The translations under genes were made by a program, and so were the position numbers. A DNA stretch of 64,000 bases from Cladochytrium replicatum (lineage: Eukaryota; Chytridiomycota; Chytridiomycetes; Cladochytriales; Cladochytriaceae). The stretch covers positions 599,001 through 663,000 of the forward strand of contig JAHLKD010000002.1 of the NCBI GenBank assembly GCA_025526935.1. The letters are read 5' to 3'. The first letter of the stretch is position 1, and every line of letters begins with the position of its first letter. The notes under the pieces were generated by a model. It made no database searches. It worked only from the letters and a program-made list of their open reading frames with translations, and had not been told where the DNA came from. Shown one piece after another: positions 1-64,000 of this stretch.

Positions 1-1299
1 TGTTCGACCACGTGGGTGATATGGAAGCGCTTTGTCACGGCTTCCCAGATCTCTCCACGGAGACCGTTTCCAATCGCTACGCGAAGGGGAGAAAATTTGG
101 GGGTACCTTCATCCGGATGCGGAGGCTGGGCGTGGAGGTAACGCCAGAGCTCACCGATGTAAACGGTCGCGACACACTTATTTAGGTGTGGGGCTGATCA
201 GCATCTTTGATCGCAACCATTTAACTCAAATACCTGATGTTCGCGAACATCCTTGAAAAAGTTGGAGGCGGAAAACTTCTCCCTGAGAATGATCTCGTTT
301 CCGAGAAGGTAACATGGTGCTACTGCGACAACACCACCATTGCTTGATAAACAAACTTAGATGGCGTCTTTTCAAGGAGCGAAAGATAATATACCCGTGA
401 TATAGTGGTAATGTAATGTAGTAGCGATCTCCTTGTTTCAATCCAGACGGTTCAGCCCAGGTCACCGCAGCGCCGACGAATCTCCGATGGGAGAACTTTG
501 CCGCTTTTGAAGGACCAGTTGTTCCGGATGTGAAGATGTAATAGAGAGGATCTCGTTCCCCGATATTGTCACGGACAGATCCGTCGAGTCGCGAGGTCGG
601 CATGTCTGCTATGGCGCTATCCAGAGAGTTTGATCCTTCCCAGCCATTCAGAGTTCCATCAAAAGACCAAATGTTGAACGAATCCAACGAAGCACCAGGA
701 GGAAGCTGAATGGCTTCCCAGTTGGATCTTTTACTGGACGAGACAATGATTACGCGTGCTCCCGAGGTCGCCACGGCATGCCCGAGAAGAGATGCTTTCA
801 AGTTTGTGTTGATCAGCGCGATGGTCACACCAACTTTGGCGAGTCCCATCGTTATTGCCAGAAACTCGGGTCGGTTCTCCATGAGCAGAGCGGCCTACGC
901 AAAATAAATCAGACGCCGACAGAGAAATTTCCATGCGAACGAACCACATCGCCTTGTTTAAGAGCCACTCGAGGCGATATAGCCCAATGAGCGATGCGGT
1001 TTGCCGCTTCGTCGAGTTCTCTGAAGGTATACTTTGTGGGATGATCGACAGCAGCAACAGCTGGTTGCTCAGGGTGGCTAATTATATGGATGAGTTAAAA
1101 AAGAAACATGCAGTTAAGGATGGATTTACCTATCAACACAGAACTCGAAAAAATCTGCAGCAGTTTTGTTCGCATTTGCATTTCTGAGTGTGTTAATCCA
1201 GCTCTGTTTCGCATTCTGTATGCGTGTGTATTCTTTCTGGTAGAATTCGTCTGGAGCCGACAAATCGTAGACAAAGTGATTGCGGTTGAACGGGTGCAT
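1..1299 (-). CDS. Fatty acid transport protein / very-long-chain acyl-CoA synthetase (FATP/FAT1 type), 3' end outside the window
   Basis: An adenylate-forming enzyme that activates long or very long fatty acids to acyl-CoA and couples this to uptake at membranes. Reading leftwards, the protein starts MHPFNRNHFVYD at 1299 and continues through VDHPTKYTFRELDEAA, MENRPEFLAITMGLAKVG, the AMP-binding signature YIFTSGTTGPSK and LPLYHGY, then VYIGELWRYL and RVAIGNGLRG near the left edge. These blocks are in family order. Introns with GT-AG ends are inferred near 1080-1130 and 893-959 and at two places left of 450. The C-terminal part, including the FATP motif, lies beyond position 1. The start is the first Met in frame with the conserved N-terminal exon; an extra upstream exon cannot be excluded. 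Identity as FATP rather than 4-coumarate ligase rests on the ENRPEF and YIGELWRYL blocks. Confidence 0.85.
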
Positions 1300-1523
1300 C
1301 GCGAAACTCGAAGAAGACCAGAACGCACGTGACTACACACTTTGTTTCTCCGAGTCCATCATGAATTTCTCCGCACTTGCGATGAAAGCTCACAAAATTT
1401 GACGCTCTGCACATGACATCTAGTCATATGATTCCATGCCACAATCTCCAAACTCACGTGCCCAAACAACCCTACGCCGTTCCCACCCTCCATTGCACCA
1501 TTTGTTTGCATCACCATCGCATC

Positions 1524-2870
1524 ATGGCCTCTGAACTGTCTCTGCCAAAGCGCACTACCTCGTTACGCCAGTCTCCAGACTCTCTCAAAGTCACCGCTGA
1601 GCATGCATCAAGCTCCTCCGGCTTCCCTGCATTGTCCACCTTGCTCTCGCCTGTCCTGCAACTCGGTTTCTCAGCAAACAGCTCTTCCGGACGCGGTGTA
1701 CGACAGCGCTCTAGCGTCATTTCTTTGACTAAAAAGAACAGTGAAGTGCTCGTGGAAGCTGCTGCCGAAGGAGGAGTCAACGCTGTTCAGTATATGCTTA
1801 AGAATGGAGCTGATCCCACATTCGTCCAACCATGGAAGGAATCTGCCGACACTATTTGGGCTTCTCTTGGACTAACTTCGACAGCCATTGCCTCGCTACC
1901 GTACTCCAGTCTTCCTGTGGCCTGTCTCCACGGACACATTGAAGTTGTTCGAACACTCCTTCCACACATTTTGAAAGAGCGTGCACCTGAAAATTCTGCC
2001 TTGGACAAGCTCCCAGAAAGCATCCAATTTCTTCTTTCTGCGTCGGTGTTCATGTCGACTGTAGCCGAACGATCCGACATTTTGCAACTGCTTTTCAACG
2101 AGTCAGAGAAGCTCGTTTCAGCGGCCACTTTGATCGAGCTTGGAGCCGTGGCTGATCTTAATCCGGTTAAGTGGGCTGCGAAGATGAACGCTGAAATTCT
2201 TGACGTGCTCCTCTGCCGGTCAGGATTTGGTCTTTCCGAATCAATCATCAACGCCGCCCTGATTGAGGCTAGCTCATCAGGAAACTCTCGTGGAGTCGAA
2301 CTTTTAACTCTTCGTGGTGCTAACCCGAGATTTTCAGAGTACGCAAGCATGATTGCAGCAGTTCGCGGCGAAAAGTGGGAGGTTTTGCGGAGCCTGATTG
2401 ATCATTGCGAACTGCACCGGGTGGAGTCTCCAATCCCTGAAAAACTAAGTCAGAAGGGTTCGTCAATTGAATCCGCTCAGTTGAAGCCGATTACCAGTAT
2501 TACTCCTGAGGTGGCGAACCCCAGAGTGGCTGACTCAGAGCCGGTTGGAATTGATGCGAATCGCAACGTGCTCCCTTCTCATACCCGAGAATCAATCTCA
2601 CTGTCACCGATGATCGAACCTTCCATCACTGCGCGTCACCTGTACCCACCATATCCCGCCTTCTCGCTGACCCCGATGCATTTTGATAATGACATTGTTA
2701 ACCGGACGGAACCCTCTGAGGATGACCAAGAAGACAGTCACCTTTCAATCCTCGGAGACAGCACAAATGATTCTCTTTGCTTCACGCCCACCGACATCGG
2801 CTCGATCCCCAACAGTCCATATTTAGTGGGTGAAGATCACTCCGAAACCGATGACTTCACAGTTCTTTGA
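1524..2870 (+). CDS. Ankyrin-repeat-like protein, hypothetical
   Basis: An intronless frame of about 448 residues. Residues from about 70 to 300 hold helix-pair repeats with ankyrin-like spacing, for example LVEAAAEGGVNAVQYMLKNG, ACLHGHIEVVRTLLPHIL and NSRGVELLTLRGANPRF. The repeats are diverged, so the domain call is moderate. The N-terminus is Ser-rich, and the C-terminal 170 residues are Ser/Pro/Glu-rich and probably disordered. The frame stays open back to an ATG at 1413, but the Met at 1524 (MASELSLPKR) begins more typical sequence and is preferred. The gene is head-to-head with the FATP gene across about 220 bp, so both may share a promoter region. The function is not known; ankyrin repeats usually bind protein partners. 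Confidence 0.7.
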   Translation: MASELSLPKRTTSLRQSPDSLKVTAEHASSSSGFPALSTLLSPVLQLGFSANSSSGRGVRQRSSVISLTKKNSEVLVEAAAEGGVNAVQYMLKNGADPTFVQPWKESADTIWASLGLTSTAIASLPYSSLPVACLHGHIEVVRTLLPHILKERAPENSALDKLPESIQFLLSASVFMSTVAERSDILQLLFNESEKLVSAATLIELGAVADLNPVKWAAKMNAEILDVLLCRSGFGLSESIINAALIEASSSGNSRGVELLTLRGANPRFSEYASMIAAVRGEKWEVLRSLIDHCELHRVESPIPEKLSQKGSSIESAQLKPITSITPEVANPRVADSEPVGIDANRNVLPSHTRESISLSPMIEPSITARHLYPPYPAFSLTPMHFDNDIVNRTEPSEDDQEDSHLSILGDSTNDSLCFTPTDIGSIPNSPYLVGEDHSETDDFTVL

Positions 2871-3889
2871 TGGATCATACGGGTTTCTCTCTCGCGTGTA
2901 GGTTTTCAATCGTTCTCTATCTATACTGTCGACTCAGTTCATATCAGTTCTAGTATTTTTCTAAAAGAATAGACAATATCCATCAAAACACGCTTCCAGT
3001 ATCATAAACGGGAATGCCGAGCTTTGAATAAGCACTAGAATCTCGCAAAAACAAAATCAAACGAAAAATTCAACAACGTATCGCATCGTCCTCCCTCGTC
3101 ATCCATGATTTCTGTGTGGCAGAGCAGCCGTGCAAGGAAGGTAGGTTGGCGTACACCAACGAACCAAACAAACAAATGCCATTTTAGGGTAGTCCCCTGC
3201 CAAATACATTCCGTGGGAGTTGTCGAATTAACAACCATGATCTTTGACTTTGACATGAGCCAACATCGCAAACACCCAGACGATAGGCGAAGAAAAGTGC
3301 CGTATGCGATCGTAAGTTGACAAAAACCGTCCAGCGAGAAGAAGTGATGTGATCATATGATGGGATGTTGCGGGTTTGGAAATGTTGGTTAGGAAATGTT
3401 GGTGAGGAACGTAGGTTACTTAGAGGGATTCCTTCAGGAGGCATGTAGGAACGGGGGGGATTCCAAGAAACTCCCTCCAAAACTGGGCTTAGCTTGTCAT
3501 AACGCTCTCGCCACAAATTATCCTAATCCTTTTGGCACAGCGGCTTGGCGACCAGCTGCGATCTCTCACTGATCAAAAGCATTTTCCAATTTTTTTCACT
3601 TGATTGCAACTCATTACACTCCAAGAGCGCCAAACGCACGTCCTGCCTAACAGCATCGTTGGCGGACCCCGTTTCTTTCTTCATTGTTACAATGTCACGT
3701 CACGCTTCCAAGCCACCAACCTCCCACCTTCCCACCCTTTTGTGTGTGGTTGACTGACCACAAGAGATCTTGCTGGCACGGACTTGGAAGTTCCACCCGG
3801 TGGCCTAAAATGTATGGACCGCAGTGTAATTTACAGCTTTTAGCCTTCAGATTTGACCATTTACCATCCGCTGCCAGATATCAGACATC
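2871..3889. other. Intergenic region upstream of alpha-actinin
   Basis: About 1 kb between the ankyrin-like gene and alpha-actinin. It holds only short overlapping frames on both strands with no recognisable protein. It presumably contains the 3' end of the upstream gene and the promoter and 5' UTR of alpha-actinin. I see no tRNA or convincing repeat. Confidence 0.5.
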
Positions 3890-6800
3890 ATGGCCTACAA
3901 CGCCAACTTCGTGCCAAGCAAGGCGTCACAGGTACACTGATTGTATCAACGATCAGGATGGGTTAATTAGCATCCGTTACAGCAACAAGTCGACGACCAA
4001 TCGCGTCTCATGGAGCGAACATGGGAGAGCATGCAGAAGAAAAGTGAGGAGTCTAGCATTTCCACTGAGCTACTAGTTTATCCCTTCATCCTCATAATTA
4101 CTCGTAGCCTTTACAAACTGGGTCAACACAAAGCTTGCGACCAAGAACATTGCCCCGATCACCGTCATTGATCGTGAGCTAGAAACCGGAGAGCATCTTA
4201 TCCAGCTCCTCGGTATGGCTTCGGATTTTTTGATTTAACTTCTATGTAGCTGAACCGGGATAATGCTTCCAGAGATCATCGGTGATGAGTCGTTGGGGAG
4301 GTATAACAAGAATCCAAAGATGCGTATCCAGAAGGTCGAAAATCTCAACAAAGCGTTGGAGTTTATTCGACGTCGTGGAGTAAATCTTACCAACATCGGT
4401 GCTGAGGTTTGTCCAGAACGACTTAGAGTATTGTTTGTGGCTGAAATCTAAATATGTAATCACAGGATATTGTCGACTCAAATTCAAAGCTAATTCTCGG
4501 ACTTATCTGGACAATTATTCTACGTTTCACGATTGCCGATATCAGGTTGGACCTATTTGGTTCATCGCCTCGTTTGTAACCTTCTTGTAGTGAGGAAGGG
4601 TTGACAGCGAAAGAAGGACTCTTGCTTTGGTGTCAGCGCAGGACCGCCCCTTACGTTTCGGACTTCTTCATCAAAGATTTTACCTTCAGCTGGACGGATG
4701 GGCTCGCACTGTACGTTCGTTTTGACTTGATTCTCGCTCCATTTCTAAAATGCATCTCGTAGTTGCGGATTGATCCACCGACACCGCCCTGGTAGTTCTA
4801 CTTCTCTCAAGGTCAATTGATTAAAAGCTGAAACGATACATTTATTCTATTGATAAGATCTGTTGGATTACTGGAGTTTGGACAAGGTACAGGTCAAATT
4901 TCCGCTTCTGCTTGGTGACTGCTGAGATATATTTCAATATTCAGAGCAGGAAGCGTGAGAACACTCAACTCGCAATGGACGTCGCTGAAAAGTACCTGGG
5001 GATTCCCAAGCTTTTCGGTGTCGAGGACTTGGTGGATGTCATCAAGGTAGGATAAGATCCTTCACTCGTTCAATATATTGCTCACATGCCTAAAAGCCTG
5101 ACGAACGATCTGTGATGACCTACGTCGCACAATATTTCCATGCGTTCTCTGCTCTCGGTAAGATCATGCTATATCCTTCGTTGAAATGGTCTAAACTTAT
5201 TTTGGCGACGATTAGACAAAGTTGGGACAGCTGGTCGACGTGTTGGGCAGTTCGGGCAGGTGATGCAGCAAGTTTGGGAGATGGAGCACGACTACGAACG
5301 TCGGGTGCAAGCAATGATCGTTAATATTCAGCGAATCCAAGCAACATGGAGCCAGAGCCGTTTCAGCAATTACCCCGACGCGAAACGTCAATTGACTGAG
5401 TTTGATTTATACAAAAACACCACTAAGAGGGGATGGGTTGCAGAGAAGCGCGATCTTGACACGGTTAGTGGGTTATTCTCGAGGGGGGAGATCTGGAACT
5501 AAACGGACCATTTTTAGCTTCTTAGCAACATCCAAACTAAGCTGAAGACCTACAACTTGCATCTGTACAGCCCTCCACAGGGTTTGACACCTAAGGTGCT
5601 GTTTGTTATTTTTGACGGTCTCGATTTGCGCTTATTATTTTTTCTTCATTAGGACCTTGAAAGGCACTGGGAGAGCTTGCTTCGAACAGAGGCGGAGCGC
5701 AAACGGAGCATCTCCGCGTACATCAGGGAGTAAGTCCAACCCTTGTGATTTCCGGCGCTATAGGTTCTGATGGATGGACACTAGGATCAAGGAGGTTTTG
5801 CGCACAAAGTTTGCACAGGCGGCCAACAGATTCCAGGAAGAGCTGAACCACATTTCTCTTGCGTTGGTGGCATTGGATGGTGATCTGAACGTCAGTGCGA
5901 TCCAAAAGGCTCCGGTTAATGTTTAGTGACTCTCCTTGGCTCGACAGACACAACTGCAAGTTGTCCAAGGATTGATCTACAAGCTTGAGCCGCTGAAAGC
6001 AGAATTGCAGCGTATCGATCAGCTGAACTCGGAGTGCAACGAGGCGAACATCGAAGGTACTCGATCATTCCTTAAATATAGAGCCTTTTATGTGACATAT
6101 TTCTCTCTTGCGTTCTTTGACATTTGCAGACAACGAGTATGTTTTACCAGCCCGAACATGGAACAGAGTGTTCACTCACATTTTTTGTCGCAGATACACG
6201 ATCTATTCAGTGGATGACTTGGTCTTTGACCTTGGTGTGCTTTCCCAGACACTGTCCAAGAAGGCGGCGTTCATCGAAAATCAGCGTGTCGCACGTGGTA
6301 TGACCAACGTAACCCCACAGCAGCTTGAGGAGTACACTGAGGTTCGTCGCAGTATTTTCTTCCCTTAATCTTTTGGGCTAAAAGTTGGACATCATCACTC
6401 AAATTAGACGTTCAGACACTTTGACCGGGTAGGTTTCTCTTTCTTGAAGATCGGTCTTTAGAATGGCAGTTGACTAGAATTATAGGATAACAAGAACGTT
6501 CTTTCAAAGGAGGAATTCAAAGCAGCTCTCCAAGCCGAGGGAACTTCTTACACGGTATATATCGTTCCCAAGTTTATCGCTTGGCTTTTACTCACAAAAT
6601 CGTGTAATTCTAGGACCAAGAGTTTGATCGCACCTTCAAAGAAGCTGCCAAGGGCTCTAGCGAAATCAGCTTTGAGAAGGTATTCCATAGTTACTCAAAA
6701 GCGTTTGCTGAAGCAATGAACTACCTCGCTTCCAGTTCATTGCGTTTATGCGTTCGATCGATGAGGACAAGACTACGCCAGAGCAGCTAAAAATTTCATT

Positions 6801-7003
6801 CCGAACTCTGGCCAACGACAAGGTGAGTCTGGGACTTACATTGAGCTCACAACAGCGATCTGATGTGTATCCAGGCATTCATCACCGAGAACGACCTGCA
6901 TGCCGGTGGTCTTGCATCAAACGTTGTCGACTACCTCAAGGCAGCCATGCCTAAGACTGAGAATGGTTTCGACTACAATGAGTACCTCAAACAGGTGTTC
7001 TAA
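3890..7003 (+). CDS. Alpha-actinin, actin cross-linking protein
   Basis: Cross-links actin filaments at the cortex and in the cytokinetic ring. Many short introns interrupt it. The start is [11 protein letters not shown] at 3890. The first calponin-homology domain follows ([10 protein letters not shown], then [16 protein letters not shown]). A second CH domain holds [31 protein letters not shown] and [20 protein letters not shown] central helical rod is about one to two spectrin repeats long, as in fungal alpha-actinins rather than the four of animals. A C-terminal EF-hand region has a canonical loop, DRDKNNVLSKEE, then a degenerate second hand ([11 protein letters not shown]). The protein ends in YNEYLKQVF with a stop at 7001-7003. 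All parts connect through ordinary splice sites, and no frame break is needed. Confidence 0.93.
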
Positions 7004-7107
7004 AACGATCTTGCTGTTCGAATTGTCGAGCGACCACATAATCTTTCGGATAATCTAATTGTTTTCTCAAGTAATAAAATATACAAAAAAGTGCTTTTGA
7101 CCCATAA

Positions 7108-8189
7108 TCAATAAAGGCGTTCCTCCAAAATTTCCTGCCCCAACTTCGGCATTTTCTTCCTTTGAAATCCAGAGCTGGTGGAATGTTCCAAGCGAAGCCA
7201 AGATCGAACCACCAATCCAAGGACCAAATCTGCGCTCGTTTGCACCGCCAGCCAACTTGATCTTGCCCTATCGACGCATGATGGATTCATGTGAGCATCT
7301 GCCTTTCAGGGCTAATCCGACATGTACTGCGGCACAACAACTATTCACATATCCCTGAGCATCGCGAGGGTCTGCGCGGACAGGAAGTCGCCAGCGATCT
7401 CCTGCTTATGAATTCCCTTTTTCAAGACATTTCCGTTGAAAACGGGCACAGCGCTGGTTATCCCACAGCCGGAATCCAGAACCCGTGCGGATGGACCTCC
7501 GTGATGCAAACATGAATAGAATCGCTTGAATCTGCTTTAATCTAATGTTTAAAGGTCAACTTACGCAGACAGGACGGTACTGCGAGCAAGATACAGTGCA
7601 AGTACCGTGTGCTGTACAAACATAATCTCGGCTAGCTTCTCACCGATCTCCTTTGTATTCCATGATGGTTCCGCGAGAAGCACGGTTGATCCGAGGATTG
7701 TAACCGAAGGCGAGCATTGAACGAGTTTTCCAAAATGTCCGAAGGTATATCGAAATCGTCAACTGCAAATAGAACCGGGCAGGTCGGACATGGTATCCAA
7801 ATTAAACTTTAAGACGTACTGTTGCCGTGTGAGTATGGGCTTTTCAACTCAAAGTTGGCTCCAGCGATAAATCTCAGTTTCACCAACAAATCCGTTCAGT
7901 TGCTTCTTTGCGGGTGCTGGAGATGACGCAGACGTGGAATCAACGTCCATAGGAGTTGGATCAGAAGAACTCGAAGCATCTACGATCTTATCTACTACTG
8001 TGTTATAACCCACGTGGGAGGGAAACACTGCAGGTGGAGTGTCCTCTCCGGCATAGCCGATCCGCGTTGATGAGGATCCGATGTCAAACACCAAGGCAGC
8101 AACCTCATCTTATAGCGCAATAGCGGAAGATTCAATGAGTGCAAGAGCTGATTCGGATTTCGCTTACTTTCCGCATCTACAAGTGACAT
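7108..8189 (-). pseudogene. Broken, internally deleted copy of actin-related protein Arp4 (BAF53/ACTL6 family)
   Basis: Arp4 is a nuclear actin-related subunit of NuA4, SWR1 and INO80 complexes. The copy reads leftwards from 8189: MSLVDAENEV joins across a short intron to the actin fold start [18 protein letters not shown]. Further blocks are [50 protein letters not shown] and [18 protein letters not shown]. Three faults are visible. The segment between the KQEIAGDFLSAQTL block and KIKLAGG lacks roughly 130-150 residues of the actin fold. The segment after the N-terminal insert is also short. The expected C-terminus [10 protein letters not shown] with its stop at 7108 is one base out of frame with [10 protein letters not shown] normal Arp4 is about 430-490 residues; this could encode only part of one. 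Pseudogene is the best reading; a sequence collapse is the alternative. Confidence 0.7.
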
Positions 8190-8502
8190 TACAGAGGCAA
8201 CCGTCTCACCACCAGTCGAAGAAACTTCTACGAAAACTTTATAGCCAGAAAGCGAAAAAGAGTCGAATTCTATTTTGTCATTTTGTGTGATGCGGTTGTA
8301 GGATTCGCAATCGCTGTACAACGGTACGAACGCGCAGAACGGGAGGAGGAAGGGAAGAACGGTGCGGCGATGCTGAATTTGGGTATTGCGTTTGGGGTTG
8401 TTGCAAGTTCTGTATCTTGGATATTTGTAAATTTGTTGCTCGGTGATTTCCGTAATTTCCGTAAACGTCCGAAAGCTGCGCTTGAAACATCATCTGTAAA
8501 CA
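8190..8502. promoter_or_regulatory. Divergent intergenic region between the Arp4 copy and the AEC transporter
   Basis: About 310 bp separating two genes that point away from each other. By position it should carry both promoters. No specific element could be identified by eye. Confidence 0.35.
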
Positions 8503-10103
8503 ATGAGCGAGCTACAGGGAGCGTCAATGGCAGTTTTGGAAGTGTGTATTCCCATACTTGTCGTGATTGCCGGCGGCGTTCTATGCTCTTGGTCCGGACT
8601 ACTGCCTCCAAAGAAAGATGGGGCGCTTCATTGGCTCAACAAGTTTGTTTACTACCTTGGTCTTCCCGCGATGCTTTTCAACGGTCTCGCACCGGAAGAC
8701 CTGTTCACAATCGATTACAGTTTCGCACTGTCATATCTCGCGGTTCGATCTGGAGGCATGCTGAATTTTATTTAGTTCTTCTTTGAGTTTTCTCTTAACG
8801 CTCCATACAGTCGCCTTGTTTGTTGGAATCTACCTAGTTGTGGGCATGCAGCTGAAGCTGATCTCAAAAGTGGATCCTCTGGGGCAGTTCCTGGGCATCT
8901 GGATTAACACAACATGGTATATCTTTCTCTCAAATGTCCGGGAATTTTTTTGGCTCATTCAGTTGGTCGTAAGGGTCAACTTGTTCATCTTTGGTGTTCC
9001 CATTCTGAGTGCTTTCATGGACGCAGAGAAAGCGTTGCAGTACAATGTGCTCGCTGCATTCTCGTCTTTTGGATTCCAATGGCCGGTAATGATCTTTCTC
9101 TTTGAATTACGAAAAGTTCTCAGGGAGCGTTCGGATGGCCCACAACAAGCATTGATTACCCACCGCGACGGAAGCACAGCCCAAATGCCAGAGTCGATTG
9201 CTCTTGGTGAGATAGGCAGCACAACCAGCGAGTCTCATACAGGTGCATCAATTCGAGGTAGGATCGAAAAAAAGCTATTGAGCTATTCAATTGAATATGA
9301 CTGTGTTTCGAGCACGTCGGATTGCGGCCGGCTTTCGGTCCATTCGCAATATCAGCAGTAAATCAGAAGTAAGAACGATTGCGATTAAGATCGGGAGGGC
9401 GCTCATTACTAACCCGACCATCGTGAGTTGCCCGAAACTATCGTGTTCTAGCATACAGCTCATCAACGTGTTCAGATTTCGTGCTTGCTTGCTGTGATAT
9501 ACTCTCTGGCTATAACTTCTCATGTTCTTGCTTCATCTACTGTGAAATTCCCAAAACCACTTGCAAGTTTGGTCACCTGGTTGGCAAACACAGTCACGCC
9601 GCTGTCCACATTCTGCATTGGATTGTTCATGTATACCAACACTCGTATCCTCTGCAGCAACTCACCTCCTTTTCATCTTCATCAGGTTCGCATCTTGGAA
9701 AGCAATCTCGAAGAGATGGAAAGTCGGACTTGGCTTGGTCCTTCTCAAAAACACTTGTGTACCACTCTTCGCCATACTGCTCTCAAAGTGGTTCGGGTAA
9801 GAATCACTCTCAATCAGATAAATGATCGTAAAAGTTTTGATGTTTCACTCAGTCTGCAAGGTGAAAGTGCACAAGCTCTTGTGTTGATGACTGGAATGCC
9901 GATGGCGTTGGGAACCTTTCCGATCTTCCAAACATACAATACTGGGGAAGAAGTGGCAGCGACAACAGTGATCATGGTAAAAATTGAGAAACTTTTCCCT
10001 TGATTCCTTGGGTCAATATCTCTCCCACTTTAAGGGTACGCTACTGATGATGCCGACTGCAATTGCATGGAATGCCATGCTTGGTGCTCTTAATGTAATG
10101 TAG
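8503..10103 (+). CDS. Auxin efflux carrier (AEC/PIN-like) family membrane transporter
   Basis: A multi-pass transporter of the AEC family, found in the ER or plasma membrane of fungi; substrates are mostly unknown. The N-terminal helix block is VLEVCIPILVVIAGG, then LHWLNKFVYYLGLPAMLF, matching the first two AEC helices with the typical N...LP pair. Later blocks are ALFVGIYLVVGMQL, FGFQWPVMIFLFELRKV, KIGRALITNPTI, VIYSLAITSHVL, FCIGLFMYTNT and LVLLKNTCVPLFAILL. It ends with MTGMPMALGTFPIFQTY and LLMMPTAIAWNAML, the conserved last helices, and a stop at 10101-10103. Several introns are needed. The junction near 8740-8815 could not be resolved with matching phase, so a one-base error there is possible. 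A second, damaged copy lies at 20.6-22.3 kb on the other strand. Confidence 0.82.
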
Positions 10104-10365
10104 AGCACCGATGTACACTTAGGCAGTTTACTGTTGTCTTGTATCTATTTGTGAAAAACTTTTAGGATTTCCATAATGATTCAAGGAACAATTTGACCCA
10201 AACTGCAAACCGACGAGGAGCCCACTAAATCTTGCACGTGCGGCAGAACGATAGCCACACTTTTGCAATCCGAGTTCTTTGTGGAAGCATTCTTAGGTTT
10301 AATTCCCGGAAGGCCCTTGAGAATTCATCCTCGTACATGTACGAAGCCAGAGGGAATCTATACGC

Positions 10366-11052
10366 TCAAGTTGTTATGCAGATACACAGGTGCGGGTTGT
10401 CAGGAAAGGTTTGTGCCAGCCAATTCTTCGTAAGCCAAAGGCAGAACACCAGCAAATGCAAAGCTTGCATACTTTTAGGGTTAGTTAGCAGTATTTGATC
10501 AAATTGGGCATCAAAGCGCCTGACTATCTTGCTGGCCGGAGCTGGTAACTCCACGAATACCTCGCTGCGTTCCTTTGTCTTCCCAGGCCTCCGTCCTCTC
10601 TGTCCAGCTGGCGACACCACAGTTCCATTTGCAGATACCGATGTGCTAGTCACCGAAACCAACTCCACAAGATGTACGCCAGTGTAAGCGAGTGGGTTAT
10701 CCGCGTAGCGCGTTCGCTCCGATTTGGAGATAACCTGTGATCGATGACAGAACTCAACTCGCCTCGCTGTTGCTTCTCCCGTGGGTTTGGATAGCAGCGC
10801 GTGGATAGCGCGGATCAGCATCTTCTCTGATCGCCAGTCTGATCTGAGAAGGACTCTCTGGCCTCATCCAAGCATACAACTTGAGCCGCTAGCTTCTGGA
10901 TGAGAGTGATTTAGATTTTCTTGCGAGAACTGAGCTGTCAAAACTGGGTGAAGCGAGCTCCATGTGCACCACATTAGCCTGATTGAAATCCTATTAAGAA
11001 CGCCTTCTCGTCCGATCAAGAATATCCTCGTGACGAGCGGTGCGGGCTTCAT
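10366..11052 (-). CDS. Hypothetical protein, unrecognised
   Basis: A coding-looking stretch of about 150 codons starts near 10821 (MLIRAIHALLSKPTGEA) and includes ARRVEFCHRSQVISKSERTR, a Thr/Ser-rich linker, GQRGRRPGKTKERSE and KIVRRFDAQFDQILLTNP. An upstream exon from a Met at 11052 (MKPAPLVTRIFLIG) may belong to it, but no joining splice was proven. The true end may be an intron near 10500 rather than the stop at 10366. No family was recognised. The 5' end faces the CAF1 gene across about 130 bp. Confidence 0.4.
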
Positions 11053-11185
11053 GCGAGCGAAATGAAAACCCCGAATCTCTTTCCCACAGTTCTCAGACGG
11101 GGATAAAAGCGGGTTGCGTGATGGGCAGGGCTAATAAGCCACAACCAATTGTCACGTGCCAAAACAAACCGTTGTGTTTGTTGAT

Positions 11186-12331
11186 ATGTTGATCCGCGAT
11201 GTATGGAGCTCGAACTTGGAGGCGGAGTTCGAGGTCTTACGTGATCTAGTGGAGACGTATCCATACATCTCAATGGTAACCTGATATTCAAAGTAGCATT
11301 TGAACGATATTTGTTGTCAAAATTCCAAACTGACAATCTGTGCAATTTTCGTTTGCTTCTAGGACACGGAGTTTCCAGGAGTCGTAGCAAAACCGATCGG
11401 AAACTTTCGCACGTCAGCAGACTATCATTATCAGACCCTCCGCTGCAATGTCGACTTGTTAAAGATCATACAGCTGGGCATCAGCTTTGCGGATGACAAG
11501 GGAAACCTGCCTCCAGGAGTTTCGACTTGGCAGTTCAACTTTAAATTCAACCTGAGGTGGGGAGGTTAATCGAAATTTTTTTCCTATGGTGGGAAACTTA
11601 TGATTGGTTTCATTGAGTCTAGGGACGACATGTACGCTCAGGACTCTATCGAACTGCTCACAAAATCCGGGATTGATTTCAAAAAGCACGAGGAGTTCGG
11701 AATTGATGTTGAGCACTTTGGGGAGCTTCTCATCAGCTCTGGGTTTGTGCTGCTCGAGGACGTGAGATGGGTTTCGTTCCACAGGTATAGTTACTTGCGA
11801 CTAGTGTCGGGCACGGCTTTTGATGTTGATATCTTAGCTACTACGATTTTGGCTACCTGCTCAAGATTCTCACATGCCAACCACTACCTCAAGAAGAGTC
11901 GGAATTCTTTGAACTCTTGAAGATCTACTTCCCGTGCATATACGATATCAAGTTTCTGATGAAGAGTTGCAAAAATCTGAAGGGCGGTTTGCAGGACATT
12001 GCTGATGATCTTCAGGTACATATTTGGACAGTGGGTTTTGCGATATTGTGATTGACCGGCTGCGATTGTGCAGATCGAACGAGTCGGGCCACAACATCAG
12101 GCGGGAAGCGACAGTCTTCTCACCTGCAAGACGTTCTTTAAGATGCGACAGGTATATTTCGAAGATCATATTGATGACGAGAAGTTCCTGGGATGCCTAT
12201 ACGGTAATCTAGCAACATATGCAATGAATCAGATGACTGACGGTATTCTTCCACTCCCCAATTATCGATCGCTCCCGTGTATTGTTCTGGCGCAATATCG
12301 CAAACCAAATTCGGAATATGGACAAAAATGA
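11186..12331 (+). CDS. CAF1: CCR4-NOT complex deadenylase CAF1/POP2
   Basis: A DEDD-type 3'-5' exonuclease that shortens mRNA poly(A) tails as part of CCR4-NOT. The start is MLIRDVWSSNLEAEFEVLRD. All catalytic blocks are present in order: YISMDTEFPG (Asp and Glu), IIQLGISFADDKGNLP, SFHSYYDFGYLLKIL (third acid), SCKNLKGGLQDIADDL, and RVGPQHQAGSDSLLT (fourth acid). It ends after FFKMRQVYF and KFLGCLYG with a short C-terminal tail. Short introns separate the blocks. The last exon, from about 12205 to the stop at 12329-12331, is not conserved in the family; an intron there could change the last residues. The start could lie further upstream if another exon exists, but length and content fit the family. 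Confidence 0.92.
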
Positions 12332-12433
12332 TAAACATGTGCATGGCCCAACAGGACTCTCCTCTTCCTTCGCATAAACACAATAAAAATATAGTCCAGT
12401 TGAGAACCAGAAACACACAAAATCATGTCAAAA

Positions 12434-14017
12434 TCAGCGCTGAGCCACAGCAGGTGCTGGCCCAGCAATGGTGGGTGCAGATACGTGACTGGTTGCGAGC
12501 GCAACGATCGCCTCATAGGTGAAGAACATGATGGCTGCGTTGGGAACCACGCGCATCAAGTGGGCGGTCATCCCACCGTAGAATGCGCGGATACCTTCTT
12601 CCCGATAGATGCGCCGTGTTGCCTGGGCGAGAGATGTGTACAAGAGACCGTCCGGTCCCGGTGCTTGGCGAAGGCGAGTGCGGAGAACCTACAGCAAGAG
12701 GGTGAGCTGGATATTTAGCAGCCTTCGCAGACCAGCCTACTTCGTGCGGGTAGGCGATCACAGCAGCAGTAAGTTTGGCGACTGATGCAGCAGCGAATGT
12801 GTCCGACCAAGCTATTAAACCCGTTCAGTCATTACTCACATTCAGACATAACTCGTTGTGGCTCACATAGGCATCCGTTGTCCGGTACTTTCTTTGCCAG
12901 CGATCCTGCAGCGACAGCCGCGAATGCTTCGTTGGAGCGGAATTCTCGGATCTCCTTCTTCAGTTTCTCGTACATAACGAACTGAAGCGTGGATTCACTT
13001 AAACCTAAGGGTATTTAATATGTCAAACTTGATCGAAATGTCATTTGGATGTGGATAACTTACCCACAATACTAGCCGACAGTCCCTTGTACAGTGTTCG
13101 GATACCTTCTTCTTTAACTACCCGATAAAGACAGTGGAAACTGTTCCTGTACTCCTGTGGTTTGAATCTGGTTTTTGAGTCTGCTTGTAGTTGCTGTTAC
13201 ATAAGAAGTCAGATGAATATCCCGTTGTTTTTTCTTCCAGAACTATACCATTCTAGTTTTGATGAGCCAGATAGGGTTTGTGATCAAAGCGACAGCGGTT
13301 CCAGCCGTTGCAGCGGAAACCATGTGCACAGCAGATGTTTCTTTTCCATTATTCAGACGCGTGTATGAATGTTTTGCTTGGCTATATACGGAGAAGTATG
13401 TCGCACGTGCAGGAAAGACAGCCACCAAGTTCGGGCCGAGACCCTTCCACCATGCCCGGAATCCTTCACGCTGTCGAATTGTCCTAAACACCGACCAGTC
13501 AAAAATCCATCACGGCGAGATATTTTCGTTCAGGACGTACTGAAGGATTCCTACGACTTCGGCAACGTTGTTCCAAGCTCCCCTGAGCACACCGGCACGG
13601 CCGGCGTATTCAATATGGAATGGTGGTTGGTAGTGTGTGGTTGAAAAGAAGCGGGAAGATGGGCCGGCGGATGAGAGTGTTGCTGTGTGAGTTGCAGATT
13701 GGTAGAATGTGGTCTGGAGAACGTGTCAAATGACGTTTCTATTCTTCCTCGTCAAACTCTCACCTGCATGCGAGTCTTAACGACATCCAGAGGACAAGTT
13801 ACAGCCGCACCGACTAGATTTAGCAAAAATCAATCTTGTCAGTAAATAGAGTATAATTGGAACTCGAGCAAGTTCACCCACCTGATCCAGCGATTCTACA
13901 AAAACAAGGATAAATAAAACATCATTCAGCTTTGCGCAAATGTGGAAAAAGGTATCGGGTATACCCTCCAGCTCCGAAGTTGACCCAGAAAGAAGGCTTT
14001 TTGTTGCCTGACGACAT
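12434..14017 (-). CDS. Mitochondrial carrier of the RIM2/SLC25A33-36 pyrimidine nucleotide type
   Basis: An inner-membrane solute carrier with three repeats. Reading leftwards from 14017 it starts MSSGNKKPSFWVNFGAGG, a near match to RIM2-type starts, then AAVTCPLDVVKTRMQ (first carrier signature). A longer loop follows, then GLGPNLVAVFPARATYFSVY and LITNPIWLIKTRM (second signature). The third signature is split by an intron, AYPHE joining VLRTRLRQAPG, and the end is MRVVPNAAIMFFTYEAIV plus a short Ala/Pro-rich tail. The GPNLV...PAR...YF block favours RIM2/SLC25A33-36, which exchange pyrimidine nucleotides, over other carriers. At least six introns are needed. The loop between repeats 1 and 2 (about 13540-13740) is extended and Ser/Thr-rich. 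Confidence 0.88.
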
Positions 14018-14590
14018 GTTGAACTAAAAAGTATGTGATGCGTTTGCTAGACAGCTCCACCGAGGACGGGTTCTGACGTGATGCGCTCCAGATGTAAGTC
14101 CACCGAGCAACCACGGCCTTTCTGTTCTGCAATAGCGATTAGGGACCTGCTTTTGCTACTTCGACGTGTCCCACTTCGTTTCTTACAATTTCTGCGACTG
14201 CCAAAAACAAGGAAAAAAGACCGGTCACGTGGACAGACAGTGGAATCGTGGGAAATGGCATCTGGGAATCAGTGAACGAAGCCCTGACTGCCTCGCAAAG
14301 TAAATTAGCGGTCGGAAGTTGGTTGAAAATAAATTAACAATGCAGCCTGCCATCTATAACAAAATTGAACTTTTTGTGGTTTCCAGAATAGCACAGTGCC
14401 ACGCCACACGCACTCCCCCGAACGTACGCTGGGGGCGATCGATGCTCAAGAATCCTTGGCTACATTATATCAACTTAACGCCATTATATAATCTTGGGGA
14501 GCATGCATTGACTATTCGTTTACAGTCCAAAATCCTGCTGACAGCCGGTGCCTGGATGAGTCAATTTCCACAGAGTTCTACCGCCATGAC
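14018..14590. promoter_or_regulatory. Divergent intergenic region, RIM2-type carrier and TMEM43-like gene
   Basis: About 570 bp between diverging genes. It should contain the carrier promoter and the 5' part of the TMEM43-like gene. I looked here for the missing N-terminal membrane helix of TMEM43 and found no convincing one. Confidence 0.35.
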
Positions 14591-15849
14591 ATGATTCAGG
14601 TGTTCCGAGAAGTTCACAAAGAAGGCATAATACGTTTACCGGAAAGAAAAACCTCGGGATTGGATGCTAGTCAGCTGGAGAAGTATCATGGTCGCGTTGC
14701 TTATGCCACCGCAGACACCGATAGATCTTCAATTCTGCTCGACGATGGGGATTTTGACCTCAGCTTCGAAGGTGCCCTAAGGATTCGGTAATCGACGTTT
14801 TGAGCTGGTTGTATGTAATGCATTCTGAAATCGAGCGGTTCAGGAGACGTACAGAATACTGCCAGTGGGTCAAAAGCTACGAGGAGAAGGAAAATGACGA
14901 CGGCGAGCGCTACAGAACCTATTACTACTACAAGACGTGGCAGTCGAATCCTGTCAACTCGCTCTTCTTTGATCAGCCAGGGGCTCATCACAATCCGCAG
15001 TACGATCCGTTCCCAACCAGCGAGAGCAGTGCTCCCGCCGCAGTGATCAAAACCGCGCAGAGAGATCTGAAACATGACGTTTATAAGAAAGTTCTCAATT
15101 CATTGAGAGGATGGGAGCCAGTTGTGCAGTACACAGGAATGACTCACAGCGGATGCAGGAGAGCGTAGCTGGCCAGGCGGGATTCACGCCGATTGGGAAT
15201 GGATACTTTTATCGACCACACAAGGTTTGAATATTTTGATCTCGAAGTCAATGCACCTAAGCCTACAATAGGCTTCGTTGGCAGAAACGTTTCTGAAGAT
15301 GGCGGCCCAAGTTTTAGAAGGGTGCGATTCCTGAAAGTCATAACTTCATAATCATACTAATGTTTGTAATAGATCTATCCTGGACTATCAATTAAGGACA
15401 AATCTTCTCTCCCCATCACAACTGAGTTTAATCGCGTTGAGATTTGAGACTTGTTCACAGTGGCTTTGATCCGGCACGGGAGTCGCCGGTCTCCAGAGTT
15501 GATGTTCGCCGTCGAACAACGGCGACAGCTTATGTGGCTCTGTGCGGCACGGGCCGCGCTGTTTGTGTGGGCATCTGTGGTGGCATCTTCAAAGATTTCG
15601 AGAATCGAATGGACGAGTCCGTATCATTGGATTGGATTCTCAATTGCATGGTGGGCTGCATGTGTTTCGGGACTGTCGTTTGCGACGTGGGGACGCACAC
15701 TTTGGATCTCTGGGTGTAGGACGGGTTTCATGGCAAATGAACGTGGCCGACAGTGCACCGGAACTAGAATTAAGGACCATATTTCTACTTCATGTTTTTC
15801 GATGTCTTTTTGTAATGAATGCATCAAAATGGCAAAGGCACCTATCTAG
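14591..15849 (+). pseudogene. TMEM43/LUMA-like membrane protein with an in-frame stop
   Basis: The TMEM43 family comprises inner nuclear membrane/ER proteins. Blocks in order are KYHGRVAYATAD, then across a short intron RFRRRTEYCQWVKSYEEKE (the family hallmark), ERYRTYYYYKTWQSNPVNS, GFTPIGNGYFYRP, EYFDLEVNAPKP, YPGLSIKDKS, and then TVALIRHGSRRSPELMFAVE leading into two hydrophobic segments near 15530-15600 and 15630-15715. A TGA at 15445-15447 lies in the same frame as both flanking blocks, and no short intron removes it with correct phase. No N-terminal membrane helix was found upstream, though family members normally have one. The gene is either decaying, mis-sequenced at one base, or spliced in a way I did not see. 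The 3' limit is the first stop after the hydrophobic region. Confidence 0.6.
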
Positions 15850-15945
15850 CTATACAACTTTAATAACTTACAGAGAGAAAAAAATGAAAGAAATACGCAG
15901 CCTCGATCTTAGGACCAGGCTCGAGACTTCCACCTCGATGGATAA

Positions 15946-16421
15946 TTACAACCTTCCGTACCAAAGCGACTGAGTGACGTCCGTGTTCGTGTCATCAGCA
16001 TCAAGGATCGGGAGTAGCTCCGCCGGAGGTTCTAATCCAAACTTTTCGGCTCTTTGCCATCTACGAAGGCGTGTCAATCCATCGCAAGGACCGTACTGTG
16101 AACAAAATCCACTATGAATAACATGAAAAAGCATGGAAAATCACTTCCTACCTTTCCATTCAGATCAAACGCGCGGAGCTTTTCGAGGATGGCATCGTCC
16201 ACAATATTTGGGAAGTCATGCGCTGCAGCGGTCGACACGGGCTCTGATTTGGGATCCGACTTTGTGGAGGAGTTTTGGTCCTTCTGGAGACATACAACTG
16301 CGGCTGCAGCTACATCCACAAGGGATTTCTTAGCAGAGCTCGACCTTTTTGCAACGCCAGACTTTGTGGTCTTGAACATGGATGCCGAGGACGAGCGGGA
16401 GAGTTTCTGCGATGCGCTCAT
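15946..16421 (-). CDS. POLD4: DNA polymerase delta small subunit 4 (p12/Cdm1)
   Basis: The small stabilising subunit of replicative polymerase delta. Two exons: the first, from MSASQKLSRSSS at 16421, carries a Ser/Lys-rich N-terminus and AILEKLRAFDLNGK. The intron (about 16094-16151) ends in CACAG. The second holds YGPCDGLTRLRRWQRAEKFG, then LEPPAELLPIL and QSLWYGRL, which match the conserved p12 C-terminus (FDL...YGPC.G.TRL.RW.RA...GL.PP...SLW). An upstream in-frame Met at 16490 is possible but less likely. The protein is about 140 residues, close to human p12 (107) plus a longer N-terminus. It diverges from SET2 across about 520 bp. Confidence 0.87.
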
Positions 16422-16942
16422 TCCGGTTGACGATTGAGAAGTGATAATGTGACCACAGCCACGTGCAAAGCAACGGAGTAAAGAAATCAAGGTGGGTGGA
16501 GATTGAAAAAAACAGGACTGGGAAAGATGCTCATAAAAAGAAACTGCATTTTTACTAGTTAGAGACAGAAAGAAAGCTCGGAGAAATTTACTTCACCAGT
16601 TTTAAGACGTCAAGCCATAACCTCCCTCAAAATATTCGACTGCATCTCACGACAGCGCTCCCTGGAGAACATTTCCGGAGCTTTAAAAGAGCTTGAGTGG
16701 TTTCTCGTCAACTGCGGCTCCGCACCAGTTCTGTTCCGTAAACTTGATTTGTGAACGGGAGCCACTTTTGTATCCGTTGGGGAAGTCATGTTACAGACAG
16801 AGCAGGCGTCCATTGCTCCGATTCAGGCAGATGGTATGTCCGTCTGGCACCAAGGGCAGACGTAAGGGGGATTATTGGAGTTTTTTCTGATTCTGGTCGC
16901 TTCGCGCCTATGCCTATCACAGGACGCACGGGCCAATCGACC
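16422..16942. promoter_or_regulatory. Divergent intergenic region between POLD4 and SET2
   Basis: About 520 bp between two genes pointing away from each other. An in-frame ATG at 16751 would extend SET2 upstream by 64 residues, but that extension has no family resemblance and I treat it as leader sequence. Confidence 0.35.
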
Positions 16943-19900
16943 ATGTCCGCCAAACCCTCTCCCATCAGCCCTATCAAAGAGAGCTCTTTCGGCTCAGAAT
17001 CCACTTTCTATTTCTCTGTTGAAGCGAAAGAGACTTCCAACATCATGCCGACAAGTTCTTCCATTGCGAACACTCCAGACACACCAATCTCGCTTCCCCA
17101 AATTACGCCTTCAGAACTAAAATCGGAGCCACTGAATAATCTCCCGGCTTCAGCGACAGCAGAGACCGACAATACCACGCCCATGGACACTTCCGAGCTA
17201 GTTGAGAGCAGGGACAACAGCGAAGCGTCAGCGAAAATGGAGTCAACTAATGAACACCTACCTTCAGCGACTCCTGAACCCGACAAAGCATCTCCTATGG
17301 ATTTGAGCCCTAAGATAGGTTCTTCCTCAGTTGAGAGCAACGCCAACAGCGAAGCTGCGGCTGCGGAACGGATGGCGGTGTGGAAAGAAGCGCAGAAGGT
17401 TTACACACACATCTACGATAATGAGTTCAAGGGAGGCGCAAACGGGAAGATCTCAAAGGAGGACTCGCTCCCATGCTTTTGTCAGTACAAACAAGGTGAG
17501 TGAGTTGTTGCCTATCATCAAGTTCGGTGAAACTAAGCTCTAAGTATACAGGAACAGACGATCCGAGCATGGCGTGCGGGGAGGATTCCAATTGTATAAA
17601 CCGAACCTTGTTTATTGAGTGCATGGAAGACGATTGCCCCTGTGGAAAGTACTGCATGAATCGTCGGTAAGTAACTTTGGCATTTAGTTTTGCTTTTTCG
17701 ATGGCCTAACGTGGGCAACTCCAGATTTCAGCAGCGACAGTATGCACCTATCGAGATCTTTCGGACTGAGAAAAAAGGCTTTGGTCTTAGAGCAATGAAG
17801 CCAATCAGCAGGTTAACATGCTCCGACGAAGTTTGTTTCGCTTTGCTAATTGTTGCGTTCACTTTTGCCATTCAGTGGTCAATTCATCATAGAGTACTGT
17901 GGAGAGGTAATCCCACAATCCATGTTCCAGAAGCGGGCTCTCGAGTACGATCAAGCAGGGAAAAAGCACTTTTACTTCATGAGCTTGAAGTCTGACGAGG
18001 TAAGCGTGGAAAGGCAGCGATTTGTGGACAGCAAGCTCATCCTGTTGCCTCAGTTTATCGATGCATCACGAAAAGGAAACATGGGTCGCTTCATGAACCA
18101 CAGTTGTGCGCCAAACTGCGCTCTTCAGAAATGGATTGTGGGACCGCGACGACGGATTGGTATTTTTGCGACCAAGGATATCGCGCAGGGGCAAGAACTC
18201 ACGTTCGATTACAAATTTGAGCGATATGGGTAAGTTACACAACGTCATGAATGGTGCAATATATTAAAAAACCTCTGACAGGGCAAAAGCGCAAGTGTGT
18301 CACTGTGGGGAGTATGCTTGTAGTGGGTTCATCGGCGGCTCGAAGCATTTGGAGCTTCAGCCGGTGGAAGGTAAGTTATTGACTGCTTCCTTGCAAAGCA
18401 TGACTTCGATACTCATCATGATATCCTGAGAAGATGATGATGATGATGAGTGTGCGCGAGCTGCAACTGCCGAAGAAGAGGAAGCTGCTAAAGTGCGTTC
18501 ACGTACAGAATCGTCATTGTGCAAAAGCTAAATTTATACGTCCTTTTTAGAAGGGTCTCGAGACTGTCGTGGAAGTCCAGAAGATGGTCAAAGCACTTTT
18601 GCTGAATTCCTATAAACCTCAAAAAGCAATCCGACTTCTCCACCGCCTGGAGGTAAACTCAACTGTTTTGAATGAAAATCAACCTCATTTTGTTCTCCAG
18701 GCTACTACTGAGCTTCCGATACAACGAAAGTTTATGCAATATCACGGCCTGCTTGTTCTCAAACAGTGTCTTGTACATTACCTCAAATCGGATGCGATGA
18801 TCTGCTCGCAAGTTTTGCGAGTGTTGACCATGCTTCCAATCTGGTCTCGAAATTCTGTGGTCGACATTAAGCTCGAAGAAACAGTCGAGAAACTGATGGA
18901 GAACTGTGAAGCTGATCTTGCCCACAATGCCGAACAGGTAAATATGATTCCGTGGAAAGTTCTATTTTGCGCTGATTTCTTCGCTTCTCGCCATCTGCGA
19001 TGTTTGCCAGATTTTGTGCACTTGGAAAACTCTTCCGATCGTTTACAAAATTCCAAAGCGTTCTCAAACTGATATTGATGGCGAGGACAAGAATGCGCAC
19101 AACCTCAAGCGTTCAGGTAGCGAACTCTCAGAGCAGTCCGATAAAAAAGTTCGATGGGAGACACCAGTGAAATCGGAATCGACGCCCACTGATGTGCTTG
19201 CTACCACCCCTCTCATTCGCCCACCGAAATCGGATATCCGCCGATACGTGACTGAGCGTCCCGCCTTCCCCCCACCTTCAACGCCTGTCAAAACAGAAGT
19301 AGCTGAGGACCCATATTTGGGGATCAAGCCATCCAATGGACATCGATATTCGAACTCATACACCGCAAACCGATCCGGTATGCAAAATCGGTGTGAATGC
19401 GAATGATGTGCTCTAGTTAACCTGCGTCATTGTACAGGCAACATGTACAGCACCCCACTACCGATACACTATCAAAACTCCACGTCCAACTACCAAAACA
19501 ACAGCACGCATTCACCACCACCACATATTGCCCCAAGCCATTCTCCATACGGCACCAGCGATCCCGACCTTCCACCTCATTGGAAGGGTTTGCAGGACCG
19601 CAATGGTGCACTCTACTACTGGAATCAGGAGACAGATGTGACACAGTGGGAGCATCCTAGCCACACGATTGTCGAAAACACTGGACATAATGCTCAGGAA
19701 TATCCCATGGATGTGGATCGCGAGGCGCTGGATCGGCAAGATGATACCGCTTCCCCTGGATTTCCCCATGCGGATTTGAAAAAGGAGGAGAAACAGCTGA
19801 GAGGGATGGTGAGTTATCAAAGTTGCCCCAGTCCTGTAGATCAAAATTTAGTTTCTTCTTTCCTTAGATTTCTTCTGTTGTGGTTAAGTACCTAAGCAAA

Positions 19901-20347
19901 GTTAAATCTCAAGTAGACAGCGAAAAGTTTAAGAAGATGGCGAGAAAGGTAAATATGATCACTCTTGCTTTCTAAATCCTTGTGAGTCCTAAATTCGTTA
20001 ATAAGATGACACAGATTCTGTGCGAGAAAGAGCGGAGCAAATCTAATCCCATTCCTGATTCCGTAAATGACGAGATGAAGAAGCGAATACGGAAATTCGT
20101 CTACGCGGGATTGGCGAAAGAGGGGATACATAATGATGACGACGGCGCACCACTCAATAGTAAATCAAAAGAAGGCAAGGAAGGAAAAGAGGCTGATGGG
20201 GATGAAGGATCGTCGCCTTCGAAGAGTGTGTCGAAGGCCCAGAAGCATAAACACCAACACCACCATCGTCATTGGGAACATTTGGCCAAGAATATTGTTC
20301 AACACGAGCCAGCCACGGTTCATAGTTTGGTTGGGCAGCTTTTCTGA
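16943..20347 (+). CDS. SET2: Histone H3K36 methyltransferase Set2 (SETD2 orthologue)
   Basis: Methylates H3 lysine 36 on transcribed chromatin and binds elongating RNA polymerase II. Domain order is diagnostic. After a Ser/Thr/Pro-rich N-terminus comes an AWS cysteine cluster ([20 protein letters not shown]). The SET domain follows: [53 protein letters not shown]. The post-SET motif is [17 protein letters not shown] helical middle region ([17 protein letters not shown]) is next, then a WW domain at about 19575-19670 ([24 protein letters not shown]), and a C-terminal SRI domain ([30 protein letters not shown]) that binds the phosphorylated CTD. A GAT repeat near 18433 encodes an acidic stretch. 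The last residues are His/Lys-rich. About ten introns are needed and all joins look normal. The start is Met 16943 ([10 protein letters not shown]). Confidence 0.93.
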
Positions 20348-20639
20348 AAGCTATCCCACGTCGTTTACATTGATTTCATTGTCATTTAAAGAAAGACTGG
20401 GTCGGAAACTGTGAAAGAACAACAGTTTTTGGTGGCTTGCATACTAATTTATTCGAAAACTAGAGTTTCCGGAATCAGTCCGTAGGAATGGGATTCGCGG
20501 AATGAGCAACCGAAGTTCTACCAGAAAAAGAACATGAGAGGTCACAGGTACCAAAATGCTATTCAGGAAAAGAGATAAACCGCCAAACGAGGATCATAGT
20601 GTTTGTGATAATAGCATTGAAGGCTCAATTCGACTAATA

Positions 20640-22302
20640 TCAGAATATATGCATGGCATCGAGTATGGCGTTCCATGCGATTGCGGTTGGCATCATCAAT
20701 GCAAAGTTCAACTCAGTCTGAGGAGCGCTTACACATCGCAGATTTCTTACCAGAATGACTGCTGTCGTTCCAACCTCTTCAACATGGTGCCTTTGAAGCG
20801 TAGGAAAGCGTGCCAGTGACACCGTCAATGATCTCAGAATAATTGCTTTTGCTCGTTCACCTTTTGGAAACCTTACAACTTTTTTCAGAAAAGCATCTAT
20901 ATCGCCGGGTTGTCGGGTTACGATCCCGTTTACCCGGACCACATCACCAGGGGAATTGTTAGGAATGGAACAACCACATTCTTGAGGAACAGCAAAACCC
21001 CACCTTCCACGTTTTCGCAATAGTTGACCACGATAGGTACCGGTATATGAATGGAGCGGGGTTAAGACGGCGCATTCTTGATCCTGGACGTTACAAACAT
21101 AACAATCCGATACAAACGTCGGAAAAGGTATAACCGTGTTCGACAACGATTTGAGAAAGTTGTTAAGGAGGACGGGAATCTTGACTGTGGATGAAGGGGC
21201 AGATGGCATGTGATGGCGAGTGAATAGATCAGGGGAAGCACACAAGCGATCTGATACGTCCTTAGCATGAGTATTGCGATAGACAACTGAAACACAATGA
21301 TGGTTACCATGGTGGGGTTAGTCGCAAGTGCTTTTATTATAATGATGGACACTTTCCGAACTCCATTTTGGGCTTGGTGCCAGCGGGGCGACGAGTTGAG
21401 ACAGGCTCTGCCAGTTAAACGTTTTTGGGACGCCAGTCACCTCTGTGTTATCTAAATTATGTACCTGTGATTCCTCCTGTTGGAGATTCATGATCCGTAT
21501 TGCTGCCTACATGACTCAAAGGAACTGGCTCTGTGTCTGAGTAAGAGGGCTTCGTTGTAGTGGTGCGCTCGGCATCAACATTTCTCGATGGGAATCATTC
21601 TTTTAACGGAAAACTTTCGAAATTCGAACAGGAAGATCATCAAAAGCCACTGAAACGCAAACGAGGAAGCGCAGCGGGCCCGTATTATGCTGTATTGCAG
21701 CCCAGTTTTGGCATCCATGAATGGCGTGAGGATAGGGATCAATAGATTAACCCTTGAGAAGCGATTTTTTGGTCCCATTAACATAAAGACATTTATTTTC
21801 TTACCCAAAGGAAATGCCAAACGGGATCTGCAATGCAGCAGATCTGGCCCGTTCAACCACCAAGAGGTATATTCCCCTAAGAATGGCGACCGCAAATGAG
21901 AAACAAGTTGGTCCATCCGCGCTCATGAGCAGGGGCACAATCAAGTTTCAAAACGATGGTTGTCTGCCACTCGAACGACCAGATACAAGAGAGAGAGCGA
22001 AAGTGGAAGTCGTGGTGAAGAAGTCTTCCGGTGGGAGAACGCGAAACAGGAGCGCTGGGATTCCGAGGTTGTAAACGAGCTTGTTAAGCCAGAGCTCCTT
22101 TTTCCGGAGGCAGTATACAAGTCCACGCGCAGATAACACCAACGTCGATCACAACGAAATCGGTATACAAACTTCCAGGAGTCCAGAGAAGCAGGTTAAA
22201 TGTCAGGAATGGGGCAACGATTGGTTTTGGATTCAGAGGGTCGCGATTTTGGTTAAATATATGTTTAGGTGGGCATTCCGCCGTGCCGGGAATCAAAGGC
22301 AT
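20640..22302 (-). pseudogene. Second, damaged auxin-efflux-carrier-like (AEC) gene copy
   Basis: A paralogue of the transporter at 8.5-10.1 kb. Blocks read leftwards from about 22220: FVVIDVGVICAWTCILPPEK; then in another frame ELWLNKLVYNLGIPALLF and PPEDFFTTTSTFALSLV; PFMDAKTGLQYS; FQWLLMIFLFEFRKF; ALATNPTMVTIIVFQLSIAI; LIYSLAITCHLP; and near the end VEEVGTTAVIL and LMMPTAIAWNAILDAM. The first helix and the WLNKLVYNLG helix are out of frame by one base at a run of five A residues around 22104-22108. Other joins also fail, and the FPTLQ region is diverged. This supports a pseudogene, or homopolymer errors. A Met at 22302 would start it 12 bp from the stop of the neighbouring MFS gene; the real start is unclear. 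Confidence 0.65.
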
Positions 22303-22313
22303 TTCAACAGGAT

Positions 22314-23867
22314 TTACTTCAAATCTGGGGATCTGTACCAAATCGTTGCAGGAATGCATAGCAGAAACATCACAGCAATGCAAACTGATGCCCATCCCCA
22401 TCCAAACGCACCATAAATTGCACTTCCGAGCAATGGCCCTACAAGAAGCGACAAAGAAAAACCAACAGAGTAAAGAGCATAACTTTGCGCTACGGAACCG
22501 TTTGGAACTGTAGCAGAAACCTCGGGAAACATAGGGGTCATCGTAAATGCGCAGATGGTTCCGAACAGGAATACAGCCACGATTAGACCTGCAAGGGGAG
22601 CAGGAGATGGAAGGCTCCAGCCTTCTGGAGGCAAGATCAAGCAGAAAGAAAGCGAGACAACGGTCCCAGCGATCGCGGCAGGAAGGAGGACATAGTGCGA
22701 TCCATTGAGGTTCTTCAGCTTGCATAGATCCCATAACCACCCTGCAAGTGGACCAGCAATAGCTGAGGGAATAACCGCTGCAAGGAAAACGAGTCCCACA
22801 CCGAGTGCATCCATCCCATACTGGATTAATAAGATTGGGATGATGAATAGCATTAGACGGTCTCGTGCACTCACATTTTTTTCGAGGAGAAGTGGGAGCG
22901 TTGGCTCGATAGCTGTTAGGCATGCACTAAACAAAATGGTCATATAGCAGAGCACCAACAAATGACGGTTGAGGAGGAGGGAGAAGAATGATCGTACGCC
23001 CGATTGCTCGGAATTTTTAGGTTTAATGTTCTCGAGAGTCGCTGAACTTGCGAGTGGAGTGTTGGTGTCTTCATTAGTATCGTCATGTCGATCCGCTGTC
23101 TCTGATGCCACAGCATCCACGGTAGATTCTTCGATGTCAATTTCGGTAGGTGCTTCCTCAATTGCTGGCTCGATGATAAGCAAACGCCCGATCAAGTCAA
23201 TGACAACCAAAACGGCGCAGAATATGAATGGCGCGTAAAACCCGAGCTGACTGTAGAGAGCACCACCGATCGGGGCTCCAGCAACTTGGCCAACCGTGAA
23301 GCCGGAAAGAACGATTCCCATCGCGGCTCCAATGCCCTGCGCTGTTCGAAAGTGATCGGAAACCCTATATAGTCGTCAACTAATAAATACGCCATGGAAG
23401 AATGTGGAGCGCACTTACAACGCCAAGCCTAGTGTCCAAACAATCGCGCTCGATGCACCTTGGAAAAAGCGCGCAATGAAGAAGGCTACGAAACCGAGTG
23501 CTCTTCCCAGAGCGAAGAATACCGTGGATAGCAGCAAACCGATCAGCCCCAAGACCATGAATAGCTTTCGCTTTTTGAACTTGTCCGAAAGAATGCCAAA
23601 CGTGGGGGCAGCAATAAGCACCCCAATACCGTAAGCACCAAGAAGTAGTCCCACGTTCCAAGCGTCACCCCCTTGTTCAACCACGACGATAGGCAGGATG
23701 GGAATAACGATTGAGTAAGTACATATGTCAACGAATATCCCTAACCACACGACAACCTGGTAAATGTTGTTAAGCTTTGTAATAAAGTGGTCAAAGTTGC
23801 TGTGTACCAAGCAAAGCCATGTCGATGAGCGCCAGTTTGAGTTGCCCTTCACTTGTGTTTGTGCCAT
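22314..23867 (-). CDS. Major facilitator superfamily transporter (DHA1, vesicular amine/drug exporter type), copy 1
   Basis: A 12-helix antiporter-type MFS protein. From 23867 it starts MAQTQVKGNSNWRSSTWLCL. An intron is followed by WLGIFVDICTYSIVIPILP (helix 1, typical of the SLC18/DHA1 family), then FGILSDKFKKRKLFMVLGLI (motif A, loop 2-3), FFIARFFQGASSAIVWTLGL (helix 4) and MGIVLSGFTVGQVAGAPIGG (motif C, antiporter signature). A long acidic cytosolic loop of about 60 residues splits the two halves. The C-terminal half ends in CIPATIWYRSPDLK. The substrate cannot be read from sequence; relatives export drugs, polyamines or amines. It lies 198 bp downstream of an almost identical-design copy in the same orientation, which indicates a tandem duplication. 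Confidence 0.88.
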
Positions 23868-24064
23868 TGGAGTATGAACGGAAAGCTGGGAGTGAGGAAC
23901 ACGGTCTTTAAAAGGGCAGGAGCACGGCTGTAAACGTGTAAGACGTGTTGCGACAATTATCCGGATTCCGGAATTCTAAGAAACTGGGAATCGTGGGGAA
24001 CAATCTTAAAACTTTCGAGTATTAATTGTGGGGGGATGCACGGCTGCGCAGTGAGAAATTTCAA

Positions 24065-25657
24065 CTAAGATTTATCCAAATCGGGTGATCTGTACCAAAT
24101 GAGAGCTGGTATGCACAGAAGGAACATGATGGCGATAGTAATTGACATCCATGACCAACCCCATGCGGTGTAAACTGCACTACTAACGGTTGGACCTAGC
24201 AAAAGTGAAAGTGAAAACGCAATCATATACAGCGCATAGCTTTGAGCAACCGAAGAGTTGGGAACTGTCGCAGTGATTTCGGGAAAAATGGGTGTCATCA
24301 AGAAGGCGCAAGCAGCTCCAAATATGAAAACCGTCACTACTAAGGCCGCCAAAGGAGCAGGAGACGGGAGATTGAATTGCTCAGGTGGCAAGAAAAGGCA
24401 GAACGAGAGAGATGTTATGATGCCCGCAATCGTTGCGGGGAGAAGCACGTAGTGCGATCCATTCAGCTTCTTGATTTTGCAAAGATCCCATACCCACCCG
24501 GCCAACGGACTACCAACACCCGCGGGAATCACGGCGGCCAGGAAGACCAGGCCCACTCCAAGCGAGTCCAATCCATACTATACAATTGAGTTTGATCAGA
24601 AGATTTGGAATCTATAAGTGCACTTACGTTTTGCTCGAGAAATAGTGGGAGCGTTGGTTCAATTGCAGTTATGCACCCGCTTACAAAAATCGTCACATAG
24701 CAAAGAACAACCAAATGAGGGTTCAAGAATAGAGCAAAGAAGCTTCTAATCGATGCAGGTTGCGATGAAGTCTTTTCCGTAGCAGTCGATGAGGCGTTGA
24801 CAGGTGCGAGCTCTATTGATAACGAAGTATCGACCGCTGGAGCAATGACCTCATATGGAGCTTCGATTTCACTTTTGGGTTCCAGTAACTGTTCTGGCGA
24901 TGATTCTTCCACCACTTGTTCTATATCGACTTCAGTGGATGATTCGTACGAGGGCTCTTCGATCAGCAAACGTCCGATCAGATCCAAACCAATCAAAACT
25001 CCACAGAAAATAAATGGTGCAAAGAATCCGAGTTGACTGTAAAGCGCTCCTCCGATTGGTGCTCCGGCCACTTGCCCAACTGTGAAACCAGAGAGAACGA
25101 TTCCCATTGCTGCGCCGATACCTTCTCCCGAGCGGTAGTGATCTGACACTCTAGTGTTCAATTCAGGGGAATGAGCAACGAGTCAGATCCCTTTGGCGGA
25201 TCACCTACAATGCCAGTCCCAATGTCCAAACGACCGCGCTCGACGCTCCTTGGAAAAATCGCGCAATGAAGAATGCCGCGAAGCCGAGGAACTTTCCCAT
25301 CGCAAAAAATAGTGTGGACAAGAGCAGTCCCGCAAGACCAATGAGCATGAGCAGCTTTCGCTTTCTCACTCTGTCCGATAGAATGCCGAAAGTTGGTGCT
25401 GCTACAAGGGTACCAAGGCCGTATGCACCGAGTAGAATACCCACACTCCGGGCATCACCTCCTTGCTCCACGACAATAATGGGTAGGATTGGAATGACAA
25501 TTGAGTAAGTGCAAATGTCAACAAAGATTCCCAACCAAACTACGGCCTACCATTCCGCACTATTTAGAAATCGCAATGAAACTACTTTTCTGCACTTACC
25601 AAACATAGCCAGGTAGACGATCTCCAGTTCAGTTTTGTCACACTTTCAACTGCCATC
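24065..25657 (-). CDS. Major facilitator superfamily transporter (DHA1, vesicular amine/drug exporter type), copy 2
   Basis: A tandem paralogue of the gene at 22.3-23.9 kb. From 25657 it begins MAVESVTKLNWRSSTWLCLV, sharing NWRSSTWLCL with copy 1, and contains GIFVDICTYSIVIPILPIIV, FGILSDRVRKRKLLMLIGLA, MGIVLSGFTVGQVAGAPIGG, ITAIEPTLPLFLEQN and CIPALIWYRSPDLDKS. The central acidic loop has the same position but diverged sequence and is longer (it includes EQVVEESSPEQLLEPKSEIE). Intron positions appear shared with copy 1, for instance the intron after TLGLAL. High identity in helices and divergence in the loop fit an old duplication with selection on the membrane core. It diverges from the XPA-like locus across about 170 bp. 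Confidence 0.88.
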
Positions 25658-25825
25658 TCCAAGAACTGCCAAAAGGTTCTTTTTCATCAATTTATGACAA
25701 TCCACGTGACAGTAAGGAGCTTTCAGCAGTGAACAACATCGACCAAACGCAGACCCAAAGCTAAGAGAAAAGGAAGAAAGTTTTATTAGGCTGCAGCAGG
25801 AGCGTGCAAAGGCGGGGAAAGGACA

Positions 25826-26748
25826 ATGAGTCAAAAAGAGAAGAAAGACGAGAACTCTGGAAAGAGTTCCAACAAGCATACAATCGACCTCACATTCTGT
25901 AATATTCTGAATAAATACCATAGAATTGTGCAGCATTTGAATCGCTTACGCGAGTACAACGTATCCCCAATGCAAGATTCCAGTGGTGACTTCATCTGCG
26001 AGGAATTCGACGAGTAGGAGAGGAAAGGGAGAAAAGTTGAGGAAGAAAAGAAAAGTAACGCAGAGTGAATCATTTTAGTTTATTTGCATCGTTGGCACAA
26101 TATCAATAATTTTTCACTCTTCATATCTATCACAGCGCAACAAATACATCATAACTTCTTTCCTTCTAGTCCGGTACAGCAATCTGCACTTGTGTATAAA
26201 GGATTTGAATTTGATACATTTTCGTTCTCAGTGGAAAGTGTGGTGGACTTCGCCAAACAGTACAAGTGCCGTAAGTGCTCTGCGTTCGATGTTGAACTGA
26301 GCTACATCAATCAATATGACGTATGCGCTTTGCAGAGTCTGCAAAGACCTATATCCAGAGAAGTACTCTCTATTAACAAAGACGGAGTGTGGAGAGGACT
26401 ATCTTCTCTCAGAAAATGAGTACGTTTGAACAATCTTTGGTCGAAACTTGCTTAACCTTTTAACAAACGTGAGCTGGGTGATCAGGAACGACTTCCTCAC
26501 TGGATCAAGGCCAATCCACGCAAATAAACTTGGTCAAATATGCTTCTGTACATTGGGGAAGAAGTTAGTGACTGACTAGAAGTTATTTTATGTAACTCTG
26601 ACATACGTGAAAGGTGCGTGTGGATGGAGGCTTTGCTTGCGAAAAGTGGAGAATCCCGGAGGCTCTCGACAGAGAGTTCGAACGTCGTGAAGCGGAAAAG
26701 GCACAAAAGAAAGAAAAGAAGCTTCGTGCAAAGATGCTTGAGATTTAA
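25826..26748 (+). pseudogene. XPA/RAD14 nucleotide excision repair protein, reading frame broken
   Basis: XPA/Rad14 verifies DNA damage and organises the excision complex. Here the N-terminal exon ends with DSSGDFICEEFDE, resembling the conserved D..GGF motif. After an intron come KQYKCRKCSAF (first half of the zinc finger), [19 protein letters not shown] (second half), ENELGDQERLPHWIKANPRK, TWSNMLLYIGEE, and a charged C-terminal helix (CEKWRIPEALDREFERREAE). Two lesions are seen. The halves of the zinc finger are in different frames; removing one base near 26320-26322 restores the XPA-type spacing C-x2-C-x17-C-x2-C. A TAA at 26525-26527 sits in frame between NPRK and TWSN, where the family reads through. 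No short intron repairs either. Most likely a decayed copy; two sequencing errors are the alternative. The 5' limit is uncertain. Confidence 0.72.
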
Positions 26749-26920
26749 TTCCAAACGTGTTTCAGATTGACGAACGGAAGCCATGTCCAATTATGTAGAA
26801 AACGTGGGTCCTCCATAACGGTGGAAACTGTTGGAACTAATTTACCTCTCTACTCCAATTCAATCGCAATTGCATAATAAACTGATTGAAGGTCTTGCTG
26901 GATGCAGAGCCGAAAAGGAT

Positions 26921-27455
26921 TTAACTAAACAAATATAGTTGAAGATCGACCATGTCGACGACGATCTTGTTGATGACCTCGAGTTTGTTCACAGGAATGG
27001 TCTCGAACTGGGCGGTGATCATCGTATCGTGTTGGGTGATTGTTTCAACACCATTCAGCTTTGTATTCCCAGTCGGCAGCGAGTCAGAGAGAACTTTTTA
27101 ACGATTATGAACAAGTGGTGGTTGAATCTCTTCGAGTCTGTACCTTTGTTTTGTATGGTTAATGACTCGGCCTTGACCACTGCTTCATCCTTCTCCTGAT
27201 CAGAGGAATAAAGCTAACTTCAATGAATCTCGGTTCCTAAGCTCACATTAAAATCTCGACGAACGAGAGTAGGAAAGGACAAAGGAGCACCATTGGGAGG
27301 GAAGATTCCACCACTCCAAACGTGGATCTCCCCATTTCTGGTGATACCACGATTGTCAAGGGAAAATCCTTACGAGTAGTCGGAGCAGCACTGAGAAGGT
27401 CAAAAACAGTGCGGATCGGGATCCAAATCACGAATGACATTGTGGGAGATCCAAT
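26921..27455 (-). CDS. Possible small multi-exon gene, unrecognised
   Basis: Leftward reading gives coding-looking blocks with clean splice joins. NVIRDLDPDPH near 27440 and GITRNGEIHVWSGGIFPPNG near 27330 come first. RRDFN joins EKDEAVVKAESLTIQNK across a GTGAGC...CAG intron. A further join leads to LNGVETITQHDTMITAQFET and VNKLEVINKIVVDMVDLQL, with a stop at 26921-26923. The link between the first two blocks is not in one frame and may need another intron. No family was recognised. Long frames on both strands between 27243 and 27681 are probably shadows. It is downstream of and convergent with the XPA-like locus. Confidence 0.3.
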
Positions 27456-27734
27456 ATCACGCATAATACAGAACCAAAACAAAAAAAAAGCATTTTTATT
27501 GGACGAATTATCTTCAAAACAGTCTTTGGAGGACATATTAGAGACCCCCTCCCCTATCACTAAACACAGTGCTTGGTCGAAAAAGAGAAGTGAACCTGTG
27601 CCAACACTCAGTATGAACATATCAATGATGACCCAGCAAAGAAACACGCATCGCCGTCGATTTTGTACCAAATCAGAATAGGGAAAAGAAGACGGAACCC
27701 CAAAATATGCATATAGAAGATCTTAGACGTCCCT

Positions 27735-30700
27735 TCAACGATGGCTGTACTGACTACCTTCACGTCGAATTTGGTTGCCCTGGCCACCTTGAGGGTGCGG
27801 CTGGCCCTGTTGAGGAGGCCCACCCTGCGGAGTTGCATACATGGCGTACTGATATCTAGGATCCGGTCCATACGATCCTGGAGGACCCTGTCCAGGCGGT
27901 GCCTGAACGAAGTACTGCACTGAACCAGGTGGGCTGGAATACCCGGGCGGAGGCTGGCTACCGTATCGCGGATCGTAAGGAGCTGCAGCGACGAAGGTAG
28001 TGGCGTATTGGGGTTGGAACTGTTGCGGTTGACCAGAAGGAGACCCATATTGACCCTGCGAACCACCATAGGTGCTCTGCGTTGGAGACAAAGGAGGGCT
28101 ACCTCCTTGTCCGGGGGCTGCTACCACCTGGTAGGTGACAGGGTAAATCGCCGTGGTAATCTGAGGTGCACCATTAAGATAATACTGTGGAGCTCCCGGA
28201 GGTCCGCCAGGACGTGGAGGTGCGCCTACAATGGAGGGTTGTCTGCTGACGCCATTGTTGACGTAGGCAACCTGTGGAGAGCCTCCCGGTGCAACGCTCA
28301 TCTGCGCAAACTGCTGGACCAAGTGCGGTTGCGGCGGCGAATGTTGCTGCGGCGGGGAGTGCTGCTGGTGATGTCCGTGCGATTCCTGGTACTTCTGTTC
28401 TGCAGCGGATGGAGGCGGCTTCGGCTTTTCCTTCTCCTTCATGTAAACAATCATGCTTCCACGCTTCTTCCGATCGACAACCATGAAGAATGCACCGGCC
28501 GTGGGACTAAGCAGACGGATTGTTGCAGAAGGATCGACTTGCAAGGTCTGCAGAACTTCCGCACTTTTCCAGTCCGCAACTTGTACTCCGTACCGACCGG
28601 CAGCAATCACAAAGTCGGTGGGACGCAAAACAAGTTCCTGGGGTGGTTCAGCCCATGTTACACCATCTTTCCATCCGCCAACACCGGGCCCAATCATAGG
28701 TTGACCAGCAATGTCTACTACACGCGTGTGCCGATGGAAAGTAGCCAAAAAGTAGCGTTGTGCTGCATTCTGTCCACCACCTCGTCCCATGGTCGGACCT
28801 ACTACCGACGCAAGCTTACGGTTAACGGTCGAATTGGGTCTCGCTGCCGCTGCCAGCTCCGCTTTCTTTGTTTCAGAGAAGGGAATCTGTGCGAAGGTTT
28901 GCCACCGAGGACGCTGCACGCCGTTCGCAAGGTTCATAAAATCGCGGCACACCTCAATCTCTCGAACCTGAGAATCTTCAACATGTACGAGGTTGGCTTC
29001 ATTGGTGTAGCTCAAGTAGATCTCCCGAGCGTTGATCCCGTCGTGGAGAAGATGCATCGACTTTGGCGTGTCGGGGGGAAGCCAAAACTCCTTAAGTTTC
29101 ATGAACTTCAGGTACGGCTCCTTTGCCCATTCGAACAAAGTAACATCCGCCCGGAACAACACTGCCATGTAGATGGTAGTCTCCGTCTTTTGCACGACGA
29201 ATGTTTTCGAGTCTCGGGTGCCAATAATTTTGATATAATCACTGGTCCACTTAGCAACCAAGCTCGCTTCATCCTCAACTGCATCATGCAACCCATCGTA
29301 AGGATCATCCTCACTGTCTGGCCCACCAGATGATGTCCCGCCGGTTATCTTGTCGAGGGCCTGGATCGGCCTGTTTGCATTCGCTTTGGCGAGTAGAGCC
29401 GCGCTTGTCCCGGTGAGGTACTTGATGAGTCTTCGGAGAGATGGTAGGCGGTACTGACGGATGTGGTTGTGGTTTCCGGACAAAGCCATCATCACGCCAT
29501 ATTCGGGGAGAATAACAATCTGCCTGAACTTGATGTTGCGAATAAGAGGCACCAACTGCTGTTCAGTCGTGAGGATATCTATGAAGTACAATCCTTTCTC
29601 CAATCCAACAAGCAAGAATTGGCCGTCAAGAAGATCACCTGTGTATACTTCTGACTTAATGATTTCCCCGATTGGTGTTGCGTCAAGCACACGCTTTGAA
29701 GCGTCAGTGATCGAGTCCATAAAGCCCTGGAAGCCCGCGTCTTTGATGGTGAGAGCAACGGGTGCAGAGGCCTGATGAAAAAAGATCATAATCAACACTG
29801 CGTGAAAAATAAAGCGAATAACTTACGGCAGCAGGAGAAGAGGTTGCAGCTTGAGCTTGTTTTGCTTGTCTCATCGTCTCTGCAATAACCTTTGCTGGTA
29901 CTTCCTCACGCTTTTCTTCCTCCTCTTCGTCATCGTCCACCTCAATCCCTGCCTTCTTCTTTTCTTTTGCCTGCTTCGCTTTAACCACCAGCTCTGCAAT
30001 AATCTTCTGTCGCGGCAATCCCCTAGCCTTCGCAAGGAAAGGGTGTTCCAAAAGTCGTGCTGCAGACGGTCGCTGGTGTGGGTCCTTTGTGAGACACACG
30101 CCAACAAAGTCAACAAACTGTTTCGACCATTGTTTCGGTTTCGTGAGACCAAGATCAGAGTTCGGAATAAGGTAAAGTGCGCGCATTGGATGGATATCGG
30201 AAAGTGGAGGGTTCTTATCGGCGATCTCGATAGCCGTGATACCAATAGACCAAATATCGGCCTTACTGTCATATGATGCCGAACGGTGTGATGCATTTTC
30301 TGGATCCGTCATAATAACTTCTGGTGCCATCCAATATCTTGTAAAATTGCCTCAGATGCATGAATTGCAGTGTTCCATGCTACCTACGGTGTGCCAATAA
30401 ACGTCCTGGCGCGACCTGCAGGAGAATCCAGCTTTGCGGACACACCAAAATCGGCTAAGAAAACAAGGATGAGCCAGATTGGACGTCCTTCCAGTTACTT
30501 GCTGTATACCAATTTTGAGCTCTCCATTTTCGGTCAACAACAGATTTCCGGCTTTAATGTCACGGTGAATAAGTGCGGCTTGTGTGTGTATGTAATCCAA
30601 TCCCTGTAACGTTGTGAAAATGCGTGCATGAACCAGAATAGATATGAGAAACACACCTGCACAGACTCGTATATTACGGAAGCGATTTGATCTTCGTTCA

Positions 30701-31331
30701 GAGGTTTTTTTAAAGCTGTTTAAAATCAGTTATGTCAATCGGAATTCTCCAATGTCAGAGAATCGCACCGCGATAAACGGAGTCAAGAGCACCACCAGAA
30801 CAGAGTTCCATACAAATCTAATACAGACAAACACAAAACAGGCAGAATATTCAGTAAGGTTCATGGGAATCACTTCCATGCAATTTTTTCTCCGGTAATT
30901 TATACTTACCCATAAGTCAAGGCCCTTTAAGAAGCAACCCATGAACCGCGTAATGTTAGGATGCGAACAAGCTTTGAGCATGTCCATTTCTAGCAAGGTT
31001 TCCTTAAGTTCATCTTCTTTCAGGAAAACGACCTTGACTGCCATAATCTCGTTTGTTGAAATGAGCCTTCCCTACACAAAAAGACCGAGAATAGCAACCA
31101 TGAGAATCAGGCGAGGTGAGTGTTTTCAAAAAGGAAGAACCCATTCACTGAAAGCTCTGAACCACAGCACAAAACCCAGAAATCTTCTTCCAATCTAAAC
31201 ACAGCGGGAAGTACCTTGTACACATAACCATAGTTTCCTTTTCCAATGGTTTCAAGAAGCTCAACTTGTCCCCGAGGGCTGGGAGTCTTCAGCAGAATTG
31301 GAAACTTCTTTCCATACTGCTGGATAGACAT
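27735..31331 (-). CDS. Ste20/GCK-type (MAP4K) protein kinase with C-terminal citron-homology (CNH) domain
   Basis: A serine/threonine kinase of the germinal-centre-kinase group, acting upstream of MAPK or polarity pathways. From 31331 it starts MSIQQYGKKFPILL. The kinase domain holds ETIGKGNYGYVYK (glycine loop), IMAVKVVFLKED (catalytic Lys), ICMELCSGGALDSVY, HRDIKAGNLLLTENGELKI (catalytic loop), ADFGVSAKL, TPYWMAPEVI (split by an intron) and KADIWSIGITAIEIA. An acidic/Lys-rich linker near 29900 follows. The CNH domain starts near 29800 (LVGLEKGLYFIDIL, LPSLRRLIKYLTG, YLKFMKLKEFWLPPDTPKSM, GRYGVQVADW). The last 190 residues are Pro/Gln/Gly/Tyr-rich and disordered (PPGQGPPGSYGPDPRYQYAM). All kinase signatures are intact, so it should be active. 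In MAP4Ks the CNH domain binds small GTPases or regulators; that role here is by family analogy. Confidence 0.92.
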
Positions 31332-32139
31332 GATGTTGATCGCTCACGAAGCCAAACGCTATGGCACTTCGATATGTTTATTCGCTTGTTTTTGAGTCAG
31401 GCAGTACCGGTGACGATCTGGGAGTGCGTAGCGTGTGCAAGGAAGTTCAGGGGAAGCGACGAATGGCTTGGATGGATTGGACCAATTGATTGGGGGTGTT
31501 GGCACCAAACAATTTAAATCTTTTGCACTGAATGTAATGATTGTCATTGCTAATATCAGGAAAGAAAACTTGTTGCATTTATTGACTGGTTGAAGGAACA
31601 AATCTCAGATCTTGCTTTGGTACACTGTTGGGAAGGAAGAAAATACGGAGCTACATAGTACCAATTAGCTGTTGCAGGCGCAAATGAATGTAAGAAAGGA
31701 ATGAGGTTCGGGATTTCGCTATAATGCGAGGAGGAATAGAAGAATCTGTACAGCATTACGTTTTCGAGAAGAAACCGAAAAATGTGCCGTGTGTAGCCAA
31801 AAAAAACAAAAACAAAAAAAAAGCAAAAAGCACCAAAACAAAGACCACATCAAAAGGGAGTTCCTCGCAGATAAAAACAAAAATCGAAGCTCATCAAGGA
31901 AGAGAGGTTTGCTGTAAAGGAAAGTGTAAAAACGCAAAACTCGATCGTAAGCTATTGGTCATAAAGGTTGAGGTTGGTAGGGTGAGGCCAAATTGAGGGA
32001 GAACAACGGAAAAATATTTTTGGTTGGGTTAGCGAGAGGCCCCATGGGTTCGGGGTTCTGGTTAGTTCTCATTCCAGATTGTCTAGAGATGGTAGGAGTG
32101 TTTTCGTTCTCGGTGTCGTTTATCGGTATCGTTGTAATC
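31332..32139. other. Intergenic region with an A-rich tract
   Basis: About 800 bp between the kinase promoter and the 3' end of the GPCR. An A-rich stretch near 31798-31860 (plus strand) encodes only low-complexity Lys/Thr-rich frames. It looks like UTR or spacer; no gene is supported. Confidence 0.45.
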
Positions 32140-34099
32140 CTAGTATCCAGGGTTGTAAACACTCGAGTACCCAGCCGATGGCGGATTGTTCGTCTGGAGA
32201 CGGGGAGTATTCGGAACCGAGTATTGGCCTTGTTGCTGCTGCTGTGACTGTGATTGACCCACAGGAGCATAGGTGGGAGAAGTCGGGAACACCGAAGGAC
32301 CAAACGAGTGATTCAATCCGGTGGTAGTCGGCGATCGTGAGTATCCGTTCGTCGTACTTACACTTGGAGTGATCGACTGTCCCAGCGGCGACTGAGTGTT
32401 CGAAAGTAAGCCAACACCTTCCATGTCACTGCCGCTAAACCCAGGACGTTGTAGCGGTTGAGGTTGAGTCCACTGGCCAATGTTTGTTGCCACGCTGTAT
32501 GGGTTGTTAACGGTGTTTCGCATTGCTGGAGCCCACTGGGTCCCCACTTCGCTTTGAGCATGTGGAGATGTACCGACCGCTGAGCTCGGCGGTGTCCTTG
32601 AAACGCCCGCTGACACCGGCCCACCCCCATAATGCCCATTGTAGTTGGTGTTGATTGTCAGGGATGCGTACTGAATTGCTGGGGTTCGATTGGTTTGAGC
32701 GACATGTGCACCGAGAGGAACCGCAAGTTTGTTCGGAGGAGTGTTGTTAGCGGCAGAGGACGTATCCGAATCCGTGCGTGAGTGATAGGCGACATGAGGA
32801 ACGGGTGGCTGTTGGATGTATGAGCTGTAGTCTTGCCCTGAAATCTTGTATGTATCCGCCGCTGTCACACCAGTAGAGAATTTGCCCTGGGCAGCATATG
32901 CATTTGCCGAGTCTTCATCGTCATCTGCGGGATGCGAGAGATCGGCGCTGCCATTTCCGCTTGCAGGCTTCTTTCGGTAGACGTAATGAATAAGGAAGTA
33001 CGCGACGAAGTTGATAAACCCTTGCAGCGGAGTGAAGATCCCGTGCAAAACGAAAAGGGCGTAGATTGCTTTCCCCGGTTCAAGGAAATTCTGAATGCGA
33101 TTGACGCTACCCCAAAGCCAGTTGATGAAAAAGCCGAGGATGAAGAAGCTCGTCTTAATGACGTAAGTTCTCATCCCAGTGCTTGGCGACCATTTGCCGG
33201 AATTGTTTGCCCCCGTTGCTAACTTCTTAACCCTAAAATTAGAAGCATTGTTACATTTGACTGGGTGACGGACGCCGCACAACCAACCTTTGATGAGTCC
33301 TCATCAGAACGTAGCCAACCCAAATGTAAACGCCCAGATTGAAAACAAAGACAACCCACAGCCAGACATAGAAGAAGAACAGGCGGTAACTGTCAAGGCG
33401 TACGTACAAAGTTAATTATTAAAATGAGGAGTGCAGTTCTGGACTCTGAATCTTACGTGGTGTATTGAGGCACAATCCAGCACCAAAATGTTGCATCGCC
33501 GTAAACATCTGGCGCAATGAACAGAAGTATCGTCGAGAGGGCGATTGGAATTCCCCAGGAGAAAATGTGGAACCATCGTTCGTAGCTCTGCAATTTTTCT
33601 GGGGTGGTCCCCTTTCTAGTCGCTAGCAGGACCTGGAGAGCAAGGCAGGCAGACCACAAGTTCGCGGACAACAAGAAGGTGTTCATCATCCAGCCTTGCG
33701 CTGTGCAGACACTTCGTATCCCCCATTGTGTTGGCCAGCTAAAAAAGAAAATTATCAATTAGGTATTCATACCGGGATGTAAAATTCAATCACCTCGCTA
33801 AAAACGTGCCGATGGAACCGATCAGATCTCCCCAGCTCATGTAGAAGACGATCCGGTTCGATGGTCGACGGAAACTGTCGACGAACACTGTGCACAAGAA
33901 GCTAAGTGGAATCAACACGCATCATAACAGCAAATCCTACAGTACTAAAAATTCAAACCAATTAGCAAAGTTGCATTCGCCTTCGCTTGTCCGGACTCAC
34001 AGTAACTATAATGAACAGGGACCCCGCGAAGGAGAGAACCGCGGAGGCCCGAACAATGGGATGCAGAGTCCCAATTTGCTCTGCAGTTAGGCCCGACAT
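32140..34099 (-). CDS. G-protein-coupled receptor of the cAMP-receptor-like / Git3-like class
   Basis: A seven-helix receptor likely at the plasma membrane. From 34099 it begins MSGLTAEQIGTLHPIVRASA, then the first helix (VLSFAGSLFIIVT). Exon 2 holds DSFRRPSNRIVFYMSWGDLI, a hallmark of cAMP-receptor-like proteins. Next is CTAQGWMMNTFLLSANLWSA (Cys before helix 3), then QSYERWFHIFSWGIPIALS, and DATFWCWI in the second extracellular loop. Two more hydrophobic segments follow, including FILGFFINWLWGSVNRIQNF and ALFVLHGIFTPLQGFINF. The cytosolic tail of about 260 residues is Ser/Thr/Gln/Pro-rich with a short poly-Gln run. Class members sense nutrients or extracellular cues in fungi and amoebae; the ligand here is unknown. 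Splice joins are plausible throughout. Confidence 0.86.
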
Positions 34100-34388
34100 T
34101 GGTTAAGGCTGGTGAAAAGGAAGAGGTGAGAAGGGACCGGTAGTGTTGGAGAGATCCAGGGCACAATTTTAAAGATTTCAAACTTTGAAATGTGTGACCC
34201 CTGAACCCTGTTTGCCTGTTTGCGGGTGGCACTTTCATGCCCTTGATTTGGAAATGCCGCGATTTGGGTAGGCTGATTTTGGCTCTGCGGTTAACATCCA
34301 TTGCAGCATTCAAAGCCGGATTTCACTCAGCTATAAATATATTTGTGGTGTCTGTGATCAAATGAACAGATTTACGGGAATTTTCGAT

Positions 34389-36135
34389 TCACACCCCATC
34401 CCGCAGAAGGTAGTTGTAAACTGCCTCTTGTACCCACTGCTGAGTGTAAAAGTCCGACCGCCTTAACTCTTCATGATTGATTCGCTCGTCACCGATTAGA
34501 ATCTTTAAAGCAAGTAAGCAACGTATAACTTAATAATGATGTCTGGTAATTCACCTCGAGATCTCGACTCTGGCTTGCAATCCACTGGTTGATGAAGTTC
34601 ACCGGATCCTTTGCGAATGCAAGCATGAAGTCTCGTTTCGCCTTGTAATGGTTGATTCCTTGAATAAGCGAGACAATCTGATTATTGAAAGAATAAAAAC
34701 TGAGAAACGACGTTGATCCAAAGAATTTGTCCCACCTTTTCGTCAATCCCACTGACGTCCTTCTGAATTTGGGCATTTCCAGCGAGTACATTGAAAGTTT
34801 TGGTGCGGGATGTGTCCTCCACATCCACTTCGATATCGTAGGCATACTGAGAGATTGTATACTCCTTGTCAACCCTGAAGCACATAAACTGAGGAGCCAA
34901 GCCAAAAACGAAACGACGTACTTGATCATATACTCCAGCATCACGGGATCGGGAGGCATCAACAGCCCGCTTATTATGTGGGGCGTGTCCGGGAAGTAGA
35001 AGTAGGCCCTCTTAAGAATCTGTACAATAAAAGTTAACGTCAATCAATCATGTACTCGAACATGGAAGTTACCTTCTCAAGCGCTGCGTCGCAGTTAATC
35101 CTCTTCTTGTCCTCACTATCTTGAAGTTTGCTCACCTTTCACAGAGACCATGAGACCATGAAAAGTAAGTCAAGGAGCTCTTCTACTCACTTTAACGTAC
35201 TGCCATAGAGCCATGATTATGTTCTCCTTCGTATCCGTGTGAATATCGAGCAAAGTCGCCAAATCCTCGCGCAAGCGGTATTTCTCTTGCGTGTTGGCGA
35301 GATATATGAGAATCTGCGCGTGAACATCTCGGTCACCCATTCTCTTGATCTCAAATCCGTCACATTCTGGTGCGCCAGGCTGTTTGTACCACTGACATCA
35401 CAATAAGACTGACATCACAGTAAGAAATTAGAGAGATTTGACGGATTACCTCAATTATGTTCCCCTCAGCGTAAGAGGGATCCCTAAAGAGGCGGACAGC
35501 GACTCGAGAGACAAAAGTTGAAAACTTTGGAGGGTTCGGTTGCGACTTCCGGCTGTTCGGGGGCTGGTGTTGAAAAAAGCCTTCCATTAAACCAAAGAAC
35601 TTAATGATCGAGAAATTAAGACTCACGTCAAGCAGCCGCCCCTCAATCCGCAACGTCCACGAGGGAACCGGAGGATTCATCCGATCAAACAGCTCAGGCT
35701 CGCCTTGCTCATTCACAGGCACGAACTGGTCGGAGGCGAGGTTCGATAGGAACACTCGAAGCATCCGTTTTTGATACTAAACGCGATATCAATAACAATC
35801 AACCTCGAACCGAAATAAAACAACTTTGGGCGGTTTGTGGGGGTACTCTGCAACATCCAAACGCTTTCTCGTTATGGTAGCATCAAGTTTCTTCTCAAAT
35901 TCTTGTAGCTGCATATACAATCGCGCTTCGGGAACATAGGTGTCGACCTGTTAAAGTCATTAGTAAAGGCAGGCATGAAAGTTGGCGATGTACCTTTTTC
36001 GGGAGAGCCCTATCCCTGGGCTTCTTCCGTCTAGTTCATATGGTTTTTCAAGAGTTTGTAATCGAAAGAGCGGGAATCGCATCGTCCTCACCTCATCGGC
36101 CCTCCGGATGGTTTCGGTTGGTTGGAAGTACTCAT
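34389..36135 (-). CDS. SWI/SNF (or RSC) complex subunit of the SMARCD/BAF60/Snf12/Rsc6 family
   Basis: A chromatin-remodelling complex subunit with a SWIB domain. From 36135 it starts MSTSNQPKPSGGPM, joins RRKKPRDRALPKK, then VDTYVPEARLYMQLQEFEKK and LDATITRKRLDVAEYPHKPP, which match the conserved SMARCD entry block (PES.AYM.L..FE+KLD.TI.RKRLD). Next are MLRVFLSNLASDQFVP, PSWTLRIEGRLLD, SRVAVRLFRDPSYAEGNIIE, then the SWIB region (YLANTQEKYRLREDLATLLD, TKENIIMALWQYVKVSKLQD). The C-terminus holds ISQYAYDIEVDVED, INHYKAKRDFMLAFAKDPVN, FINQWIASQSRDLE and QEAVYNYLLRDGV, with a stop at 34389-34391. About nine short introns. Intact; length of about 440 residues is normal. Confidence 0.9.
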
Positions 36136-36239
36136 TGTTGCAACCACGTGACCGATGTGAACCATTCGCGTCTTCTTTCATTATGTCAGGCACACCAAGT
36201 AGGCCCAAACAAGGAGTGTCTGATCGAATAAGCTGCTGA

Positions 36240-36580
36240 TCAACTTTGTCTTTGTGAAGCGAAGATTCCAGATTGCTGAACAAGGGTGCACAGGCATCGG
36301 CCTGTATCTAAGTCCCACACAGGAAAAGTCTTTTCCGCAGAGTCACTCACTATCTTGTGCTTGTCGAATTGAATGCACACCAAGCTCATGCCTTTCAGAG
36401 TGCGAGCACATGTCTTTTCGCCGCTTGCATTCAAGTTCCAAATTTTAATCCTGAACTCATGTCATAAACGTCTAACTCGAGTTAGTAAAACATTCTTTAC
36501 CCTTACGCCTGATATAACCAAGTTTCGAGCGTGATCATGCTGCAAAACGGAGCTATTGAAATCGGTCGCCTTGCAGAACA
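36240..36580 (-). pseudogene. Remnant of a WD40-repeat (F-box/WD40-like) gene
   Basis: Two or three degenerate WD40 repeats read leftwards. The clearest are IKIWNLNASGEKTCARTLKG and CIQFDKHKIVSDSAEKTFPV followed by WDLDTGRCLCTL, which match the repeat consensus (CIQFDD.KIVSGSAD.TI+VWDL.TGRCL.TL). A third repeat near 36520-36560 (HDHARNLVISG) does not join in frame across the GTAAGG...TTCAG intron. Upstream and downstream no further repeats or an F-box are seen, whereas the family has seven repeats. I take it as a fragment left from duplication or decay. It overlaps nothing else but lies just upstream of the SMARCD-type gene. Confidence 0.5.
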
Positions 36581-36599
36581 CAAATGGACATCATCAATT

Positions 36600-37821
36600 A
36601 AACAATGTATCTAAGTTTCATACCGTACTTTACTTTTCAAATGGTTGCAAGATGCACACACTATCTTTGGAGCGCTTTGGTTCTCCTCATTGATTGCGAT
36701 TGATCTTCAAGTCGGCTCACAAAAGTTCTACGTGCACTTGGTATAGCATCGTTTCTGTTTAACGGTTTGTCCCGCAGATAATTCACTTACTGAGTCAATG
36801 AAATCTGCAGGGATTACTGTTTGAGCACTGGTTTGATGATCATGTACATAGGTCCCAACTCATGGTTGCTCTTCTTGACGGATGATAGTGTAAAGTTCAG
36901 CGATCCCAGTTTTGTGAATGGGAAGCTTCCTGTCCAGTGTTACAAGTCTGGAAGGAACAATTTGTGCAGAGCATCGGACAACCACAATATCGTGACCGAA
37001 AGAGGGAGCATTTGTTGCTGGGACGGTTTTGTAAAGCAAACATTCAAGCAGCTCCAAGTGCTTATGAAAGAGTCTGCTCTCAGTCTCATCGATCGTCAGA
37101 CACATGTTTCGCAGCTCTCCAGGTAGAATGCTCACTTTAAGAAGCAACTGAAGGTGTAGGGATAGTGTCTACACCTGAGGCCCGCTAAATGATTCATTGA
37201 TCAATCAAGGTAAAGAGAGATGTCGATCTTGACATGGACTCGCCATCAATTAAGGCTATCAGATCCATTCAAGAAAAGGGTGAGATACTGGTTCGAACCA
37301 CATAACCTGGACTGAGCAGAATGTGACGATAACATTGATCTGGCAGAAAGTCTGGACTATGTTGTAAGCATGCTTTCGTTAAATCAACTGTTAGAATACC
37401 GCGAGATAGATTTGGTTGAGTATATCTATTCAATTGACATCTAGAAGAACAACACGGCTACATACCTGCGAGATAGATGTTTTTGAGTAGGTCCAGCACA
37501 ACCCCACAACACTCCAACATCAATTTTCATGCCGAACCTGGACGCAAACAAAAATGAGGATGGGAAATGTATAACGAATTTCGAGGCTCTGGAGAATCTT
37601 GGGAGCAACAGAGAATATTGGAAGAGGTAAAATAAAATGCTCCTGGTAATTTAATAAGTTCGTCCTGATCTTCGCACGCAGTTGAATCGGGACCTTCAGT
37701 TCAGGTCGAGAAACCGAAAGATGTCTGAAAAAGAGCAAAACATTCCGCACTAAAGAATTCTAGTGTACATATTTTAAAAATATAATCGAGCCACGGAATT
37801 CCCTATCAACCAAGGCACTTT
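36600..37821. other. Region without a supported gene
   Basis: Only overlapping frames on both strands, the longest about 100 codons (36821-37126 plus; 36860-37147 minus), with no recognisable domain. It may hold the promoter side of the WD40 remnant and the 3' end of the uL14m gene. A short palindrome GGTTCGAACC near 37292 is not part of a tRNA. Confidence 0.4.
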
Positions 37822-38313
37822 TCAAACCAACTTCGGTGCCATTGCGACAACTTTTGCCCATCTCTTCTGCCTGCACTCCTGCGCAATCGGTCCCAGAACA
37901 CGGTTTCCCAGCGGCTGACCCTGCTTATTCAGCATGACGACCGCATTGTCGTCGAACCGCACATACGTTCCGTCCAATCGCCGGACTTCCTTCCTGGTTC
38001 GAACAACAAGTGCTCTCCCCACTTCCCCCTTCTTCAGCTTCCCTGCTCCGGCGGCGGCCGCTGCGGCAACTGCGGCGGAAGACGAATTTCCGGAGTCGAG
38101 ACTCGCGGTTGAAATAGATCGCGCTTTCTTAACGACACATACAATCTCGTCGCCGAGGGATGCATGGCGTGCACCGTTGAGCACGTTGATGCATTCGACC
38201 ACCAGTGCACCGGAGTTGTCGATGACTTTTAGGAATGACTGAAATATATGGTTGGTATTTCTTCACTGCAATATTACTAAAAAGTACAAAATGGTTACCT
38301 TCAACTGGATCAT
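37822..38313 (-). CDS. Mitochondrial large-subunit ribosomal protein uL14m
   Basis: A ribosomal protein L14 of bacterial type, placed at the subunit interface. The first exon is only MIQLK (start 38313), then an intron of about 60-75 bp, then SFLKVIDNSGALVVECINVL, HASLGDEIVCVVKKARS, GEVGRALVVRTRKEVRRLDG, YVRFDDNAVVMLNKQGQPLG and NRVLGPIAQECRQKRWAKVV. These match L14 end to end. Inserted after KKARS is an Ala/Ser-rich segment of about 30 residues (near 38040-38110) that bacterial L14 lacks. Bacterial-type features and absence of the cytosolic uL14 signature point to the mitochondrial protein. No classical presequence is seen; many uL14m proteins lack one. Confidence 0.88.
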
Positions 38314-38428
38314 CAGAAGTCTGCGCCACAGGGCACAACAGCAGTATGGAAACGAATGGAACGCGGTGGTGAATCTGACTGATGCGTAAGGTTTCCTTGC
38401 AGTGGTCGAAGTCAAGGACTATGATTCG

Positions 38429-39364
38429 ATGACTGAGGAAGAGCGTGAGCTCCACGACAAACAGGCACGCGAGAAAGAGGCCCTCGAACAAGCAGGTTCG
38501 GAGAGGAACTTGACATGATCCTTCCTTTCGATTACCTAACCGAGACGTGCTATACTTCATTTCAAGCTCTCCCTTACCGATGGAAGCAGACGTTGCCTGA
38601 TGTGGAAGTCACAATTCCTGTACCAAAAGGAACACGTAGCAGGGACCTTATAATTGAGATCAAGAAGAAGAGCATTAAAGTTGGGCTTAAAGGAAAAGAA
38701 CCAATTCTGGAGGTGAGTGCACGCGAGATTCTTCAATTCTTGTCCGTGCTTATATCTTACCCTTAACAAAAGGGTGAACTTTGCAAAGAGGTGAAGATGG
38801 AGGAGTCAGCCTGGACTCTTGGTATATAGTCTGGGACAATTCTTTGATAGTGAATTAAGACATTTATTTAGAAAACCAGGAAAACGTTGTCGTCAATCTC
38901 GAGAAAGTGAACAAGATGGAGTGGTGGAAGAACGTTGTGACCCACCACCCCGAAATCGACACCACCAAAATTCAACCAGAAAACTCGAAGTTGAGTGATT
39001 TGGATGGGGAGACAAGGGCTATGGTACGTTCAAAACTTCCCCTCTCAATATTCTATGTGTAATACGCACGATTTTAGGTCGAAAAAATGATGGTAAGTTT
39101 GTAACAATAGAACAGATGCTAGTGCTTATTGTTAACAATGTTGCAGTTTGACCAGAGGCAAAAGGCGATGGGTCTTCCCAACAGTGACGAGCTGAAGAAA
39201 CAGGAAATGTTGAAGAAGTTCCAAGCCCAGGTAAAACCATATCGTGAATCGCACTTACTGCTGTTAAATTCTTTTGAATCAGCACCCGGAGCTCGATGTA
39301 AGTTGAGCACATGGCCACATTCGTCTCTAACCATCAACAGTTCTCGAAGGCGAAGTTTTCTTAA
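38429..39364 (+). CDS. NUDC: Nuclear movement protein NudC
   Basis: A CS-domain co-chaperone that helps dynein/dynactin-dependent nuclear migration. The sequence runs [20 protein letters not shown], then [20 protein letters not shown] and [20 protein letters not shown] (CS/p23-like domain), [80 protein letters not shown], and a last exon FSKAKFS with a stop at 39362-39364. The match to fungal NudC is nearly complete. The start is the least certain point: VVEVKDYDS precedes this Met in frame behind a CAG acceptor, so a short upstream exon probably exists. Confidence 0.92.
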
Positions 39365-39421
39365 ACCAAGAGAAATATGTTTGTGACTTGCTATTAAATA
39401 ATGCAACCAACACACTAAGAA

Positions 39422-40031
39422 TCACTCGTCATCATTATTGCCTTTTGTTTTTCGCGTCAACTTCCGCTTTAGTTGCCCCGCTGACAGCAAAAAAGGGTTG
39501 AGCTTCTTATCCCTTGACATAGATTCGTAATCATCGGCGTGCTTTCGAACCAAATCCTTCAGAAACTGTTCTTCGTGCACTGACGCATGTCGCTCCTCCT
39601 TGTATGCGTTTCTGGCCACTTCTTCCATTTCTTTTACTATCGCGTTTTGTTCTGGCGCATTGATGTCACCCATCAAGACCGGTTTTGGACGGCGAAGGTT
39701 GACTTTCGAGCCAATGGGCGGAAGTCCAGATGGAGCAGCTTCAACACTATCATCCCCTGCAGCTTTCTGCGACAAGCCCCCAGCCGCTCCTTCGAGACTG
39801 ACAACCAGTCCAATTCTTTCGTAGTTCTGCCTCAATGTGAGCTTACGGTCCCAGTTTTTTTGGATGATGGGATGCACCGTTGCGAGTGAAATTCGCCGTG
39901 GGTTCTTTGCTTTCCGGGACACCTTGGACCCGGGGTTCTAGGCAATTCAGAAGTGCAGTCTTGAGCAAATATGACCAGGCTCAACGACCACACTTTACCT
40001 TGACCTTCCTACGTTTTCGTGCACTTGTCAT
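39422..40031 (-). CDS. NOP16: Nucleolar ribosome biogenesis protein NOP16
   Basis: A nucleolar factor in 60S subunit assembly. Exon 1 is MTSARKRRKVK (start 40031), then one intron of about 65 bp, then NPGSKVSRKAKNPRRISLAT, HPIIQKNWDRKLTLRQNYER and IGLVVSLEGAAGG. The middle has VNLRRPKPVLMGDINAPEQN, and the C-terminus EEQFLKDLVRKHADDYESMS, RDKKLNPFLLSAGQLKRKL, as in Nop16 (end motif of Trp/Asp-rich and QK.KL type). Basic at both ends, about 180 residues, normal length. The gene is convergent with NudC (about 57 bp between stops) and its start faces the hypothetical gene at 40.2 kb. That spacer holds a run of 12 C at 40099-40110. Confidence 0.9.
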
Positions 40032-40214
40032 TCTGGTGTGAGAAAATCTGACAGACCACGTGACAATCAGCAACAACCCGTAGCGCTTCGGTTGCGGACC
40101 CCCCCCCCCCGAATGTTCGGCACGCATTCATCTCGTCTTACGTGAAGCACATATTCCAAAAATCTGGTCGGGGAGCCTGGGGTCTGTGCCAGCACAACGG
40201 GGATCTGGGTCAAT

Positions 40215-40860
40215 GTGACGGTCTTCAGCGCGGGACAGTTCTCGCACCCTAAGGTTCCAACGCTCCGTGAAAGTGCGCGACCTAATCAATTCAGCAAGGA
40301 AATTACGGAACTGCTTGATGGCCCCATGAAAGGGGACGGAGGTGTGGCGGCAGACGTCACAGAAGCGACGAGCGTTGATGTGGCACCGTCGCAATCTTCA
40401 GGATCGGGGTCAGAGCCAGAGGGAAGTCGAATTCGGCCAAAGCTTTCGTCTTCGCCCACATATCTGGATTTTCGGAACGTGGATCTTTCCCAAGCGCTCG
40501 AACGATTCGAGACGCGTGTACGAAACTTGTCGCCGAAAGATGGGAAGGTAGACTACTACCTTGGTCCGAATCCAGAGGCTTCAACAAAACCACACCCATA
40601 CTACTACCCGTTGCTTTCGTCGATTTCGGCTCCTTCAGTGATGAGTGCTGCAGCATTCAGCCCGAACCTCGCCAGAGAAGACCCTGGAAGCTTTACAGAT
40701 ATTTAAGGACGTGCCGATTCATCTTAAAGTCAACATTATCAGCAATCCCATCTTGAACGCCGAGATTTTTGCGCAATTCGTTGCAAAGCATTTGAAAGGT
40801 GGCCGACCGATGATGTTTTTGCAACGAAACATACTCCAAAAGATTGGTGTGAATGAGTGA
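40215..40860 (+). pseudogene. Hypothetical protein gene with a frame change
   Basis: A coding-looking frame begins MTVFSAGQFSHPKVPTLRES and includes RIRPKLSSSPTYLDFRNVDL, SQALERFETRVRNLSPKDGK, KPHPYYYPLLSSISAPSV and AFSPNLARE. From about 40672 the convincing frame moves by one base and continues KTLEALQIFKDVPIHLKVNI, NAEIFAQFVAKHLKGGRPMM and FLQRNILQKIGVNE, ending at 40858-40860. Both halves look like one protein, and no intron with splice signals fits the join. The C-terminal half resembles small mitochondrial ribosome-associated proteins in composition, but I do not recognise a family. Either a one-base error or a broken gene. Confidence 0.4.
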
Positions 40861-41009
40861 TAAATGTTTTTTAAAAGATCAGCAGCCTATTTTGATGAAC
40901 AAGTATAAACTTGAATCTAGCGAGATCACATAAACAGCGGTGTGCAGATCCACCGCTTCATATTATAGCTCAACGATTCTCACGGGGTTTAATTGTGCGC
41001 CGTATCCAA

Positions 41010-42113
41010 TTATGAGACTTTGTGATAAATCTTTTCCTCAATCCCGTCATGCTTTGCTGCATATCTTGCCGCTTGGAACAGGAAGTCGCTCAACCTACTC
41101 CATCACTTAGAGAAGTAGAACGTTAAGAGTGGTTGAAACTGACCTGTTGAGGTACTTTCCAACACTCGCGTCAGCATGATTGTCTTGAACTAACTGAACT
41201 ACTCTCCGCTCCGCGCGACGGCACACACTGCGAGCAATATGCAGTGCTGAAGAAGCCCGGCCTCCAGACTATGCAGTGCAAGCAAAGTCAGCTTACAGTC
41301 AGCTTACAAACTTCAACAAATGAACTTAACGGGCAAAATGAAGTTTTTAAGTGGAGGCAACTGAGTGTCGTACTCATCGATCCAGCACTCCAACTCGCGA
41401 ACCAAGTCACCATTCTTATCAAACTCGGTGCGACCGAGTTTGAACTCGGACTTTGTTTGGCTTCGAGGAGTCGCAATGTTGGATCCAACGTCCTGCAAGC
41501 AGCATTGAATCTTAAAGCAGAAGTTGAATATATCACGAACTACTGTTGAAAACGAAATGATCACCTTTTCGAGTTTTGATGATATTCCGTTTTTCGATTC
41601 GTCACAAAACTCACGAGCAAGACTGTCAACAATTCCCTTCAGCTTCAAGCATCGTTGGAAATTTTTGCGATTCCTACCCTAAATGTGAGCTGAGTTCATC
41701 CGTCGTTCCTAAGGCTTCAAAAACAGCGTCGTCCTTTGCGCGTCGCTCTCCATTGTACAGCGCTGATGTGCCCTTGTCTCCAGTCTTTGTGTAAATCTTG
41801 AACCTTCGTTCTGCGGAAGCTCTGATGGTACGAGGCAAATGAGTCACCCTAATATTGTGGGTTTATCGCTAACACGCTTCACTCACTGTAGGGCAATTTC
41901 GTCGCTCATTGTGGATTCGGTGGAGAATAACCTCGAAATAGGCAGATCAGCGGATCTGGAATTGATTAAGGGGAGTGGCAGAGGAAAAAGCGACGGCTGA
42001 GATGATCGGACGAGAAGAGCAGCAGCAGGCGACAGACGAGACAAGTGCAGTGACCTTACGTGCAGGAAGGTAAAGGCAGTGGGTCTCCGTGTGATGAGAG
42101 GCAGCAATGACAT
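41010..42113 (-). CDS. MMAB: ATP:cob(I)alamin adenosyltransferase (PduO/MMAB type), mitochondrial
   Basis: Transfers the adenosyl group of ATP to cob(I)alamin, making coenzyme B12 for mitochondrial methylmalonyl-CoA mutase. From 42113 the N-terminus is [20 protein letters not shown], Arg/Ser/Leu-rich without acids, as in mitochondrial presequences. After the first intron come [20 protein letters not shown] (the ATP-binding loop), [68 protein letters not shown] (the catalytic RSxCRRAER motif) and [17 protein letters not shown], ending EEKIYHKVS with a stop at 41010-41012. All active-site motifs are intact. B12 use is absent in Dikarya, so this gene is informative about the lineage. Confidence 0.92.
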
Positions 42114-42320
42114 GGAGTCATGTGACGAGGAGAGGTTTTGTTCTGGGCGGGAAAACTATCACTTCAGTTTTTGAACTCAATTGAATCAAAAATTAAAGCA
42201 GCTAAAACTATTATTCACCATGATCAAGAGCTTTGACCGATTCAAGAAGGTCAAGTGCATCGACGAAATAAGAAACCAAAAAATTTTGTTCAATGTCCAA
42301 CCATGAAAAGAGGGAGCTCA

Positions 42321-43242
42321 CTATTCATCTTTCTTTAAATCGCGAGACTCCCAATACGCGTTTCCGTACGATACGGTCACTTCTTCACCTTTTCGAATCG
42401 TGCGTGTCGACAAGTAAACAACATGCCAGAGGCTCTTGTAAAGCACATATACAGAATCGCAGTTTGGATCGTCTGAATGGTTGACGAATCTAAGTAGGGT
42501 GACGCAGTCAGCTACCCGTAATGTGGAAGACAGGAACAATATACCGTGCCCAGTTCCCCACGTAGCGTGAATCAATGCCGAGATTGAGATCCTCACCATC
42601 GGGACCAAGAACTTTGGATGGATACTCCCTGTTCATTAATTAGCACATACATCCAACCATGTTCAATGTTCACGCTCACCATTGATAGTCTGAAACTGAG
42701 TTGTTTGTTATAAGCCCTGAATACAAGGCAACAACAGATTTGGGCGTGACATTCACAGCGGCGAAAAGGCCATATCCTTTCTCTGGCCCAACGTACTTGA
42801 TGTAGAACCGTTTGTCGTGAGGAAGCCCTCGATCGAAGATATGAGCCCAGTGCTGAGCAAGATTTTGATCGTCCGGGGAATCTTCTTTTTCATCTTTCGA
42901 AGTATCATGCTGCTCAACGTATGCAGCAATCAAAGGGTCGACCTGCACTGTATGCAGGACTGACAGCCCGAAGTATGACTCAAAGTCATCATGGGTAAAG
43001 ATGCGATCAACTGCAAGCAGTTCAGCTTCTGGAGAGATTTTGGAAACCGTCTCTGGTAGACAAGGGAAAGGCACATTCAAAGATAGCGGACGCACAGAGT
43101 TGAAAGCGAGCACCTATCACGCATGTTTTTCAGAAAATATAGATAATGAAAGGTAAATTAGTACTTGGAAGGCAATCACCCCGAGAATCGCGACGACGAG
43201 CGTCTGGAAAAGCGTCGACCCATTTCCAACAGCAACAATCAT
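42321..43242 (-). CDS. SET-domain protein methyltransferase with an N-terminal membrane segment
   Basis: From 43242 the protein starts MIVAVGNGSTLFQTLVVAIL followed by GVIAFQVLAF, one hydrophobic helix of about 20 residues. It then has a 110-residue unassigned region, and a SET domain: KRFYIKYVGPEKGYGLFAAV, VVALYSGLITNN, LGIDSRYVGNWARY, LLRFVNHSDDPNCDSVYV (NHS motif), and RTIRKGEEVTVSYGNAYW (the Tyr of the catalytic site), ending SRDLKKDE. The join of the N-terminal exon uses a GTACTA...ATAG intron. Pre-SET and post-SET Cys clusters are absent, so it is not a Suv39 or Set1 type enzyme. The substrate is unknown. Membrane anchoring would be unusual if the hydrophobic exon is truly part of the gene. 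Confidence 0.72.
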
Positions 43243-43274
43243 TTAATGTTTCAGACAATTGTCTGTGGCGGATA

Positions 43275-43918
43275 TCAAGCCACAATGTCCAATCTGGCAA
43301 GAGCCAGGAAGGACACACCCCATTGGGACCATTCCTGGGTAAGTACACTAATAAGCACGATATTCGATTTTAAATTCTTGTTGAGTGAGCGCTCTTCGCG
43401 TTGATCTAAACAACTGATGATCTTTTCCTTTTCAATAATCTTAATTTGTACTTTTACGACATCAGCTTCCAATATTCCAAGTCTGGGTGCTGGAGAAATC
43501 GCTTCCTTCCACCTGCATGAGTCCAATGCATCAACCACTACTTCATCAAAAGTCAATAGACCCACCAAGCGACGCTGAGTTGCTGGCGAGACAAAGATTC
43601 TGTAGTGCATAGGAACAGAAGAAAATGCCAACTGCCGGTATCTTTATCGTTTAGTTGGTCTGCGCCTTGCTGATCTGTTCTTTTCATACATCCAGATATA
43701 TTGTTGGCGTTTTCGACAAGAGCAAAAGGTCCCTTTAACTCGCAGACCGTTCTGAATACGGTCTCGATCCAGAAATCATTGCGTTCCTTGAAAGCAAATT
43801 GGTCGGAGACAAGGTACGAGGGGAAATAGTCCTGTGATGCTGGCCATCTAATCAACAAATATTGTAGAACTTGCCTTCCTGGACTGAGATGGGACAGACT
43901 TGCTGTAATCATTTCCAT
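43275..43918 (-). CDS. Hypothetical protein, unrecognised
   Basis: Two coding-looking leftward segments. The first, from a Met at 43918, holds SLSHLSPGRQVLQYLLIRWP, SQDYFPSYLVSDQFAFKERN, DFWIETVFRTVCELKGPFAL and VENANNISG. The second, to 43275, holds VGLLTFDEVVVDALDSCRW and LEADVVKVQIKIIEKEKIIS. They sit in different frames and overlap at 43553-43631, so an intron near 43640 is likely. No domain was recognised. The stop-side end lies just upstream of the SET protein gene. Confidence 0.35.
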
Positions 43919-44164
43919 TCAGCTCATTCTGAGCATGACAAACAGAGGCTTTCGCCGCAGAGTCGATGGATGGAAGACCGATCCCTAAGTTCAATACAGA
44001 GGTAGAAAACCTTTCTGGTTAAACAAAAGTGTGAACGCTAATGATCGGACCATGACCTTTATCAGACAACAGAGCCATCATCTGTTTACACATCGACGAT
44101 ATTATCCCACCAATCGAGTTCCGTTCTATTCCTATCAAGCGGTTCTTGAAGGTTAAGAATAACG

Positions 44165-44860
44165 ATGATCTTCGTTCTGAATTTAGCAAAATCAAGTACG
44201 ATACAAATTTTCCATCCTGCTCTTCAACTTTGCTTATCTTTCAGCAGGGAGTCGGAGTACAACATCCATGTGATATTCAGAGCAATTCAGGAACACAAAG
44301 GAGCGGACGAGTTGCGTAAAGTGGGTCAAAATTGCTCCTCTCTCGAAGATGCTCTCATCATTATAATAGGTTCTTTAGTTCGGGATGAGAAAGGTAGCAA
44401 AGCCTATTGGGACCGACTCTGTCCGAAAAGCTTTGTACCTAAGTGAGGACTCGACCATATCTCAAGGCTTGGCCGATCGTTTTCTTGTATACCATGAGCA
44501 GAACGAACGGTAATTTGATGTGCTTAGGCTTTTGATTTATTTACATATGTCTTCCCTTTTTTGGTATCATTAAGCGACACGTTCACAAAGTTGTCAGAGT
44601 CGAAGCTTCTTGCCCACATCGGTCCGCTCGCATTACATCTTGAGAACTTCTCTGTTGACATGGACACAATCGCTCACGATATGAAGTTACCCATCAAATC
44701 GAAAGTGCGTTTGCGTGCCGTCAAAACCCGATCAGGAATTGCGAGATCGGTAGTTGGTACCGAGCTGTCCTTCCTATACATTGTGGAAATTGCTTTGGGA
44801 CGCTGAAAATACATTGTCAATGTGGAGTAATCAGTTCGAAATGTGCGATACCACGTTGGT
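44165..44860 (+). CDS. Possible RNA polymerase I subunit A49 (RPA49/PAF53)-like fragment
   Basis: The clearest block, near 44580-44700, is TKLSESKLLAHIGPLALHLE followed by NFSVDMDTIAHDMKLP, which resembles the tandem winged-helix part of A49 (KLL.YI..L.LH.DNF.VD...L..DLK). Upstream are DELRKVGQNCSSLEDALIII and EDSTISQGLADRFLVYHEQN in other frames. The latter fits the I..GLL.RF step that precedes it in A49. Frames change at about 44450 and 44550, where introns are likely. No A49 N-terminal dimerisation domain was found, so the locus may be partial. Further frames to 44990 (SVDIALRAMEIYLTQR) may or may not belong. Confidence 0.35.
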
Positions 44861-44961
44861 TGCGTTCTCCGGGAATGCGACGAAAGCGTTTACTGCCTCA
44901 TCTGTGGGAATCATAGCATTTTCTCTGTGGAGATCTGAGTCTGTTGACATTGCTCTACGAG

Positions 44962-45276
44962 CTATGGAAATATATCTGACTCAGCGATAGCGCTGAATTG
45001 GTGTTCGGCTTCATCCGCTGGATTCGGAAGGCTGAGGGACATCATGGTGGCGAAACTGGGCGTTAAGCCTAAAATTGTGTCGGATTCCTTTTGTTGTACA
45101 TCTGTTTCCCGAGAGCTGTTTCCCGAGAGCTGTAATTTTGGATATGTCCAGCTTCTGTAGCTGTCGAGCACGAAGTTCAGTTCCCTCTGTTGGCGTTCCC
45201 GCTGTTGGACCTCTTCCACTCCTGACATGACTTCACATTCGCTGGAGTGAGATAAGCAGCCTTGTCGTCTGGACAT
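44962..45276 (-). CDS. Possible small hypothetical protein
   Basis: A leftward frame of about 104 codons starting MSRRQGCLSHSSECEVMSG, with a charged helical part (EEVQQRERQQRELNFVLDSY) and a Ser-rich end. It lies between the A49-like locus and eS17, near the 3' end of eS17. Nothing in it identifies a family. A neighbouring overlapping frame (45177-45359) could be an upstream exon. Support is composition only. Confidence 0.2.
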   Translation of the reverse strand: MSRRQGCLSHSSECEVMSGVEEVQQRERQQRELNFVLDSYRSWTYPKLQLSGNSSRETDVQQKESDTILGLTPSFATMMSLSLPNPADEAEHQFSAIAESDIFP

Positions 45277-45428
45277 CCGCCATCTCTTTTGGACTTGTGA
45301 TTCAAAGCTGTTGTGATTTTTTGGATTGAATTGAAGTATGTGAACAATTCGGAAGACAAGGAGATTTACATCACGACTAATGTGGCCGCTGGTCTATCAC
45401 CAGGCAATCCAAAACCTAGATCGAAGAT

Positions 45429-46207
45429 TTATTGGCGGGGTGGCCTGTCTCCTCGGTCACGGCGGAATTGGCCAGGAACGCGGTCGGTAGTAGCGGCAGT
45501 GGTAGTAGGCACGACGTTAACACCCTCAATCTTCTCAAAGTTCATTGCCTTGAGCAATGCCTATAGGGAAAAAAAGTCAGAAATAAAGCAAGTTAACAGC
45601 AAAAATTCATACCGAGGTGTCTTCGTCAATGTCAATGGTCTCAACCTGGAGAGCCGAGACTTCGGGGACGTAGTTGTCCTTGCGCTCACGCTCCTCCTCT
45701 TGGAGCTTGAACGAAATACCACGGACCGGGCCGCGCTGGATACGCTTCATCAAGTGAGTGGTGAAACCAGCGATTTTGTTACGCAGGCGCTTGGAGGCAA
45801 TGATTGCGACCTCATCGCAGATCTTCTTGTTGGTCTGGAAGTCGAGAGTAAGGCGGGGGTAGTACTTCTCGATGATGACCCTGGAGGCCTTCTTCACTGT
45901 CTTCGTTCGAACGCGACCCTAGTTGTACAGCAATGCGATTATCAGCCATACGCTCGACAAATGTCGTCGTGTAGGTTATCCACATTATGGCGTCTCGTCG
46001 ATCAGAATTCTGGAACACCCGACGCTTCATCAACATTCTCTGACTCATAACGTCATATGTCCATCCATCCATCCATACTTCCATCGGTCCATCGGTCCAT
46101 CCACCAAAGTTCAACGCCATCGCCGCAACCATCCCCCCAGCAATCGATACCGGTCGTCTCCACAATCGTCTTTCACCCAACCGCACATCTCAGCCAATGC
46201 TCACCAT
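45429..46207 (-). CDS. RPS17: 40S ribosomal protein eS17
   Basis: A cytosolic small-subunit ribosomal protein. The first coding exon is the start codon alone: ATG at 46205-46207 is directly followed by GTGAGC, and the intron of about 286 bp (45919-46204) ends in CAACTAG. Exon 2 continues [80 protein letters not shown] and [19 protein letters not shown] second intron near 45550-45610 precedes the last exon [17 protein letters not shown], ending [10 protein letters not shown] with a stop at 45429-45431. It matches eS17 along its whole length. Intron-after-ATG architecture is common in fungal ribosomal protein genes. The first intron contains CCAT repeats. Confidence 0.94.
46061..46104. repeat. 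CCAT microsatellite inside the first intron of eS17
   Basis: Four CCAT units in tandem at about 46061-46076, followed by imperfect CCATCGGT units to about 46104. It lies inside the long first intron of eS17. Confidence 0.85.
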
Positions 46208-46574
46208 GTTGTGTTAGCGGTGGGGACTGTTGAGTGGCTGTGAAGTGTGCTGAACCGCCGGCCAAATTTGCTTTGTTTTCATTTCATTATCGAATGACAG
46301 CAAAACATGTCGTGAGAGGCACGCAGCTCTCATTCTGCCATAAAATCATCTTTAAGTGTGTTGGAGATAAAAAGGTTCGCGTGATCGAATCCAAAAACAA
46401 TCGAAAACAAAAGCAATGCCAGCGTTGTCCACATCCAGAAGGCATAAAGCAGTAGAAAATAAACTGTAATGGCCAAACAAAAAAACCACTATTAGAAATC
46501 GTTCTTCTTGAAAATGGGCGGTTAAGAAAAACAGATGCGAAAAAATGTCACGCCGAAAGAAACATCCAATCAAA
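46208..46574. promoter_or_regulatory. Intergenic region upstream of eS17
   Basis: About 370 bp between the eS17 start and the stop of the BTB gene, both on the minus strand. It must contain the eS17 promoter and the BTB gene 3' end. No distinct motif was identified. Confidence 0.35.
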
Positions 46575-47866
46575 TCAAGGCCCAGTTGCCTTCCACACCT
46601 TTCGCTCTGTGTTTGGATAACCCAAAGGTGACATGAGTGTTGGGGAGTTCGGGTGCTGTTGGTGCGAGTGCAAACCATTCCCTTGTCCACCGACCACTGC
46701 TGGTCCCAACCTACTCGCTTTACGAACGATTGTGACCCCACTAGCTCCGGCCTTGTTTCCACCGAATGAGAGCAGAACGTTCTCTTCGCCCGCTACCAAT
46801 GTGGATTGCGGACCCCTGGCCCGAGCGCGATGTTGGATCACCTCCTTTGCAAAGTGGTACCTTCACCCCATCGCGAAATTAGTGAATGTTCAAACGCGAA
46901 TGCGATGATCTCTACCTCTCCATGTCAGAAGGAACTTCAAACGCTTTGCTTTCAACAACCTTCTTCAGCCACTCGAACGGGAGCTCGGCGAACAACTTAA
47001 CGAGCTCTTTATACGCTTCCCCTTCTCTGTTACCCCAAACGGGACCAAGTTTCTCCAACAACTCCCGCCCAACGCCACGGCACAAGAAGCCGAACACGCA
47101 GTCTCGAATCTCCTGGCTCCATGAACCGTAGCTACCGCCAAACTCCTGCTGGTTGGCAAACGAGCAATATTCCAGCACAGTCGAACGGTCAACATCCGCT
47201 TTGATCATATCTGTAGCCATCTGTGCGAGATCCCAAAGCTGCAAGAGGTGCGAAACAGCGAGGACAGAGCGCAACAGGTGAGTTTTCTGCGGACCCACTG
47301 AACCCGTCGCCGATGTCAAAATAGAATGGGAGAATGCCGCGTAGAGATGTCCGAATCCAATGTGGAGGCCCTGAGGCGTGACATTGGGATCGTGTATGGG
47401 AAGGTTAAACTGGAGAGGAAGCCCGTATCTGCGTGAGCCAAACGATGATGAGTCCCAGCTTTAGTGACACGTCAAAATCTCTTACTGCTCTCCACTCAAT
47501 TCGATTTCCGCCAACAACGACGCCAAGTACGGACTCCTTATAGCGATGATGCGATGAAGCTTGAACTCGGGGAAAATCTCCTGACTGTTCCCGTTCAACC
47601 CATCAGACCCATTCTGCGGAAGCTGGGTTCGAATGATCAGATCTGCGTACAGCCCTTGCAGATATGCGGTATTGTAGAGATGAGTGCAAATGACGTCGTG
47701 GTATGTAGTGAGTTGCTGCTGCTGCTGTTGTTGCTGCGGGGATACGCCTGGAGGCATTTGTGACGCTCGTTTGCGCACTCCGTTCTCCTTTTAAATACAT
47801 GTCAGACTTCTGTTAAACAATAATGACCCGCGCTAATGCTACCTGTGGTGGTGCTGTCGGGGCCAT
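46575..47866 (-). CDS. BTB/POZ-domain protein, function unknown
   Basis: From 47866 the protein starts MAPTAPPQ, joins ENGVRKRASQMPPGVSP and a run of eight Gln, then a BTB-like domain: HLYNTAYLQGLYADLIIRTQ, FPEFKLHRIIAIRSPYLASL and LAEIELSGEQ. After an intron comes LPLQFNLPIHDPNVTPQGLH and GFGHLYAAFS. A helical region follows (LLRSVLAVSHLLQLWDLAQM, ATDMIKADVDRSTVLEYCSF, PFEWLKKVVESKAFEVPSD). A final exon (KEVIQHRARARGPQSTL...) ends KVWKATGP at 46575. The layout (BTB, then BACK-like helices) fits fungal BTB proteins that may serve as adaptors for cullin-3 ubiquitin ligases; that role is inference. It diverges from the JHDM1-type gene across about 250 bp. Confidence 0.78.
47713..47736. repeat. 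CTG/TTG codon repeat encoding poly-Gln in the BTB protein
   Basis: Eight plus-strand trinucleotides (TTG, CTG x4, TTG x2, CTG) that read as eight Gln codons on the minus strand, between the N-terminal tail and the BTB domain. Confidence 0.9.
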
Positions 47867-48120
47867 ACTATCAAGGAGAAACGAGAAGTAATTAAAAGAG
47901 AAGTAAAATTGTTTCCGGCTTCTGAAATGTCCAGATTCCCCACAATCTTTGCCTTCTTGATAAACCTTGGTTTCCAAACGACAAACGCACCTCGTGCGTG
48001 CACTTTATTGCAAGCAACGTCAACTCCAAGCGTGAGACGTAAGATCAGGTTTGTCAGGTCCGAAGAAAACCGAAGTAAAATTTGGACGCGTTGGACAAGC
48101 CTGACCGATTCCTGTGCTCA

Positions 48121-50960
48121 ATGGCGAAACAGCGACACTTGAGTGTATCGACTGGATCTAAAGAATCCGAGAGAGCTGTATATTGCTACTGCAAATCAGA
48201 TGGGCAGGATGGAGAGCTCATGATCGAGTAATGCATTCTGCTTCCTCCCCCGCTCCAGGTTGATCGACCGTCTTTGATTGTCAGGTGCGAAGGTCCAAAA
48301 TGTACTCGGCATTGGTTTCACGGACGATGCTTGCCCGAACCATTGATGACTCAAGACGACGCTGACCGCTATGAACGTTTCTTCTGTCCCGAGGTATGAC
48401 ACGGAACCGCATCCATGGATTGTCGCTGACGTTTCCGACAGTGTGAACCGAAGTGTGGTCCATGCATAAGTATGAGTGAATTTAAATTGATTCAGACCAT
48501 GCATTAACCTACTCTCGAAAAAAAACTAGTGAGACCTCCAAAACGGAAATCTGCGCGAGAGAGAGCGCACATTGACTACAACAAGCTGAACATCGGAAAA
48601 GGCGTTGATGAATACAAGTACACAAAGATATTAAAGGCGAGGACGTTCTTGCCGGCGAACTTTGCGCGGATCCGTGGATCAGAGCTGACCATTGACTATG
48701 CACGGCGAACGGGCCTGGAGTCTCCCGTGATCATCGAAGATCCGGAAGGTCTTGATATGAAGATGCCAGACTCATCGATCACGGTAATTATTCGCGATAT
48801 TGGCATGGGAACTTGAGTTGAGAAAGTTCTCATTAGGTTCGCGACGTTGCCGAGCTGTGCGGTATGCCACCGAGTGATGCGTCTCTATCGCACAACATTA
48901 ATCAGCATGAAATTCAGGTGAGAAGCGGAAAGTCGACGTGATTGAGGTATCGTCGCAGGCAGAACTCGTAATGACACTGGAGGAATGGGCAACATACTAC
49001 GAGCAGCCACCTCACTCCCGCAAACGGATCTTGAATGTGATCAGCTTGGAGTTCAGTGACACTGCACTTGGAAAGCAAGTTGTACGTCCAAAATTCGTCC
49101 GTGACGTCGACTGGATCGATAACGTGTGGCCAGCTGAGATGAAGGCTCGGAAGGAATATCCGAAGGTTCAGCTGTACTGCTTGATGAGCGTCAAGGACAG
49201 TTATACAGAGTACAGACAGCGGTTTCTAAATTGTTGAGGTATTTCTCACTTTCTCTCGGTAGTTTCCACATCGACTTCGGAGGCTCGTCTGTGTTCTATC
49301 ACATTATTAAAGGAGAGAAGATATTCTACTTCATGCCGCCGACGCCAAAGAACTTGAAGAAGTTTGAGAAATGGAGCTCCTCACCAGATCAGTCTCAGAG
49401 ATTCTTGGGAGATGAAACTGACGAATGCTATGAAGTGAAGCTGTGTTCAGGCAACACGTAAGTGGCAAGGAATCAACATTTGTATCGATTTTTCTAATAT
49501 CCTTTCTTGTTTTTCTAGCATGATCATTCCCTCTGGATGGGTACTGAGAACTTTTACCCAGGTGAAAACCGTACTGATTGTCCAATTATGTGTAGATCCA
49601 TTCTGTTTATACTCCCAAGGATTCTCTGGTGATAGGAGGAAACTTCCTGCAAGGATATGCAATGGCCACTCAACTGGATGTGTTCAAAATCGAAGATAAG
49701 ACTCTGGTGCCGCTCAAGTTCCGGTGAGTGTTATATTGCTGATTTTTTTCATCGAACTCAAGTTATATCACTTAAGATTTCCACATTTTGAGTCAATGCA
49801 ATGGTGGGCTGCAAAAAGCTACTACCAGCTGTTGCGAGGTAGGAGTCAAGAAGTGTAAGATTTTGACGGGATCATTGATATCTCCTAATTATACAGCGCA
49901 GCTTTCATCGGATAAGATGCCCTCAGATCAGAACCTCCCGTGTGACGCAGAAATGGCTGGTCTTGATGCTCTCATTTCGTTTCTTTCTGTACGAGCGAAC
50001 AAGTTGGCAAATTTCGAAGATTGCACCAAAGACGAGCGAAAGAAGGTGCGCAGAAGTATTCCCAGGGGAATTAAGAACGCGCAGCTGCTGGTGTTGTCGC
50101 TGGAAGCTTATGTCGCAAGAGCTCGTGCAGCTGTTGAAGTTACCAGACGCACGTTGGTGCTACAGCAGAGTTCCGAAAACTTGAGCGAAGCTTTGGATAC
50201 CAAAACGGAAGATCGATCTCGGAGTAGCAATGAACGGGTAAAAAGTGAAGCTTTGTCCGAAGCATCACAATCAAATGACGGTACAGAAGACAAACGTGAA
50301 AGAGAGGATATGAGCGATCACGATAACGAACCGCCTTCGAACGGAAATTCACAATGGAAACGCCCAAGAGAGGAACACGTACTGCTCGAAGATTGGGAAT
50401 CCGATTTGACAGACTTGGAGTTTTATGACACCGATTCCGATCGGAGCGGCAACGATGACGATGCCATGAGCGAGGAAGAAGCGGAGGAAGAGGATGTAGC
50501 CGATGATAACTTCATCCCAACAGAGAGGGATTACGAATCGGCAGTATCGTTGCCAGTGAAACGGGCAATGTCAGAGGCAGGGTCCGATGCGTCACGAGAC
50601 ACACCCGAGCCAACTGGACCATTGGGTGGATACTTGCATAAGCCGCTCCGGATAGTTAACTTCAAAGATGGCGATAGCTCTCGAAAGAGAAGTCGGCCGG
50701 ATCAGAGAAAAAGCGGAGGACAATCTACCGGTTCGACGGTGAGTAAGGGACCGATGGGAGGATCGGTCAACCCTCAGAGTAGCACCGCAGCGAACAGTTT
50801 AAGTCAGGGTAGAGGGACAATAGCCGATGTGATTGCTGGTGGAGCTTTGGTACCACCTGGCACGATTGTCGGAGTGGACTTGTTGTCGAACTCACGATCG
50901 AAGAGGAAGAAGGAGTCGATCTACGATAAGATCGAAAAGACTTTAAAGAAAAAGCGATGA
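48121..50960 (+). CDS. JmjC histone demethylase of the JHDM1/KDM2 type with PHD finger
   Basis: A Fe(II)/2-oxoglutarate demethylase; JHDM1 relatives remove H3K36me1/2. The start is MAKQRHLSVSTGS at 48121. An N-terminal PHD finger follows (VYCYCKSDGQDGELMIECEG, TRHWFHGRC, FFCPEC). Next come the JHDM1 entry block RPPKRKSARERAHIDYNKLN and TMSLEEW-like TLEEWATYYEQPP, LNVISLEFSDTALGKQVVRP and VRDVDWIDNVWP. The JmjC core has [20 protein letters not shown] (His-x-Asp iron ligands), KIFYFMPPTPKNLKKFEKWS, MIIPSGWIHSVYTPKDSLVI (third ligand His) and GGNFLQGYAMATQLDVF. A C-terminal region of about 330 residues is acidic/Ser-rich and ends in KRKKESIYDKIEKTLKKKR, a likely nuclear signal. About ten introns. 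It should be catalytically competent. Confidence 0.9.
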
Positions 50961-51152
50961 TAGAATAATATCATAAACACAGATCACGCTCCTTCACCCC
51001 CCCCCACATCCTTATTTCGTATCGTACAATTGCATCCAGTCGATCGTTGTTCAAGGTGTGCGATCCGAAGAAGATCTTGCATTTGACCTTCATCTGGTTA
51101 CATACATTACTATAACTTAGGACTACATGCATGCACCGAACAGTGGGGCAAT

Positions 51153-52174
51153 GTGGAAACCATGTACACCACACAACAAGCCATGTCAAAAGAATGCTCA
51201 TCCTTCCTCGACCAGATCGGAAGGCTTTTCTTGGACATGGTCTTACAAGAGCACGCACGGTATAACAGAAACGGAATCTTCGACGAGTGTATGGGAACTT
51301 TTCTTCGGTACATGATATGCGCATTGCGTGGTATGCATATGTCCACCATCGCTTTCTCCCAAATGACAAGAAAGGGACAGCACACTATTTCTCCGGGAAA
51401 AGGAACCGTGACTATCGATAGCCTCAGAGCGAGGGTAGCTATTTGGAAATTGTGCGACAGTCACTGTCATCTAAACATCATTCCACGGAGTGTTCTAATT
51501 GTCCTGGAGGAAAAGGTTATCAATCAAGTGCTTCGGAGCGCAATGGGGGAGTTATTCGATGACAATCAAATCGTCATGGGCAATTCTGGAAGGGGAAACA
51601 ATTGGTAATAAGTGAGTATCTCATCCTCTAGGTTAAGTTTAACGTCCAATAGGTCAGTAGCAGGATACTCGATATATGGTCGACAATATCAGGACGATAT
51701 CATCGAAGCTGTTCGAACGAAAGACGAGTACTGCGACGCGCTCGGTTCGTTCTTTGTGATTAAGTCGATGGGCGGAGGGACAGGGTCTCATACCTGTGCG
51801 AAACATTGGCAGACGCATTTCCTGAGGTCATCGATTTGTAGCAGCTGTCAGTCACAGCGGAGACGATCATGTTGTGACATCACCATACAATAGGTACAGT
51901 GGACCTGAACTGTGCTGCGAAACAAGCGTCGAACTTTCTTAGCATTCTATCCTTGTCTCGAATGATTAATTCAGCTGAGTGCGTGCTACCATTTGACAAC
52001 CAAGCCTTGATCGACATTTACGATCGAATTTTGAAGCAGTGTACCGAAACGTCAGGTGCAGGCGTCTTCTCGCGGGTTTCCTCCAGATTTGAGTTCCGAA
52101 ATAAGGGGAGTACGTTGATTGATGTTGGTCTGGGGAGAGAGGCAAAGGCGTTGAAGTTTCGAAAGGAATCCTGA
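51153..52174 (+). pseudogene. Degenerate epsilon-tubulin gene
   Basis: Epsilon-tubulin belongs to centrioles and basal bodies, so it occurs in flagellated lineages. Matching blocks in order: DQIGRLFLDMVLQEHARYNR and NGIFDECMGTFLRY; SLRAR joined across an intron to VLIVLEEKVINQVLRSAMGE; GNSGRGNNW joined to SVAGYSIYGRQYQDDI; CDALGSFFVIKSMGGGTGS (nucleotide loop); ETLADAFPEV; FVAAVSHSGDDHVVTSPYN; and NSAECVLPFDNQALIDIYDR. Frame changes are needed after GGGTGS near 51795, with about four residues missing, and again near 51825, where the uncorrected frame hits a TAG. The N-terminal GQCGNQ motif is not recognisable (SSFLDQ stands there). After 52174 I cannot find the C-terminal half. Pseudogene is well supported. 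Confidence 0.75.
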
Positions 52175-53459
52175 AGCCTCATCTATTCGACATTCACGGA
52201 AGTGTCGAAAACGTTACAGCTTTAATTCATGAGTATAAAGCCCATGATGTTTCAAACCAGGACTCGAGCCCGAAACTATTTCGGTTAGACTCCGCCAGTA
52301 GCATTTGCAAATGAGCTCTCGTCAAGATCGGGACAATGACGTTCCACGTAAGTCATCGATGGACGATCAACAACGTCAATTACAATCCCACCATCAAGAG
52401 ATCGATTCAGTGTGCCAGCCATTCAGTTACTTCGACTTCACAACGTACAGGAGTGAACTGAACAATGGTCGCCTTCTGACATACAGGTGAAGAACGAAGC
52501 CAAACATATCAATCAACGGATCCCTTCGAAAACGGAAGGTCTACATATCTGCACTAGAACTTTCTTCTATGCGGGCATTTGGTGGCTCCAACAAATGCAC
52601 ATTTCCGCATATTTGGACCTTGCTGACGACTGCACGACAATCCGAATGACTTTGGTGGAAGATGAACGAGCGACCGACGAGAGGATTCGATGGAAACGTG
52701 ACAAGTCACAGGTTCCTATGTATCCTGAAGCAACAACACAATTACATTCAAATGACCAGCTCGGTGGGTTGCAAATAAAGCAGAATCACAGTCCGTCACG
52801 TTCAACGGACTAGAATGATCCCGAACAAATCACAGGCTCCTCAAATGGGGCACAATACTTTGTGAAAAATGCTCGAGAAAGCAGATGGCTCGAAATGAGA
52901 AATACACGAGGTTTGGAGGATGGCTTCACATTCTCGGGAGCAGTTTGAGGACGATACTGACCTACATGATCTGGTGAAACACACGACAACCTCTGCAAAA
53001 TCGAGATCTATAAACAAGCAAAAACATATCACGATGGAATGCCATAGGTAAGAATCAACAATCAGTGCAGGGCAAACCACCTCGTATCACCTTGACCATT
53101 TGCTCGATTCAAGGACAACACATCTTTGAATACTGGAGAAGAAGAACACCATGAAAAGACGGCCAAATCGTGATCCTCTCGTCTTAATGTCAGTTCTCAG
53201 AAGTGTGATGAAGGTGGTTTTGCTCACAAAAGACTCGAGGCTACCCAAGGGAATCTCCGCGCAAATCTGACAAGGACAGTCTCGGATCGGACATCGCAAA
53301 CCTGGTCATCACCAACAATCTGATCAGAAGTTGGCGGGCCTGAGAGAATTGGAAAAACCTGAAAGAGTGCTCAAGACGCGGGAGGAATAGTTTTTGACCA
53401 GTTGGAGATTGTGCGCCGCGGCAAAGTTTATTTTGTTTCAATAATTGGCACCAAAAGCT
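52175..53459. other. Region without a supported gene
   Basis: Downstream of the epsilon-tubulin remnant. It has frames of up to 108 codons (52487-52813) with no recognised domain and no epsilon-tubulin C-terminus. It could be further decayed tubulin sequence or spacer. A tRNA-like pair of boxes near 52257-52300 on the minus strand was examined and rejected. Confidence 0.4.
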
Positions 53460-54822
53460 TTATCCCAAAACCTGTTCCTTCAACTCCGCAATCATTTCTG
53501 CAGTTGTGTCCGATTTGCTCGCCCAGCTGTCTGATTTCTTGAGAATTGCTGATGCTTCTGCCAGCATCCGGCGTTCTACAAAGCCCTTCACAATAGCAAC
53601 TCCAGCGCTGGCATCAATGGGCAATCCGAGCGACACGAGTTCATTGTACGTAGTGTGCGACCTTTCCCATCCTTCTTCCGTCCCTCCGCTAACACCCGCC
53701 TCGATCAAATAGGTGTATGTCTGGGAAGTGGGGGCGACGTGGTGGTACAACAAGATCGCGAAGCACTGGTACAGTTTGTCCAGGTACGCGATATGCTCAT
53801 CGTTGTTCTTCTCCACCCAAAACTTTTCGTGCGCGCGCCGACTGTATCGATTCATAATCACATGGATCTGATCCGCGTGCTGTATGTACAGCGCGTACTT
53901 GTTCTGGTCGCACAGCATCTCAACTAAAACGTCCTCGGCGCGCTTTCCCTCCCCCGTTTCCGACTGCTCCGGAATCCGCGCGAGAACTTCCCACACAAGC
54001 GCACTATCTGCAGGTGTCCATTTTCCATCGACGTCGTTCAAGTGCGTCACCAGGAAATTCTTAAACGCCTCGGCCTCGGTTGCGTTGGTCACTGCGTACA
54101 GGACTGCACGCAGCAGTTTCTGATCGGGAGGTGTGGGCGGCATCGCGTCGGGGGTCATGATCCGTTTCCCCGACCTCGCAAAGTTGCGCGTCATCGCCGC
54201 CTCGGCGAGGAGACTCTGGCCTTTGAACTGCCGCACGGCACGGTCGTACTCGGCAACGGCGGCATCAAACGTCGGCGAAAACCCGTGCGTTATCGACAAT
54301 CCATGTTCTGAATTGCTTTCACAGCTTTCGTCCGTTCCCGTCGCCGCTTCGACGCCCGAGGAGCCGGCGCCGGACGCGGAGGTGGTGCTGGAGGAGGACG
54401 AGGACGAGGTGGAGAGGGAGGAGGTGCTAGTAGTGTTGCCTAGTGCGCTCGGGGCTGTTATAATGAAGCATTGGTTAAGCGAAACAATCAACTGGTTATT
54501 GGGCAGAGTATTTACCGGCTCCACCCGCCTTCATGTAGCTCGCATTCTGGCTCCAGCTCGCAGCACCAAACGGGGACCCTTTTTGTAATATATTAGTTGG
54601 ATTTGCGAATCTCCGCATGAGCTCACCCAAACCCAGCCCACTAACTCCTTTCACAGCGCAGAGACGGATGCCTGCTGATGGAGCACGTACGGGTGTTGTA
54701 GCAAGAGAGCGAACTACGCGCGGAGCTGAGAAGGCCGGGCGAGCGGAGCAGCTTGAAGCGGCAGCGCGTGAGACGATGCGTAAAGTGATCATGATCGGTA
54801 AGAGAAAACGCGTTGGTAGCAC
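53460..54822 (-). CDS. Mitochondrial helical-repeat (PPR-like) protein, function unknown
   Basis: Two exons. The first starts at 54822 (or at the Met at 54792, MITLRIVSRAAASS) and has a strong mitochondrial presequence, rich in Arg, Ala and Ser without acids (ARPAFSAPRVVRSLATTPVR), then LGELMRRFANPTN and YMKAGGA. The intron (about 54455-54517) ends in AACAG. The second holds a Ser/Thr-rich linker, TFDAAVAEYDRAVRQFKGQS, KLLRAVLYAVTNATEAEAFK, VWEVLARIPEQSETGE, LYQCFAILLYHHVAPTSQTY, TYNELVSLGLPIDASAGVAI and VKGFVERRMLAEASAILKKS. The paired-helix pattern with TYTYLIEAG-type steps recalls PPR proteins that act in mitochondrial RNA processing or translation. That function is inference. Confidence 0.65.
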
Positions 54823-55920
54823 ACACGTGTTGCGGAAGCGAATGGGGATTCCTACATTTGGATTGGAAGAAATGAGTAGTTGGATGCATTAGTTATGGCA
54901 TAGCAAGAGAAATTGAGACTGTGATATTCGTTTAGAACTTTGTTATAATATCTATGATTGCGCCTCGCACATTGCATTTCGGCGAACACGGGAAGGGTTC
55001 CAAAACTCAAATTTGATCTGAATTTGCTTGGGGTTTGCGAGACACCAAATTAAATACGTTGGAAACCTTGCGAAATCCGTTTGCTAATATCAATTTGTAA
55101 ACTTATTATATTGAGTCGACGTATGAGACATGAAACACGTATTGAAACAAGATGTCCAAGTAGTAGTGTGTCCCAGAAAATTTAGCAGATCAAAACGGAC
55201 ATATCTGGTTTTGTAATTGAACAGCCAAATAATTGTTTTAAGCTGCAGCTGCCGTACGTCTTGATTGAACAGCAGTGGATTTTCAAGCCGTCGCACGCAT
55301 TTGCCAATTGAACCCACACCACCATTCGGCTGCCTGTCGCATACTTGTTAGCGCATTATTGCTGGCAATCAACCCTGCTGTTGCTTCTCTCAGTGCAAGC
55401 TCCAGGTTGCCTTGCTTTAACGGTGTTCTCACTTCAGAAATAACATATCCATCATCAGAAAGGCCATATCGGTTGAAACAGCATACCCTTGCAGACTCTT
55501 TCCGTTTGGGCTGTAATGGGATCGAGGACCTCCAAAATATTGTCGAAGAACGCTCGACTCGTTTTGGAAATCATTTCAAGAGCCCAGTCAGTGTGCCGGC
55601 CCCAAACAATTGTTCCATCTGCTCCAAAACAGAATGTGCTGGCTACTTTGACACTTTGGAGCTGCCTATTGTAATATGCATTTTGCTTGTCGGCTATGGT
55701 CAGTTCTTGTACGTCATAGTTCTTTCCGTCAATGAAATCCCACACGAGAGGCTCCTGTTGTTCACAAGTTGGCCACAAAACTGCTGCAGCAGGGAGATGA
55801 CGCAAGGCTTGAAAGAGGCATTGTTCTGCCCTGTGCATGGTTTGCAAAAACATATCCGGCAGTATACCAAACATCAGGTTGAGCATCGTAGTGTCGCTCT
55901 GGGATAAGTAGAAATTTAGA
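54823..55920. other. Spacer leading into retroelement remains
   Basis: About 1.1 kb with frames on both strands (plus 55275-55907; minus 55455-56009) that do not match a family I know. By position, just 5' of a Ty3/gypsy integrase fragment on the plus strand, it may be decayed reverse transcriptase/RNase H sequence, but I could not find those motifs. Confidence 0.35.
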
Positions 55921-56520
55921 AGACATGTGAGGATCGCTGGAAGATATTGGTACCAACTGAGATTGCCGAAGCAACTATCCTCCCGGATAGACATGAAAGA
56001 GGTGGTCACTTTTCTGCTAAAAAGATGTTTGCTGCATTAGCTACAGTCTTCTGGTTTCCAAAGATGCTCCATATGATCAGGAGGTGGGTCAAAGGCTGCC
56101 AGGTGTGTCAAGATCATGCCCGACCACCACCTCATTCGACTTCCCTCCAGAATATTGCAGCCATAACCAGTTGTTGGGCTCCTTCATCTTTAGACAATGC
56201 AGGTCCATTCTGTGGTTGTCATCCATTGATTGGCATTCTTGTTGTAGTCTGCTGCTTCTCTTCATGTTGTCATCTCTACAAGTGTAACATCAACCCAATA
56301 TCCGAAGAAGTTGGCAATTTGATATACAAAAACATTATCCACTCCATGGTTTTCCAGAGAGATTCACATCAGATAGAGGATCTGCCTTTGTTAGTCGGAT
56401 GACGCAGACAGTTCTGAAGCGGTTGGGAATCGAGCAGCATTCTACTACAGCTCATTATCCACAGGCTAATATATGTGGAGAAAGCACAGTGAAACTGCAG
56501 TTCTAACCAAATTAGCTGAT
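55921..56520 (+). mobile_element. Fragment of a Ty3/gypsy-type retrotransposon: integrase zinc-binding and partial core
   Basis: The plus-strand frame includes WKILVPTEIAEATILPDRHE, then the H2C2 integrase zinc finger (HERGGHFSAKKMFAALATVF, WFPKMLHMIRRWVKGCQVCQ: two His and two Cys with family spacing). After it a diverged integrase core is recognisable mainly by TVLKRLGIEQHSTTAHYPQA near 56409-56463 (the usual ...HSTTAHYPQANG... block). Stops and frame changes separate these parts, the first catalytic Asp region is not clean, and no LTR was identified. It is therefore a dead remnant. RT and RNase H are missing or unrecognisable upstream. Confidence 0.7.
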
Positions 56521-57234
56521 GCAGTATACGATGGGGATGTACTCCGCTTTAAAGTTCGCCTCCGTTCTATGGTCCGGATGGACAATCTTCAGCATGGTCC
56601 TCTTCTAACAATTGTCCAAATGTAGAGACAGAGTGGAGGACAGGTTTAGCTAAAACACACATCTGCAAAGAAAACAAACTCAAAGAAAAATCTCTTCCAC
56701 TCTTCTCGACTGCCAACGAAAATCACACCCATCACAATTGACTCGCCACTCCATACTCGATCATCTTCTCTGCAAGACTCTTCCGAATGCGCCTGACCGC
56801 TACACCAGAATCGCAACAGCGGGGATCCGGTTACGACATTGCTCAAGCAATTCCCTTACGTTGTTCACAGTGGCCCAAAGACGGTCGCAATCTTCATGAG
56901 CTGTGTCCGCAAGACCAGACACTGATGCGCGATCTTCAAGAGGTGTGTCTGTACCTTATGCAGTAGGCACATCTGATCCCAAAACTATCCAACAGCTCTA
57001 AAATCTGGTGCATCACCTTAGTTTTCTATGGTGCATGTGCAGTTCCAGAGGTTGGCTGTTAGCCATTGTCCTCAGATGTCCCAGAACCGAAAGCGTGATA
57101 TTTAGCTTTGTCAATCAGAGAGGTGGCATGGTAAGGGTCTGTGTAGGTTGAAGTGGATGCGGTGGTCATTTCATTGCCTAGTTCCAAAGATTCTTCTTTG
57201 ATATCCAGTCTCGGCTGTTTTCCACGCCGATCTC

Positions 57235-57330
57235 GTTGTTCAAGTTCTGCTCATCACTTTGAGACAAATTCTGTTCATCACACATGCTACAAGTTCTGTT
57301 CCTCACTATGGTTCAAGTTCTGTTCGTCAC
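57235..57330 (+). repeat. Degenerate short tandem repeats (CAAGTTCTGTTCNTCACT)
   Basis: Four imperfect units of about 18 bases, each followed by a variable spacer, near 57239, 57263, 57288 and 57312. The core reads AAGTTCTG(C/T)TC(A/C/G)TCACT with small changes in each copy. Confidence 0.7.
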
Positions 57331-57469
57331 TGTAGTAGAAAATTAATGTTGGATGGAGGAGTCGGGGCACACATGAATAAACTCAAAATTTGACAAATAT
57401 TTGCCCAAGCCTAGCAGCCTATTTGCCAAATGCTTAGGTACCATTTGTATTTGGAAAATTGGTGTCCCC

Positions 57470-57496
57470 ATTTGCTCAAATCACATTTGAGCAAAT
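57470..57496. repeat. Perfect inverted repeat, 12-bp arms with a 3-bp spacer
   Basis: ATTTGCTCAAAT at 57470-57481, spacer CAC, then ATTTGAGCAAAT at 57485-57496, its exact reverse complement. It could form a hairpin, act as a binding site, or be the end of a mobile element. Confidence 0.9.
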
Positions 57497-57829
57497 CAGG
57501 GGAAAGAGCTTTTATGAAGAAAACTATAATTCAACATGGATCTCAGGAGCGAGGGCATATCAGTTAGGAGGCACAACACACGACAAGAATTTGGATTTGT
57601 ATGGACTCAAGCAATTGAACCAGCATCATGGTATAGCACGGTAGCAGCACGAGCCACACACAGAGACATTCAGGAAGTTTACGAGCTTCAATCATCAATT
57701 CTATGACAGTGTGGCTGCAGTCAAGATTCAGAGGCTGGAGAAGTTACAGGGTTTCAGAACATTTGGCAACATTTCCAAGATTTTCCGGATATGAATGCTC
57801 CGATGGCTCTTCCCTGAGAATGATGGTTT

Positions 57830-58110
57830 ATGGCAACCCCAGTGGCAAAACCAAGTGAGTGGCTCGGGCACCGACAGACAACGTATGCAGATTTCGGCGA
57901 GGACAGGCTCGGGCACCGACAGACAACGTATGCAGATTTCGGCGAGGACAGCAATGATCGCAGGAATATTCTACCCAGACAGGCTATCTATCAGTGTTGC
58001 ACTGGCTTGCTGTATCGCAAGCGCCCCCTGAGCGACAACAGCATTTGGTGCTACTTTCCAAGTGGGACACGCGGCTTGAGATATAGGGCGGCAGTTTGTG
58101 GTAATTTTGT
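57830..58110 (+). mobile_element. Second retroelement fragment (Ty3/gypsy, pre-integrase region)
   Basis: The plus-strand frame runs through ADFGEDSNDRRNILPRQAIY, QCCTGLLYRKRPLSDNSIWC and YFPSGTRGLRYRAAV. This resembles the linker between RNase H and the integrase zinc finger in Ty3/gypsy elements (a GLLYRR...IWCY.P.GTRGLR.. type block). It stops soon after and no zinc finger follows. It overlaps the 45-bp tandem repeat. The order relative to the integrase piece at 55.9 kb shows at least two separate insertions or a rearranged element. Confidence 0.5.
57861..57950. repeat. Exact tandem duplication of a 45-bp unit
   Basis: Positions 57861-57905 and 57906-57950 are identical (each begins GGCTCGGGCACCGACAGACA). 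The unit is 15 codons long, so it keeps the frame of the overlapping retroelement-like sequence. Perfect identity in an otherwise decayed region implies a recent event. Confidence 0.95.
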
Positions 58111-60278
58111 AATTGGGTGTTGGATTCTGGGCATCTTGGATTCGGGTTTTCTTTATGTTTTTATGGACTTGCATGTATTCAGTTTTTTCTCTCCGTTGTG
58201 GGTTTTTCTGATTAGCATGTGAGGAGGTCGTGATATTGTTCCTTTTGGCTTCTTTCGGTGGCAGGCAACCTTGCAGCTCTCGGGTTATGTGGAAGGGGGA
58301 TTTGTTCCAGGCTAACCATTTCTTTTGAGATGTTGGATATGACTTTCATTGTTTGTGTGTCTGTTATCCATGCTGTTAGTAGTACATGAACTCAATGGCT
58401 CAAAGTGGCATAAAAAACGTCTCTGCAATATCCATGTGTCGGATGCGCATCCGTCCACTCATCCTGGCAGCTGGTTCCACGAGCCGTTAAATTCAGTTCA
58501 AGAAGCGTAGTCAATCACTTCCCGTCTCTGCGACATTCCGTAGTAACGGCAGTGGCCTTAATATGTGTCCGGTTTGTGAAGAGGAGACCCTCGCACCAAC
58601 GGATTTAGAGCCGCCTGCAGAGACATGCCCCGGTCTCTCTTCCCTCGAGGCTTTTGACCGGTTCCCTATAGACCACTGCTGCAAGGCTCGGCAATATGCA
58701 CAAGAGGCAAGATGAGCAATGATCAGATCCCCACCCAGCAAAGATGCCAGTGTAAGTCCCAATAATGATGGCCAAGTAGTAGAGGTTGTGCTATTCTTTG
58801 CTCTTCCCTTCCCTCTGGTGCGCTAAGTGCACACAGTGGTCTGTTTGTTGTTCTAGTCCTTCTGTTCCGTCTTAAACGCGATTCTACGCCGATGGTGGTC
58901 CTATTCCTGCAACCCCTGCCATCCTCAACATCATTGCCATAAATATTTGGCTTTGTTGTTCCCTCCTATCATCTTCGATCTTGCGTGACCAATCCCTCCC
59001 CTCTCGCTCCTGCCTTTCTCTCAACTCTCTCCACGATCGTTCTTCCATTGCCTTTCTCGGTCGCTTTGCAGTTCTCCATGTGCTGTAACAACATCCACAT
59101 TCCGCTGGGGTTGGATTTATCCATGCGGCCCTGGTCCTCAGCCTGATATGCCCGCTCTGCACGCTGGATCAATATGTTTTAAGCTGACTCAGAGTGGCAT
59201 GAGAGTGAAGAATCAGACAACAGGATGTCTGGCTTTGATATCTTCAACATCTTAATGTAATCCAGATTAACTTATTTGACCACTTACAGCGACTACCTGG
59301 GACAAAACCGTTGACCTTCGAACTTGATCGCATAACACTTTTTACGTTGATGCCGGAGAGCTGAAAGGCTGATTCTGAGATCGTGAAAGCAGCGAATATG
59401 CTTCATCAGCATCATCATCTCAACTCGTATTGCGGCCAATAAGGTGGTAGGTCCCAAGCAATTCCAGCTCAAATCCAGCGCTAACTCTGTTTCGCTGTGC
59501 TATGTCATCCAGGATTTGGCGATGACTGGAGTGGTGTTGTTTTAACTCGATCGGATGTCGTCTGATTTGAATATCGTTGCCTGGTTTTGTGATTTCGATA
59601 GAACTTTATCGAAAACTATACCAGACTGTTGTGAACTGGTAACATGGAGCACTGGGACTGCTATTCTCGTTGGAATGGAAACACTCTCTGGAATAGCTTG
59701 ACCATCTAGCGGTCTGGATGAAACCTTGGATAATCAAATTGTTTCCCGAGCTGGTGAAAGACAATTTGGCGAAGAATCCCCAGGTACGACCTTAGGACGT
59801 GCGCCATCGGAAGCAGCCATTGAATCTGATAACTTTTCTGGAAGTTTTGGGAAGGGCGGTGAGCAGGTTGAAGTGATTTTCCGGGAAGGTCTGTTCTCGA
59901 CTAACCGGCGTTCTGTTTGCATTTCTAGATTGGTAGTAGTAGTACTGATTGACTATACTTGACAGTTAAGGAAATAGTATAACTATAGGGAGGCCAACGA
60001 TCTAAACGATCAATCACAAAACCGGCGATCGGCAACACTTTGTGGGAGGGATGGATGAGTGTGAAACTCTCATTTTGGTGGTTTCCTTAAAAGAAACAGA
60101 ATACTTTGAGGACTTCCCTGATCGAGAACATTAAACTTTGAGTTGTTTTATTGAAAACCTTTCAAAAGTTCGAGAATCTCACAGGACGTTGAAGAAGGAT
60201 GGAACAAACATAAAAAAGGGTTTCAAAAGGTATGATGAAACGCTCTCATTAGAAAAGGTTTGATGAACTACAACAGCC
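58111..60278. other. Long region with mobile-element-like scraps and no supported host gene
   Basis: Holds the fragment at 58884-59162 described separately, a plus-strand stretch near 58560 reading NMCPVCEEETLAPTDL that could be a decayed zinc-binding motif, and frames up to 78 codons at 59726-59962. No continuous gene is seen. The segment is most likely old transposon sequence and spacer. Confidence 0.4.
58884..59162 (-). mobile_element. Possible transposon-derived coiled-coil fragment
   Basis: A leftward frame includes KRPRKAMEERSWRELRERQE, REGRDWSRKIEDDRREQQSQ and IFMAMMLRMAG: a highly charged helix followed by a Met-rich end. This resembles the C-terminal coiled coil of Myb/SANT-like proteins of DNA transposons. 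No DNA-binding domain or transposase is present next to it. The call rests on composition. Confidence 0.3.
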
Positions 60279-62047
60279 TCATTTGTTGGAACGAGTGACT
60301 CTCCCGGGAGATGACTTGATAGCAGCCGTCCCAGCAATTTTCTTAGCTTCTTTAACAAGTTGCTTCTGCTCCTTGCTCTGAGCTTGACCGCGGCGTTTTC
60401 CCGTGACAAACGAATCGTCCGCAAGCAACATGCTCTCGCCTTCAGCAGCAGCGCGTGCCATCGTTCCCATCCTCTTCATTTTGGGCCGGGGACTGTCCGT
60501 CTTTGGCTCATCTTCGGTGTCACTGGCTGATCGTGTACGTTTCTTGGATGGATCAGGCTTGGTCGGACTTGAAGGTAAGCTAACCGACTTCTTCTCCCCG
60601 GCTTTCATTTTCTTTCCGCTAGCGCTGATGCCGTCATTGTCTGTGCGTTTGCGTTTGTTGCCCTGAAGGTCTTCCGTAATGGCTGCGCGAGCCTTTGTGG
60701 CGGCCGAGCGGTGGCCCTCAGCGGTTAAACCAAGATTCTGTGCCTCGGCAACTGTAGCTGCCATAGTGCCCACTTTTTTCAGCTTTGCCGTTTTCGGGGT
60801 GGTCGGTGAGTCAGCAGGCTCCGATTTGTCTGCCTTGTCAGATTTCTGCTTGCGGGTGCTAGCCGTGCTATCCTTGATAGACTGCTTGGCTTTGGATGCA
60901 GCGGAACGCTCCAAAGAGTCGGTAACCAAGCCAAGACTCTGGGCCTCGGCAACAGTTGCGGCCATAGTTCCCTTCTTCTTGAGAGCCGCCTTCTTAGGTG
61001 CAGGCACTTCCTCTTCCTCAGATTCACCATCTTCTTGAGCATCACTACCAGAGAGTTCGCTTTTATCGTTTTCTTCATCCTCCTCCTCAGAAACTTCTTC
61101 TTTGTCCGAAGTTTTGGCAGGCTTAGTTGGCGTCGATGACTTTGATGGTTTGTTGGGGGTTTTCCTCTTGCTCGCACTGGCCTCTTTGATAGACTGTTTT
61201 GCTTTGGATGCAGCAGACCTTCCTCCGGAAACGGTTCCCATCCCAAGCGCCTCTGCCTCTGCAACGGTGGCAGCCATCGTCCCTTTCTTCTTCAACTTCG
61301 GAGTTGCCGGAATTTTTTCTTCCTCCTCCTCCTCTTCGGGATCAGCGTGTTCTTCAGCTTCCTCGTGCTCCTCTTCTTCAGCTGCGTCATCGTCCGCACT
61401 GCCATTCTTTGGCGCAAGCTTCTTCTTGGGAGTTGAATTAGTTGGAGTCTTTCGCTTACTAGCACTAGCATCCTTAATGGACTGCTTGGCCTTAGAAGCA
61501 GCCGATCGCCCAGTTTCCGCATCGTCCACAACAAGCCCCAATGCCTCCGCTTCAGCAACCGTGGCGGCCATCGTTCCCCGCTTCTTCAACTTCGCCTTTC
61601 CATCTTTTACAGGCTCTTCGTTATCGTCCGCTTCTTCTTCATTAGCTTCGGCAGTGTCATCTCCCTCCGGTTCATCAACCTGGCGAATAGAATCTAACTC
61701 CGTCAATTCAGAATCCTCTTCGTCAGGCTCCGGCTCGGAGGCTTTAAATCCAACTTTGCGCTTTCGAGTGGCAGAGTTCGCCTTCATGTTCTCGACCGCT
61801 TTTGTTTGGGCCTGGCGAGGGGACTGATCAGCCCTAACAAGTCCTAACTGAGACGCCTCTGCTACAGTAGCCGCCTAGCGCATTTAATCCAATCCATTAG
61901 ATGTCATATCAGACAGGTTTGACAGATATTGATCAGTAAGGGGTGTGACATTTGGGCTGGGAGGTGTCTCACCATAGTAGACTTGCGTGTGATCGAGGGT
62001 TTTGGGCTCGCCGTCTTAGGAGAGTCAGAGTTCTTGGCGCCAGACAT
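60279..62047 (-). CDS. Acidic/Lys-rich nuclear-type protein with six copies of a GTMAATVAEA repeat, novel
   Basis: Two exons, about 556 residues. Exon 1 starts MSGAKNSDSPKTASPKPSIT at 62047 and ends RKSTM; the intron (about 61876-61972) falls inside the first repeat, and exon 2 resumes AATVAEASQLGLVRADQ. Repeats of the form [LM]KK.GTMAATVAEA..LGLV recur at full-length residues near 23, 124, 223, 327, 394 and 495; the last is diverged (GTMARAAAEGESMLL). Copies 2 to 5 are followed, after a few residues, by RSAASKAKQSIKDASAS or a close variant. Between repeats lie Glu/Asp-rich runs and SKRKTP-type basic patches with probable nuclear signals (KRKRTD, KKRTRS). No known domain is recognised. Alternating acidic and basic segments suggest a chromatin or nucleolar protein; that is inference. 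Confidence 0.8.
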
Positions 62048-62317
62048 TGCTTCCGTTTCTGTTTCGAGTACCAGCAAGGTTCCACCGACAGAATCAGATT
62101 GTGTGGATCAGGTGTGAGGACGCGTGTGATGATTGGGACGGCGGACGGGTCACACGAAACATGTGTGTTGCACCTGAAGACTTGTTGAGAACAGCTAATT
62201 AGCACATAGGGCTATAAGCTAAAATATGAGTCTATTGGATATGAATGGAATCGTCAACGTTGAATTATCAGCACTTCAGATTCAAACGCGCAATGTTATC
62301 CGTCTCAGATCTCCGCC

Positions 62318-64000
62318 TCAAGCGAGTTTGTTAACGAAATTGGAGGGGAACAGGCCTTTCCTTCTCTTTCCATTTGTGACGACAAGCCCTTCCCACCACC
62401 TAGACAACAAATAGCAAGCATTTAGCCTTTCCACCTACTTTATTCATTACTCCGACGCACCCATCTTCATGCATAACCAAGACCGGTATAGTTTGTCCCT
62501 TGGCTATCGTCAGTTCTTCGTCGGCCTGCGCTTTGTAATCGTATAGCACCCGAACTTGTGCGACAACCACAGGGTTCGCTGGTATATCGTAGATATCGTA
62601 AGGCTCCGTTGTGTAGACATCCTCGGATTCTGATAGATGGTCGGGAACAGTGCCATTTCTGTTGAGACTCAACTGCTGAAAGCGCGTGCTGCCGTTCGTT
62701 GAAGGTGTGTCAGCAGGTTCCGATACACTTCCGGTGCGCAGATGAGAGGCGACTTTGGTGAGGCTACCTAGGGGTGTACTTGAGACCTTCTTCTCGAAGG
62801 AGGAGCGGACGGATGGAGCGGAAGATGGGGGATTGCTGGTTGGGACAAAGTCATTGTCTAAACTTTTGCTGGTGTAGGGAACATAAACCAAAGGAGCTGT
62901 GGAGTAAACGTCAGTTAGCACTAGCCATAGTTCATCTAAAGATACTCACCCGGTAGTTCAGTTCCAGTTGATCGTGTATCAATGAACAGCTGAATGTCCT
63001 TATCTATCTCAACAGACTCCAGTGACACTCGTACACGTTCACAACACTGTTGTTTAAAGTATAAGTTTTAAATTGATCAAATCAATTCAAAAAGGATAAT
63101 TACTTCATCATCCGCAACGCAAGCACTCGAAATCATGTTGGTGAAGTTCCAGATGAATTCCCGCATATTCTCGAGCCGATTCTCCTCCAATTTTTGGGCC
63201 ACCTTTGTTTTGAGCTTTTATCAGATCGTGAATATTCCTTATTTTTTGCAATTATTTACCGTGCAAGCTGCCCGGAAATTCGATTCCCACTTTTTCGAGA
63301 GTTCACTAAATTTCTCTATGCCGGTCTTGTATTCACCATCTGCTGACTTGGCTGCAGCAACAGTTTTTTCGTGTCTGGCTCTCAACTTGGGATAAAATGT
63401 GAGTTGATTCACTGATGTATAATTAGAATCGATGGTCGACCTTGTCCGCCTCTTTCGGTTGCAATGTGGGTCTCATCTGCACCAACAACCCATCCGCCTC
63501 CGCGCATTTCGCTTCGTATCTTTCCTTGGACTTTGAAACGGCAGCCATTTGTGCAGATTTTGCTTTAAGGTCTTTATCCAAAATAGCAGCGTGCTATGAC
63601 CAAAACACTGTGAGCCTCCGAACGTTTACCATTGTTGGTTTCAGTCCATTACGTTTTTTCTCGTAGAGCTCTGGTGTGTGATGAAGTCAGAAACGGGTTT
63701 CTCCAATTGTGTTCTCAGCTCTGTTGCAAGGTTCAGGTGCGCGCGCGCGGAGTTCTCCATCTCTGTTCTCAGTACTTCAAGAGAGTCCTTCATAGTGCTT
63801 CAGAATCCATCAGACTCGGAATTTGGAAGTACGCTTGTTGTGTTCCCACCCCATTTCCTCTTTTGTCACGAATGCCTTTGCAACCTTTGCCAATCGCTTC
63901 CCATAATCCTCTTCTATTGAAGCTCGCTCTTTGACGAGCGTCAGTAGCTCGTTGCATAAGTGCTTTCCCTGCCTCAACCGTCCCCACACAACTTCGAGTC
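62318..64000 (-). CDS. F-BAR and SH3 domain protein (cytokinesis/endocytosis type), 5' end outside the window
   Basis: A membrane-bending adaptor of the fungal Hof1/Imp2 or Bzz1-like group. Leftward from the right edge it reads VVWGRLRQGKHLCNELLTLV, KERASIEEDYGKRLAKVAKA and FVTKEEMGWEHNKRTS (F-BAR start). More F-BAR helices follow (LLDKDLKAKSAQMAAVSKSK, KLRARHEKTVAAAKSADGEY, KTGIEKFSELSKKWESNFRA, MISSACVADDE), then RVRVSLESVEIDKDIQLFID. A Ser/Thr/Pro-rich linker leads to an SH3 domain, VAQVRVLYDYKAQADEELTI, HEDG joined over an intron to WWEGLVVTNGKRRKGLFPSN and FVNKLA, with a stop at 62318-62320. The last intron (about 62400-62460) restores the SH3 ALYDY...WW...P.N..VNY pattern. Only the first residues of the F-BAR domain are missing. 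Confidence 0.88.

Follow-up and report, generated by a model that had tools for sequence, protein, structure and literature searches.

A minus-strand fungal gene encodes six copies of a conserved TMAATVAEA motif set among charge-segregated linkers

Nopp140 and Srp40 are rich in Lys, Ala, Ser, Pro and Glu. In Ki-67, alternating charge blocks within disordered repeats drive phase separation, the average block measuring about 30-40 aa, and in a group of proteins that includes Nopp140 and treacle mitotic phosphorylation instead reduces the charge blocks (PMC9106583). Here we set beside these systems a gene from a window of 64,000 nucleotides (C2:599001-663000) in the 50.5 Mb, 198-contig genome of Cladochytrium replicatum. 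Positions without a contig name are those of the window, and all features of the gene lie on its minus strand.

Translation and splice-site reading give a two-exon gene at 60279-62047 that encodes a protein of 556 aa plus a stop codon. Exon 1 (61973..62047) codes for residues 1-25, ends in ...STM within the first copy of the motif and is matched in a second copy of the gene on contig C11. It is followed by a phase 0 intron of 98 bp (61875..61972; GTGAGA...CTAG), identical in position and length in the C11 copy, and by exon 2 (60279..61874), a 531-aa open frame that supplies residues 26-556 and the stop and shows a third-position substitution pattern. The original prediction had described a two-exon gene of about 556 residues with six motif copies and an intron between TM and AATVAEA of copy 1. 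Translation and splice reading bear this out, and the intron is kept in the C11 gene; of the predicted ends, 61876-61972, the upper one is correct and the lower one is off by a single base (61875). Differences between the window gene and the C11 gene are distributed over codon positions 1, 2 and 3 as 48/44/218, and the other five registers carry 6 to 46 stops per copy in the two genes. The third-position bias and the stops in the other registers together identify the sense frame as the coding frame. Ala, Lys, Glu and Ser account for 51% of the window protein.

TM has its T at residues 24, 126, 224, 328, 395 and 496, so that successive motifs are spaced by 102, 98, 104, 67 and 101 residues. Translation and comparison with C11 delimit each copy. 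Copy 1 (61836..61993, a span that includes the intron) reads ITRKSTM before the intron and AATVAEASQLGLV after it. Copies 2 to 5 read LKKRGTMAATVAEAEALGLV (61530..61589), LKKKGTMAATVAEAEALGMG (61236..61295), LKKKGTMAATVAEAQSLGLV (60924..60983) and LKKVGTMAATVAEAQNLGLT (60723..60782), and copy 6, which has diverged, reads MKRMGTMARAAAEGESMLLA (60420..60479). TMAATVAEA is exact in five of the six, copy 6 having TMARAAAEG. The best 9-mer is thus present five times; in shuffles of the window protein, any 9-mer occurred twice in 1 of 2000. Within the motif, [KR]xG[ST] is retained in copies 2-6 (KRGT, KKGT, KKGT, KVGT and RMGT), and copy 1 has RKST. A second module follows the motif. In unit 2 it reads RSAASKAKQSIKDASASKRK (61449..61508; translation and AF2 models) and is a predicted basic helix; unit 3 carries it at 61161..61220 (translation), unit 4 at 60849..60908 and unit 5, in the diverged form RSAATKARAAITEDLQGNKR, at 60651..60710 (both from translation and the exon-2 AF2 model). 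Four copies had been said to precede RSAASKAKQSIKDASAS or a close variant, which holds for copies 2-4 and applies only loosely to copy 5 (RSAATKARAAITEDLQG).

A degenerate DNA pattern of the motif has eight zero-mismatch sites, four in the window gene and four in the second gene (C11:426390-428203). The product of the latter is 571 aa long and 83% identical to the window protein, and its 69-bp exon 1 (C11:428203-428135) precedes the 98-bp intron, positioned as in the window gene. Queries of 45, 20 and 70 aa against the same genome match only these two genes, so there is no third family member at that sensitivity, at which the 20-aa query misses copies 1 and 6 in both genes. Inside unit 3 the C11 gene has one additional 17-residue tandem repeat, LGMGSVSGGRSAASKAK; this duplication indicates that the unit structure of the array is still changing.

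The C11 gene sits in a syntenic duplicate of the window region. We compared C11:382001-471900 with the window and 40 kb of C2 beyond it. Gapped blocks of 67-85% nucleotide identity link C11 to window 1-17 kb (in inverted orientation) and 45-64 kb, and extend over much of the 23 kb of C2 that follow the window. Window 17-45 kb has no match within C11:382001-471900, and its partner could sit below C11:382001. The dS of the repeat gene, 0.89, falls inside the range of seven neighbouring pairs (0.52-1.27); eight pairs were computed, and '45.3k' (dS 0.115, ratio 0.855) was excluded as a likely wrong-strand reading. The gene pair is probably one of many duplicates that stem from duplication of the whole genome, from a hybrid or from two diverged nuclei.

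The surroundings of the gene provided several further observations. Window 59205-60017 may hold a remnant of the next gene downstream, the minus-strand frames there being only 61-72 aa long; its C11 counterpart is a 242-aa open frame (C11:425959-425234). Window 55-59 kb is unmatched in C11:382001-471900 and by eye resembles mobile-element debris. Upstream on the same strand, window 62403-62945 contains an exon with the start of an SH3 domain (PF00018, E 2.4e-6). This neighbour is also present on C11, with a dN/dS of 0.10 across 152 codons, and may presumably be a Bzz1-type protein. The genome as a whole looks widely duplicated or hybrid, Nop14 and SRP40_C being on two contigs each. Eight of the nine listed 5.8S rRNA matches are over the cut-off (on C55, C82, C116, C68, C150, C12, C104 and C69); these eight are not all alike, and some resemble fragments within unrelated sequence. 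The Fungal_trans domain matches this genome 24 times and none of 14 control genomes, which, like the ITS/5.8S region as we read it, indicates a fungus.

We used the two genes to assess selection along the protein. Between them, whole-protein dN/dS is 0.104 over 553 aligned codons (the counts 553, 460, 313 and 230 include the stop codon pair). The six 20-residue motif cores have a dN/dS of 0.014 (dS 0.79; 118 of 120 residues identical) and the module after the motif 0.027 (dS 1.08; 112 of 120), compared to 0.173 for the linkers (dS 0.87; 230 of 313 aligned positions identical). Identity in cores and linkers differs markedly (Fisher test, p = 3.5e-11). Since dS is similar throughout (0.79-1.08), a mutational cold spot does not account for the conserved motif. 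In the window protein, the 20-residue cores of the five exact copies differ pairwise at 72-98% of synonymous sites with the nine-residue peptide kept, which argues for old, retained copies and against recent duplication or gene conversion. Copies 1-4 have protein-identical cores in the two genes, and the cores of copies 5 and 6 each differ by one residue, so the six-unit layout predates the gene duplication. That the motif is under selection while the linkers vary more had been proposed from the window gene and is strongly supported by the dN/dS contrast and the Fisher test. Motif and linkers obey different rules, and the feature is real, conserved and unusual in that respect.

That the linkers vary freely, as was also proposed, is too strong a statement, because charge class tends to be held. 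None of the 93 residue differences between the two copies is a charge reversal and 27 change the charge class. The summed charge change of 27 compares to a mean of 46 when partner residues are permuted, and was reached in 0 of 5000 permutations. Random nonsynonymous mutation of linker codons would be expected to produce 46% class changes and 6.8% reversals (binomial p 0.0007 and 0.0015, in a test that assumes independent single changes and applies the linker expectation to all 93 differences). Part of this charge conservation is due to ordinary conservative substitution. The window protein has 103 K/R and 101 D/E, a net charge of +2, and its charges are strongly segregated (z = 10.2 to 12.5, reached in 0 of 500 shuffles at any of the three window sizes used); the C11 copy gives z = 9.5 to 12.1. 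Acidic tails follow copies 1-3 only (net -14, -10 and -8), the tails of copies 4-6 being net positive. There are 13 SP/TP sites in the window protein, five of which fit [ST]Px[KR], and nine and five, respectively, in the C11 copy. Read by eye, the window protein also has the nuclear-import-like basic clusters KRKR, KKRTR and RKRK.

To characterize the predicted structure, we modelled the units and exon 2 with AF2. An alignment of five of the six window units, leaving out unit 1, which spans the intron, gave helices at residues 10-19 (MAATVAEAEA) and 33-47 (SAASKAKQSIKDASA), with a mean pLDDT of 61.5 and a pTM of 0.26. Exon 2 alone, modelled without an alignment, gave a mean pLDDT of 48.5 and a pTM of 0.19, and 328 of its 531 residues were under pLDDT 50. 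This second model gives the motif a helix in copies 1, 4 and 5 and none in copies 2, 3 and 6, and the second module a helix in units 1, 2, 4 and 5; another lies close to the C-terminus, and unit 3 has no helix, only coil. Given the low AF2 confidence, disorder and helices are both to be read as suggestions, and the models suggest a disordered protein with short helices. The short binding helix of the original prediction finds a counterpart, at low confidence, in the helix predicted at the motif by the unit model and in those three copies of the exon-2 model. The hydrophobic moment of the motif is small (0.04-0.14 for copies 1-5), unlike that of a classic amphipathic docking helix, so that a partner would have to recognize a small face rich in Ala, unless the motif binds in some other form. 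Directly ahead of helix 1 there is a Thr, and two residues past it a Gly; both occupy positions typical of helix-capping residues and would probably cap the helix. The Gly is found in copies 1-5 and is lacking in copy 6.

Because the diverged second copy keeps the motif almost unchanged, the protein looks like a real multi-site docking scaffold for a putative partner. We put the chances that it is an intrinsically disordered multivalent scaffold, most likely a nuclear one (chromatin or nucleolus), at about even. Its composition, with basic clusters, SP/TP sites and alternating charge blocks, would be consistent with a chromatin or nucleolar location. In the unit plan that we propose (about 100 residues, once 67), a basic lead LKKxG would be followed by the short helix TMAATVAEAxxLG, then by another helix, basic in character (RSAASKAKQSIKDASAS in units 2-4), and a basic tail that is often TP/SP-rich, and an acidic Glu/Asp block would close the units after copies 1-3. 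The motif helix may serve as a specific docking motif for one partner, with six copies giving avidity. The alternating positive and negative blocks, with the basic helix and tails, might act as charge-driven stickers, by which the molecules and nucleic acid would be held in a condensate-like phase. Phosphorylation at the SP/TP sites could tune such a phase; from the number of these sites, and of those fitting [ST]Px[KR], cell-cycle kinases could tune the scaffold. Ki-67 is the precedent for this proposed mode of action, to which the fungal protein would add its own helical docking motif. Only tentatively do we go further and propose that [LMI][KT][KR]x[GS]TMAATVAEAxxLGLV, with its basic partner helix, is an undescribed short docking repeat of one early-diverging lineage of fungi and the six-fold 'sticker' of a nuclear charge-block condensate, in which specific helix docking and encoded charge blocks are both kept in two diverged copies.

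If the motif binds one partner, the gene pair would be a clean natural case in which evolution separates specific stickers from charge-patterned spacers, the stickers being fixed in sequence and the spacers mainly in charge. It also provides a new motif to seek in fungal proteomes. Should the motif instead belong to a known family, this would be an ordinary disordered nuclear protein.

Several other explanations bear on this reading. The protein could be a chromatin factor that compacts DNA or binds histones, its motif contacting a histone or the nucleosome instead of serving as a scaffold dock. Its basic helix and (S/T)PKK-like tails would then lie on DNA and its acidic blocks on histones, as in linker-histone-like or chaperone proteins, and the Ala/Lys-rich RSAASKAKQSIK modules, the TPKK, TPNK, TPTK and SPTK sites and the long acidic runs after copies 1-3 would all fit. 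However, no linker-histone, SAP, HMG or other DNA-binding Pfam model scored above cut-off, the Linker_histone profile (globular winged-helix) finding no match at E up to 10, and aromatic anchors are few, with Trp and Tyr absent and Phe at 0.4%. We consider this explanation unlikely.

Searches for relatives bear on a second alternative. Neither exon 2, nor nine of the units, nor the two full proteins matched any of 24736 Pfam models above cut-off in searches extended to E 10; the unit alignment comprised nine of the 12 units of both genes, C11 units 1, 3 and 6 having been left out. The sub-threshold fragments (HTH_35 and MarR_2, about 20-30 residues with E 0.45-0.81, and DUF348 and DUF1824) were taken as chance. 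PDB sequences contained no relative, and the matches to glutaminyl-tRNA synthetases (E at least 0.38) and to MS2 or related coat proteins (E at least 0.45) were likewise taken as chance. Scans of viral contigs returned 67, 600 and 0 pattern matches with no relative among them, the 600-match scan being only weakly informative, since acidic runs made up the majority of its six automatic patterns. The 243 pattern matches in prokaryote genomes also included no relative. TMAATVAEA, GTMAATVAE, MAATVAEA, KGTMAATV, RSAASKAKQ and SAASKAKQSI were not found in the literature searched, and the literature searches found nothing on the repeat gene. The motif therefore matches nothing in the Pfam, PDB, prokaryotic or viral sets, and its description as apparently new stands across these and the literature; with eukaryotic proteomes outside the search, that description is partly tested. 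This scope leaves some room for a divergent member of a family described in other eukaryotes, hidden by its disorder from the profiles used, and disordered repeat proteins diverge fast. Yet nothing rose above chance in the Pfam models or PDB sequences and the peptides were absent from the literature searched, and we regard such a relationship as quite unlikely.

A cytoplasmic docking scaffold or microtubule-associated protein is improbable. The KxG(S/T) of the motif, retained as [KR]xG[ST] in copies 2-6, presumably resembles the KXGS sites of tau-type repeats, but the tau/MAP tubulin-binding repeat profile gave no match at E up to 10, the basic clusters look suited to nuclear import, and the acidic surface of a microtubule should repel long acidic linkers. 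Lastly, the idea of a functionless frame, spurious or of low complexity, for which the strongly biased composition, a 262-aa open antisense frame opposite the gene and an antisense register with a dN/dS of 0.143 might speak, is highly improbable in view of the whole-protein dN/dS, the conserved intron, the third-position bias and the 6 and 9 stops which that antisense register has over the aligned length.

We return to the multivalent, probably nuclear scaffold and its comparison with known systems. In the unit model, the two short predicted helices with a loop are reminiscent of SAP and related DNA-binding motifs of the helix-loop-helix kind, and 'TVAE...LGL' resembles the start of a SAP motif. 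Compared by eye with SAP, however, helix 1 seems to fall short by about one turn and helix 2 to be without the hydrophobic spacing. The SAP profile found no match at E up to 10 in any of the nine scanned units (of 12) or in both full proteins. We treat the SAP and tau KXGS resemblances as presumptive leads, supported by no profile.

The likeness to Nopp140/Srp40 lies in the alternation of acidic and basic blocks, which is evident from the segregation of charge in the window protein (z = 10.2 to 12.5), the disorder being taken from low-confidence models. SRP40_C (PF05022) had no match at E up to 10 in either copy. That domain is encoded on C51 and C36 (53.7 and 50.4 bits, both above cut-off), elsewhere in the genome, so the repeat protein is not the Nopp140/Srp40 orthologue, and we rejected this assignment.

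With multivalent short-linear-motif scaffolds the protein shares a short conserved motif that recurs along a chain which is probably disordered; it differs from them in the TMAATVAEA motif itself, which is absent from everything searched here. A disordered charge-block scaffold with repeated motifs is a kind of protein already known, and the motif is new to everything searched. Ki-67 has an FHA domain, for which neither copy has a Pfam match at E up to 10. What the fungal protein has in common with human Ki-67 (PMC9106583) is an extended array of repeats, in the fungal protein probably disordered, in which positive blocks alternate with negative ones and CDK-type sites occur. In Ki-67, however, the blocks arise by mitotic phosphorylation, whereas those of the fungal protein are encoded in its sequence and accompanied by a strict short motif under selection.
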